Assembly: GCA_938074335.1 (NCBI GenBank)
Contig: CALJEL010000028.1
Coordinates: 1 to 49,248 of the forward strand
Direction: 5' to 3'
Origin: an uncultured bacterium
GTDB lineage: Bacteria; Nitrospirota; Thermodesulfovibrionia; Thermodesulfovibrionales; CALJEL01
Length of the DNA: 49,248 bases
Shown piece after piece: positions 1 to 49,248 of this stretch. Below the pieces are notes generated by a model, which saw nothing but the letters and a program-made list of their open reading frames with translations, was not told where the DNA came from and searched no databases. The stretch's first letter is position 1; each line of letters begins with the position of its first letter. The position numbers and the translations under genes were made by a program.

Positions 1-38
1 TCTGTTAAACTTAGTTCAGTGATTTCTTTCACTGACAT
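1..38 (-). CDS. Start of leftward gene, probable transposase (partial)
   Basis: A minus-strand ATG at 38-36 is preceded by GGAGG at 51-47 with an 8-base gap. Only twelve residues are visible (MSVKEITELSLT) before the window edge, so the product cannot be recognised from sequence. Transposase is inferred from the adjacent IS-like end and the leader hairpin. Confidence 0.4.
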   Translation of the reverse strand, partial: MSVKEITELSLT

Positions 39-97
39 GGGTGTGTCCTCCTTTCTTTAAAAAGTTTAATTAAATTAAATCAATGGAGGATACACCC
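39..97 (-). promoter_or_regulatory. Leader hairpin that sequesters the ribosome binding site
   Basis: Two 13-base arms (39-51 and 85-97) are complementary except for one position that becomes a G-U pair. One arm contains the ribosome binding site GGAGG of the leftward gene and the other its complement CCTCC. A transcript entering from outside would fold the site away. Many IS elements limit transposase expression from read-through transcription in this way. Confidence 0.5.
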
Positions 98-157
98 TTT
101 TGTCTTAATTTTTCAATTTACACAGAAAATTTTACACTACCGAGGGAATTCGTTTTA

Positions 158-186
158 TTGACAAATAAAAAAGTTTTTGATATAGT
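158..186 (+). promoter_or_regulatory. Sigma-70-type promoter for the glycosyltransferase operon
   Basis: TTGACA at 158-163, a 17-bp spacer and TATAGT at 181-186 make a near-consensus promoter. It lies about 80 bp upstream of the glycosyltransferase start at 268. It is just outside the putative IS end, so the element may have landed beside it or contributed to it. Confidence 0.75.
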
Positions 187-267
187 AAATTTATCATTAA
201 CACTTCGTAATATTGGCTGCTAAAACTCTCTCAAATCATTTATCAAGAAGTGGAGGGAGTTAATATT

Positions 268-1875
268 ATGTTAAGTGTTAATGTAATGGTCATTTCAATC
301 TTTTCTATCCTTATTTTAATTCTGCTTATTAAAAATACCAAGTGGTCCAAGGTTACGATTTTCATATTCACAGGCATTATCGCTTCATATATGGCCTTTT
401 TATTAACTCTTAAGCCAGCGGGCATGCTTTTGAATATATTTTCATTAATATTCTTTTCACTCGAGTTGTTTCATATACTGGATGTGCATGGATTTCAGGA
501 TTTAAAAGATGATTCATCAGATGACAATTCTTACACACCTAAAGTTTCTATTCATCTGCCAATCTGTAAAGAACCTGTTCCGGTAGTAAAGAAGACACTA
601 AATGCCTTAAGCCAACTTGATTATCCCCACTATGAGGTTTGGGTGATAGTAAACAACACGAATGACCAACACCTCCTAATGTCACTCTCCGAGTTATGTT
701 CCAATGCTGGAGATAGGTTCCATTTGATTTTTCTACCTTGTGTAAAGGGATTTAAGGCTGGAGCACTTAATTATGCCCTTAAAGCAACAGCTCAGGATGC
801 TGATATTATTGCAGTCGTTGATGCAGACTATATAGTGGATAGAGATTTTCTGAAGAAGACCGTTAAATACTTTAAGGACCCTAAAGTGGCAATTGTTCAG
901 ACACCTCAGGATTATAGAGACTTTCCAAAAAATAACTTTTTTGAAGGCATGTACTATGCCTATAGGTATTTCTTCAGCATAATCATAAATTCATGCAATA
1001 AATATAATGCAGCCTCTTTCATGGGAACGATGGGCCTTGTAAGAAAAAAATATCTTGAGGAGGTTGGCGGCTGGTGTGAAGATATCATAACAGAGGATAG
1101 TGAATTGGGCTTAAGGATACATGAGAGAGGTTACAGAACCATTTATATTGATAGATCCTTCGGCAGAGGACTAATGCCCTTGAGCTTTTCAGCCTATAAA
1201 AGACAGAGGTTTAGATGGGCCTTTGGAAATATGCAAACTATCATAAAAAACTTGAACATACTTTTTAAAGGCAATCTTACACTAATGCAAAGAATATGTT
1301 ATTTGGGTTCAAATACAATTTGGTTTAATAATCTATTAATTCCATTTCTTGTTGCTCTTTATGGCATTATATTTAACATCTCTGAGACTACTGCCATAGC
1401 CCTTATTGGACCTTTTATTGCATTTTTACTGAGTCGAGGATATGGCTTTACTGTTATTTTATCCAAGATGTTGGATATTCCTATTCATAAAGGTCTCCAT
1501 GCTTTATTTGCTTTCTTTTCCATTACTTTCCCTATGGCAACAGCTTGGCTTTACTGTCTAATAAAACCTAAGATAGAATTTTTCAGAACTCCGAAGAGCA
1601 TAACAAAAAGACCTCTATGGATGCACTTAAGGGAGGCAGTGGGAGAATTATTCATGATTATGGTGAGCCTTTTAATGGGTATAATGGCTTTTATGAAAGG
1701 AAAGTATATCTTAGGAATGATTATGGCTATTAATCTACTCATATACCTTCCATCCGTTTGGGCATTAAAAAACTTTATCAAAATGGAGATGTCACTGGCT
1801 GGCAAAAAAGGAAGGGACAACAACAGGGATGAGGGTTGGTATCATATCACCGCTTTGGAAGCCTCTACCACCTGA
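268..1875 (+). CDS. Membrane-bound family 2 glycosyltransferase (cellulose synthase-like)
   Basis: A 535-residue processive-type glycosyltransferase that would add sugars from a nucleotide donor at the inner membrane. The N-terminus has three hydrophobic segments. The cytoplasmic domain shows the family 2 landmarks in order: DADYIVD (DxD region), QTPQDYRD, ITEDSELGLR (catalytic Asp) and RQRFRW (QxxRW). Several C-terminal transmembrane segments follow. The start at ATG 268 is chosen because GGAGGG lies 10 bases upstream; the longer GTG start at 250 overlaps that site. The C-terminus overlaps the next gene by 47 bases. With two family 4 enzymes downstream it likely serves exopolysaccharide or glycolipid synthesis; the product is unknown. 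Confidence 0.85.
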   Translation: MLSVNVMVISIFSILILILLIKNTKWSKVTIFIFTGIIASYMAFLLTLKPAGMLLNIFSLIFFSLELFHILDVHGFQDLKDDSSDDNSYTPKVSIHLPICKEPVPVVKKTLNALSQLDYPHYEVWVIVNNTNDQHLLMSLSELCSNAGDRFHLIFLPCVKGFKAGALNYALKATAQDADIIAVVDADYIVDRDFLKKTVKYFKDPKVAIVQTPQDYRDFPKNNFFEGMYYAYRYFFSIIINSCNKYNAASFMGTMGLVRKKYLEEVGGWCEDIITEDSELGLRIHERGYRTIYIDRSFGRGLMPLSFSAYKRQRFRWAFGNMQTIIKNLNILFKGNLTLMQRICYLGSNTIWFNNLLIPFLVALYGIIFNISETTAIALIGPFIAFLLSRGYGFTVILSKMLDIPIHKGLHALFAFFSITFPMATAWLYCLIKPKIEFFRTPKSITKRPLWMHLREAVGELFMIMVSLLMGIMAFMKGKYILGMIMAINLLIYLPSVWALKNFIKMEMSLAGKKGRDNNRDEGWYHITALEASTT

Positions 1876-2866
1876 AAGGTATGGTGGAACAGAACTTGTT
1901 GTGAGTCTTTTAGCTGAAGGGTTAGTTAAGAAGGGGCATGATGTTACTGTATTTGCCTCTGGAGACTCAAAGGTTTCGGGAAGGCTCATTGCTGTTACAG
2001 AAAGGAATCTATACGATACCCTTGGCGGTTTTAAATGGGATAACCTTGAATATGACATTATAGAAACAGAGATGGTAGGTCGTTTGAGCATGGATTTTGA
2101 TGTTATTCATAATCACAATGGCTTTGTACCTTTGGTCATCTCACCATTAATCAAGACACCTTTGGTAACAACACTCCATAGTTCCCTTCCTCCACAGCCT
2201 GAGTCCCTTGCGAGGGCATTTAAGGATAGATTATTTGTCTCGATAAGTAATGCCCAGAGGCAGCTTGCCCCATATCTAAATTATATAGGCACTGTCTATC
2301 ATGGTATTGATGTGGATAGATTCCCATTCTCGGAAAAGACTGGTGAATATCTCCTCTTCCTTGGAACCTTTTCACCCCACAAGGGCCCTGATATTGCTAT
2401 AAGGATAGCAAAGGAGTCAGGTATTCCCCTTATCCTCGCAGGTGAGATAAGAAAGGAGTTTGAGGATTATTATGAAAAGGAGATAGCCTCAATGGCAGAT
2501 AATGAAGATGTGATTATCAGGGGTGAGTTAAATCTTAATGAAAAGGTGGAACTCCTTAAAAATGCTAAGGCACTCCTTTTGCCAGTAAGGTGGCAGGAGG
2601 CCTTTGGCCTTGTCATGATAGAGGCAATGGCATGCGGGACACCTGTTATAGGATTCAATAAGGGAGCAATCCCTGAGATCATCTGTAATGGAAAAACAGG
2701 TTTTATTGTAAATTCCATTGAGGAGGCAAAGGATGCTGTAATGAGGATTTCAGAGATAGACAGGTCCTATTGTAGAGAATGGGTAAAAGAAAGATTTTCC
2801 TTAAAAAAGATGGTTGATGAATATGAAAAAATTTATAAGGAGGTAATCTCCATTGGTGGGAAATAA
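1829..2866 (+). CDS. Family 4 glycosyltransferase
   Basis: A 345-residue GT-B retaining glycosyltransferase. The start (MRVGIISPLWKPLPPERYGG) matches the usual N-terminal Rossmann strand and glycine-rich loop, which supports ATG 1829 although it lies inside the previous gene. The C-terminal domain has the EAFGLVMIEAMACGTPVI signature (E-x7-E motif) that binds the nucleotide sugar. It is closely related to the next gene, suggesting tandem duplication. Acceptor and donor are unknown. Confidence 0.85.
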   Translation: MRVGIISPLWKPLPPERYGGTELVVSLLAEGLVKKGHDVTVFASGDSKVSGRLIAVTERNLYDTLGGFKWDNLEYDIIETEMVGRLSMDFDVIHNHNGFVPLVISPLIKTPLVTTLHSSLPPQPESLARAFKDRLFVSISNAQRQLAPYLNYIGTVYHGIDVDRFPFSEKTGEYLLFLGTFSPHKGPDIAIRIAKESGIPLILAGEIRKEFEDYYEKEIASMADNEDVIIRGELNLNEKVELLKNAKALLLPVRWQEAFGLVMIEAMACGTPVIGFNKGAIPEIICNGKTGFIVNSIEEAKDAVMRISEIDRSYCREWVKERFSLKKMVDEYEKIYKEVISIGGK

Positions 2867-3950
2867 TCATTCCTTAAGGATAGCACAGGTAGCACCTGTT
2901 ATTGAAAGGGTACCGCCTCCAAGATATGGTGGTGTTGAACTTGTGGTTGCCAATTTAATAGAGGAACTTCATAAAAGAAACCATCAGCTTACCCTCTTTG
3001 CAACAGCAGACTCCATCTCTCCGCAGAGATTGATATCTGTTGTGGATAGACCAATGCGTGGCAGAAGTCAAAGGGATATATGGAAGATAGAATTCCTACA
3101 GGCAGCCAAGGTCCTTGAGATGAGTGATGAGTTTGATATTATTCATTGCCATTTTGGTCCTGATGTCTTTCCCTATTCATGGATTACAGAGCTTACTGAT
3201 ACACCTTTTGTCTTTACGCTTCATGGTAGACTCGACCTGCCTGAACTAAAGGAACTGTATCAAAAGAGTGAGAAGGTAAGAAGATGCTATCATATCTCTA
3301 TAAGCAATAATCAAAGGGAGCCCCTACCTGAGGCAAATTATATAGGCACTGTTTACAATGGTATAGAACTTAAAAGATATCCCTTTTCTGCTGGAAAAGA
3401 GGATTTCCTTATATTCCTTGGAAGGGCCTCACCTGAAAAAGGCATTGTTGAGGCTATTGAGGTGGCAAAGAAGGCAGATGAAAGGCTTGTAATCCTTGCA
3501 AAGATAGATCCTGTTGATAAAGGGTATTTTGAGACCCGGGTAAGGCCACTTATTGGTGGCAAGATAGAATTCATAGGTGAGGTGGAGTTTAAAGAAAAGG
3601 TCTCTTATCTTAAAAAGGCAAAGGCTTTACTTTTCCCTATACAATGGCGTGAACCCTTTGGACTTGTAATGATAGAGGCCTTAGCCTGTGGCACACCTGT
3701 CATTGCTCCAAGAAGGGCATCGGTTCCCGAGATACTGGTGGACGGTGTTACTGGTTTTATAGTCTCACCTGATAATATGATTGAAGAAATGGTAGAGGCA
3801 CTGAAACGCATAAAAGAGATAGACCCTGAAAGATGTAGAAAGCATGTGGAAGAGAACTTTACCGCAGAGAAAATGGCAGAGGAATACTTAAATATTTACA
3901 GAAAGGTATTACAGATACATAAAGGTTTGAATCCTCTCATTAGCTCTTAA
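2853..3950 (+). CDS. Family 4 glycosyltransferase, paralog of the preceding gene
   Basis: A 365-residue GT-B enzyme with the same N-terminal motif (PPPRYGGVELVV) and the nucleotide-sugar signature EPFGLVMIEALACGTPVI as its neighbour. The start is TTG 2853 or GTG 2856; AAGGAGGT about 8 bases upstream lies inside the end of the previous gene, so translation is coupled. It is the last gene of the three-gene group; the arsenic operon converges on it from the right. I see no clear terminator in the 42-bp gap. Confidence 0.83.
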   Translation: MVGNNHSLRIAQVAPVIERVPPPRYGGVELVVANLIEELHKRNHQLTLFATADSISPQRLISVVDRPMRGRSQRDIWKIEFLQAAKVLEMSDEFDIIHCHFGPDVFPYSWITELTDTPFVFTLHGRLDLPELKELYQKSEKVRRCYHISISNNQREPLPEANYIGTVYNGIELKRYPFSAGKEDFLIFLGRASPEKGIVEAIEVAKKADERLVILAKIDPVDKGYFETRVRPLIGGKIEFIGEVEFKEKVSYLKKAKALLFPIQWREPFGLVMIEALACGTPVIAPRRASVPEILVDGVTGFIVSPDNMIEEMVEALKRIKEIDPERCRKHVEENFTAEKMAEEYLNIYRKVLQIHKGLNPLISS

Positions 3951-3992
3951 AGAATGCAGTGGGTCTCGGCTTCTTCTGTTTGGAGGCAACTA

Positions 3993-4269
3993 TTATCTCC
4001 TGAATCTTTCAGGTGGTGTCCATGGCTCATCAAGCACCATAACCTCTACATCCCTGCCCTCCGCAACCTCCAAGGTCTTCTTTTTGACCTCATTTACAAG
4101 AAAGCCTGCCAGTGGGCAGAAAGAGGCGGTTAGAACCAGCCTTACAACAATCCTCTTGTCATCAATCTCTATATCGCTAATCATGTTCAGGTCAACCACA
4201 TTCAAACCTATCTCAGGGTCAATCACTTCTTTTATGGCTTCTAAAAACCCCTTCTTTATTAATAGCCAT
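3993..4269 (-). pseudogene. MIP18/SufT-like (DUF59) Fe-S assembly protein, 5' frameshift
   Basis: The open part (3993-4226) encodes IDPEIGLNVVDL...LTASFCPLAGFL...PWTPPERF, the hallmarks of the MIP18/DUF59 family, which helps deliver iron-sulfur clusters and includes the conserved Cys. The only well-placed start is ATG 4269 behind GGAGGTG, but it is out of frame. Removing one base from the run of five A's at 4243-4247 (T's on the coding strand) restores MAINKEGVLEAIKEVIDPEIG and a 91-residue protein of normal length. This is either an indel error or a young mutation. It is the last gene of the arsenic operon and a third Fe-S-assembly-type member. Confidence 0.7.
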
Positions 4270-4340
4270 TTTTCACCTCCATAAGTTATTATTATTTTCC
4301 TGTTGAATTGATCTATCCTTTGTTGATTAACTTGCCATAT

Positions 4341-4762
4341 TCATTCCCTGATAATCTCAGCAACTATCGGCATATATTCTTTTTTTTGCACCCTTTCCCC
4401 GGAACAGGAGCAGAATCAGTATCCCTATAATTAAACCTGAGATACCGAGTATGCCGGACATGGTGTCAGGGGACTTATTTATATCCTTTGCGAGATAAAG
4501 ACCCAGCATTGCTCCTATAATCAACAGTACTACAGGAATTCCGTAGATAATGAAAGGTGCTTTCAAGGTTGATACCTCCAGCCTGACCTTAACCTTGTCT
4601 CCTATATCTGCCCCAGCGGTGTTTATTGCCTCAATAACAGGTTTTCCACCTGCTAATTCTTCAACCTCTCTAAGACCGCACTGCACAGGCAGAGGTTCCT
4701 TCTACCTCTATAAATGCCTTATCGCCTTCTATCCTGACAACCCTGCCGGTATCTTCAATCAT
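4341..4762 (-). pseudogene. RseC/SoxR-reducing-system family membrane protein, two frameshifts
   Basis: Pieces in three frames line up with a RseC-like protein: MIEDTGRVVRIEGDKAFIEV, then a Cys-rich site (SAC...QCGL), then two transmembrane helices, then a tail ending YMPIVAEIIRE. The first break is near 4684 and the second is in the run of eight T's at 4380-4387. Deleting one base at each gives an uninterrupted protein of about 139 residues, normal for the family; at the first site a two-base loss, which would restore CxxC, is equally possible. The start overlaps the stop of the upstream gene as ATGA. RseC proteins modulate envelope-stress or redox sensing; the role here is unknown. Confidence 0.65.
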
Positions 4763-5664
4763 TTCTTATCCCTCTTCACTTGCCACAGTCTTTCTGCAAG
4801 GTTCTCGATGTATTGCCTGTTCTCCAATCTCTCTATCCACCTGATAGGTATTTTCCCTATGCCATAATATGCACCTGCTATGGCGCCTGTCATTGCTCCG
4901 ATTGTGTCAGCATCTCCGCCAAGACTCACAGCATAGACAAGGGATTCTTCAAGATCGTCATTTACTAAAAATGAATATATGGCTGCTGGCACAGAATTCA
5001 ACGCCTCAATGCCATTGCCAAGATATTTGATAACCTTTATTCTCTCTGCCTTATCTTTAAGGAGGTCCTCCATGATCTGAAGCTTTTTTAGATATTCCCT
5101 GTTTCTGGTACTCTCCTTAAGTTTTTGCAAAAACTGGTATCTATCAAGCTCAGGACCACTTTCACTAACAGCAAGGCTAACTGCATAAGCCTGAAGGAAT
5201 GCGCCCTCTATGGCAAGTTCATGACTGTGTGTGATTATGCTTGCCTTATGGACGACATCTCTCAGTTTTTCTGGCTCATCATAATAAAAAAGCCCGATGG
5301 GTGCTATCCTCATGGCTGCTCCATTTCCAAAAGAACCTCCGGGATAAAGCTCTTTGTCAAGCATCTCATCCCATCTCCTTCTGTCTTTAAGAATCATATT
5401 AAAAATCCTCGGAGGACCCCATCCATAACCACGCCAGGGTTCACGCAAATAATTTTTAATAAATATCTCTGCCATATCATCGCCATTAAAGCCCCTGGAG
5501 TTAATAAGGGATTCTGCAATACCTATGAGCATGGCTGTATCATCCGTATATCTGGATCCGATATCCCTTACTTCAGAGATATCGAAAGAGCCTTCCCTTC
5601 CTGCACCAAGGGAGTCACCTATGGCGGTACCAAGAAGACAGCCTTTGAATCTAGAAATCTCCAT
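4759..5664 (-). CDS. ADP-ribosylglycohydrolase family protein
   Basis: A 301-residue member of the DraG/ARH family, which removes ADP-ribose from proteins or related metabolites using a binuclear Mg or Mn site. Metal-binding motifs are visible: GTAIGDSLGA near the N-terminus, YTDDTAM around residue 40, and SLGGDADTIGAMTGAIAGA near residue 250. The length is normal. It lies 4 bases from the upstream permease gene and overlaps the rseC-like start, so it belongs to the ars transcription unit. Its link to arsenic is not obvious. No DraT partner is visible, so a nitrogenase role is not supported here. Confidence 0.8.
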   Translation of the reverse strand: MEISRFKGCLLGTAIGDSLGAGREGSFDISEVRDIGSRYTDDTAMLIGIAESLINSRGFNGDDMAEIFIKNYLREPWRGYGWGPPRIFNMILKDRRRWDEMLDKELYPGGSFGNGAAMRIAPIGLFYYDEPEKLRDVVHKASIITHSHELAIEGAFLQAYAVSLAVSESGPELDRYQFLQKLKESTRNREYLKKLQIMEDLLKDKAERIKVIKYLGNGIEALNSVPAAIYSFLVNDDLEESLVYAVSLGGDADTIGAMTGAIAGAYYGIGKIPIRWIERLENRQYIENLAERLWQVKRDKK

Positions 5665-5668
5665 TACC

Positions 5669-6652
5669 TCAGGTCCTGTTTATGGCATAACGCTCTCTCA
5701 ATCCTAACAGTATCCTTGCTAAAAGCAAAAGCATTGGTAGTTCTACAACAGGTCCAAGTATAATGGCAAGATATACAAGGGGATGACCCGGAAAGGCTGC
5801 TACAGCAACTCCAATTACTGCCTCGGAGTTTCTGGCGGTGGTGGTGAAGGCCATTGTAACAGTATCCTCATAACCAAGTTTGAAGAGCCTGCCGATTATT
5901 AAGGCAAGGATGAATAAAACAAAGAAAAAGGCTATCAGAAAGAGGATGAGAAGTCCAACCTTGTTAATATCAGAGATATCAAGGGATCTCTGCGATATAA
6001 ACATGCTCATGATTACAATCACCAGTGCCCAGAGCTTGACCTCTCCCATAGCAGACTTAAAGGGACCAAAAAAGTAATCACGGCCCTTTTTATTGATCAC
6101 AATCTTTTGAACAATATAGGCAAGGACAAAGGGAGCAACAAGAAAGAGTGCCACACTTCTTATGAGTGTTGAAAGTTCAACAGGGATGACCTTCCCGACA
6201 AGTATATAAAGATAAAGCGGCATCAGTATAACCTGCAGGGTTATGTTCCATGGAAGCAGGGCAATGCCCCAGGGCACATCTCCTTTTGCGATGTCTGTAA
6301 AGATAAGGTACCAGCCTATGCATGGAGTGAGGGTATAGAGAATGGCTCCTGCCCAGAAGTCCGGATAGTTTTTAAGGATCAACCAGCCCATTGTCCATGA
6401 GAATGCCGGGATGAATATGAAGTTGACAAAAAGGGCTATTGCTGTGGGCTTTATCTTTTTAAAGGCCCTTCCCACATCCTTTATCTCCACAGGAAGCATT
6501 ACCGCAAAGATCACGAAAAAGACGCCAATCTCTGTAAGATAAATCAATTGAGGGATCTCTTTGCCGATAAGCCGCTGGATGAGTATTCCAAGTACTACAG
6601 CACCTATCAGTATAAAGGGCTTTTCCCTGTCCTTTGTTGATAGCCTTGCCAT
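5669..6652 (-). CDS. ACR3/BASS-superfamily permease, possible second arsenite exporter
   Basis: A 327-residue protein with about ten hydrophobic segments. The stretch LTPCIGWYLIFTDIAKGD matches the position of the ACR3 motif around the essential Cys (APCxAMV in classical ACR3), and ATTTARNSEAVIGVA matches the second conserved half. It is clearly related to the ACR3 gene at the other end of the operon but divergent. It sits between arsM and the ADP-ribosylglycohydrolase gene. It may export arsenite, a methylated arsenical or another anion; the substrate is inferred from context only. Confidence 0.7.
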   Translation of the reverse strand: MARLSTKDREKPFILIGAVVLGILIQRLIGKEIPQLIYLTEIGVFFVIFAVMLPVEIKDVGRAFKKIKPTAIALFVNFIFIPAFSWTMGWLILKNYPDFWAGAILYTLTPCIGWYLIFTDIAKGDVPWGIALLPWNITLQVILMPLYLYILVGKVIPVELSTLIRSVALFLVAPFVLAYIVQKIVINKKGRDYFFGPFKSAMGEVKLWALVIVIMSMFISQRSLDISDINKVGLLILFLIAFFFVLFILALIIGRLFKLGYEDTVTMAFTTTARNSEAVIGVAVAAFPGHPLVYLAIILGPVVELPMLLLLARILLGLRERYAINRT

Positions 6653-6694
6653 GATTATTTATAACTCCTTTCTACTCGTGTCCTTGCCTTTTCT

Positions 6695-7492
6695 TTAATA
6701 AATTTGTAGAGGCTTGATTCCATAAACCTTGATACTAACAATAGGAACCTTTCTACCTTCAGGGACTGCTACATTATTAGCCATTAATTCAACAGGAAAG
6801 GCTGATTCATCTATTATCCTGACCCCTTGAAACCCGGCATTTTTTATTGCCTTTATATAATCATCCTTCATTACTGCCCCAGCGAGGCAACCAATATAAG
6901 CCTCAATGGAGTTTTTTATAGATTCCGGCAGTGCCTCTACCAGTACAATGTCAGATACCATCAGTCTTCCACCTGGTTTCAATACCCGAAAGGCCTCTGC
7001 AAAAACTCTATCCTTGTCAGGCGAGAGATTTATAACACAATTTGAAATAATAGCATCTACATGGTTATCAGCAACAGGCAGATTCTCAATCTCTCCGAGT
7101 ATAAATTCCACATTCTCATATCCACCTTTTCTGGCATTTTCTCTTGCCCTTTCAATCATCTCTGGTGTCATATCCACTCCTATTACCTTGCCTCTTTTAC
7201 CAACCCTTTGAGCGGCAAGAAAGCAATCAAATCCAGCACCTGAACCAAGGTCAAGGACCACCTCACCTTCTTTTAAGGATGCAAGGGCAACAGGATTTCC
7301 ACAACCAAGACCTAAATTCGCACCTTCAGGAAGACCTTTAAGCTCTCCTTCAGAATATCCAATCTTCTTACTGATTTGAACAATATCAACTGTTCCACAG
7401 CACGATTGTGCAGGACCACAGCAGGAGCCTCCCTGTATAGCAATTCTGGCATATCCCTCTCTTACGACCTTCTTTACCTCTTCTTTCTTCAT
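6695..7492 (-). CDS. arsM: Arsenite S-adenosylmethionine methyltransferase ArsM
   Basis: A 265-residue SAM-dependent methyltransferase that converts As(III) to methylated arsenicals. Visible features are a Cys-rich N-terminus (SCCGPAQSCCG), the ArsM-typical YSEGEL...GLGCGNP segment with a conserved Cys, the SAM motif LDLGSGAGFDCFLAA, motif II IGVDMTPEMIERA, and SNCVINLSPDK carrying another conserved Cys. The order matches known ArsM proteins. It lies 24 bases downstream of arsA. Methylation may detoxify arsenic or produce volatile species. Confidence 0.9.
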   Translation of the reverse strand: MKKEEVKKVVREGYARIAIQGGSCCGPAQSCCGTVDIVQISKKIGYSEGELKGLPEGANLGLGCGNPVALASLKEGEVVLDLGSGAGFDCFLAAQRVGKRGKVIGVDMTPEMIERARENARKGGYENVEFILGEIENLPVADNHVDAIISNCVINLSPDKDRVFAEAFRVLKPGGRLMVSDIVLVEALPESIKNSIEAYIGCLAGAVMKDDYIKAIKNAGFQGVRIIDESAFPVELMANNVAVPEGRKVPIVSIKVYGIKPLQIY

Positions 7493-7516
7493 TTGTGCCT
7501 TCCAGATAAAATCTGT

Positions 7517-9349
7517 TCAAAGCAGTCTCACCGCCTCCTCAAGCATCTTCAAGCCCCTTATCTCACTTCCCATCATGGGGAACTGAAGCACAGGGAGTTT
7601 GAATTTATCATTAATCTCTCTAAGGTAACGCATCTGCATTGCCCTTCTGCTTTTAAAGAAATCATTTGTGCAGACCTCTTCAGGAAGTATGAGGTTTGCA
7701 ATAACAAGCTGTGTCTCTATCCCGGCGTCTTTTAAATCAAGCATTGCCCTGTAAGATTCAAGTATAGGAGTGGATTCAGGATAAAGGACAAGGCTAAAGA
7801 CTGTGCGGTCTTTGTCTTTCAATATATTGATTATTTCCCTGAACCTGTTCTGTGTTGCCTCTTTTGCCTGAAGGGCCTCCTGTGTGGATACCATCATCTC
7901 TACCTGGCGTGCATAATCAAAGGGAAGACTGAGGAGCCTCAGTGTATGACCTGTGGGAGCTGTATCAAAGACAATCAGATTATAATCCCTTCCTTCAATA
8001 TACTGAATAAATTTATCGAAGGCTGCCATCTCCTCTGTGCATGGAGAGTTTAATTCTTCTTCCATGGCCTTGATCATGTCCTCTGAGTATTTACCCCTTG
8101 CATCATTTAATACCCTTTCTTTATATTCCCTGAATGCCTCCTCTTGATCAACCATCACTGCAAAAAGATTTTCAGTAACCTTTACGGGAATGCTTCCGAT
8201 CTTTACATCAAGGACCTCTCCTATATGTGCAGCAGGGTCTGTTGTTACAAGTAAGGTCTTAAATCCTCTCTGTGCTGTATAAAGGGCGGTAATGCAGGAT
8301 ATGGTTGTCTTACCGACACCGCCCTTTCCTGTAAAGAATAATGCCTTTGTGCCCTTTATGGGAATCCAGAGTTTGTTTATATCCGGTTTTGTAAGAACTG
8401 GCACAGATATTTGTGCAAGATCAATCTTTTCTTTAAATTCTGGCCTGACGCCATTGAATAACTCTTTAGCTATACTCTTGAGGGTCTCGATACCCTTGAC
8501 CTCATTGTTTCTTAAAAACATATATCGCTTTGGCCTATCAAGAGCCACTTTTGCCTTCTCAATCACACTTTGCTGGGATTCATATTTCTTTTTAAAGAAA
8601 TCAATCTCGCAGACCTCCTCTGGCAGTATCCCGTTTATGATTATCTCTCCTGATTTAACACCAATCGTCTCGAGCTCTTTTGAAGCCCTTATTGTTTCAT
8701 AAAGCGAGAGTTCCTCGGGCCTCATGACGAATATAAAGGTTGTCCTCTCAGGGTCTCTTAAAAGGGCTGTTGCCCTGTCATATTTTTCCTTTGATTCCTG
8801 AATCGTCTGAACAGGACCAAGGCAGGTCTGGCCAGTTCCCTTTGCTGATTCTTCTATATGTTTTGACCAGTCAACTGGTAGCTCCAGGAGCCTTATGGTG
8901 TGGCCTGTTGGAGCGGTGTCGAATACAATGACATCATATTCATCTGTCTCCATAAAATCTATGAATCGGTCAAAGGATGCCATCTCTGTAGTGCAGGGAC
9001 CACTTAGTTGTTCATCAATTGAGGCGATTACATCCTCGGGCATAATCTCCCTGAAAGGAGCTATTATCCTCTCCTTATATTCTCTTGTTGCCTCATCAGG
9101 GTCTATCTCCATGGCATAGAGGTTATCAATACCTTTAATCGGAGTTATCCTGTGTCCTATCTCCTGTTCAAAGACATCGGCAAGATTTGAGGCAGGGTCT
9201 GTGGTAACAATCAGAGTCTTTTTGCCCTGTAAGGCATAGTGTATTGAAGTGGCAGATGCCATGGTGGTCTTACCAACACCACCCTTGCCTGAGAAAAAGA
9301 TGTATTGGGTGAATCGGTGAATCGGTGAATTGGTGAATTGGTTATCCAT
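7517..9349 (-). CDS. arsA: Arsenite-translocating ATPase ArsA, tandem two-domain form
   Basis: A 610-residue duplicated ATPase. Each half has the deviant Walker A GKGGVGKTT (residues 21-29 and 341-349), the switch DPASNLADVF or DPAAHIGEV, and the signal motif DTAPTGHT. Cysteines 119, 176 and 437 stand where E. coli ArsA binds arsenite (Cys113, 172, 422). Family knowledge: ArsA energises efflux with a membrane partner, here probably ACR3, and receives As(III) from ArsD. The N-terminus has about 14 extra residues (MDNQFTNSPIHRFT) encoded by a tandem 8-bp repeat. Its start overlaps the upstream gene as TAATG. Confidence 0.93.
   Translation of the reverse strand: MDNQFTNSPIHRFTQYIFFSGKGGVGKTTMASATSIHYALQGKKTLIVTTDPASNLADVFEQEIGHRITPIKGIDNLYAMEIDPDEATREYKERIIAPFREIMPEDVIASIDEQLSGPCTTEMASFDRFIDFMETDEYDVIVFDTAPTGHTIRLLELPVDWSKHIEESAKGTGQTCLGPVQTIQESKEKYDRATALLRDPERTTFIFVMRPEELSLYETIRASKELETIGVKSGEIIINGILPEEVCEIDFFKKKYESQQSVIEKAKVALDRPKRYMFLRNNEVKGIETLKSIAKELFNGVRPEFKEKIDLAQISVPVLTKPDINKLWIPIKGTKALFFTGKGGVGKTTISCITALYTAQRGFKTLLVTTDPAAHIGEVLDVKIGSIPVKVTENLFAVMVDQEEAFREYKERVLNDARGKYSEDMIKAMEEELNSPCTEEMAAFDKFIQYIEGRDYNLIVFDTAPTGHTLRLLSLPFDYARQVEMMVSTQEALQAKEATQNRFREIINILKDKDRTVFSLVLYPESTPILESYRAMLDLKDAGIETQLVIANLILPEEVCTNDFFKSRRAMQMRYLREINDKFKLPVLQFPMMGSEIRGLKMLEEAVRLL
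9311..9342. repeat. Four tandem 8-bp units inside the arsA 5' end
   Basis: Two copies of GAATCGGT are followed by two of GAATTGGT (plus strand). They encode the extra N-terminal residues of ArsA, so this low-complexity repeat lies inside a coding sequence. Since 8 is not a multiple of 3, successive units are read in different frames. Confidence 0.85.
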
Positions 9350-9711
9350 TAAAAATTCCTCCTGCTATGGATTAATTTAGTGAGCATCGCTCCAATCTTG
9401 TTACATCGACTTTCAAGATCATCAAATATTATTTCGTTTATATAGTCTATTTCTCTCGCTATCTCTAACTGAGTTCTCAGTTCAGCAAGTGAGCCCTTAG
9501 CAATCATGAGAAATCTTATGAAATCCTTATTACTATAGCGCTCATAGCCCTCAGCTATATTAGAAACTATAGAGACCGATGATCTATTCATCTGTTCTTT
9601 TAAGCCAGAATCTTTTAAAAATTTTCCTTGAGCAGTTAATTTATAAATGTCGATAGCTAAAGCCTTTGCTTCTTGCCACACTTTCAATTCTTTGAAACTC
9701 TGATAACTCAC
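9349..9711 (-). CDS. Four-helix-bundle protein (23S rRNA intervening-sequence protein family)
   Basis: A 120-residue protein with the family's N-terminal FKELKVWQEAKALAIDIYKLT, the central NRSSVSIVSNIAEGYER and the C-terminal arginine and leucine-rich helix. These helical-bundle proteins occur inside 23S rRNA intervening sequences and as free genes; their function is unknown. Finding one inside an ars operon, flanked on both sides by 8-bp tandem repeats, suggests insertion as a small mobile or hitchhiking unit. Confidence 0.8.
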   Translation of the reverse strand: MSYQSFKELKVWQEAKALAIDIYKLTAQGKFLKDSGLKEQMNRSSVSIVSNIAEGYERYSNKDFIRFLMIAKGSLAELRTQLEIAREIDYINEIIFDDLESRCNKIGAMLTKLIHSRRNF

Positions 9712-9786
9712 CCCTTCACCTCTTCACCTCTTAACCTCTTAACCTCTTAACCTCTTAACCCCTTAACCCCTTCACCTCTTCACCTT
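9708..9786. repeat. Tandem 8-bp repeat array (TTAACCTC-type)
   Basis: About nine degenerate octamers, such as TTAACCTC, TTAACCCC and TTCACCTC, run between the selenoprotein candidate gene and the four-helix-bundle gene. They overlap the start of the latter by a few bases. There is no coding potential across the array. Confidence 0.9.
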
Positions 9787-9795
9787 CCTTTACTC

Positions 9796-10086
9796 TCAGC
9801 CACAGCATGAAGTTTGCGGCATGCCGATTATAATAAATCCACGATCATCAGAATAATCTATGGTTGCTCCTGAGAGCATATTACCTGCCATTTTTTCCAG
9901 AAACACCCTTAAACCATCTCTTTCAATGGTTATATCCTGATTCTCAGGTTCTTCGGCTATGTCCATAGCCAGTGACGGACCTCAGCCCCCGCCTGCTGTG
10001 AATATCCTTATACCATAATTATCAGCCTTATGTTCTTTAAGAATATCCTTAAATTTCTGTACAGCATTGGTGGTTATTTCAACCAT
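9796..10086 (-). CDS. HesB/IscA-like selenoprotein candidate (Sec35, UGA)
   Basis: The frame from ATG 10086 (AGGAGG 8 bases upstream) to the stop at 9796-9798 encodes 96 residues with one in-frame UGA at codon 35 (9984-9982). The protein matches the upstream paralog on both sides of the UGA: GIRIFTAGGG-U-GPSLAMDIAEEPEN against GIRIFQAGDG-C-CGTPGLGLDAAETPEN. Codon 35 corresponds to Cys35 of IscA, a cluster or metal ligand. The sequence after the UGA stays conserved and open and ends PQTSCCG. A SECIS-like hairpin follows the UGA. HesB-like selenoproteins are known from bacterial selenoproteome surveys; one in an arsenic operon is notable. A standard gene caller would miss or split it. Confidence 0.85.
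9955..9984 (-). promoter_or_regulatory. Candidate bacterial SECIS element
   Basis: Right after the UGA (9984-9982) come 11 bases, then a perfect 6-bp stem GGCTAT/ATAGCC closing the loop GGAC. The loop begins 17 nt after the UGA and starts with two G's. This fits the general bacterial SECIS model (apical loop about 16-37 nt from UGA, with a G in the first loop positions). An alternative pairing GTCC/GGAC overlaps it. Confidence 0.7.
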
Positions 10087-10124
10087 CTGAAAACCTCCTG
10101 TGTTTATTATTTAGTGCCATGATT

Positions 10125-10436
10125 TTAATTGCATGCGCCACTGCCGCATTCGGAAGAGCGGGGCAGACCGCTTATGCTAAAACCAGACCCTTCACTATAA
10201 TCTATCACTGCATTATCAAGCAGTTCTGTAATTGAGCCATCCACATAGATCTTTAATCCATCTTTTTCTATGATCATATCTCCATTTTCCGGAGTTTCAG
10301 CTGCATCAAGACCAAGGCCTGGTGTGCCACAGCAGCCATCACCCGCCTGGAATATACGAATGCCGTAATGTTCAACATTGTTATCAGCAAGGATCTTTTT
10401 AAACCTGTTTATGGCTGATGGGGTTAGATTAAGCAT
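10125..10436 (-). CDS. HesB/IscA-like protein, Cys form
   Basis: A 103-residue HesB/IscA-fold protein. Family members bind iron or [Fe-S] clusters and deliver them. Cys35 (and Cys36) in AGDGCCGTPGLGLD matches IscA Cys35, but the C-terminal CGCG of IscA is replaced by ECGSGAC (Cys97, Cys102). It is the paralog of the UGA-containing gene that follows 38 bases downstream. Being in an ars operon, it could repair clusters damaged by As(III) or bind arsenite through its thiols; both are inferences. Confidence 0.8.
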   Translation of the reverse strand: MLNLTPSAINRFKKILADNNVEHYGIRIFQAGDGCCGTPGLGLDAAETPENGDMIIEKDGLKIYVDGSITELLDNAVIDYSEGSGFSISGLPRSSECGSGACN

Positions 10437-10472
10437 TGTTAGTACCTCCCAATTAGAAATATCCTTTATTTA

Positions 10473-10811
10473 TTATTTTACCTGCAGTGTCATTGGCTTC
10501 TGAGCTAACGGCTTAATGCCAAGGGCATCACACAACTCTTCATATGATGGATACTGGCCGGTCTTGAAGACCTTACCGTTTACAATAGTTATGGGGAGTA
10601 TCTTTTTTCCGTTCTTTGTAAGCAATGACCTTACCTCTGGATTTGACATAAAGTCCTTTGGCTGCTGTGCAAGGTTGAACCTTTCAACCTCCACACCCTG
10701 TTTCTTCAACGCCAGTATGGCATCATTCATTTTCACCAGAACAGGGTCAATATTGGGGCCGCAAAGTCCTGATGAGCAGCATAATGCTGGGTCGAAGATT
10801 TGAATCTTCAT
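10473..10811 (-). CDS. arsD: Arsenite metallochaperone ArsD
   Basis: A 112-residue thioredoxin-fold ArsD. The N-terminal FDPALCCSSGLCGPNIDP carries Cys11, Cys12 and Cys17, equivalent to the Cys12-Cys13-Cys18 triad that binds As(III) and passes it to ArsA. The middle shows the family's FNLAQQPKDFMSNPEV and LPITIVNGKV. The start overlaps the stop of the upstream Usp gene by 4 bases. The C-terminal cysteine pairs found in some ArsD proteins are absent. Confidence 0.92.
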   Translation of the reverse strand: MKIQIFDPALCCSSGLCGPNIDPVLVKMNDAILALKKQGVEVERFNLAQQPKDFMSNPEVRSLLTKNGKKILPITIVNGKVFKTGQYPSYEELCDALGIKPLAQKPMTLQVK

Positions 10812-11728
10812 AGCGTTACCTCCTTAAGACATTTTTCACTCTTTATAAGTAATACGGGTCTGTCGCTGTATTCAACAACATTCCTTGATACAGAACCCCA
10901 GAGGATTCCCTCTACATATCCCTTTCCATGTGTACCCATTATGATCATGGTTATATCCTCCTCACGGGCAATCCTCATAAGATCAGACGCTGGCCTGCCA
11001 ATTTCAAGTCTGAGCTTTACCTTAAAGCCTGATTGCTCAAGTTCTTTCTTAACCGCCTCCAGCCTTTCCATGTCCTCTTTTTCAAACTCTTTAAACTTTT
11101 CTGCGGGCTGTAGTCTCATTGCCTTTTCATTCATCACATGGGCAACCACTACCTCTTCTACTTCCGCATCCTTCAATCCCTTAAGATACTGAAGGGTAAT
11201 CTTTGCACAGTCTGACCAATCTGTCGGATAAAGGAGCCTTTTGAACATATTCTTGCATATCCTTTCGCATTCCGCCTTTGAGGCACCAAAGGCAGCTGGA
11301 TATTTAGGTATAAATACAGGAATGTCTCCATAGCGTATGATCCTGTCGGTGTTTGAACCAATAAATATCTCTTTTAGAGGACTCTTTTTCTGTCTTCCTG
11401 AGACAATCAGAGATATTCCGGGCTCCTCCTCTACTACCTTCAGTATCTCCCTGTAAGGTATGCCTACTCTAATTATCTTTTTTGGCCTGAGACCTGCTTC
11501 TTCCACAATCTTTATAGCCTCTTTCATCTTCTCTTCAGCAATTGCCTGAAGGGACTCCACATCTCTGGTGGAGTATCCTTCATATTTATCCATTGGCAGT
11601 TTTGAGACATCAATGACATGAACAAGGACAATCTCCTCTGTACCAATGCTTTTAAAGTCAAGGATACATCTGAGCAGATCAAGGGAAAACTCCTCAAACT
11701 TAATAGGATAAAGTATCTTTTTATACAT
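10808..11728 (-). CDS. Tandem universal stress protein (UspA x2)
   Basis: A 306-residue cytoplasmic protein with two Usp domains, about 1-145 and 158-300. The second keeps the ATP-binding motif GTHGKGYVEGILWGSVS (GxxGx9GS); the equivalent in the first (SGRQKKSPLKEIFIGSNTD) is degenerate, so probably only one site binds nucleotide. It lies 2 bases after acr3 and overlaps arsD, so it is part of the arsenic operon. Usp genes in ars clusters occur elsewhere, but their role is undefined. Confidence 0.85.
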   Translation of the reverse strand: MYKKILYPIKFEEFSLDLLRCILDFKSIGTEEIVLVHVIDVSKLPMDKYEGYSTRDVESLQAIAEEKMKEAIKIVEEAGLRPKKIIRVGIPYREILKVVEEEPGISLIVSGRQKKSPLKEIFIGSNTDRIIRYGDIPVFIPKYPAAFGASKAECERICKNMFKRLLYPTDWSDCAKITLQYLKGLKDAEVEEVVVAHVMNEKAMRLQPAEKFKEFEKEDMERLEAVKKELEQSGFKVKLRLEIGRPASDLMRIAREEDITMIIMGTHGKGYVEGILWGSVSRNVVEYSDRPVLLIKSEKCLKEVTL

Positions 11729-11730
11729 GA

Positions 11731-12783
11731 TTATCTCCTCCCTTTAAAGAGTCTATACTCTGTATTTTTTGCAAACCAGACAAGGGCAAGCATGACAGGC
11801 ACCTCAATCAGCGGACCAATAACTGTCGCAAGCGCCACGGTGGGATTAAATGCCGTTATTGCTATTGCTATTGCTATCTCAAAATCCCTTCCTGTTGAAT
11901 TGAAGCCTACAGCCACGGCATCTTCATAATTCAAACCGAGCTTCCAGCTAACAAGATATACAACAACAAACATGGTCCAGAAAAAAAGGGTCATGGGTAC
12001 TGCCATCTGAACAATAAACATGGGTTTTTCAAGTATTAAGTCACCTTTCAGGGCAAACATCACAACAAGAGTAAACAAAAGTCCTATAATGGACATGGTA
12101 TCAAGATAGAATTTCAATTTATGAAACCATTCCTCTCCAAATCTTTTCACGCCCAGAAACCGTGTAAGCATCCCGGCAACAAGCGGTACACCGAGATAAA
12201 GAAGCACGCTTTCACCCACCACCCAAACATCAAAATGGATATTGCCAAGCAGCAGCTTTGCATAAACAGGTATGAGGATCATCTGAACAATAGAGTTCAA
12301 TGCCACCAATACTATAGCAAGGGGCCCATTTCCTGCTGAAAGATAGGTAAAGACGATAACCATCGCAATACAGGGTGCAAGACCATAAAGGACAAGCCCT
12401 GTGTATAAATCCTGTTCACCACTCAGGAATATCTTTGCAAGAAGGAGCATAAAGAACGGTGCGATGGAATAGTTGAAGAACATAACGATAAGGAGCTGTT
12501 TTGGCGAGCGTGTTGCCTTTCCAAGGTCCTCAAACTTTATATTCGCCATTGCCGGATACATCATCATGAAAAGGCCCACAACTATGCCAAGGGCAAGGGT
12601 GTTTCCTATGCTGAACTGATAATTGCCATGAAAGATAGACTTAATGGCATCAATCGGAGGCGTTAGTTCAAAATTTGAAATCCCGTACCACTTGCCAATC
12701 GCAATGCCTATGGCCATACTTACAATTACAAAAACTGGCAACAGCCTGAAGTTGTGAAGCTTTTCGAGAAATCTTCTGATCAT
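11731..12783 (-). CDS. acr3: Arsenite efflux permease ACR3
   Basis: A 350-residue, ten-helix permease of the ACR3 (ArsB3) family. The signature GLAPCIAMVIVFTYLSAGNG contains the essential Cys of helix 4, and FNSTGRDFEIAIAIAI matches the helix 9-10 region. It exports As(III) across the inner membrane, probably helped by ArsA. Three bases separate it from arsR. It is the closer match to classical ACR3 of the two related permeases in this operon. Confidence 0.9.
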   Translation of the reverse strand: MIRRFLEKLHNFRLLPVFVIVSMAIGIAIGKWYGISNFELTPPIDAIKSIFHGNYQFSIGNTLALGIVVGLFMMMYPAMANIKFEDLGKATRSPKQLLIVMFFNYSIAPFFMLLLAKIFLSGEQDLYTGLVLYGLAPCIAMVIVFTYLSAGNGPLAIVLVALNSIVQMILIPVYAKLLLGNIHFDVWVVGESVLLYLGVPLVAGMLTRFLGVKRFGEEWFHKLKFYLDTMSIIGLLFTLVVMFALKGDLILEKPMFIVQMAVPMTLFFWTMFVVVYLVSWKLGLNYEDAVAVGFNSTGRDFEIAIAIAITAFNPTVALATVIGPLIEVPVMLALVWFAKNTEYRLFKGRR

Positions 12784-12786
12784 TTC

Positions 12787-13191
12787 TTACCTCCACATAC
12801 CATCTGATTTTGGTTTCAGTAGAACCTCTATCCTGGCTCCTCTATTTTTAAGGAATTTTTCCAGCCTCTTTTTGTCTTCCCTTACTTCCTCTTCAGAAAT
12901 CCTTTCAATTACAGAAAGTACTAAAAATCTCTTAAACATATCTGACTCGTCGATACTGTAATGAATCCACTTTCCCTGTTTTCTGTCCTTAATCAATCCC
13001 GCTTCTTTTAATACCCCGAGATGAAAGGATACCTTCGGTTGAATCATATCCAGGGCAGCAACAATGTCACATACGCAGAGTTCTCTCTGCTCAAGGAGCT
13101 TCAGTATCCTTAGCCTTGTCTCATCAGAAATGGCCTTGAACAAAATAGTTAACTGGTTGATTTGTGAATGAGTGATTTGATTCATGGCCAT
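12787..13191 (-). CDS. arsR: Arsenic-responsive repressor ArsR
   Basis: A 134-residue ArsR/SmtB winged-helix repressor, first gene of the operon. The metal site ELCVCDI has Cys39 and Cys41 in the recognition-helix position used by classical As(III) sensors. It is followed by the helix-turn-helix PKVSFHLGVLKEAGLIKDRKQGKW. The N-terminal residues MAMNQITHSQINQL come from low-complexity sequence similar to the octamer repeats; a start at the second ATG is possible. It presumably represses its own operon by binding the inverted repeats upstream. Confidence 0.92.
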   Translation of the reverse strand: MAMNQITHSQINQLTILFKAISDETRLRILKLLEQRELCVCDIVAALDMIQPKVSFHLGVLKEAGLIKDRKQGKWIHYSIDESDMFKRFLVLSVIERISEEEVREDKKRLEKFLKNRGARIEVLLKPKSDGMWR

Positions 13192-13277
13192 CTATAAATT
13201 ATTTTTTATGCGACGGGATCATCCTGTCTTCTGCACTGGTCTGTTTGCAAGAGAGATGATCCGGCATTGTTTTATTA

Positions 13278-13296
13278 ACTTATAAACCATATAAGT
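13278..13296. promoter_or_regulatory. Inverted repeat downstream of the ars promoter
   Basis: Perfect 7-bp arms ACTTATA and TATAAGT are separated by 5 bp, about 82 bp upstream of the arsR start and downstream of the predicted transcription start. It is a candidate second ArsR site. Confidence 0.45.
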
Positions 13297-13330
13297 AAGC
13301 AAAGTTTTTAGCATTTATACTTTATATTTT

Positions 13331-13356
13331 AATATATAAACAAATTTTTATATATT
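13331..13356. promoter_or_regulatory. Candidate ArsR operator
   Basis: Perfect 10-bp inverted repeat, AATATATAAA and TTTATATATT, with a 6-bp spacer. It lies between the -35 (TTGACA on the minus strand, 13358-13363) and the AT-rich -10 of the ars promoter, where a repressor dimer would block polymerase. Its size suits ArsR/SmtB operators. Confidence 0.6.
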
Positions 13357-13363
13357 ATGTCAA
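13335..13363 (-). promoter_or_regulatory. Promoter of the ars operon
   Basis: Minus-strand TTGACA at 13363-13358, a 17-bp spacer, and TTTATA at 13340-13335 within a long AT-rich tract; other -10 registers are possible. It drives arsR and the roughly 9-kb operon behind it. Confidence 0.6.
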
Positions 13364-13414
13364 GTGCTACACTGTGCTCGCACCAGCTCATTTCACACAG
13401 GCAGTCAATATTGG

Positions 13415-13443
13415 TTGACAATATGCTCTATCTCCTTTAATAT
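13415..13443 (+). promoter_or_regulatory. Promoter of the DUF948-YtxH-hyp operon
   Basis: TTGACA at 13415-13420, 17 bp, then TAATAT at 13438-13443, 28 bp before the DUF948 start. It faces away from the ars promoter. Confidence 0.55.
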
Positions 13444-13470
13444 AAAATTATAAAAATCCCGAGGTGATAG

Positions 13471-13824
13471 ATGAGCTGGTTTGAAATAATTGGTGGTCTT
13501 TCTGTTATTGTCCTTATTATTTTTTTGATATTGCTGATACTGGAGCTGAGAAGGTCACTTAAAAATTTTGACTCAACATTAAATGACTTCAAAGAAACCT
13601 TAAAGAGCCTTAAAAAAACCTCCGATGAAATAGGTGCTATTGCAGAAGACATGAGGGCATTCAGCAGCTCAATTAAAAATATCAGCAGAAATATTGAGTA
13701 TGTCAGCAGCACCATTGAAGACATAACATTCAGCCTTGAGTCAAGGACAAAGGCACTGAAGGTTGCCATAGCAGCAGGGCTTTCAGCCCTTTTAAAAAAT
13801 CCTGATGAAGGAGGTAAGTCATGA
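13471..13824 (+). CDS. DUF948 membrane-anchored coiled-coil protein
   Basis: A 117-residue protein with one N-terminal transmembrane helix (residues 5-25) followed by a long heptad-like helix, the DUF948 pattern. Function is unknown; such proteins often occur beside YtxH proteins and are linked to stress or envelope structure. GAGGTGAT upstream supports the ATG at 13471. The stop overlaps the next start (ATGA). Confidence 0.8.
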   Translation: MSWFEIIGGLSVIVLIIFLILLILELRRSLKNFDSTLNDFKETLKSLKKTSDEIGAIAEDMRAFSSSIKNISRNIEYVSSTIEDITFSLESRTKALKVAIAAGLSALLKNPDEGGKS

Positions 13825-14102
13825 AAGATGAAGGACATGGAACAGGTTCATTATTCCTCGCCTTTATACTTGGCGGATTGGTTGGCGCAGGCATAGCCCT
13901 TCTTACAGCACCAAGAAGTGGGGAAGAGACAAGAAAAAGGATAAAGGAATTTGCAGATGAACTCCTTGAGAAGGCAAAGGAAACCTATGAGAGTAGCAGG
14001 GAATTTGTTACTGATAAAAAGAGTGCCATAAAGTCAGCCCTTGAGGCTGCCAAAGAGGCATATGAAAAGGAGCTTGAAAGGCTCTCAAAAGAACATAAAT
14101 AA
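13821..14102 (+). CDS. YtxH-like small membrane protein
   Basis: A 93-residue protein with an N-terminal glycine-rich hydrophobic segment (LFLAFILGGLVGAGIALLTAPRSG) typical of YtxH proteins, then a charged amphipathic helix rich in Lys, Glu and Ala. It is coupled on both sides (ATGA with DUF948, TAATG with hypA), so hydrogenase maturation genes are co-transcribed with it. Confidence 0.8.
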   Translation: MKDEGHGTGSLFLAFILGGLVGAGIALLTAPRSGEETRKRIKEFADELLEKAKETYESSREFVTDKKSAIKSALEAAKEAYEKELERLSKEHK

Positions 14103-14476
14103 TGCATGAGGCATCCATCGCACAATCCATACTTGAGATAGCCATCAATGAGTGCCTCAAGGCAGAAGGCAGCAGGATTGACAGGATAAGGGTTGAGATA
14201 GGTATTATGAATAGTGTAAATGCAGAATCCCTTTTATTTGCCTTCAATGCCGCAAAGATAAATACCATAGCAGAGGATGCAGAGCTTGATATAATAGAAA
14301 AACCAGTAGGTGGTTATTGCAAAGGCTGTAAGAAGAGATTCATAAGTAAAGAACTCTTTATATTAAATTGCCCCATTTGTGGAGGACAGGATTTTGTCAT
14401 TGATCAAGGAAGAGAGCTTAATATCATAGAGCTGGAGGTATCAGGTGAAACTGAAGGTAGTAAAAAATATACTTGA
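14102..14476 (+). CDS. hypA: Hydrogenase nickel incorporation protein HypA
   Basis: A 124-residue nickel chaperone. The N-terminal MHE supplies the nickel ligand His2, and two CxxC pairs (CKGC and CPIC) form the structural zinc site. It works with HypB to insert nickel into [NiFe] hydrogenase large subunits. The gene overlaps hypB by about 30 bases. The C-terminal tail is slightly longer than usual because of that overlap. Confidence 0.9.
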   Translation: MHEASIAQSILEIAINECLKAEGSRIDRIRVEIGIMNSVNAESLLFAFNAAKINTIAEDAELDIIEKPVGGYCKGCKKRFISKELFILNCPICGGQDFVIDQGRELNIIELEVSGETEGSKKYT

Positions 14477-15104
14477 GGCAAATGAAAGGATTGCCCTTTT
14501 AAACAGACAGAGGTTTAAGGAGGCTGGTGTATTTGTAATTAATCTTATGAGCGCCCCTGGAGCAGGTAAGACAAGTCTTCTTGAAAGGACCATTAATGAA
14601 CTAAACAGTAGATTGAAGGTGGGTGTCATTGAAGGAGATATTGTTGGGACCGAGGATGCAGAAAGGCTTGCAAGATTAGGTATACCCGTCGTTCAGATAA
14701 ACACACAGGGAGCATGTCATCTTGATGCAAACATGATTGGAGAGGTCCTTGATGAAGTTCCACTCAGGGAACTGGATATACTTTTCATAGAAAATGTTGG
14801 CAATCTCGTCTGCCCTGCGGAATTCAATGTAGGCGAAGACATGAAGGTCATGCTTTTAAGCATCACAGAAGGAGATGACAAGCCTTCAAAATATCCACTT
14901 ATGTTCAAGGAATCATCTGCATTGCTCATAAACAAGATAGATCTCCTTCCTTATCTGGATGTAAACATTGAAAGGATAAAAAAGGATTCCCTCACCATAA
15001 ATCCTTCTCTCAGGATATTTGAGGTGTCATGCAGAACAGGCAGCGGACTGCAGCAATGGAGCTCATGGCTTCTCTCAGAAGTAGAAAGAAAGAATAAAGA
15101 TTAA
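14445..15104 (+). CDS. hypB: Hydrogenase nickel incorporation GTPase HypB
   Basis: A 219-residue SIMIBI GTPase. The P-loop APGAGKTSLLE, EGDIVGTEDAERL, and the NKIDLLPY guanine-specificity motif are present. It lacks the N-terminal His-rich or CxxGCxC nickel-storage segment of some HypB proteins, so it is the short form. The GTG start at 14445 sits behind AGG within hypA. The C-terminus overlaps hypF by one base. Confidence 0.92.
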   Translation: MKLKVVKNILEANERIALLNRQRFKEAGVFVINLMSAPGAGKTSLLERTINELNSRLKVGVIEGDIVGTEDAERLARLGIPVVQINTQGACHLDANMIGEVLDEVPLRELDILFIENVGNLVCPAEFNVGEDMKVMLLSITEGDDKPSKYPLMFKESSALLINKIDLLPYLDVNIERIKKDSLTINPSLRIFEVSCRTGSGLQQWSSWLLSEVERKNKD

Positions 15105-17404
15105 TGCAGAGGGTCAGGATCCATGTAAAAGGCATAGTGCAGGGTGTTGGATTCAGGCCTTATATATACAGACTGGCAAAGGAGCTCGGACTCACAGGAT
15201 ATGTTGTAAATACCTCTGACGGAGTAATCATTGATGCAGAAGGTCTGAAGATTCCTGATCTGATCAGGCGTATCCCCCTTGAAGCACCACCTCTGGCAAG
15301 GATATCAGATATGGACATAACAATACTTCCTCCGCAGGGAACGGTGGAATTCCAGATACTGGAAAGCGAGGAGAGAGGTGGCTTTACACCACTTTCACCT
15401 GATATAGCGGTATGCGATGATTGTTTAAGGGAACTCTTTAATCCGCTTGACAGGAGGTATCTCTACCCCTTTATTAATTGCACAAACTGTGGACCAAGAT
15501 ACACCATAACAAAGGCAGTTCCCTATGACAGACCAAATACAACAATGAATGTATTCAGGATGTGCAAGGACTGCGAAGAAGAATACCATAACCCCCTGGA
15601 CAGAAGATTCCATGCCCAGCCCAATGCATGCCCTGAATGCGGGCCTCAGGTATCTCTTATATTTCAGGACAGGGTCTTTCAGAAAAAGGAGGCAATAGAA
15701 AAGACCATAGAGTTACTCAAAAACGGGGGTATTGTTGCCATTAAAGGAATCGGTGGATTTCATCTTGCCTGTGATGCTGAAGATGATAATGCTGTAAAAA
15801 GGCTTCGTGAAAGAAAGAGGCGGAGCAATAAACCCTTTGCACTTATGGCACCTGATATTGAGCATATAAGCCTCTTTGTTAAGATAGAAGAATCAGAAAA
15901 AAAATTACTTCTTTCAAAAGAAAGGCCGATAGTGCTCCTGAGGAAAAGATATCCTGAATTCCTGAGCCCTTCAATCGCTCCACTGAATAACTCCCTTGGC
16001 TTCATGCTTCCCTATACCCCGCTTCACTATCTTTTATTTTATTATCCGGCCGGTCCTGAGGAAAAACCCCATTTCAGGGCACTTGTTATGACAAGCGGTA
16101 ATCTCAGCGAAGAGCCCATTGTAATAGATAATGAAGAATCTATTAAAAAACTCTCCCGTGTTGCTGATGCCTTTCTCTTACACAACAGGGATATATTCAT
16201 GAGGGTGGATGACACAGTGGTCTTTATTCCAGAGTCAGGGTCCTCAGACATTCAGCCTTTTTTCATAAGGCGTTCAAGGGGCTATGCACCAGGGATATTC
16301 AATTTTTCAGAACATGGCCCTGAGGTCCTTGCAGCAGGTGCAGACCTGAAAAACTCCTTTGTCCTTACAAAGGAAAATCTTGCAATACAGAGCCAGCATA
16401 TCGGTGATATGGAAAATTTTGAGACCCTGAAGTTCTTTGAAGAGACCCTTGAAAATCTCAAATCAGTATACAGGATAAATCCTGTAGCAATAGCCTGTGA
16501 TATGCATCCAGAATATCTTTCAACAAGATGGGCTGAGTCTCAGGGATTAAAGGTCTATAAATTCCAGCATCACCACTCTCATATAGCCTCTGTAATGGCA
16601 GAGTACGGTCTTAAGAAACCTGTTATAGGTGTGGCAATGGATGGCACAGGTTATGGCACTGACGGGACAATATGGGGAAGTGAATTTATGATTGTAGGGC
16701 TAACAGATTTTAAAAGGGCTGGAAGGTTTAAGCCTGTGGCATTACCAGGAGGTGAAAGGGCAATAAAAGAAACCTGGAGAATAGCGCTCTCACTTCTTCA
16801 GGAGATAGCAGGCCCTGAGGTATGGGATTATGTGGAGATCGCAGGATTTGATAAAAGATATGGTAAGGAGACCATAGAGAATATGCTGAAGATACTGCCT
16901 GACAGGACCCTTTCTCCTCTCAGCTCAGGGGCAGGGAGATTCTTTGATGCCATGGCTGCACTTACAGGCATATGCGATAAAAACACCTTTGAGGCAGAGG
17001 CACCTATTGCACTTGAATCTATTATTGATGAATCTATAACAGAAGACTACGCCATTGATATGGTCTTCAGGGATGATATGATTGATATTGATGTTTCATC
17101 CGTAATCCCTGCTGTCATGGAGGATATGAGAAAGGGGGTCAATCCCTCCACCATCTCCACCAAATTTCATAATACCTTTATTAACTCCATTGTAAGGGCG
17201 GTTTTCAGGATATCCATGCTCACAGGTATAAGGGATGTCTGTCTTTCCGGTGGTGTATTTCAGAACAGGTATGTATTAAAAAATGTTATCCTTAAACTTA
17301 AGGAAGCAGATTTTAAGGTCTATACAAACAGGGCCTTACCACCAAATGATGCATCCATTGCCCTTGGTCAGGCCTATATTTTAAGAGAAATAATAAAAGC
17401 TTGA
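15104..17404 (+). CDS. hypF: Carbamoyltransferase HypF
   Basis: A 766-residue enzyme that makes the thiocarboxamide precursor of the hydrogenase CN ligands from carbamoyl phosphate and ATP. Domains in order: acylphosphatase (VQGVGFRPYIYRLA, residues 10-25), two zinc fingers (CDDC, CTNC, CKDC, CPEC; about 105-180), YrdC-like (200-380) and the Kae1-like carbamoyltransferase with HHHSHIASVMAE near residue 490. Full family length. Its product normally goes to HypE, which is not in this window. Confidence 0.93.
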   Translation: MQRVRIHVKGIVQGVGFRPYIYRLAKELGLTGYVVNTSDGVIIDAEGLKIPDLIRRIPLEAPPLARISDMDITILPPQGTVEFQILESEERGGFTPLSPDIAVCDDCLRELFNPLDRRYLYPFINCTNCGPRYTITKAVPYDRPNTTMNVFRMCKDCEEEYHNPLDRRFHAQPNACPECGPQVSLIFQDRVFQKKEAIEKTIELLKNGGIVAIKGIGGFHLACDAEDDNAVKRLRERKRRSNKPFALMAPDIEHISLFVKIEESEKKLLLSKERPIVLLRKRYPEFLSPSIAPLNNSLGFMLPYTPLHYLLFYYPAGPEEKPHFRALVMTSGNLSEEPIVIDNEESIKKLSRVADAFLLHNRDIFMRVDDTVVFIPESGSSDIQPFFIRRSRGYAPGIFNFSEHGPEVLAAGADLKNSFVLTKENLAIQSQHIGDMENFETLKFFEETLENLKSVYRINPVAIACDMHPEYLSTRWAESQGLKVYKFQHHHSHIASVMAEYGLKKPVIGVAMDGTGYGTDGTIWGSEFMIVGLTDFKRAGRFKPVALPGGERAIKETWRIALSLLQEIAGPEVWDYVEIAGFDKRYGKETIENMLKILPDRTLSPLSSGAGRFFDAMAALTGICDKNTFEAEAPIALESIIDESITEDYAIDMVFRDDMIDIDVSSVIPAVMEDMRKGVNPSTISTKFHNTFINSIVRAVFRISMLTGIRDVCLSGGVFQNRYVLKNVILKLKEADFKVYTNRALPPNDASIALGQAYILREIIKA

Positions 17405-17412
17405 GGTGAAGT

Positions 17413-18471
17413 ATGAAAGAACTTGTGGAGCTTATTAAAAAACTCTCCCTCTCAATAAAGAGAGAGATAAGGCTCATGGAGGTTTGCGGAACGCATACAG
17501 TTGCCATATTCAGGAGTGGCATAAGATCAATTCTGCCTGAAAATGTAAAACTCCTGAGCGGTCCGGGATGCCCTGTCTGTGTAACAGCCCATGAGGATAT
17601 TGACATGGCCATTGAGCTATCAAAAAACCATGATGTAATACTCCTTACCTTTGGAGATATGATGAGGGTGCCCGGGACAAAAGGTTCATTGCAGACTGCA
17701 AGGGCTGAAGGTTCTGACATTCGGGTTATATATACACCAATGGACATGATTGATATAGCCTCTCGGGAACCCGGCAAGACAGTAATATTCTTTGCTGTAG
17801 GCTTTGAGACCACCTCTCCGCTCATTGCTGGCTCCTTGCTCATGGCAGAAGAAAAAAGGATAGATAATCTTTTCATCTACTCCTGTCATAAACTTGTACC
17901 ACCTGCTCTCAGGGCACTCCTTCAGGATAAAAATATAAGGATAGATGGCTTTATTCTGCCAGGACATGTAAGTACCATCATAGGTTCAATACCCTATAAT
18001 TTTATAAAGGATGAATATCACATACCATCGGTAATCTCTGGTTTTGAACCAGAGGACATACTGCAGTCTATTGCAATATTGATTGAAAATATAATCTCTG
18101 GCAGGGATGACCTCACGATTCAATATAAAAGATCTGTAAGACCGGAGGGAAATAAAAAGGCTATTGACATACTCTATAAATTCTTTGAGCCCTCTGATGC
18201 CTGGTGGAGGGGGATCGGGCTCATTCCCGGGAGCGGGCTTAAACTAAAATATCAATATAGAAAAAGAGATGTTATTGAGAGATTTGGCATAAACCTGAAC
18301 TACAGAAATCCTGTTTCTTTGAAGGGTTGTAGATGCGGAGAGGTTCTTAAGGGAATCATCACACCACCTGGGTGTCCCCTTTTCAGAAAGGTCTGCACAC
18401 CTGAGACTCCTGCTGGGGCCTGTATGGTAAGTACTGAGGGAAGCTGTGCGGCCTATTATAAGTATTATTAG
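17413..18471 (+). CDS. hypD: Hydrogenase maturation protein HypD
   Basis: A 352-residue [4Fe-4S] protein that with HypC builds the Fe(CN)2CO unit. Motifs: EVCGTHT, GPGCPVCVT, the GFETTSP loop, the LPGHVSTIIG motif and the C-terminal cluster ligands in KGCRCGEVLKG...PPGCPLF...CTPETPAGACMVS. It is complete. hypC normally precedes hypD, yet only 8 bases separate hypF from hypD. The gene is followed by the triple hairpin repeat. Confidence 0.93.
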   Translation: MKELVELIKKLSLSIKREIRLMEVCGTHTVAIFRSGIRSILPENVKLLSGPGCPVCVTAHEDIDMAIELSKNHDVILLTFGDMMRVPGTKGSLQTARAEGSDIRVIYTPMDMIDIASREPGKTVIFFAVGFETTSPLIAGSLLMAEEKRIDNLFIYSCHKLVPPALRALLQDKNIRIDGFILPGHVSTIIGSIPYNFIKDEYHIPSVISGFEPEDILQSIAILIENIISGRDDLTIQYKRSVRPEGNKKAIDILYKFFEPSDAWWRGIGLIPGSGLKLKYQYRKRDVIERFGINLNYRNPVSLKGCRCGEVLKGIITPPGCPLFRKVCTPETPAGACMVSTEGSCAAYYKYY

Positions 18472-18478
18472 TCTTCAC

Positions 18479-18599
18479 TACCACCCCAAAAAATCTGGTG
18501 ATTTTTTGGGACCCCTAGTACTACCCCAAAAAATCTGACGATTTTTTGGGGACCCCTAGTACCACCCCAAAAAATCTGACGATTTTTTGGGGACCCCTA
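18479..18599. repeat. Three tandem 40/41-bp hairpin repeats, likely two-way terminator
   Basis: Each unit holds the inverted repeat CCCCAAAAAATC/GATTTTTTGGGG (the first copy one G shorter) plus ACCCCTAGTA. The array fills the gap between the convergent hypD and ABC-transporter genes and runs up to the ABC ATPase stop. T-rich stems on both strands could terminate transcription from either side. Related hairpins with changed stem bases occur at 31203-31235 and near 48553-48585. Confidence 0.85.
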
Positions 18600-19871
18600 T
18601 GTTTTCACCTCCTCAAGATAAAGCTCACCTGTATCATAATCATAGGCAAACAGTTCAGCATATCTGCCCCAGTCAATCGCCGTCTCAAGCTGGTTCCAGG
18701 CCTCTTCCTCTGTAAAATGATTTTCGAGAATCTCTATAAAGAAATCCTCTGATATCCTGTGTTTTGCTGTCTGAGAAAGTACCTGGACGATCTGTTTAAT
18801 AAGCTGGATATTCCTGAGTGCCATATCCCTGAAAAGCTCCTTTTTGCCCAGGGCATCTGCCTCAGCAAATATCCTCCCCTGCTCTGTAAGGATAAAATCT
18901 CCTTCCTTTATTTCAGCAAGTCCCAGAAAAACCGCTGCCTCAGTAAGTGGAAATATATCATCTACCTCCATGCTCAGGTCTGAGGCAAGCTGTGGTATAT
19001 CTGCCCTTCCACCTTTATCATAAACAAGTTCTATAAGGCCACTGATGGCACCAATCTTTGCATGGGGAAGGAATTGATACCTTTCCTTTCTAATAAGAAA
19101 GGGAACCTCTTCAGGTGGCCTGGTAAGGATGGTATAAAGTTCATCAAGAAGATATTTAAATTCCTTTGAGTTCCTGTCCCTTGGCTGCGGAAGTGTTATA
19201 ACAAGATCTGCCTTTATCCTTCCTGGATTGTGACTCATAACAATAATCCTGTCAGAAAGTTCAATCGCTTCCTCTATGTTATGTGTTACCAAAATGATGG
19301 ACTTTGTGGGCATCCTCTTTTTTAACCAGAGGTCTATTATCTCACTCCTCAGGTTCTCAGCTGTAAGGATATCAAGGCTGGAAAAGGGCTCATCCATGAA
19401 TAATATCTCTGGTTCCACCACAAGTGCCCTTGCAATTCCAACCCTCTGCTTCATACCCCCTGAAAGCTCCCTGGGATAGGCCTCCTCAAATCCATCCAGA
19501 CCAACAAGGTCGATCACCTTCAGAGATTTCTCACGGGCTATATCCTCTGGAACTTCCTTTGCAAGAAGCCCTATCTCAACATTTTCAAGGACAGTGAGCC
19601 AGGGGAATATGGCGAAATTCTGAAATACCATTCCAATGTTAGGCCTGATATTATTAAGAGGCTTACCATGATAAAGAACCTCACCCATGGTTGGTTCGGC
19701 AAGTCCTGCAAGGATCCTCAGAAGTGAAGACTTACCAGCACCTGATGGGCCCACGATAGATATTATCTCGCCCTCCCTTACAGTGAAATTAATATCCTCA
19801 AGGACACGGAGGCTCTTTCCTCCAGCCATGGGGAAGGATTTGTATATATTCTTTGCCTCAAGGATGATCAT
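18597..19871 (-). CDS. NitT/TauT-family ABC transporter ATPase with AAA-associated C-terminal domain
   Basis: A 424-residue protein. The first 250 residues are an ABC ATPase of the nitrate/sulfonate/taurine type: Walker A GPSGAGKSSLLR, signature LSGGMKQRVGIARAL, Walker B EILFMDEPFSSLD. The remaining 170 residues form the C-terminal region found in one subgroup of these ATPases, predicted to be winged-helix-like. It overlaps the permease gene by 4 bases. The substrate is unknown. Confidence 0.85.
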   Translation of the reverse strand: MIILEAKNIYKSFPMAGGKSLRVLEDINFTVREGEIISIVGPSGAGKSSLLRILAGLAEPTMGEVLYHGKPLNNIRPNIGMVFQNFAIFPWLTVLENVEIGLLAKEVPEDIAREKSLKVIDLVGLDGFEEAYPRELSGGMKQRVGIARALVVEPEILFMDEPFSSLDILTAENLRSEIIDLWLKKRMPTKSIILVTHNIEEAIELSDRIIVMSHNPGRIKADLVITLPQPRDRNSKEFKYLLDELYTILTRPPEEVPFLIRKERYQFLPHAKIGAISGLIELVYDKGGRADIPQLASDLSMEVDDIFPLTEAAVFLGLAEIKEGDFILTEQGRIFAEADALGKKELFRDMALRNIQLIKQIVQVLSQTAKHRISEDFFIEILENHFTEEEAWNQLETAIDWGRYAELFAYDYDTGELYLEEVKT

Positions 19872-21595
19872 TCAAGTCTGTATCTCTCCTTTGCGATCTG
19901 AAAGAGTCTTTTCCACAACAACCTGTTTATGCTCACAACTATTATAGCCATAGTTATGGTGCTTGCAAGAAGAAGTCTGTAATTTCCCTCAACAGTTGCC
20001 TCACTTATAAGACTGCCGAGACCTGTAGTTGTAAGGGTCTTACCGCCAAAGGTTACATGCTCAGCAACTATTGTAGCATTCCAGGCACCGCCTGTGGCAG
20101 TAATAAGTCCTGTAACAAGATAAGGGAATATGCCTGGTATTATCAATACCTTCCACCTTCTTAATCCCTTTATTCCGTAAACCCTTGCTGCTTCTCTCAG
20201 GTCATTTGGTATGGCTGAAGCACCTGCTATGACATTAAAGAGAAGGTACCACTGGGTTCCAAGGAGCATCAAGAATATGGCCCCTATGTCAAGACCACCT
20301 CCAAGCCTTATGAGAAAAAGTATTATAACAGGAAATACAGCGGTGGCAGGCACAGAGGCAAGTATCTGGATTACCGGTTGCATCACCTTTGCCACTTTTC
20401 TATTGAATCCTATTAACACACCAAGCGGGACTGTCCAGAGAAGGGCAAGGAGTATGGCGGTACTTGTCCTGAGCAAAGAAAAAAAGGCTGCCTTAAGGAT
20501 CATAAGATACTCATTAATTGAAAGGGTAATAAGGGAATTTATTGCCTTCAAAGCTGCCCATACAAGCAGGGCAAGAATAGAGCCAATCATAAAAAATTTA
20601 ATAAATCTCCTAAAAGAACTGTTTGTCTCTTTTTCCTCTTTTTGCCTGAAGTATCTCTCAATCCTCCTGTTTATACTTGATGCCTGCTTTATTATCCATT
20701 TCTGTAGGGTGGATTTCCTCAGGAGATTCAGGACAGAAGATTCTGGTTCATCTTCAGAGACAACTGTATCAAATTTAAACTTTTGAGACCAGGCAATAAG
20801 AGGCCTCCAGAGCAGGATATCAAAAAGTACTATTATAAATACCATTGTGCTGAGCCCAAGCAGAACAAGTCTTATATCTCCAAGGTTTGCTGCTGTCTGT
20901 ATATAGGAACCAAGACCAGGAAGTCTGAAGTCTCTATCCTTCAGGACAAACATCTCACAGGCCATCAAGAAGAACCATCCACCTGATATAGACATCATGC
21001 TATTCCAGATAAGACCTATTGCACTGAAGGGAAGCTCTATCTTCAAAAATCTCTGATATCTTGAAAATCCATATACCCTTGCCACATGCCTTAAGTCCTT
21101 GGGCATGGTATTCAAGGAATTGTAATAACTGAATGCCATATTCCATACCTGACCCGTGAATATCAGGAGTATGGAAGATAACTCCACACCTATCCTTGAA
21201 TTGGGAAAGAGTGCAATCATGGCAAGCACAACGCCTGGCAGGAAGGAAAGAACAGGTATGGATTGAAGTATATCAAGGAAGGGTATCATAAGCCTTTCAT
21301 TCCATTTTGATTTATTGGCTGTATAACCATACCAGATGGCAAATATAAAGGAAAGCACATAAGCAGCAAACATCCTGAATATGGAATTAAGGGCATACAG
21401 GGGCAGGCGATAGACCGAAAGGTCTATCTCAACAGCGGGCTGCATCTCAGCCCTCCAGCCAGAGGCAATAAAGATAATAATATAAAGAACTGTGGCTATA
21501 AAGACAAAGACCACTATGTCAACCATATTGAATCTTGGCTTGATATCAGGTATCTCAATATGAAAAGGCAGCTTAAGCATGGCAATATTATACAT
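19868..21595 (-). CDS. Fused double-domain ABC transporter permease
   Basis: A 575-residue membrane protein with two copies of the NitT/TauT permease domain in one chain. EAA-like loops are visible in each half (ARVYGFSRYQRFLKIELPF near residue 175 and AARVYGIKGLRRWKVLIIPG near residue 490). One polypeptide thus supplies the whole transmembrane pore. No binding protein accompanies it; the nearest one is the divergent PhnD-like lipoprotein candidate at 21755. Confidence 0.82.
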   Translation of the reverse strand: MYNIAMLKLPFHIEIPDIKPRFNMVDIVVFVFIATVLYIIIFIASGWRAEMQPAVEIDLSVYRLPLYALNSIFRMFAAYVLSFIFAIWYGYTANKSKWNERLMIPFLDILQSIPVLSFLPGVVLAMIALFPNSRIGVELSSILLIFTGQVWNMAFSYYNSLNTMPKDLRHVARVYGFSRYQRFLKIELPFSAIGLIWNSMMSISGGWFFLMACEMFVLKDRDFRLPGLGSYIQTAANLGDIRLVLLGLSTMVFIIVLFDILLWRPLIAWSQKFKFDTVVSEDEPESSVLNLLRKSTLQKWIIKQASSINRRIERYFRQKEEKETNSSFRRFIKFFMIGSILALLVWAALKAINSLITLSINEYLMILKAAFFSLLRTSTAILLALLWTVPLGVLIGFNRKVAKVMQPVIQILASVPATAVFPVIILFLIRLGGGLDIGAIFLMLLGTQWYLLFNVIAGASAIPNDLREAARVYGIKGLRRWKVLIIPGIFPYLVTGLITATGGAWNATIVAEHVTFGGKTLTTTGLGSLISEATVEGNYRLLLASTITMAIIVVSINRLLWKRLFQIAKERYRLE

Positions 21596-21754
21596 AAATA
21601 GAGCAGCAGAGAAACAGAGCAGCAGTCATCCAAAAACCCGCACCTCGCAGGTGCTATGATGGGTCATCATAACCTGATATTCATAGCTGACAATAAGGTA
21701 GAAAATTATTTTGGACAAATCATAAATCAGGTTATAATTATTAAAGAGGTCTTT
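21596..21754. other. Divergent intergenic region with short repeats
   Basis: It contains AGAGCAGCAG-type low-complexity sequence (21600-21627), a hairpin GCACCT-CGC-AGGTGC, and a palindrome ATGATG-GGT-CATCAT (21655-21669). No convincing promoter was found for either side. Confidence 0.6.
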
Positions 21755-22690
21755 ATGAATATATACTCCTTTAGAACATTATTGTTTGTTATATCATTTG
21801 CCTTTTTGTTCATCTTTATCCATAACTGTAAAGATAGAGAAGAACCCAGAAAGGTAAGCCTCTACAAACGTGCAAAACTTACAGAAAACCATGCAGGACC
21901 TTCTGATAGAGGTTCCTTAAGATTCGGTTTTGACCTGAGGCTTGGACCAAAGGAAGATGTAAGAATATATCTGCCCTTTCTTAATTTTCTTGAGCAGCAT
22001 ACAGGAAGGAGTTTTTCTTTAAGGTTTACTGAAAAATATGAGGATACTGTAGAAAATCTGGGCAAAGGTATCACAGATTTTGCAGCCCTTGGTCCTGTTA
22101 ATTGTGTTATAGCTAAAAAGAAATATGGTGCAGGCTGTCTTGTGATGGGGCTGAATTCTGATAGAAAGCCAGAGTATCGTGCAGTTATATTTACAGGAAA
22201 GGAAAGCTCCATAAAAACCCTTAGGGACTTAAAAGGCAGGACCTTTGCCTTTGGTGATAGATATTCCACTCAGGGTCATATAATTCCAAGAAAGATGCTT
22301 GAAGATGCAGGTATTAAACTGGCCGACCTTAAAAGTTATGTCTTTACCGGTTCTCATGCGAATACAGCAAGGGCAGTTATAAATGGTAAGTATGATGCCG
22401 GAGGTATACAGGATAATCTTGCCACAAGACTTGAAGGAGAAGGAAAGATCAGGATAATTGCCCTGTCAAGACCCTATCCGAGCAGTTTGATCTGCTATAA
22501 CCGGGAGCTGGATAAAGAGATTGTAGAAAAAGTAAAAAGAGCCCTCCTTGACCTTGAGCCACTGGGCAGACATTCCTCTATCCTTAAAGACTGGGATAAG
22601 ACAGAGATGCCCGGCGGATTTACGGAATTTAGTGAAAGTTATTTGAAGGAGATAGAGGACCTTGTTGTAAGGTATGGATTGCTTAAATGA
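21755..22690 (+). CDS. PhnD/AioX-like periplasmic oxyanion-binding protein, likely sensor partner
   Basis: A 311-residue type II periplasmic binding protein of the phosphate/phosphonate PhnD group: FGFDLRLGPKEDVRIYLPFLNFLEQ, then TDFAALGPVNCVIA, KGRTFAFGD and STQGHIIP. The N-terminal hydrophobic segment ending in HNC could be a signal anchor; the lipobox is not ideal. ATG 21755 is preferred over the more upstream ATG 21656 because GAGGT precedes it and the signal segment starts there. It overlaps the histidine kinase gene by 4 bases. That fits a ligand-binding co-sensor (as AioX or ArxX for arsenite) rather than a transporter component; inference from context. Confidence 0.75.
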   Translation: MNIYSFRTLLFVISFAFLFIFIHNCKDREEPRKVSLYKRAKLTENHAGPSDRGSLRFGFDLRLGPKEDVRIYLPFLNFLEQHTGRSFSLRFTEKYEDTVENLGKGITDFAALGPVNCVIAKKKYGAGCLVMGLNSDRKPEYRAVIFTGKESSIKTLRDLKGRTFAFGDRYSTQGHIIPRKMLEDAGIKLADLKSYVFTGSHANTARAVINGKYDAGGIQDNLATRLEGEGKIRIIALSRPYPSSLICYNRELDKEIVEKVKRALLDLEPLGRHSSILKDWDKTEMPGGFTEFSESYLKEIEDLVVRYGLLK

Positions 22691-24072
22691 GATTGTGGGT
22701 AAAGATAGTTTTACTTAATAATATCATTGTTATAACCCTTGGTATCTTGATAGGACTGGGTATAAGAGAAGGTGTTACCTATTCTTTGAGACAGGAGATA
22801 ATAAGACAGGGTGAGCTTATTGCAAAAAACCTTTCCACGCTCGTTGCAGATTATATATTACTTAACGATCATTACAAGGTAGAAGAGGCAATTAAAGAGA
22901 TTTTGAAGGCAGAAGCTGATATTGAATATATATTTGTTACTGATAAAGATGGCCTTATCTTTGCCCATACATTTAAAGATGGCTATCCACCTGATATCCT
23001 TTCCTGGAATCCCCTTGATGATAAAAGAATGGCTGCACAGTTACTGGAGACAGAAAAAGGGTATATCAGGGATATAGGTATAAAGGTATTTGAAGACATG
23101 GCTTCAGAGATTCATATTGGTATTAGAGAGGAGCGAATTGCAATCTCTTTAAAAATGTTGAATTGTTTCCTGATAATTATAACTCTGATAATGATGGCTA
23201 TTAGTTCCATACTTTCCTGTTTATTGAGTGGTATTATAACAAAACCATTAAAAAGACTTGTTTCATTTGCCCACGACCTTGCAAGGGGTGAGTTCGGGAA
23301 AAAGGTCCATTTTAAAACAGGAGATGAGACAGGAGAACTTGCAGAGACCTTTAATTATCTTTCCTTAGAGCTTAAAAGGTACAGGGAGCATATGGAGGAG
23401 TCCTACAGGCAGATGCTCAGGACAGAAAAACTCACCGCACTTGGAAGGCTTTCAGCAGGGCTTGCCCATGAGCTCAAGAATCCCCTTACATCAATAAGGA
23501 CACTCTTTCAGACCTTTAAAAATAGACCCGCTTTAATAACAAAAGATGATGTAGAGATGGTTATTTCTGCATCAGATCAGATGAATGACCTCCTTACAAA
23601 ATTTCTGAGATTTGCAAGGAGTGACGAGTTTAATCTGACAGATGTCTATATCAATTCCATAATAAAACATGTAATTAAACTTGTAGAGTTCCAGCTCAAG
23701 GATAGGTCAATTACGCTCTCTTTGAAACTCTTCAGGCTGCCACCCGTAAAGGCTGACAGGGCGATGATACAGCAGGCAATACTGAATCTTGTCCTCAACG
23801 CAATTGAGGCGATGCCACAGGGAGGTACTCTCACCATATCGAGCAGGACCGAGCAGGGTTATGCTGTTGTCTCTATCAGTGACACCGGCACAGGCATTCC
23901 CGAAGAGATAAAGGACAGGATTTTTGATCCCTTTTTCACCACAAAGGCTGACGGAACAGGGCTCGGGCTTTCAATTGTGTATAATATTATAAACATCCAT
24001 AACGGTGAGATTAATTTTCTCAGTAATGGTACCGGGACAACCTTTACCATGAAAATTCCTGTAAGCCTATGA
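22687..24072 (+). CDS. Membrane sensor histidine kinase
   Basis: A 461-residue kinase: transmembrane helix (residues 5-25), periplasmic sensing domain (30-155), second helix (160-185), HAMP (185-240), H-box LSAGLAHELKNPLTSIRT near residue 260, and an ATPase domain with NLVLNAIEAM, DTGTGIP and GTGLGLSIV. It belongs to the NtrB-like class. Four-base overlaps on both sides couple it to the PhnD-like protein and to the response regulator. Confidence 0.9.
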   Translation: MRLWVKIVLLNNIIVITLGILIGLGIREGVTYSLRQEIIRQGELIAKNLSTLVADYILLNDHYKVEEAIKEILKAEADIEYIFVTDKDGLIFAHTFKDGYPPDILSWNPLDDKRMAAQLLETEKGYIRDIGIKVFEDMASEIHIGIREERIAISLKMLNCFLIIITLIMMAISSILSCLLSGIITKPLKRLVSFAHDLARGEFGKKVHFKTGDETGELAETFNYLSLELKRYREHMEESYRQMLRTEKLTALGRLSAGLAHELKNPLTSIRTLFQTFKNRPALITKDDVEMVISASDQMNDLLTKFLRFARSDEFNLTDVYINSIIKHVIKLVEFQLKDRSITLSLKLFRLPPVKADRAMIQQAILNLVLNAIEAMPQGGTLTISSRTEQGYAVVSISDTGTGIPEEIKDRIFDPFFTTKADGTGLGLSIVYNIINIHNGEINFLSNGTGTTFTMKIPVSL

Positions 24073-25451
24073 AAAAGATACTCGTTGTTGACGATCAGAG
24101 GACAGTTTGTTATTCCCTTGAGAGATTTCTTCAATCCGAGGACTATGAGGTCTATACAGTTCAGAGCGGTGAAGAGGCGCTGGTAATCTTAGACAATCTT
24201 AGACCTGACCTTGTGATAATGGATGTGAGGATGCCCGGGATGGATGGTATAGAAGTCCTGCGAAAAATAAAGGATTCCCAGCCTAATATCCAGGTAATCA
24301 TGATGACAGCCTATAGCACAACAGAAAAGGCAATCCAGGCAATTAAATTGGGTGCCTATGATTATATTACAAAACCCTTTGACAATGATGAATTGCTTAT
24401 AAGGATAAAAGAGGCTATAAAGGCAAAGGAGCTCATGGAAAAGGTGGTTACCTTTGATGGCTTTGATGAGTATCCGGGTAGTGAGAGGATTATAGGCAAA
24501 AGTCCTGCCATGCTTGAGATCTATAAACAGATAGGAAAGGCCGCTCCAACAGATGCACCTGTCCTTATAAAGGGAGAAAGTGGTACGGGTAAAGAGCTTA
24601 TTGCAAGGGCAATCTACCATTTCAGCAACAGGTCAAATAAGCCGTTTCTCGCAATAAATTGTGCAGCCATCCCTGAACAACTCCTTGAAAGCGAGCTTTT
24701 CGGTTACGAGAAGGGTGCATTTACAGGAGCAGATTTTAAACGCATAGGGAAATTTGAACAATGCAGTGGAGGCACTGTCTTTCTCGATGAAATCGGTGAC
24801 ATGCCCTTAAGTCTTCAGGCAAAACTCTTGAGGGTACTTCAGGATGGCTTGTTTCAACGACTTGGTGGCACAGAAAATATAAAATCAGATATAAGAATAA
24901 TTACTGCGACAAACAAAAATTTAGAAGAGATGGTAAAAAGGGGCACCTTCAGGGAAGACCTCTATTATCGTATAAATGTGGTCACAATCAATGTACCGCC
25001 ATTAAGAGAAAGAAAGGAAGACATAAAAGAACTTGTCCATTACTTTATACAGAAATACAACAAAAAGCTTGGAAAGACAATAAAAGGTATTACTACCGAT
25101 ACCTTGAAAAAGCTGGAAGAATATTCCTGGCCAGGAAATGTTAGGGAACTCGAGAATGTTATTCAGAAGGCAATGGTCTTCTGCAATAGCGATTATATTT
25201 CCCTTGAATCCTGCGAAGGCTTGTATCAAAATTTAGCCCGGGGCAGCTGTGTCTCATTACAGGAGGCTATTGAAAACCTTGTGGAACTTGCCTTTAAGGA
25301 TGGCTGCCATGACAGGTTTCAGGAGATAGTCAGCGCACTTGAAAAATCCATGGTCAAAAAGGCAATGGAACTAACTAAAGGCAATCAGGTGCAGGCAGCA
25401 AGACTGCTCGGGATATCGAGAAACACGCTCAGGAAGAAATTGGAAGAATAA
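24069..25451 (+). CDS. NtrC-type sigma-54-dependent response regulator
   Basis: A 460-residue activator. Receiver domain with phosphoacceptor Asp52 (VIMDVRMPG), AAA+ domain with Walker A GESGTGKE, the sigma-54 contact loop GAFTGA and Walker [12 protein letters not shown], then a Fis-type helix-turn-helix ([15 protein letters not shown]) at the C-terminus. It is the last gene of the sensing trio. Its likely target is the -24/-12 promoter at 26664, about 1.2 kb downstream. Confidence 0.92.
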
Positions 25452-25555
25452 GCAATGTATATTATTAAGTTATGCAAAGTTAAAGGAAGGAGTGCGTAAC
25501 CCACTAGAGTTATCATGGCATAGTATCTATAATTGAGCATGCCTTCTAAAGTAGT

Positions 25556-25613
25556 GAGTTAGTATGCAAGTGAGTTAGTGAGTTAGTATTTTCTAATTCA
25601 CTAATTCACTAAT
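25556..25613. repeat. 8-bp tandem array GTGAGTTA with inverted copies
   Basis: Units of GTGAGTTA/GTTAGTAT run first in one direction, then AATTCACT units in the complement. The transcript could fold into a long hairpin after the regulator gene. Together with the next element it fills most of the 368-bp gap between 25452 and 25819. Confidence 0.85.
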
Positions 25614-25616
25614 CTA

Positions 25617-25750
25617 GGTAGCCGCAGGCTTCCAGCCTGCGTGGCGTAGGCTTCCAGGTACCGCAGGCTTCCAGCCTGCGATAAATGGTGGAAATACAAA
25701 AAGCCTACAACAGGCTGGAAGCCTGTTCTACCATCTTGCGGCTACCAGCT
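25617..25750. repeat. GTAGCCGCA-bounded repeat element (copy 1)
   Basis: Bounded by GGTAGCCGCA and TGCGGCTACC in inverted orientation, with internal hairpins such as CAGGCTT/AAGCCTG and the core CGATAAATGGTGGAAATAC. A second copy lies at 48802-48879. It carries no coding capacity. Confidence 0.8.
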
Positions 25751-25793
25751 GTAAATCATAATCATGAACAGGGTAATTTTTTTGAGTAAGACG

Positions 25794-25802
25794 TGATATA
25801 AT
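25794..25802 (+). promoter_or_regulatory. Extended -10 promoter of the HEPN/MNT pair
   Basis: TGATATAAT (TGnTATAAT) lies 17 bases before the HEPN start; no good -35 is seen. The short distance leaves a leader of about 10 bases that includes the ribosome binding site AGAGGA. Confidence 0.5.
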
Positions 25803-25819
25803 TTGAAAAGAGGAATTAT

Positions 25820-26209
25820 ATGAACAGGTGGAAAGACTGGTATGAGCAGGGTAAAAGAGATATGGAAAGGGCAGTCCTTGACCTTGAGTATAAATATTAT
25901 GAGTGGGCATGTTTTACATCACAACAATCTGCAGAAAAGGTCATTAAAGGTCTAGCCCTGAAACTCGGGTTAAATTTATGGGGGCATTCTCTTACAGAGA
26001 TACTCCATATACTCTCTTCAAAAGCAGACATACCCGTAGAGATAAAAGAGAAGGCAAAGCTTTTAGATTTATATTATATACCGCCAAGATACCCAAATGG
26101 CTTTCCTGCTGGTAAGCCTGCTGATTACTTCACTGAAAAACAGGCAAAGGAGGCAATAGATGCGGCAAGTGATATCATCAGGTTCTGTGAGGGCATTCTA
26201 TTTAAATAA
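25820..26209 (+). CDS. HEPN-domain protein
   Basis: A 129-residue helical protein with the HEPN pattern: FTSQQSAEKVIKGLALKLG, GHSLTEIL, and the conserved YYIPPRYPNGFP followed by FTEKQAKEAI. HEPN proteins are RNase toxins or their relatives and pair with MNT nucleotidyltransferases. The classic RxxxxH RNase motif is not clear here, so it may be a non-catalytic type. The next gene starts inside its 3' end. Confidence 0.8.
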   Translation: MNRWKDWYEQGKRDMERAVLDLEYKYYEWACFTSQQSAEKVIKGLALKLGLNLWGHSLTEILHILSSKADIPVEIKEKAKLLDLYYIPPRYPNGFPAGKPADYFTEKQAKEAIDAASDIIRFCEGILFK

Positions 26210-26534
26210 AGAAGACATTATTAATAAATTGATCGAAACCGCTCAAGAATCCCTGAATAAATTTCCGGAGATAAGAGAGGTCAGGCTTATAGGTTCTCTG
26301 GCAAAGGGAGAAGAAACAGGACTAAGCGATATAGATATCTTCCTTGTAGCTGATAACGAAGAGAGGAATCCCATTGAACGAATGAAGCCTTATTTTAATT
26401 TCTTTTCTGAGAGGATCGATTTAGCCATTGACATGATCGTTGCAAGATCAGATGAAATTGAATATTTCAAAGAATTTTTGAAAGAAAGTATAACCTTGAG
26501 TAAACGCCCTCGAACAACTGATGAAGATAACTAA
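26187..26534 (+). CDS. MNT-type minimal nucleotidyltransferase
   Basis: A 115-residue protein with the nucleotidyltransferase motif LIGSLAKGEETGLSDIDIFLV (GS-x9-DxD). Family members adenylylate the partner HEPN protein and act as antitoxins. The start is uncertain; GTG 26187 fits better than ATG 26160, and both overlap the HEPN gene. The pair sits between the regulator trio and its likely target operon. Confidence 0.78.
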   Translation: MRAFYLNKEDIINKLIETAQESLNKFPEIREVRLIGSLAKGEETGLSDIDIFLVADNEERNPIERMKPYFNFFSERIDLAIDMIVARSDEIEYFKEFLKESITLSKRPRTTDEDN

Positions 26535-26573
26535 GCAGGCAATAATCAGTAATTAGTAGCCTGATAGTTTGAT

Positions 26574-26625
26574 AACAGGATTTATCTGTTCAATCTCTGC
26601 GCACCTGAGCAAGTATTGAACACTT
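26574..26625. promoter_or_regulatory. Candidate upstream activator sites
   Basis: Two dyads upstream of the -24/-12 promoter: GATAA-N6-TTATC (26571-26586), overlapped by AACAG-N7-CTGTT (26574-26590), and the near-palindrome AAGTATTGAACACTT (26611-26625). Their position about 40-90 bp upstream of -24 suits an NtrC-type activator. Assignment to the regulator at 24069 is inference. Confidence 0.4.
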
Positions 26626-26663
26626 CCTGAAGATAAATATCCTTAATTATCAACTTGTTACAC

Positions 26664-26679
26664 TGGCATAATGCTTGCT
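26664..26679 (+). promoter_or_regulatory. Sigma-54 (-24/-12) promoter
   Basis: TGGCATAATGCTTGCT matches the consensus TGGCACGNNNNTTGCW, with the invariant GG and GC exactly spaced. It lies 43 bp before the start of the ferredoxin-subunit gene. Confidence 0.85.
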
Positions 26680-26721
26680 TAAACTCCTTTCGAATCAAAT
26701 TTTTTGAAAGGAGGATGAATT

Positions 26722-27387
26722 ATGTCAAAAAAGTACGCATTGCTTGTTGACCTGAGAAAGTGCGTTGGTTGCACATCCTGTCAGGTAAGCTGCAAGATGG
26801 AAAATGCAGTGCCGATAGGGCAGTTCAGGTCAAGGGTGGATATTGCGGATACAGGCGAATATCCGAAACCGAAGAGGTATTTTTTACCAAAGATTTGTAA
26901 TCAGTGCGACGAGCCGCCGTGCATCCTTCCGTGTCCTGTGAAAGGCGCCACTTACAAAAGGGAGGACGGAGTGGTAATGGTGAACAGGGATCTCTGCATC
27001 GGCTGCGGAAGGTGTGTAGGTGCATGTCCTTATGGAGCGAGGTTTTTACATCCCCATATCCCTGTCAAGAATGACCCTTCAAAATATGCTAAGGATGTTC
27101 CTGAAGTCAGGGGGAAAAAGGCAAAGGACTTAAAGGTTGTTGACAAATGTGATTATTGCAGCCACAGGCTTGCAGAGGGCATTGAGGAGCCTGCATGCGT
27201 GAGAAACTGCATGGGTAGGGCAAGGGTATTTGGCGATCTCAGTGATCCAAACAGTGACATATCAAAGGCCATCAAGGCACTAAAGCCTGATGTCCTACAC
27301 CCTGAATATGGCACCAAACCGAGGGTATTCATCGTGGCCCCTGACAAAGAGGTATTCAAGGCCGCTGATGGCCACATAAATAGATAG
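26722..27387 (+). CDS. Four-cluster ferredoxin subunit of a molybdopterin oxidoreductase
   Basis: A 221-residue PsrB/PhsB/ArrB-type electron-transfer subunit. Four cysteine groups bind four [4Fe-4S] clusters: CVGCTSCQVSC (C14-C24), CNQCDEPPCILPC, CIGCGRCVGAC, and CDYC with a later ACVRNC. There is no signal peptide, so it would be exported together with the Tat-tagged catalytic subunit. GAAAGGAGGATG upstream of ATG 26722 is a strong ribosome binding site. The catalytic subunit follows 11 bases later. Confidence 0.9.
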   Translation: MSKKYALLVDLRKCVGCTSCQVSCKMENAVPIGQFRSRVDIADTGEYPKPKRYFLPKICNQCDEPPCILPCPVKGATYKREDGVVMVNRDLCIGCGRCVGACPYGARFLHPHIPVKNDPSKYAKDVPEVRGKKAKDLKVVDKCDYCSHRLAEGIEEPACVRNCMGRARVFGDLSDPNSDISKAIKALKPDVLHPEYGTKPRVFIVAPDKEVFKAADGHINR

Positions 27388-27398
27388 GAGGTATATAC

Positions 27399-30266
27399 AT
27401 GGAAATCACAAGACGGTCCCTTTTGAAGTATGCAGGAGTGTTAGCTGGTTTAGCTGCATTGGAGAAGACAGGGCTTATGTCCTTGAGGCATCTGTCTCCC
27501 TCTGAGGCAGAGGCAGTAGAGAAGGCTATGGGTCAGTATGAGATTAAGTACAGCGCTTGCTGCATGTGTCCAAGTGAGTGTGGATTAGAGTTCTGGGTAA
27601 AAGACGGTAAGGTTCACAAGATATACGGCAATCCAAATGTGCCCTATAACGATGGTATTGTCTGTGCCAAAGGCGCCTCTGGTATGCAGTTGATATACTC
27701 CCCTGATAGGCTGAAGTATCCCATGATACGCACAGGCGAGAGGGGCTCAGGTAAGTTCAAGAGGGTATCCTGGGAGGAGGCCATTGATTACATTGGCAAG
27801 AAACTAATAGATATCAAGAAGAAATACGGCCCTGAGTCTGTAATAATGGACACAGGCGATGTGACTGACAGAGACCAGTATTGGAGGCTCTTTTATGCGT
27901 ATGGCACACCAAATTGCGTTGAACACGGTTCTATATGCGATACCCCAAGGAGGCATGGGCCTAAGTTAATGGTAGGTGGTAAGCGTTGGGAACCAGACCT
28001 GATGAGGCCAGTGTACGTCAGACAGCCTGACGGAAGCCTGAAAAAAGATATGTCCTACAAGACAAAGCTCATCATCTACTGTGGATGGAACCCCTTTGTG
28101 GCTACCAGGATAATGTATGAAAACAGAGGCACTGTGGGTGCAAAGGTTGAAAACGGTTGTAGATATTTTGTCATTGACCCAAGCTATTCAAACACGGCCG
28201 CACTGGCAGACAAGTGGATTGCCCCAAGGCCTGGCACTGACAATGACATCTTTGCTGCAATGCTACGCTACATTCTGGAAAACGACGACCAAAACAATCC
28301 AGACAAGAAATATATAGACTGGAACTTCAAGAAGTACTCAAAGGGTTGGGATGACTTTGAAAAGGCCTTTAAGTCCTGGTGGCATAAGAAAGACCCCATC
28401 AACAACCTCGAATACTTCAGCGTAAAGTGGGCTGCAGACAGGGCTGGGATAAAGGAAGAGGAAATAGTTGAGCTTGCCCATACCTTTGGAATTACAAAGC
28501 CTGCTGCCCTTGTATGGGGTATGCAGTCACCTGGACATCATTACAACGGTTACTGCGGCTCTATCTTAGGTGTAGCCCTCAATGTGATTACAGGCAACTT
28601 TGATGCACCAGGTGGTATCATTGACACTGAGATAATGAAGTGGAGCAAGGGAGGCAAGGGCAGGCTCTTCTCATGGGTTGAAAACAAGAACTTTAACGAT
28701 AGGATAGTAAAGCGGACCATCAATGGCAAGGAGGTAGAGGGCAAGCAGTCTGAGCTTCACAAAGACCATTACGGCAGCAAGTACCCTGCTGCATGGGACG
28801 ATGTGGTTGGTGACTATCCGGAATTCTTTGAAGGTAAGGAGGTGGAGATAAGATACGGTGCTTTCAGGGGACACAAGTATCCAATCAAGGCATACATACT
28901 AAGGACAGGTAACACCGTAGTCAGTGGCTCTGCTACATGGAGATGGCGTGAGGCAATGACTGCAAAGGATGCAAAGGGCAACTACAAGCTCGAACTCATA
29001 GTATTTATCGACACCTTATACCTTGAGAGTGCCCTTTATGCTGATGTAATACTACCTGAGGCAAGCTACGCCGAAAGGGTGAGCTGGTCTGACATATATC
29101 CACCAATGCCCCTTGGATACTTAAGGGATGCCGTAATCAAACCACTTCATGAGTCTAAGAATCCTACAGAGATAATGAACCTGATTGCCAAAAAGCTCTA
29201 TGACCTTGGCGACAGGGACATAAAGCCCGGTGACTTTTGGGAGCGTTACAAAGACGAAGACACCTTTGCCACAGACCTCATCCTTGGCACCCCAGGGAAG
29301 CCCAATATCGGCACCCCCTTACCCTATCCACAGTATCCTGAGGGATATATATTGCGTGGCACCCCAGATTCCCTTGAAAAGGGCAATGTGAAAATAGACC
29401 ACGAAAAGAAAGAGGTTGTGGGCGAGCAGGTTACACCTGCATGGATGCGTAAGAATAAGGGCGTAGCAATATGGCCAATGAGCTGGTACAGATACAAGTG
29501 GACTACCAAAGAGGAGCCCCACAAGATATGGCCCCCTACGGACTCAAAGCTCATAGAGTTTGTATGGGACTACACCGATGGTGATAAGCGCAAAGGGAGA
29601 TACTCCAAATACAATGTGCTCATAGAAAAGGCAGGTGGAGAAGTGCCTAAGGGGCTTAAGGAGATCGGCTTTGATAAGTTCCCATCCACATTCTACTGGT
29701 TTGAGACAAAGTGGAATCCCTATACAAACCCTGAGTATAAAAAATACGCCAAGGACTATCCCTTCCAGCTCATCACCGGCAGGATACATCACGCTATGAC
29801 TGGTACGCAGATGATCCCATGGCTTGGAGAGATAAAGGCAGAGGGCTTATGGCAACCAATGAACGATGAGTTTGAGGCAGAGATTCCCGAAGCAATGCCT
29901 ATGGGTAAAGACCCCATGAAGACCATGAAGGTAAGGTTTAAGGCAAACACCTTCTCTGTAGGCACCATATGGATGAACAGTGATGATGCAAAGAGGTTGG
30001 GCATTAAAACAGGTGATCTCGTAATTGTAGAAAATCCCCTTGGAAAGTCTACAAAGGGCAAGGTCTTTGCCTCTGGGGGCATAAGGCCTGGCGTTGTAAA
30101 GATTGCCTTTGGCTCAGGCGGTAGGTTTAGCCCAGGACTCGGTGTTGCTTACAAGAGCAAGGATTATACGCCGGACTGCAACAATCTCGTTGACCCTGAG
30201 GCGCTAAGTCCGATTATGGGACAGTGTGCGTATGCGGACATGATGATAAGGGTTAAAAAGGCATAA
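27399..30266 (+). CDS. Tat-exported molybdopterin oxidoreductase catalytic subunit (Psr/Phs/Arr branch)
   Basis: A 955-residue DMSO-reductase-family enzyme. The N-terminus has a Tat signal (TRRSLLK, then hydrophobic residues 11-21). C54-x2-C57-x3-C61-x27-C89 binds a [4Fe-4S] cluster, and Cys180 in EHGSICDTPRRHG is the likely molybdenum ligand. C-terminal MopB-binding motifs include ITGRIHHAMTGTQ and NSDDAKRLGIKTGDLV. Candidate substrates are polysulfide, thiosulfate, tetrathionate, arsenate or selenate. Against canonical ArrA: no Arg-Tyr pair about 28 residues before the ligand Cys, and Arg instead of the expected Lys five after it. Codons look enriched in AAG and ACC relative to neighbours, suggesting high expression. 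Confidence 0.88.
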   Translation: MEITRRSLLKYAGVLAGLAALEKTGLMSLRHLSPSEAEAVEKAMGQYEIKYSACCMCPSECGLEFWVKDGKVHKIYGNPNVPYNDGIVCAKGASGMQLIYSPDRLKYPMIRTGERGSGKFKRVSWEEAIDYIGKKLIDIKKKYGPESVIMDTGDVTDRDQYWRLFYAYGTPNCVEHGSICDTPRRHGPKLMVGGKRWEPDLMRPVYVRQPDGSLKKDMSYKTKLIIYCGWNPFVATRIMYENRGTVGAKVENGCRYFVIDPSYSNTAALADKWIAPRPGTDNDIFAAMLRYILENDDQNNPDKKYIDWNFKKYSKGWDDFEKAFKSWWHKKDPINNLEYFSVKWAADRAGIKEEEIVELAHTFGITKPAALVWGMQSPGHHYNGYCGSILGVALNVITGNFDAPGGIIDTEIMKWSKGGKGRLFSWVENKNFNDRIVKRTINGKEVEGKQSELHKDHYGSKYPAAWDDVVGDYPEFFEGKEVEIRYGAFRGHKYPIKAYILRTGNTVVSGSATWRWREAMTAKDAKGNYKLELIVFIDTLYLESALYADVILPEASYAERVSWSDIYPPMPLGYLRDAVIKPLHESKNPTEIMNLIAKKLYDLGDRDIKPGDFWERYKDEDTFATDLILGTPGKPNIGTPLPYPQYPEGYILRGTPDSLEKGNVKIDHEKKEVVGEQVTPAWMRKNKGVAIWPMSWYRYKWTTKEEPHKIWPPTDSKLIEFVWDYTDGDKRKGRYSKYNVLIEKAGGEVPKGLKEIGFDKFPSTFYWFETKWNPYTNPEYKKYAKDYPFQLITGRIHHAMTGTQMIPWLGEIKAEGLWQPMNDEFEAEIPEAMPMGKDPMKTMKVRFKANTFSVGTIWMNSDDAKRLGIKTGDLVIVENPLGKSTKGKVFASGGIRPGVVKIAFGSGGRFSPGLGVAYKSKDYTPDCNNLVDPEALSPIMGQCAYADMMIRVKKA

Positions 30267-30292
30267 AATAGAGCAAAAGGGCAAAATAATAC

Positions 30293-30331
30293 TTGAACGG
30301 TTTGAACAGTTTGAACTGTTTGAACCGTTCA
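30293..30331. repeat. 9-bp tandem array (TTTGAACNG)
   Basis: Four nonamers TTGAACGG/TTTGAACAG/TTTGAACTG/TTTGAACCG end in an inverted copy; the outer ends TTGAACGG and CCGTTCAA can pair. It lies between the catalytic and chaperone genes. Related arrays occur at 31070-31100 and 32748-32789. Confidence 0.85.
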
Positions 30332-30370
30332 ATGCCTTGCTATAGGCTACTACAAACGAACGAGGTGACA

Positions 30371-30985
30371 ATGATAGAGGAGTTAAGAGAAGAGCTCTAT
30401 CTGTATAATCTCTTAAGACAGATATTTTTAAAAGAGCCTACAGATAAATTGATTAAAGACCTCTCCATGATTGATCCCCCTGAGGATGCCGATGATGAAA
30501 TTGACAGGGGTTTGAAGATCCTTCTTGAGTCAATCAGAAAGAATGAGCACAGGCTTGATGAGTGGCTCGAAGAACTTGCACTTGAATATGCCCGTTTATT
30601 CATAGGGCCTAAAAATCCTCCAGCAGTGCCTTACGCCTCTTTTTATTTATCAGAATCCCGTTCATTAATGACAGACGAAACTATTGATGTCAGGAAAAGA
30701 TACCTTGAAGCAGGGATGGCTGTAAAGGAACTTTACAGCATCCCTGATGACCATATAGGTATAGAGCTTGAGTTTATTTATTATCTAACACAAAGGGCTA
30801 TTGAATATTTTGAAGATGGTAATCGTGAAGAGGCATCAAGAATCTTTGAAATGAGAGAGAATTTTTTTAATAACCACATGATGAAATGGATATCTCCTTT
30901 TGTTGAAAAGATATTAGAGTCCTCATCGGAAGATTTCTATAAAGGTATTGCTCTTATCTTGAGGGGAGTCATCAATCCGCTTTAA
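30371..30985 (+). CDS. TorD/DmsD-family molybdoenzyme chaperone
   Basis: A 204-residue all-helical chaperone. The family pattern EYARLFIGPKNPPAVPYASFYLSES and ELEFIYYLTQRAIEYFEDGN are visible. Such proteins bind the Tat signal of a partner molybdoenzyme until the cofactor is inserted. ATG 30371 with GAGGTGACA upstream is the likely start; a longer TTG reading would translate the upstream nonamer repeat. It serves the enzyme encoded 105 bases upstream. No membrane (NrfD/PsrC) subunit gene follows. Confidence 0.88.
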   Translation: MIEELREELYLYNLLRQIFLKEPTDKLIKDLSMIDPPEDADDEIDRGLKILLESIRKNEHRLDEWLEELALEYARLFIGPKNPPAVPYASFYLSESRSLMTDETIDVRKRYLEAGMAVKELYSIPDDHIGIELEFIYYLTQRAIEYFEDGNREEASRIFEMRENFFNNHMMKWISPFVEKILESSSEDFYKGIALILRGVINPL

Positions 30986-31501
30986 CTCCATACCACCCTG
31001 TTGCCTTTCATCTATTCTTTGCCTTCAGGGCTTATCAAGGTATGAAGATGCCTATCCTCTCAATAATTAAACAGTTTGAACTGTTTAAACTGTTTGAACA
31101 TTTCTGTGAGGCAGCCTGCCAGTTAGGGTACTGGCAAAAAGTGGAGAGGAAACCCCTAAACTGCCGATAGCAATGGCGGGGGATGCCGAAAAGGCAATAT
31201 AGCACCCCAGAAAATCTGACGATTTTCTGGGGACCCCGCTCGCGACACCTTAATAGTGCGACAGAACGATAGAGCGGCAGAACGACAGAACGGGGGTTGT
31301 AGTGGCAATTCATGAATTGCCCTTACTGTCGCACTATCGCACTATGTTGTCGCACTGTAGCACTGTCGCACTGTGGCTCTACTTTGAGGCATCCCCGCCA
31401 TTAAAAATGCATTTCTATCAGCAAATTGAGGGGAAACAGGAGCTCTGGACTGACATGAAATAGTATGGTAAAATTTAAAAAACTCTAAACAGGAGGTTTT
31501 T
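30986..31501. repeat. Gene-free repeat-rich stretch
   Basis: Holds a TTTGAACTG array (31070-31100), a GGCAGCCTGCC-type hairpin (31110-31135), the MITE-like element at 31153-31433 and the leader of the next gene. No ORF of interest was found. Confidence 0.8.
31153..31433. mobile_element. MITE-like element, copy 1
   Basis: About 281 bp. The left end reads CCCCTAAACTGCCGATAG then CAATGGCGGGGGATGCC. The right end is its inverted counterpart (GGCATCCCCGCCATT, a 12-base insert AAAAATGCATTT, CTATCAGCAAATTGAGGGG). The interior has the CCCCAGAAAATC/GATTTTCTGGGG hairpin (31203-31235) and GCGACAG/TCGCACTA octamers. There is no ORF, so it is non-autonomous. Related copies lie near 43086 and at 48459-48976. 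Confidence 0.7.
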
Positions 31502-32035
31502 ATGAAGAACATAAAGGGTTTTGTACAGGTACTTCTTACTATAATTATTATCATCCTTGCTGGTGGTATTGGTTTTTCCATATTTTTGATCAAACAGCAG
31601 GAAAAGACCATCAGGACTCTTACACAGAAGATAGAGGCAGTTGAAAAGAGGCTTCCAAAGATAGAAAAGATTGAAAAGGACACAACATCTATCATGGAAG
31701 AGCTTCAAAAACAGAAAGAAAAGGGTCTTGTTAAGCTTGACATACCTGCAGTGCAGAAACTTGACAAAGATTTCATGGTAGCAAAACTCTCTGTGAAACC
31801 CCATCTTACAGGAGTTATGGTTAAAGGTGTTATTATAAACGGGACCCCTCTCCCACAGGAGGATATAAAATTTAAAATCACGATACTTGATAAATCAAAG
31901 GAATTCTCAATAAAGAAATTATCCCCTGGTGGAAGCAAAGGCTTCGAGGTCTATGTACCGGATGTCCAGGCAGATAAGGCACAGACAGCCAGGATAGAAC
32001 ATCTTGAATCCACGGTGCTGTATTATAAAGACTGA
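31502..32035 (+). CDS. Hypothetical membrane-anchored coiled-coil protein
   Basis: A 177-residue protein not recognised with confidence. One N-terminal transmembrane helix (residues 8-30) is followed by a coiled coil (33-75) and a C-terminal beta-rich domain (90-170) that resembles FxLYD/DUF3426-type domains. It is probably exposed in the periplasm. AGGAGG seven bases before ATG 31502 supports the start. It converges with rlmH. Confidence 0.7.
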   Translation: MKNIKGFVQVLLTIIIIILAGGIGFSIFLIKQQEKTIRTLTQKIEAVEKRLPKIEKIEKDTTSIMEELQKQKEKGLVKLDIPAVQKLDKDFMVAKLSVKPHLTGVMVKGVIINGTPLPQEDIKFKITILDKSKEFSIKKLSPGGSKGFEVYVPDVQADKAQTARIEHLESTVLYYKD

Positions 32036-32103
32036 GTGCCGGGTGGCAAAAACAGTCCGAAAGGATTTGGCCCTGATCATCAGTTCAGGGAAGGCACAAA
32101 TAT

Positions 32104-32544
32104 TCAGTAATGATATTGCCTTCCCTTTATTATTGTCATTGCCCTGTAGAGCTGCTCAAAAAATATAAGCCTTGAAAGTTCATGGGTAAAGGTGAGTCTT
32201 GAGAGAGAGATTCTGAGAAGTGCAGCCCTTTTTAATTCTTCAGTCACACCAAAAGGGCCTCCTATAACAAAGTCCATCTCCGTGATATCCCTTAAAATAT
32301 CTGTGAATTCCTCTGAACTGAACTCCCTGCCCTCCCTGTCAAGGAGATAGAAGGGCCTTCCCGCTGCCTTAAGAAGTGCCTTTGATTCCTGCTCTATGAC
32401 CTGTTGCCTTGAACCAGTACCGGGTTTAAGCTCAACAATCTCAATCCTTACATAAGGCTTAAGAAGTTTGAGATATTTACTGATGCCTGCTTTTATAAAG
32501 CCCTCCTTTGTCCTTCCTGGATATATCACCCTTATGTGTTGCAT
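32104..32544 (-). CDS. rlmH: 23S rRNA pseudouridine-1915 N3-methyltransferase RlmH
   Basis: A 146-residue SPOUT methyltransferase that methylates Psi1915 in helix 69 of 23S rRNA. The knot region shows FYLLDREGREFSSEEFT, FVIGGPFGV, and the C-terminal SLSRLTFTHELSRLIFFEQLYRAMTIIKGRQYHY. The start is set at ATG 32544 because the sequence upstream is repeat DNA and family members begin near this residue. No clear ribosome binding site was found. Confidence 0.92.
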   Translation of the reverse strand: MQHIRVIYPGRTKEGFIKAGISKYLKLLKPYVRIEIVELKPGTGSRQQVIEQESKALLKAAGRPFYLLDREGREFSSEEFTDILRDITEMDFVIGGPFGVTEELKRAALLRISLSRLTFTHELSRLIFFEQLYRAMTIIKGRQYHY

Positions 32545-32578
32545 GGGGTAATAATAACATAAATCAGCAGAGCCGTAG

Positions 32579-32641
32579 CACAGACATTCTTGTCTGTGGC
32601 TTACAAAGCGATAGTAGGGGCACGGCATGCCGTGCCCCTAC
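32579..32641. repeat. Two adjacent hairpins
   Basis: CACAGACA-TTCT-TGTCTGTG (32579-32598) is a stem with a TTCT loop; the hairpin at 48746-48765 has the same loop and a different but complementary stem. It is followed by a perfect 28-bp palindrome (32614-32641) centred on GGCATGCC with GTAGGGGCAC arms. Neither encodes protein. Confidence 0.85.
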
Positions 32642-32850
32642 AACAGTGCGACTGTGCGATAGTGCGACAGATAGAGCAGCAGACCAGTAGAGCAGTAGAC
32701 CAGCAGTTTTTATTAATAGAGCAGCAGTGCAGCAGAGCAGACATTTCTTCAAACTGTTCAAACTGTTTAAACAGTTCAAACTGTTTAAGCTGCTACTCTG
32801 CTGCGCTACTGCTCTGTTGCTCTGTTATTGCCTGCTACTCTGGTGCGCTA
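32642..32850. repeat. Octamer arrays between rlmH and the MNT fragment
   Basis: AGTGCGAC/TGTGCGAT units merge into AGAGCAGC/AGACCAGT units (to about 32740). A nonamer array (TTCAAACTG, 32748-32789) follows, then complementary CTGCTACT-type units to about 32850. The first and last blocks are complementary, so the whole stretch could form one long imperfect hairpin. Confidence 0.8.
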
Positions 32851-32869
32851 ATTTCTGATATAATTAAAC

Positions 32870-33043
32870 ATGCTTGAGTTCTCTGAAGAAGAAATTAAGA
32901 AGAGAATATCTACAATCAGGAATCTCCTTCTGAGGGAAGAAAAGGTGATCTTTGCCTATATGTATGGCTCATTTATAAAAAAAGATAAAATAATCAATGA
33001 TATAGATGTGGCAGTATACTGTAAAGGTGTGCAAAAGGCATGA
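32870..33043 (+). pseudogene. Truncated MNT nucleotidyltransferase
   Basis: 57 residues with YGSFIKKDKIINDIDVAVY, the GS-x-DxD nucleotidyltransferase motif, ending soon after the DxD. Functional family members run to about 100 residues and carry a third acidic residue, so this is a 3'-truncated remnant or at best a minimal fragment. The stop overlaps the next ORF as ATGA. Confidence 0.65.
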
Positions 33044-33168
33044 CAAACTGGCTTATCATATTTGCCATAATATTAACACTCCTTGCCATGAAGCTTGCAA
33101 AGTTTGCAGGCCTGGCACTGATTATTGCACTTTTTATAATGTTAATATTTAAAAACATGAAAAAATGA
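33040..33168 (+). CDS. Small hydrophobic membrane protein (42 aa)
   Basis: Encodes 42 residues: two short hydrophobic stretches (LIIFAIILTLLAM and FAGLALIIALFIMLIF) separated by KLAK, ending KNMKK. It begins at an ATGA overlap with the truncated MNT ORF, 9 bases before aroC. The composition fits a real tiny membrane protein. No family recognised and no independent ribosome binding site. Confidence 0.45.
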   Translation: MTNWLIIFAIILTLLAMKLAKFAGLALIIALFIMLIFKNMKK

Positions 33169-33177
33169 TTTAGAACT

Positions 33178-34359
33178 ATGCTTCGTTTTATAACAACAGG
33201 TGAGTCACATGGAAGGGGTCTTACCGGGATCATCGAAGGGATCCCGGCAGGACTCTCTATTTCCTCACAGTATATTGATACACAGCTCCGTAGAAGGCAA
33301 TCGGGTTATGGTAGAGGTGGAAGGATGAAGATAGAGTCTGACCATGCTGAGATCCTCTCAGGTGTGAGGTACGGGAAAACCACCGGCTCACCCATCAGCC
33401 TCTTTATTGAAAATAAAGACTGGAAGAACTGGCAGGACCTGATGGCAGTGGAGGAAGTCACAGCAGATATTAAAAGGGTTACAAGGCCAAGACCAGGTCA
33501 TGCAGACCTTGCAGGTCTTTTAAAGTACGGTCACGATGATATTAGAAATATACTTGAACGCTCCTCTGCAAGGGAGACTGCCATGAGGGTTGCCCTCGGT
33601 GCAGTTACAAGGAGATTCCTTGAAGAATTCAATATAATTATAGGCAGTTATGTGCTTTCCATTGGTGGTAAGGGCTTTAACCCTTATGAGATGAAGGATA
33701 TATGGCACGATCCCCATAAATTACTTGAGACCTTTAAAAAGGCAGAGGCTTCAGAGGTGAGATGCCCTGATGATTCTCTAACCTTAGAGATAAAAAGGCT
33801 CATTGATCAAGCCTCTGAGGAAGGTAATACCCTTGGAGGGGTCTTTGAGGTATTTGCAATAAATGTACCCCCGGGTCTTGGAAGTCATATCCAGTGGGAC
33901 AGAAGGCTCAATGCAAGGCTCATGCACGCCCTTTGCTCCATTCAGGCTATAAAGGCAGCGGAGATCGGTGCAGGAACACTGGCCGGTATCTCAAAGGGCT
34001 CAGAGGTTATGGATGAGATATTTTATGATCCTGAAAGGGGATATTATAGAAGAACCAATTTTGCTGGTGGCATTGAAGGCGGGATATCAAATGGCATGCC
34101 TGTAATTGCAAGGCTTTCCATGAAACCCATCCCCACCTTAAAAAGACCACTCAGGTCAGTTGATATAGCAAGTCATGAACCGGTTGAGGCCTCCTATGAG
34201 AGGTCTGATGTCTGTGCGGTGCCGGCTGCCTCTGTGATAGCAGAGGCAATGCTCAGCCTTGTGATTGCTCAGGCATTTCTTGAAAAATTTGGTGGTGACA
34301 GCATTGAGGAGACAAGGGCAAATTATAATTCTTATTTAAGAATGCTTGAAAGAAGATAA
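33178..34359 (+). CDS. aroC: Chorismate synthase
   Basis: A 393-residue FMN-dependent enzyme that converts EPSP to chorismate, the last shikimate step. Signatures are GESHGRGLTGIIEGIPAG at the N-terminus, RPRPGHADLAGLLKYG (residues 98-113), ERSSARETAMRVA (123-135) and the C-terminal HEPVEASYERSDVCAVPAASVIAEAM. Full length. First of the aroC-aroK-aroB-rnr run; the start lacks a strong ribosome binding site. Confidence 0.95.
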   Translation: MLRFITTGESHGRGLTGIIEGIPAGLSISSQYIDTQLRRRQSGYGRGGRMKIESDHAEILSGVRYGKTTGSPISLFIENKDWKNWQDLMAVEEVTADIKRVTRPRPGHADLAGLLKYGHDDIRNILERSSARETAMRVALGAVTRRFLEEFNIIIGSYVLSIGGKGFNPYEMKDIWHDPHKLLETFKKAEASEVRCPDDSLTLEIKRLIDQASEEGNTLGGVFEVFAINVPPGLGSHIQWDRRLNARLMHALCSIQAIKAAEIGAGTLAGISKGSEVMDEIFYDPERGYYRRTNFAGGIEGGISNGMPVIARLSMKPIPTLKRPLRSVDIASHEPVEASYERSDVCAVPAASVIAEAMLSLVIAQAFLEKFGGDSIEETRANYNSYLRMLERR

Positions 34360-34371
34360 AGATTTTTTTGA

Positions 34372-34920
34372 ATGCCAATAATGATGAAGAATATTGTACT
34401 TACAGGATTCATGGGGACAGGCAAGACAGAGGTTGGAAGACTTCTTGCCAGAAGGCTTGGTTATAAATTTATTGATGCAGACTCTGTCATAGAAGAAGAG
34501 CAGAAAATTCCCATTACTGAAATATTCAAGAGGTTTGGAGAGCCCTATTTCAGGGATATAGAGTCCAATCTTATAAAAAGATTATCTGAGATGGAAGGGG
34601 TTGTTATATCCACAGGTGGTGGAGCGGTGCTAAGGGAAGAAAATATGAATAATCTGAGGAAAAAGGGAGTAATAGTCTGCCTCATGGCATCACCTGAAAC
34701 CATCTTTGAAAGGACAAAGAACGATACCTCAAGGCCCCTTCTTCAGGTACAAGATCCCCTCCAGAGGATTAGGGAGCTACTCGAATTCAGAAGACCCTTT
34801 TATGAAAAGGCAGACATAATGATTGATACAGATGGGAAAACACCTCAGGAAGTTACTGAGGAGATAATAAAAAAGATTCAACCTCCCGGTAGCGAAAACA
34901 ATAAATCAGGAATAAAATAA
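34372..34920 (+). CDS. aroK: Shikimate kinase
   Basis: A 182-residue P-loop kinase: Walker A GFMGTGKTEVGR, shikimate-binding DADSVIEEE, FRDIES, STGGGAVLRE, and the lid RTKNDTSRPLL. ATG 34381 or 34384 may be the true start; the first three codons are poorly supported. It lies 12 bases after aroC and 3 before aroB. Confidence 0.93.
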   Translation: MPIMMKNIVLTGFMGTGKTEVGRLLARRLGYKFIDADSVIEEEQKIPITEIFKRFGEPYFRDIESNLIKRLSEMEGVVISTGGGAVLREENMNNLRKKGVIVCLMASPETIFERTKNDTSRPLLQVQDPLQRIRELLEFRRPFYEKADIMIDTDGKTPQEVTEEIIKKIQPPGSENNKSGIK

Positions 34921-34923
34921 ACC

Positions 34924-36000
34924 ATGGAGACTCTAAGGGTCGGTCTTGGAGAGAGAAGTTACGAGATTATTATAGGAGAAAAAATCTTAGATAGACTCAT
35001 TGAGTTTATCCAGTCTAAAAGATATAGCTCCACAGGGCTTGTCACAAATGAAACCCTCTGGGATATTTATAAGAATACCATCGTGGAATTAAAAAAGGAT
35101 TTACCACTGAGTATATTTATTATTCCTGATGGTGAGGAATACAAGGATATACTCTGGTTTTATCACCTCCATACAAAACTCCTTCAAAACAGATTTGACA
35201 GGTCTTCCTGCCTCATAGCCTTCGGTGGTGGAGTGGTTGGAGACCTCACAGGATTTGTTGCCTCTACCTACATGAGGGGAATAGATTACATACAGGTTCC
35301 AACCACACTCCTTGCACAGGTGGATAGCTCAGTAGGAGGAAAGACCGCGGTTAATCATCCTCTTGGGAAAAATATGATAGGAACATTTTATCAGCCTGTA
35401 TTTGTACTGATTGATACAGGTTTTTTAAAAACCCTTCCTCAAAGAGAATTCCGGGCAGGCATGGCAGAGATCATTAAATACGCTGTTATATGGGATGAGA
35501 AACTCTTTTCCTTTCTCAGAGAAAACAGCAATAAGATATCAGATATGGACCATCATGCCCTGAGATCAATCATAGCCCGCTCATGCGAGATAAAGGCAGA
35601 GGTGGTATCAAGAGATGAAAGGGAGAGCGGGCTCAGGGCAATATTGAATTATGGTCATACCATAGGTCATGCTATAGAGACAGTAACAGGGTACAGGAGG
35701 TTTCTCCACGGTGAGGCTATTGCCATGGGAATGTACGGAGAGGCCCTCATTGCCAGAGGTCGTGGTCTTATAGATAACTCTACAGCCAATGAGATAAAGG
35801 GGCTCATAAAACTTTATGGTTTAGAGCCATCCATCCCGGGTGAACTTCGAGGAAATGATCTTATCAGTTCAATGCTACTTGATAAAAAGGCGAAGGCTGG
35901 CAGGATAAGGATTATCCTTCCAGAAAGGATAGGAAAGGTTACTATCGAGGAGATAGATAAAGAAGAGATCCTCAGGGCAATAAATGATGCCAGAGTCTGA
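34924..36000 (+). CDS. aroB: 3-dehydroquinate synthase
   Basis: A 358-residue NAD- and metal-dependent enzyme that makes 3-dehydroquinate from DAHP. Motifs: IPDGEEYKD, AFGGGVVGDLTGFVASTYMRG, VPTTLLAQVDSSVGGKTAVNHPLGKN, and metal ligands in RAGMAEIIKY, NYGHTIGHAIE and HGEAIAMGM. Normal length. Its 3' end overlaps rnr by 17 bases. Confidence 0.95.
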   Translation: METLRVGLGERSYEIIIGEKILDRLIEFIQSKRYSSTGLVTNETLWDIYKNTIVELKKDLPLSIFIIPDGEEYKDILWFYHLHTKLLQNRFDRSSCLIAFGGGVVGDLTGFVASTYMRGIDYIQVPTTLLAQVDSSVGGKTAVNHPLGKNMIGTFYQPVFVLIDTGFLKTLPQREFRAGMAEIIKYAVIWDEKLFSFLRENSNKISDMDHHALRSIIARSCEIKAEVVSRDERESGLRAILNYGHTIGHAIETVTGYRRFLHGEAIAMGMYGEALIARGRGLIDNSTANEIKGLIKLYGLEPSIPGELRGNDLISSMLLDKKAKAGRIRIILPERIGKVTIEEIDKEEILRAINDARV

Positions 36001-38077
36001 ATTTACCAGACCGGAAGAAATAAAGTCTCTTTTCAAAAAGAGGACTAAACCTCTCAGTTTTGAAGAAATCCTTTCACTCCTTCATATTTCAAAGAAAAAG
36101 GCAAAACCCCTCAAAAGACTCCTCGGTGAAATGGTAAAAAGAGGTGAACTTGTAAGGACAAGGAAGGGACATTACGGACCGCCTGAAGAGATGAACCTCG
36201 TGACCGGTTATTTTGAGGCGCACAGGGATTATGGTTTTGTTATTCCTGAAAAACCAGGTGAAAGGGATATCTTCATACCAGCCAGATTTACCGGGGGTGC
36301 AATGGACAATGACAGGGTAATTGCAAGGATAGAAGAACCCTCAAGAAGGAGTGGCAGGATAATAAAGATACTTGAAAGGGTCCACACAAGAATTGCAGGT
36401 GTATTTGAATATGGAAAATACGGCTCCTTTGTAAGACCCAAAAACAGAAATTTCAACTTTGATATCTACATACCACCTCAGGCACGGGGAGGGGCAAAAA
36501 GCAATGACCATGTAATAGCAGAGATTGTGCAGTATCCTACCGAGTCAAGACCCCCTATTGGAAAGATAGTCAGGATATTAAAAAAACCTGATACACCAAA
36601 GGCTGAGATAGGCTCCATTATTGAAGAATTCAATCTTGAAGAGAAGTTTCCCGAGCATGTAAATGCTGAGGCAAGAGGGCTTATAAAGAGGCCTGTTGAG
36701 AGATCTCAGAGAAAGGACCTAACCGGTCTCATAACAGTAACGATTGATGGAGAGAATGCAAAGGATTTTGATGATGCTATATCTATAAAAAGAGTTAATG
36801 AGGGCTATCTCCTTTATGTTCACATCGCTGATGTGGGATATTTTGTACCATGGGATACTCCTCTGGATAAAGAGGCAAGGAAAAGGGGGACAAGTGTTTA
36901 TTTCCCTGACAGGGTAATACCCATGCTTCCAAAGGAGCTCTCAGAAGATATATGCAGTCTGAGGCCAGAGGTAGAGCGTGCTTCCTTTACAGTGGAGATG
37001 CTTTTTAATGAAAAGGGTGAAAGACTCCATGCAAATTTTTACCCATCTATAATTAAAAGCAGGGCAAGGCTCACCTATACCTCAGTAAAAAGGATCCTCA
37101 TAGATAAAGAGCCATCAGAAAGGGCAAGATATAATTCGCTTCTTCCTTATCTTGAGCTCATGGAGGAACTTGCAAGGCATCTCAGGGAGAAAAGGACTGA
37201 AAGAGGCAGCCTTGATTTTGACCTGCCAGAGCCAGAGGTAATACTTGATATTCAGGGAAGACCTGAAAATATTATAAAGGCAGAAAGGACCTTTGCCCAT
37301 ATGATTATAGAGGAATTCATGATTGCAGCCAATGAGGCAGTAGCAGAATATTTTGAGGGTCTTGGCGCTCCATGCCTCTACAGGATTCATGAAAAACCTG
37401 ATCCATTAAAACTGGAAGAGCTTTCAAAGATTGTGAGGAATCTCACAGGCAAAAGGCTCTTAAAGGCTTCTTATTTCCCTTTACTCATAAAGGACATGAA
37501 AGGAACCCCTCAGGAAGAACTTGTAAATTATATCCTTCTAAGGAGCCTCAAACAGGCAAGATACTCTCCAGAAAATGTGGGGCACTTTGGACTTGCCTCA
37601 AGGTGCTATACTCACTTCACATCACCCATCAGGAGATATCCTGACCTCGTTGTGCACAGAATACTCAGGGAGCTTATCCTCAACAGGCTGGATGATAATA
37701 AAATTAAATATCTTGAGGAAGTCCTCCCATCTATTGCCTTTCATGCCTCAAAGATGGAAAGACTTGCAGATGAGGCAGAAAGGACCGTGATAGATGCCAT
37801 GAGGGTATGGTTTATGAAGGATAAGATCGGAGATGAGTTCACAGGAAACATTATCTCCATCACACCCTATGGCATGCGTGTCCGATTAAAGGACTTTTAT
37901 GTGGAAGGATTTCTCCATGTCTCCTTCATGACCGATGACTTTTATGTATATGACGAGAGGTCACTCACATTAAGCGGACGGAGGACAAAAAAGACATTCA
38001 GACTGGGAGATGAATTGAAAGTAAGGATTGAAAGGATAGATGAGGTGGAAAGAGATATTATTCTGGGAATACCCTGA
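35984..38077 (+). CDS. rnr: Ribonuclease R (RNase II family)
   Basis: A 697-residue 3'-5' exoribonuclease. It has an N-terminal winged helix (residues 15-75), OB-fold cold-shock domains, and an RNB catalytic domain with GENAKDFDDAISIKR (Asp residues binding Mg). GLASRCYTHFTSPIRRYPDLVVHR follows near residue 540, and the S1 domain (620-697) ends at the C-terminus without a long basic tail. Translation is coupled to aroB by overlap. Confidence 0.93.
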   Translation: MMPESEFTRPEEIKSLFKKRTKPLSFEEILSLLHISKKKAKPLKRLLGEMVKRGELVRTRKGHYGPPEEMNLVTGYFEAHRDYGFVIPEKPGERDIFIPARFTGGAMDNDRVIARIEEPSRRSGRIIKILERVHTRIAGVFEYGKYGSFVRPKNRNFNFDIYIPPQARGGAKSNDHVIAEIVQYPTESRPPIGKIVRILKKPDTPKAEIGSIIEEFNLEEKFPEHVNAEARGLIKRPVERSQRKDLTGLITVTIDGENAKDFDDAISIKRVNEGYLLYVHIADVGYFVPWDTPLDKEARKRGTSVYFPDRVIPMLPKELSEDICSLRPEVERASFTVEMLFNEKGERLHANFYPSIIKSRARLTYTSVKRILIDKEPSERARYNSLLPYLELMEELARHLREKRTERGSLDFDLPEPEVILDIQGRPENIIKAERTFAHMIIEEFMIAANEAVAEYFEGLGAPCLYRIHEKPDPLKLEELSKIVRNLTGKRLLKASYFPLLIKDMKGTPQEELVNYILLRSLKQARYSPENVGHFGLASRCYTHFTSPIRRYPDLVVHRILRELILNRLDDNKIKYLEEVLPSIAFHASKMERLADEAERTVIDAMRVWFMKDKIGDEFTGNIISITPYGMRVRLKDFYVEGFLHVSFMTDDFYVYDERSLTLSGRRTKKTFRLGDELKVRIERIDEVERDIILGIP

Positions 38078-38163
38078 CTTGTTTTACGCCCTATCTGCCA
38101 GGCAGTAACTTGCAGGTGCCAGCTCATTTGACTCTTTCTGCATTTAATGGTATATTTTAAATC

Positions 38164-38874
38164 ATGGTAATGTTTTTGATAATATTTTTAATATTACAAC
38201 CAGCAGGTCTTTTTGCCGACATTTATAAGTATATTGATGATAATGGTACGATCTGTTTTACAGACTCACCACCCAAAGGCAAAAAGGCAAAGCCTGTCTA
38301 TTCTAAAAGATACAAAGAAACGAGAGAAAAAAATAATACATACAATGGTTCTTCTGTTATCCTTACATCTGCAAAAAAATCCCTGTCACCAGCATACCAG
38401 AGACTTGCTTATGAGATAGCAAATGAATATTCATTAGATCCTGCACTGATAAGGGCTGTTATAACCGCAGAGTCAAACTGGGATCCCTTTGCTGTTTCAA
38501 AAAAGGGTGCCATGGGGCTCATGCAGCTCATGCCAGCCACAGCACAGGCATTAAATGTAAAGAACCCCTATAACCCTGAAGAGAATATCAGGGCAGGGAT
38601 AAGGTATCTTAAATATCTGCTGGATAAGTTCAATGGAGACCTCGTCCTTGCTATTGCTGCCTATAATGCCGGGCCATCCATAGTGGAGAGATTTGGCAGG
38701 ATACCACCCATAAATGAGACACTGCAGTATGTAAAGAAGGTTCTTTCTTTAAGTGGTTATAATAAGAATGTTGACCTGGAGGTTAATAAAAGAAAAAAAG
38801 AAGAGATCTATATGATAAGGCTTGCAGATGGCTCTATATTATATACAAACTCAGGGTTGAGTTCTCCTCACTGA
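38164..38874 (+). CDS. Lytic transglycosylase with DUF4124-like N-terminus
   Basis: A 236-residue exported protein. Signal peptide (residues 1-18), a DUF4124-like segment (DIYKYIDDNGTICFTDSPPKG), then an SLT goose-lysozyme-like domain with catalytic Glu in TAESNWDPFAVSKKGAMGLMQLMP and AAYNAGPSIVERFG. It cleaves peptidoglycan glycan strands to make 1,6-anhydro ends. The upstream gap has a hairpin-rich stretch (38095-38130). Confidence 0.88.
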   Translation: MVMFLIIFLILQPAGLFADIYKYIDDNGTICFTDSPPKGKKAKPVYSKRYKETREKNNTYNGSSVILTSAKKSLSPAYQRLAYEIANEYSLDPALIRAVITAESNWDPFAVSKKGAMGLMQLMPATAQALNVKNPYNPEENIRAGIRYLKYLLDKFNGDLVLAIAAYNAGPSIVERFGRIPPINETLQYVKKVLSLSGYNKNVDLEVNKRKKEEIYMIRLADGSILYTNSGLSSPH

Positions 38875-38961
38875 GAAACCATCTTCAGGATTTAAACTGA
38901 AGGCTGAATAAGCGACTACGAAAGCTGGTGAGTTTTCCTCTTAAGCCTTTAAGGAGGTCCT

Positions 38962-39948
38962 TTGAAAGAAGATATTGAATATTTAAAAGAGGAGATATTA
39001 AAACTTAAAGCAGAAAGAAATGCCCTTATACTTTCTCATAATTATCAAAGGGACGAGGTTCAGGACATAGCAGATTTTGTGGGAGACTCCCTTGAGCTAT
39101 CAAGGACTGCTGCTACCAGAAGATGCGATGTCCTTGTCTTCTGCGGTGTGGACTTCATGGCAGAAAGTGCCTCAATCCTGTCACCAGAAAAGACCGTTCT
39201 ACTTCCTGAATTGAATGCAAACTGCCCGATGGCTGCAATGGTGACAGTGGACAGACCAAGAAGCATCTGGAAGAGTTTCCCGGGCTATGAGGTACAGCCA
39301 TCACTTATCTATCCTGTTGAATTTACCCTGAGGGACATGAAAAGGCTCCATCCTGATGCACCTGTAGTTGCCTATGTAAATACTACCGCAGAGGTAAAGG
39401 CTGAAAGTGATATCTGCTGTACCTCAGCAAATGTTGTGAAGGTGATAGAATCACTGCCTGATGAAAAGGTGATATGCATACCTGATAGAAACCTTGCCAT
39501 GTGGGCACAGAAAAATACAAAAAAGAAGGTTATAGCATGGGATGGATTCTGTCATGTCCATGACAGGATAACAAGGGATGATGTCCTGAAGGTAAGGAAA
39601 AAATATCCAAAGGCAGTGTTTATGGCTCATCCAGAATGCAGGCCTGAAGTCCTTGAACTCGCTGATGTGGTTACAAGTACCTCAGGGATGCTCAGGTTCG
39701 CAAGGACATCATCAGAAAAGGAATTTATAGTGGGAACAGAAATTGGCCTCATGCACAGACTAAAAAAAGAAAATCCTGAAAAGGTCTTTTATCCTTTAAG
39801 AAAGGATATGATATGTCCAAACATGAAAAAGATAACACTTAAAAGTGTCCTCAGGGCCCTCAGGGAAATGTCTCACATAATAAAGGTATCAGAAGAGATC
39901 AGGATACCTGCAAAAAAGGCCCTTGACAGGATGTTAGAGATCTCGTGA
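38962..39948 (+). CDS. nadA: Quinolinate synthase
   Basis: A 328-residue [4Fe-4S] enzyme that condenses iminoaspartate with DHAP to quinolinate for NAD synthesis. Motifs: LSHNYQRDEVQDIADFVGDSLELSR, LLPELNANCPMA, VNTTAEVKAESDICCTSAN, and PNMKKITL with the third cluster Cys. TTG 38962 is the start, with AAGGAGGTCC directly upstream. It overlaps ubiX by 4 bases. Confidence 0.94.
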   Translation: MKEDIEYLKEEILKLKAERNALILSHNYQRDEVQDIADFVGDSLELSRTAATRRCDVLVFCGVDFMAESASILSPEKTVLLPELNANCPMAAMVTVDRPRSIWKSFPGYEVQPSLIYPVEFTLRDMKRLHPDAPVVAYVNTTAEVKAESDICCTSANVVKVIESLPDEKVICIPDRNLAMWAQKNTKKKVIAWDGFCHVHDRITRDDVLKVRKKYPKAVFMAHPECRPEVLELADVVTSTSGMLRFARTSSEKEFIVGTEIGLMHRLKKENPEKVFYPLRKDMICPNMKKITLKSVLRALREMSHIIKVSEEIRIPAKKALDRMLEIS

Positions 39949-40535
39949 AAAGATTTATCCTTGCCATAACAGGTGCAAGCGGCACAAGGTTAGGGCTCAG
40001 ACTCCTTGCTGAACTCACCAAAAGAGCCGAGGTGTATCTTGTTATTTCTTCTTCAGCAATCACCATCCTGAAAGAAGAGGACGGGATAGACCTCCTTGGC
40101 AAAAATAAAGAAGAAATACTCAGGGAACTTTCAGGTTTTATAAATGGAAAAGTCCACTATTTTACTGAAAAGGAACTTGATGCACCCATAGCCAGCGGTT
40201 CTTTCAGGACAGATGGCATGTTTATTGTCCCCTGTTCAATGAAGACCCTTTCTGCCATTAGCAATGGTTATGCCTCAAACCTTATAGAGAGGGCTGCTGA
40301 TGTAATAATAAAGGAGAAGAGACCTCTTATTTTATCTCCGAGAGAGATGCCCCTGAGCCCGATACATCTTGACAATATGCTCAAACTGTCAAGGCTTGGT
40401 GTGATAATAGCTCCTCCGGTGCCTGCCTTTTATCACAAGCCTGAAAATATTGATGAGTTACTGAATTTTATCACAGGAAAACTCCTTGATGTGGTCACCA
40501 TAGAACATGACCTCTATAAAAGGTGGAGACAATGA
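39945..40535 (+). CDS. ubiX: Flavin prenyltransferase UbiX
   Basis: A 196-residue enzyme that makes prenylated FMN for UbiD-type decarboxylases. It has the AITGASGTRLGLRLLAEL loop, GSFRTDGMFIVPCSMKTLSAISNGYA and LILSPREMPLSPIHLDNM. GTG start at 39945 inside the nadA stop. No ubiD neighbour is visible. Confidence 0.92.
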   Translation: MKRFILAITGASGTRLGLRLLAELTKRAEVYLVISSSAITILKEEDGIDLLGKNKEEILRELSGFINGKVHYFTEKELDAPIASGSFRTDGMFIVPCSMKTLSAISNGYASNLIERAADVIIKEKRPLILSPREMPLSPIHLDNMLKLSRLGVIIAPPVPAFYHKPENIDELLNFITGKLLDVVTIEHDLYKRWRQ

Positions 40536-40782
40536 CATAGGGCATAGAGATATTTGATATCTGCCTGCCACCCTGCAGTTATTCTTGTAAAATATATTAT
40601 CCTTGATGAGAACTCCTGCTCTGCGGATCTGCTGTCTAAGGTGATAGCTAAAGCCTTTTCGGCAGGCTGCCAGTTCCATTAAAGGCTTATTATAAATTTC
40701 TAACGACGGATCAGGGCAAATAACTTGTTTTTGAAAAAATCTGATTCCAGAGTTTATAATATCAGAGACAGGGGGTAGTCCT
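40536..40782. other. Intergenic gap without recognised element
   Basis: 247 bp with a small dyad GGCAGGCTGCC around 40663-40673 that recalls the one near 31110. A possible -10 (TATAAT at 40756-40761) lies 21 bases before the GTG of the HD-GYP gene. Nothing else was found. Confidence 0.5.
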
Positions 40783-42122
40783 GTGTTTAAAACTATTAAG
40801 GCAAAGGTCTTCTTTTTTGTCTTCCTGCTTGTATCAGGCACAGCACTCCTTTTTTATCTGTTCACCACAGATGTCATGAGAAAACATCTCCTGAAAGAGA
40901 TACTTCAGAGAACAGAATTGCTTGCCAGAAGCATATCTGCCTCTGCCTCCTATCATTTTATCTCAAAGGATATGCTCGGTCTTGATCATACTATATTCCA
41001 TGCAAAGGAAAAACACCCTGACATAGAATCCATAGCCCTTGTTGATAAAAACTGGAATATCCTTGCCCATACAGAAATAGAGAAAAACGGGATGAGATTT
41101 ATCAAATCTCCTGGAAACGATGTAAAACATACAGAGGATTTGATCATCAGGAAAGTTGAAAATGGTTATGAAATAACCTCGCCTTTAACTTTTGCAAATC
41201 AAAACCTTGGTTATCTTGTATTGAAGATAAATGACTCATCAATACTTGCTGCAGAAAAGAGGATGAAAAGAAATATTTTAATCATAGGCACGGTTATATT
41301 AGTTTTTGCAGGAGCTGTTACTATAGCCCTTTCAACCATTATCACCAGACCTGTTAATACTCTTATAAAAGGTATAGAGGCATTAAGATATAACGAGGTA
41401 GAAGGACCCCTTCCTGTATATTCCACTGATGAACTGGGGAAGCTTACACAACATTTTAATGAGCTGGTCAATACTATTACAATCCAGCAGGAAAGCATTA
41501 AACATTATGCAATAAAACTGGAGGAATCCTTCATATCAACAGTAAAGTCCTGGCTGCAGCAATTGATGCAAGAGATCCTTTTACCATGGGGCATTCCTCA
41601 AGGGTAGCCATTCTTTCCTCAAGGCTCGGAGAAAAAATAGGCCTTAACAAGACAGACCTTGAGGACCTTGAGATTTCCTGCATGTTTCATGATATCGGTA
41701 AACTCAGGATACCCGATGCAATTTTGCTTAAAAAGGGCTCTCTTGATACCGCTGAATATCGTGAGATCATGAAGCATCCAGAATATGGTGCAGAGATTCT
41801 CAGAAGAGCACCTACGCTCCATAAATATATACCTGCTGTTCTTCATCATCATGAATGGTATAATGGAAAGGGCTATCCCTATGGACTGAGAGCAAAGGAG
41901 ATACCTGTATCAGCATCAATAATCGCTGTTGCTGATGCCTTTGATGCTATGACATCATCAAGACCTTACAGGCAAGGGTTATCACTAAAGGATGCCTTTG
42001 ATGAGCTGGCATACTGGGCTGGTAAGCAGTTTGATCCTGAGATTGTTAAAATATTGCTGGAACTTCTCAGGAAAGAGGGAAGGACTATATTTAAACATAA
42101 ACAGGAACGGCTTACAATATGA
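40783..42122 (+). pseudogene. HAMP-HD-GYP c-di-GMP phosphodiesterase, one frameshift
   Basis: Two overlapping frames together encode one protein: N-terminal transmembrane helix, periplasmic sensor, second helix, HAMP (40783 to about 41545), then an HD-GYP domain. The catalytic part has HDIGKLRIPD, the HHHEWYNGKGYP signature and VADAFDAMTSSRPYR. Near 41547-41552 the frame shifts: the first frame would continue SWLQQ while the other reads LAAAIDARDPFTMGHSSRVA, the normal HD-GYP entry. The span is 1340 nt, one base short of a multiple of 3, so a single lost base explains it, giving 446 residues. Sequencing error or a real inactivation; GTG start behind AGGGGG. Confidence 0.8.
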
Positions 42123-42631
42123 AAAAACTTATTATATTAAACCTGTTATTTTTATTCTCCTGTTCTTTTATCAAAGAGGTTGAAATCGACTCAGCCATAA
42201 AGAGGGGGAAAAATTATTATCATGAAGGAAATTATAGAGAGGCACTCCGAACATGCTATAACTATCTTGATAATTATCAAGAAAATAAGGAATTCAAAAA
42301 TTTCTGTTTCAGTGTCTTTATGAATATAAAGGAAGAGGCAGAGCAATTATACAGGCAGGAAGCTTATAAAAAAGCAGGCTTGACATATAAATTCCTTATA
42401 GAATACAAACCAAAGTCACTCAAGATAGAAATAGAAGAGCTCCAGGCTATGAAAACAGAATGCATTAAAAGACTCTCCGCAAGGGCTTTGAGCAACTACA
42501 GAAAGGGGAATATAAAGGATGCCATTTCCATGTGGAATGATGTCCTGGATATAGATCCTATGAACTCAGAGGCAAAAAAATCAATCTCAACTGCCTCTAC
42601 GCAATTAAAAAACATTAACGAGATGCAGTAA
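42119..42631 (+). CDS. TPR-like lipoprotein
   Basis: A 170-residue protein with a lipoprotein signal (LLFLFSC, Cys15 as the acylated residue) and helical repeats resembling TPRs (AIKRGKNYYHEGNYREALRTCYNYL; LSNYRKGNIKDAISMWNDVLDIDP). Probably a periplasmic or outer-membrane-attached scaffold. Its start overlaps the stop of the HD-GYP gene by 4 bases, so the two form an operon. Confidence 0.78.
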   Translation: MKKLIILNLLFLFSCSFIKEVEIDSAIKRGKNYYHEGNYREALRTCYNYLDNYQENKEFKNFCFSVFMNIKEEAEQLYRQEAYKKAGLTYKFLIEYKPKSLKIEIEELQAMKTECIKRLSARALSNYRKGNIKDAISMWNDVLDIDPMNSEAKKSISTASTQLKNINEMQ

Positions 42632-43098
42632 AAATTCGCCCATCTCCCTCCCTGAGCAAAATAAGAGTCTCATGGATAACAGAAAACGACCGCTGAAGCC
42701 CGGGATTGACGATAGAAGTTGAAAACCTTACAGGCATTGCAAGCCGAGCTCAACTGACGATATAGATTTGTCAACGAGCGCTCACCAAATTAAATACTGC
42801 ATCTCCACTGTTGAATGCTCGTCTTCCCCCTCGTCCCATTAGCGAGTTCTACTGGCAATCCACGGTGAGGCCCGCTTTTGCCGATAGAAAACTGGCAGAC
42901 CTCAAAGTCTTATCAGAGCAGCAGCAATAGAGCAGTAGACCAGCAGAGCAGTAGAGCAGCAGTTAAAATGTGGTAAATATCCTTCATAAAAACTGCTGCC
43001 CTGTTGCACTACTGCTCTGCTGGTCTAAGAAGGCTTTGAGGCATCCCCCACCATTGAAAATGCATTTCTATCGTCAAATTGAGGGGTAAGGGAAAGCC
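42632..43098. repeat. Gene-free repeat region with degraded MITE-like copy
   Basis: The right end of the MITE-like family (GGCATCCCCCACCATTG, then TGCATTTCTATCGTCAAATTGAGGGG) ends at 43086. A GCCGATAG sequence near 42880 may be its left end. Between them are AGCAGTAG octamers (42909-42962) and their complement (42994-43024). The first 240 bp (42632-42870) show no ORF or clear element. Confidence 0.65.
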
Positions 43099-43128
43099 TT
43101 TACAGGCTTTATAAGACTAATTTATAAT
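43099..43128 (+). promoter_or_regulatory. Promoter of the aminotransferase-serA operon
   Basis: TTTACA at 43099-43104, an 18-bp spacer, and TATAAT at 43123-43128. Transcription would start near 43135 and give a leader of about 80 nt. It lies just past the MITE end. Confidence 0.6.
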
Positions 43129-43145
43129 ATTTGTCTGATTAAGCA

Positions 43146-43164
43146 GCAACTCAGCCTGAGTTGC
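43146..43164 (+). promoter_or_regulatory. Leader hairpin
   Basis: Perfect 8-bp stem GCAACTCA/TGAGTTGC with a 3-base loop GCC in the predicted leader, 50 bases before the start. No T-run follows, so it is not a simple terminator. It may stabilise the mRNA or form part of a regulatory leader. Confidence 0.4.
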
Positions 43165-43213
43165 CTTAACAAGGCTACGCTGAGAGATAGCTACAAATAG
43201 AGGAGGAAATCTT

Positions 43214-44359
43214 ATGACGATCAAAAAATATCTTCTTGCACCAGGTCCAACACCTGTGCCACCTGAGGTTTTACTTAAGATGGCTATGCCCATTATTCAT
43301 CACAGGGCACCTGATTTCATCCCTGTGCTTGATGAGGCAAAAAATGGACTCAAATGGCTATTTCAGACAAAGAATGATGTCCTTATCCTCTGTTCCACAG
43401 GAACTGGTGGAATGGTTGGTGCTGTAAATAATTTCTTTAACCCTGGAGATAAGGTTATAGTTGTCAATGGTGGTAAGTTTGGTGAAAGGTGGACAAAGAT
43501 CTGTCAGGCCTATGGCCTTAATGTCCATGAGATATCGGTTGAGTGGGGCTATTCTGTCAGGCCCGAACAGGTTGAGGAGGCATTAAAAAAGGTACCTGAT
43601 GCAAAGGGGCTTTTCATGCAGTCCTGTGAGACATCCACAGGTGTCTATCATGATATAGAGGGTGTGGCAAGGGTACTTAAAAATCATCCTGATGTGCTCT
43701 TTATAGTTGACTCTATAAGTGCCCTTGTGGCCCATGACATAAAGACTGATGAGCTTGGTATAGATATCCATGTGGCAGGCTCGCAGAAGGGTCTTATGCT
43801 CCCGCCAGGACTTGCCCTTGTGAGTGTATCCGAAAAGGCATGGAAGCGGGCAGAGAGCTCAAAGATGCCACGATTTTATTTTAATTTTAAGAAAGAAAGG
43901 GAAAATCTCCAGAAGAACCAGACAAACTTTACCTCAGCTGTTACCCTTATAATAGGTCTAAATGAAAGCCTCAGGCTTCTCAAGCAGGAAGGTCTTGAGA
44001 ATGTCTTTAAAAGACATGCGAGGCTGGCGCATGCCACAAGAAAGGCAATGGAGGCAATAGGTCTAAAGCTCTTTGCAAAGGACTCACCGAGCAACTCTGT
44101 TACAGCAATAGAGGCACCCCAGGGTATAGATGGTCAGGCGATTTATAAAAACCTGAGAGAGAGATATGGCATTACCGGTGCTGGTGGTCAGGATAAACTG
44201 AAGGGAAAGATATTCAGGATAGCCCATCTTGGATATGCAGATACCTTTGATGTTATCACAGCAGTAAGCGGTGTGGAGATGGTCCTTAAATCCATGGGAT
44301 ACAATATAAAGCTTGGCACAGGTGTTGGTGTTGCTGAAGAAATCTTAATGGAGGCATAG
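43214..44359 (+). CDS. Class V aminotransferase (alanine-glyoxylate/serine-pyruvate type)
   Basis: A 381-residue PLP enzyme of the PucG/SGAT group: LLAPGPTPVPPEVLLKM, CSTGTGGMVGAVNNFFNPGD, and PLP lysine in VAGSQKGLMLPPGLA. Family members move amino groups between alanine or serine and glyoxylate or pyruvate. Its position immediately before serA suggests it serves serine synthesis in place of a typical SerC, acting on phosphohydroxypyruvate; this is inference. GAGGAGG upstream marks a strong start. Confidence 0.88.
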   Translation: MTIKKYLLAPGPTPVPPEVLLKMAMPIIHHRAPDFIPVLDEAKNGLKWLFQTKNDVLILCSTGTGGMVGAVNNFFNPGDKVIVVNGGKFGERWTKICQAYGLNVHEISVEWGYSVRPEQVEEALKKVPDAKGLFMQSCETSTGVYHDIEGVARVLKNHPDVLFIVDSISALVAHDIKTDELGIDIHVAGSQKGLMLPPGLALVSVSEKAWKRAESSKMPRFYFNFKKERENLQKNQTNFTSAVTLIIGLNESLRLLKQEGLENVFKRHARLAHATRKAMEAIGLKLFAKDSPSNSVTAIEAPQGIDGQAIYKNLRERYGITGAGGQDKLKGKIFRIAHLGYADTFDVITAVSGVEMVLKSMGYNIKLGTGVGVAEEILMEA

Positions 44360-47254
<2,895 letters not shown>

Positions 47255-47255
<1 letters not shown>

Positions 47256-47725
47256 TGTCAAAGAGAGAGGCAAAAAGATATGTAAGAAGACTTGAGGCTG
47301 AGTTTGAAGGCGGAGGTCTGAGCGGCAGGGGGCTCACGAGTGATATATCAAGAAAAGGGCTCTTTATAAGAACTCAGAAGGCACTTGCACCTGGCACACC
47401 TGTAACAGTAAGACTTCATCTCTCTAACGGAAGAATCTCCATAGTGAAAGGTGTAGTCAGGAGGGCAATAAAGGTTCCAATTTATGCATCTGAGATTAAA
47501 AATGGTATGGGCATAGAGATAAAGGAGATGGATGATTTTTTTGAGTCCCTTTTAATGCAACTGGAAGGTGAAGTTTTGTCAGAAGAAAAAAAAGAAGAAA
47601 CCCGAAAAGATGAATTCCTGATTATCACCTGCCCTTCCTGTAGTGTGAAAAATAAGGTTCTGGCAGAAAAGGCCTCTCTTGGTCCAAGATGTGGCAGATG
47701 CAGGACCTTGCTTCTTATAAATTGA
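47255..47725 (+). CDS. PilZ-domain protein with C-terminal zinc-ribbon-like motif
   Basis: A 156-residue protein. Residues 5-110 form a PilZ domain (RYVRRLEAEF, SDISRKGLFIR), which binds c-di-GMP through the Arg pair and the D/NxSxxG motif. The C-terminus adds ITCPSCSVKNKV...PRCGRCRTLL, two CxxC pairs that look like an MJ0042-type zinc ribbon. The window also encodes an HD-GYP protein, so c-di-GMP signalling is likely. Confidence 0.82.
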
Positions 47726-48423
47726 ATCTTGGAAGGCTATTAAAGTTTCTTTATCCTTCCAGATGTCCGATATGTAATAATGATTCATCCTATCAATTCT
47801 ATCCTTTCTGCATATCCTGCTGGTGTAATATCATGCCTTTTGATGGTCACAGATGTGCTGTTTGTTCAATACCGCTTCCATCTCATTCTTCTATCTGTGG
47901 AGACTGTATCATGGATAGGCCATTTTTTAAAAGCTCCTTCACCTATGGCTTATATGATGGGATATTAAAGGAGGCTATCTATCAATTAAAATATTCGGGG
48001 TTGAGAAATCTTGCAAGGCCTTTATCAGGATTGCTTCTACAACTGCCCTTACCGGATGCAGACTTAATTGTGCCTGTTCCACCTGACAGATATAGATTAA
48101 AAAACAGAGGATTCAATCACACATCCCTTATCGCAAGATATCTCTCAAAAAGGCTCAAGATGCCCCTTGTCATTGATGGCCTTATAAAGATAAAGGCCAC
48201 TCCACAGCAGATCAATCTAAAAAGGGAAGAAAGGCTCAAAAATCTCAAAAGGGCCTTCAGGGCAGTAAAGAGTTTTTCAGGAAAAAGAATCCTTCTTATT
48301 GATGATGTGATAACAACAGGTGCCACTGCCTCAGAGTGTGCAAGGGCATTACTCCTCGCAGGAGCATCTGAGGTCTATCTCGTAGCAATTGCAAGAAGTG
48401 TGGCAGAGAGATTTTATACATAA
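47689..48423 (+). CDS. comF: ComF-family phosphoribosyltransferase-like protein
   Basis: A 244-residue protein with an N-terminal zinc finger (CPIC, CISC, CAVC, CGDC; residues 20-75) and a PRTase-like domain: VPPDRYRLKNRGFNHTSLIA and PRPP loop ILLIDDVITTGATASECA. Homologs take part in DNA uptake and amidophosphoribosyl-type chemistry; the role here is unknown. It overlaps the PilZ gene by 37 bases; a start at ATG 47698 is also possible. Confidence 0.88.
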   Translation: MWQMQDLASYKLNLGRLLKFLYPSRCPICNNDSSYQFYPFCISCWCNIMPFDGHRCAVCSIPLPSHSSICGDCIMDRPFFKSSFTYGLYDGILKEAIYQLKYSGLRNLARPLSGLLLQLPLPDADLIVPVPPDRYRLKNRGFNHTSLIARYLSKRLKMPLVIDGLIKIKATPQQINLKREERLKNLKRAFRAVKSFSGKRILLIDDVITTGATASECARALLLAGASEVYLVAIARSVAERFYT

Positions 48424-48745
48424 AATCCTGTGGCATCTCAATTCTGGCTTTAACAGGACCCCTAAACTGCTGATAGCAATGGCGGGGGATGCCGATATTT
48501 TGGGGTTCACGGGGTGAAGCTTGTCTTCACCCCGTGCTTTAAAGGCAATATCAGCACCCCAGAAAATCTGACGATTTTCTGGGGACCCCGCCTGCGACAC
48601 CTTAATAGAGCAGTAGAGCAACAGAGCAGCAGAGCAGCAGTTAAATAATAATTTAAAAAAAATTCCTTAATAAAAACTACTGCTCTGCTGCTCTAAAAAG
48701 GCTTTGAGGTATACCCCGCCATTAAAAATAAATCACAGAATGTAA

Positions 48746-48765
48746 CTCAGGCATTCTTGCCTGAG
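48746..48765. repeat. TTCT-loop hairpin
   Basis: CTCAGGCA-TTCT-TGCCTGAG. It has the same architecture as 32579-32598 with two compensated stem changes (A/T to T/A, A/T to G/C). Confidence 0.8.
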
Positions 48766-48801
48766 GAAAATAAATCACAGACAAGACAGCTCTGGGAGAG
48801 A

Positions 48802-48879
48802 GGTAGCCGCAGGCTTCAGCCTGCGATAAATGGTGGAAATACAAAAAAAAACGCAAGCTAAAGCTTGCGGCTACCAGCT
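48802..48879. repeat. GTAGCCGCA-bounded repeat element (copy 2)
   Basis: Shorter relative of 25617-25750: inverted ends GGTAGCCGCA/TGCGGCTACC, hairpins GCAGGCTTCAGCCTGC and CGCAAGCTAAAGCTTGCG, and the shared core CGATAAATGGTGGAAATAC. Confidence 0.8.
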
Positions 48880-49078
48880 TTAGCACTATGGTGTCGCACT
48901 GTCGCACTATCGCACTGTGGCTTGGCTTTGAAGCATCCCCCGCCATTAAAAATGCATTTCTATCAGCAAATTGAGGACAGGACAAAAAATCTTGACTTCC
49001 TTATTATTCAGTAGTAAGATTTATAGAGCCTTTCAGCCAGACTTATAACTGGCATAACATTATTTGAAGGAGGGGGAT

Positions 49079-49195
49079 ATGAGATACCCTACAAAAGGAC
49101 CAGCTACAGGTAAGGCAAAGGAGTTCATTGACTTCATACTCTCTCCTGAGGGACAGGCTATTGTTGAGAAAAACGGTTTTGTGAGGATAAGATAG
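49079..49195 (+). pseudogene. C-terminal remnant of a PstS-like phosphate-binding protein
   Basis: The 38-residue ORF MRYPTKGPATGKAKEFIDFI...LSPEGQAIVEKNGFVRIR matches the last residues of periplasmic phosphate-binding proteins. The same frame extends upstream only a few codons before a stop, and the DNA before it is repeat. A GGAGGGGG precedes the ATG, so it could be translated, but the ligand-binding domain is missing. Truncation probably came from the adjacent repeat insertion. Confidence 0.6.
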
Positions 49196-49198
49196 GTT

Positions 49199-49248
49199 AT
49201 GTTTAAATCCTCAAGTCTCAGGACAAAGATAAATGTAATTATAATAGC
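49199..49248 (+). CDS. Start of a membrane protein, possibly sensor kinase (partial)
   Basis: ATG 49199 opens a frame to the window edge reading MFKSSSLRTKINVIIIA, a basic start leading into a hydrophobic helix. SLRTKI followed by a helix is common at the start of HAMP-type sensor kinases and chemoreceptors. Too short to identify. Confidence 0.4.
   Translation, partial: MFKSSSLRTKINVIII

Follow-up and report, generated by a model that had tools for sequence, protein, structure and literature searches.

A HesB/IscA-like gene with a probable UGA-encoded selenocysteine in a Nitrospirota arsenic operon

The window analysed here, a stretch of 49,248 nucleotides from the genome of an uncultured Nitrospirota bacterium, carries an arsenic (ars) operon in which a small HesB/IscA-like gene contains a single in-frame UGA. 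Judging from comparative sequence evidence, this codon is almost certainly decoded as selenocysteine by the SelA, SelB, SelD and tRNA-Sec of the host, with a hairpin downstream of the UGA serving as the SECIS element, and the gene is not a pseudogene. It seems that this group has drawn selenium into its handling of arsenic, and the arsenic-operon subfamily of HesB-like selenoproteins to which the gene belongs appears to be new. HesB-like selenoproteins have been listed for some twenty years without a function, and the company of arsC, ACR3, arsD and arsA would provide a first concrete, testable assignment.

The selenocysteine gene and its operon

Read on the minus strand from 10086 to 9796, the gene translates as MVEITTNAVQKFKDILKEHKADNYGIRIFTAGGG-U-GPSLAMDIAEEPENQDITIERDGLRVFLEKMAGNMLSGATIDYSDDRGFIIIGMPQTSCCG and then reaches a UGA stop of its own, the frame being open on both sides of codon 35 (Table 1). 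The sequence-only reading of this DNA, which had described one in-frame UGA flanked by intact frame, is thereby confirmed, as is its remark that the residue number is shared with the adjacent paralogue, whose first cysteine is residue 35. The protein scores 39.3 bits against PF01521 (Fe-S biosynthesis), above the Pfam gathering cut-off of 26.3. It falls under the cut-offs of both models for HesB-like selenoproteins, TIGR01911 (31.6 < 66.35) and NF038090 (46.9 < 85), and under those of the IscA, SufA and ErpA equivalog models. An AlphaFold2 model of the protein (mean pLDDT 89.5), in which the C-terminal tail is weakly modelled (block pLDDT 53), matches the fold of E. coli IscA in the PDB with a TM of ~0.75, and at the level of the predicted structure an IscA/A-type fold is shown.

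The genes of the cluster lie on one strand in the order arsR, ACR3, double Usp, arsD, Cys HesB, Sec HesB, IVP, arsA, arsM and a second SBF/ACR3-like permease. The selenoprotein gene had been placed between arsD and arsA; the position holds, but it is one of three genes found there, together with the Cys HesB paralogue and the IVP gene. In the tree described below, the Cys paralogue groups with ars-linked Cys HesB genes from other genomes.

Several further features of the neighbourhood were recorded. A two-domain universal stress protein is frequent between ACR3 and arsD in these Nitrospirota ars operons, and the IVP gene also stands between arsD and arsA in G012, G053 and G029, where it is 66-98% identical. 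Tandem repeats of an 8-base unit stand on either side of the IVP gene, with 9.5 copies of ACCTCTTA at 9710-9785 and 4.4 copies of GGTGAATC at 9308-9342, the latter extending into the first arsA codons. Elsewhere in the window, the respiratory arsenate reductase ArrA was considered for a 955-aa molybdoprotein (27399-30266) but is not claimed, its best NCBIfam matches (PhsA, DMSO family and ArrA) lying far under cut-off; the Fe-S partner of this molybdopterin oxidoreductase (26722-27387) is likewise far under the cut-offs of these NCBIfam models.

Table 1. Coordinates of the ars operon genes in the window and of the elements of the selenocysteine gene
Feature	Positions	Strand	Remarks
Second SBF/ACR3-like permease	5669..6652	minus	
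arsM-type arsenite methyltransferase	6695..7492	minus	NF008823, 360.8 bits (cut-off 263)
arsA, arsenite-pump-driving ATPase	7517..9349	minus	two ATPase halves
Four-helix-bundle 23S rRNA intervening-sequence-type (IVP) protein	9349..9711	minus	inside ars operon
HesB/IscA-like selenoprotein gene (predicted)	9796..10086	minus	96 residues, Sec at codon 35
Bacterial SECIS-like hairpin, GGCUAU-GGAC-AUAGCC	9955..9970	minus	starts 11 nt after the UGA
In-frame UGA, codon 35, almost certainly read as selenocysteine	9982..9984	minus	TGA in 27/27 Sec homologues
Good ribosome-binding site, AGGAGG	10094..10099	minus	7 nt upstream of the Sec-gene ATG; read from sequence
Cys paralogue, HesB/IscA-like	10125..10436	minus	103 aa, motif GDGCCGTPGLGLD
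arsD, As(III) metallochaperone	10473..10811	minus	NF033727, 127.3 bits (cut-off 90)
Double universal-stress-protein (Usp) domain protein	10808..11728	minus	recurs in Nitrospirota ars operons
ACR3-type arsenite efflux permease	11731..12783	minus	262.8 bits, slightly below the TIGR00832 cut-off of 282.8
ArsR-family repressor	12787..13191	minus	

Evidence for selenocysteine decoding

Sec-type members of the subfamily, recognised by the motif U-(G/S/R)-PSL(A/T)M, were collected from relatives and GTDB contigs (n = 27). Nearly all are from Nitrospirota, and those assigned to an order are Thermodesulfovibrionales; one belongs to a Thermoleophilia MAG that also encodes selA and selB. The codon matching codon 35 of the window gene is TGA in all 27 and TAA or TAG in none. 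Other stop codons or frameshifts at this point in relatives had been named as a sign that would tell against selenocysteine; none was found, and a frameshift or pseudogene reading of the gene was rejected.

Exchange between cysteine and selenocysteine, which had been anticipated for this alignment column, does occur within the same operon slot, but as Cys-Cys for Sec and not one for one. Where the Cys homologues read GGCCGPSLAMD, the Sec genes read GGUGPSLAMD, such that the Sec codon replaces a vicinal cysteine pair and the Sec form is one codon shorter. In a tree of 58 sequences, built on a short alignment and with many forks open, Cys and Sec sequences intermingle, and at least seven Sec/Cys changes are required. 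Every subfamily member keeps the ligand at position 35 together with at least two cysteines in the C-terminal tail, in the form of CC, CxC or a Cys-rich tail.

The genome of the window holds a second Sec HesB gene (G000:C38:15023-15304; L025, L073), with the motif URPSLAMD and located away from ars genes; it has the same hairpin with one G-U pair, and an orthologue in G001. Two other groups of Sec HesB genes occur in the same order, L076-L086 and L087-L089, with the motifs GGGUSTSYGLD and GGGUGCGPSYG respectively. Their downstream hairpins differ, and arsA, arsD, ACR3 and arsC are absent from the 3 kb tested around them.

The hairpin itself, reported earlier as a 6-bp stem with a GGAC loop 11 nt past the UGA, was confirmed as GGCTAT/ATAGCC at 9970-9955. 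Within it, the Sec genes use invariant codons, namely Ala GCT (24/24), Asp GAC (26/26), Ile ATA (26/26) and Ala GCC (23/23), against a background use for the same amino acids elsewhere in the same genes of 21%, 40%, 53% and 24%, respectively, although the rows are related and these fractions, if multiplied, do not give true probabilities. Equally conserved residues nearby are encoded by mixed codons (Pro 8/8/7/4, Ser 13/9/3/2 and Asp51 17/10). In three genes (L070-L072) A40T is accompanied by A44V, so that one G-C pair becomes A-U, and one other Sec gene shows the G-U intermediate at this pair. Across 25 distinct sequences, 99.4% of cells are paired compared with 14-43% when the partners are slid, which rules out a chance hairpin, and the covariation score was matched by 2 of 500 shuffles. 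Counting double-changed pairs, of which there is one, does not by itself set the alignment above the shuffles (202/500), because four of the seven pairs never vary. A SECIS arising as a by-product of protein conservation was also ruled out, given that the codons are frozen beyond the residues and that A40T goes with A44V.

Among Cys homologues from ars clusters the structure decays: L056 has the loop GGAU and one G-U pair, in L058 a pair is broken and the loop altered, and L059 and L101 both carry the loop GUCC, the stem of L101 still being perfect. The hairpin of L101 has the appearance of a residual SECIS, such as has been described for a Desulfitobacterium HesB gene (PMC1794560). On the strength of these alignments, selection acts on the hairpin as RNA; codon freezing, the slid and shuffled controls and the decay in Cys homologues all support the earlier identification of a bacterial SECIS.

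The selenocysteine machinery, on whose presence the sequence-only reading had made its claim depend, was found in full in the genome of the window. SelA (600 bits), selB (399 bits) and selD (310 bits, and itself with one in-frame TGA) all score above their curated cut-offs, and a tRNA-Sec was detected both by Infernal (76 bits) and by ARAGORN (anticodon UCA). There is also a second match to the tRNA-Sec model (G000:C110:2178-2292; 57.7 bits), above the gathering score and without an ARAGORN tRNA call. In a survey that combined a set of the Sec-HesB genomes with Cys-form and HesB-free control genomes, selB was present in 25/28 and selA in 25/29, the selA of G082 being partial. Neither selA nor selB was found in three of the surveyed Nitrospirota genomes, G079, G131 and G445, all of which have a tRNA-Sec(UCA). 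Because this tRNA is still there, an absent contig is likelier than loss of the two genes, although a recent loss may have taken place in G079, since a Cys copy is present in the same operon.

These observations bear on the opposing view, in which the UGA is a true stop and the locus a pseudogene, or a gene cut short, next to a Cys paralogue that still works. Such a paralogue adjoins the Sec gene both here and in G079, and the three genomes with undetected selA and selB would fit; against this stand the 27 homologues with TGA only and a frame intact to the end, the frozen hairpin codons with their coordinated double change, the sel genes in the genome of the window, and the tRNA-Sec retained even in G079, G131 and G445. 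We consider a true stop highly improbable.

Arsenic linkage across the clade and on plasmids

One or more of arsA, arsD, ACR3 and arsC lie within 3 kb of 21 of the 30 'PSLAMD' HesB loci of Nitrospirota (20/29 without the window locus), compared with 0/21 other HesB homologues taken from the same survey (Fisher p = 1.7e-7, uncorrected for relatedness). The arsenic link of the subfamily is, in terms of gene neighbourhood, shown to be clade-wide, and the tie between this selenoprotein and arsenic genes proposed for the window is supported beyond the single operon. The order arsD-HesB-arsA recurs with Sec in G079, G166 and G082 and with Cys in G114 and L101; G059 and G194 show it as well, their HesB being of a more remote Cys type. 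Other subfamily loci adjoin a thioredoxin-type arsC or ACR3. Nine of the 30 loci, including the second copy of the window genome on contig 38, are away from ars genes, and seven lie beside sufC-/sufB-like genes. In the sister operons of G012 and G053 the order ACR3-Usp-arsD-IVP-arsA is kept without HesB. Judged by gene content, the HesB protein is an accessory, non-essential part of the ars operon, because some sister operons with the same order do without it.

The presence of a HesB gene within an ars operon has a Cys precedent in print: the ars1 operon of Bacillus sp. CDB3 includes the HesB-like orf7 (PMC4562236, PMC5481582). In a plasmid collection, ars operons of Planococcus, Sporosarcina, Priestia, Lysinibacillus, Alicyclobacillus and Stenotrophomonas were found to carry Cys HesB genes, placed after arsA, after trxB or after a dual-specificity phosphatase. 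Some of these genes (L200:5001-5285 and similar, at the ends of ars operons of Bacilli) are labelled 'adhesin', an evident misnomer.

A homologous gene is unannotated in the PLSDB table, itself incomplete, for five Cytobacillus plasmids (NZ_CP062791, NZ_CP107028, NZ_CP097350, NZ_CP085393 and NZ_CP015507), and it occupies the same ars-operon slot in both of the plasmids examined. The copy on NZ_CP062791 (L202:3995-4270), the one in which codon and hairpin were read, has one in-frame TGA at the position of the Cys-Cys pair, followed at a SECIS-like distance by a 7-bp stem with a UGGAU loop; selB was not found on the plasmid itself. The sequence makes it likely that this is a second, independent ars-linked selenoprotein, in Bacillota. 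Annotation evidently misses arsenic-linked HesB genes, with the NCBI selenoprotein models falling short, the Cytobacillus copies unlisted and Cys relatives called 'adhesin'.

Possible roles and relation to known systems

In the role that we favour, Sec35 and the C-terminal cysteine pair would form a predicted three-chalcogenolate pocket that binds As(III) in the cytosol. As the ligand positions and the neighbouring genes suggest, the captured As(III) could then be handed to the efflux branch formed by ArsD, ArsA and ACR3; a selenolate would make capture faster and tighter than a thiolate, in an anaerobe. Three thiolates are the ruling chemistry for As(III), since the As(III) site of ArsD consists of Cys12-Cys13-Cys18 (PMC4562236). 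A literature search on IscA with arsenite returned nothing on this mechanism. The same three ligand positions serve A-type proteins for binding iron or Fe-S, and the As(III) pocket is therefore not singled out by ligand conservation. Against an As(III) role there are also the nine of 30 loci found off ars genes and the seven beside sufC/sufB-like genes, which point to iron-sulphur work. We regard the whole chain, from Sec decoding through to an As(III) mechanism with ArsD and ArsA, as a serious possibility that falls a little short of being probable.

The main alternative is a selenoprotein for Fe-S protection, that is, an arsenite-resistant A-type carrier, induced with the ars genes, that assembles, delivers or repairs clusters at times when thiolate scaffolds come under As(III) attack. 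The IscA fold with its three conserved ligand positions and the seven suf-adjacent loci are consistent with this role, as is the ~2.4-fold rise of hesB and SUF genes in SAR11 exposed to DMA (PMC6426599); most members, however, keep company with arsC, ACR3 or arsDA and not with suf genes, many of them have, in place of the classical C-terminal CxC of A-type proteins, CC or a tail rich in Cys, and a generic carrier has no need of a place between arsD and arsA. We hold such a carrier to be conceivable, if doubtful.

A selenol redox function, in which Sec35 and the C-terminal Cys pair would form a selenenylsulphide that passes electrons to arsenate reductase or repairs oxidised ArsC or ArsD, is in our view unlikely. 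Several members do adjoin a thioredoxin-type arsC, in Bacilli HesB comes after trxB, and a redox function is presumed for most selenoproteins (PMC13188914), but a UxxC/CxxU redox motif is absent, the fold is not thioredoxin-like, and the Cys forms retain two adjacent cysteines, as metalloid-binding sites do.

Returning to As(III) binding, the existence of an ars-linked clade suggests a metalloid-ligand role for selenocysteine. Extended to all the cases above, this could tentatively be read as a widespread, hitherto unrecognised ars-operon As(III) chaperone of the IscA fold, existing in Cys-Cys and Sec forms, with Sec as the metalloid ligand. Nitrospirota and Bacillota (the Cytobacillus plasmids) would then each have gained or kept Sec on their own. 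If true, this use of Sec would connect selenium and arsenic directly, at the biochemical level, in bacteria.

As the sequence-only reading had stated, HesB-like selenoproteins as such are already known; they were described in early prokaryotic selenoproteomes with the motif UxGP and function unknown (PMC1794560, PMC13188914, PMC11097638). A literature search found no HesB selenoprotein tied to an ars operon, the most relevant papers on selenoprotein neighbourhoods lying outside that search. Arsenic-related selenoproteins of other kinds have been described, namely the ArsM fusions NF041536/NF041537, SaoB/SaoC and ArsC-like proteins (PMC13188914). These too place Sec in proteins tied to a metalloid, but their folds and operons differ and none is of the IscA type between arsD and arsA. 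With ArsD the window protein shares the operon, a small size and a cluster of three thiol/selenol ligands that should suit As(III), whereas the two are unrelated in sequence and family (PF06953 for ArsD, PF01521 here). With IscA, SufA and ErpA it has in common the match to the E. coli IscA fold, the ligand at position 35 and a C-terminal Cys pair, and it differs from them in having Sec for Cys, a C-terminal CC in place of CGCG and an ars linkage. Bacillus sp. CDB3 orf7, known by description, and its plasmid relatives resemble it as HesB-like genes in ars operons, mostly with arsD and arsA; theirs, however, are Cys-Cys forms (except in Cytobacillus) that follow arsA, whereas the window gene has Sec and stands between arsD and arsA, and these plasmid relatives are only ~33% identical to the window protein. 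The HesB-like selenoproteins of TIGR01911 and NF038090 share with it the IscA fold, Sec at the first ligand position, a bacterial SECIS and occurrence in anaerobes, while the subfamily of the window is set apart by its motif U-G/S/R-PSLAMD, with one residue fewer, and by its clade-wide link to ars genes.
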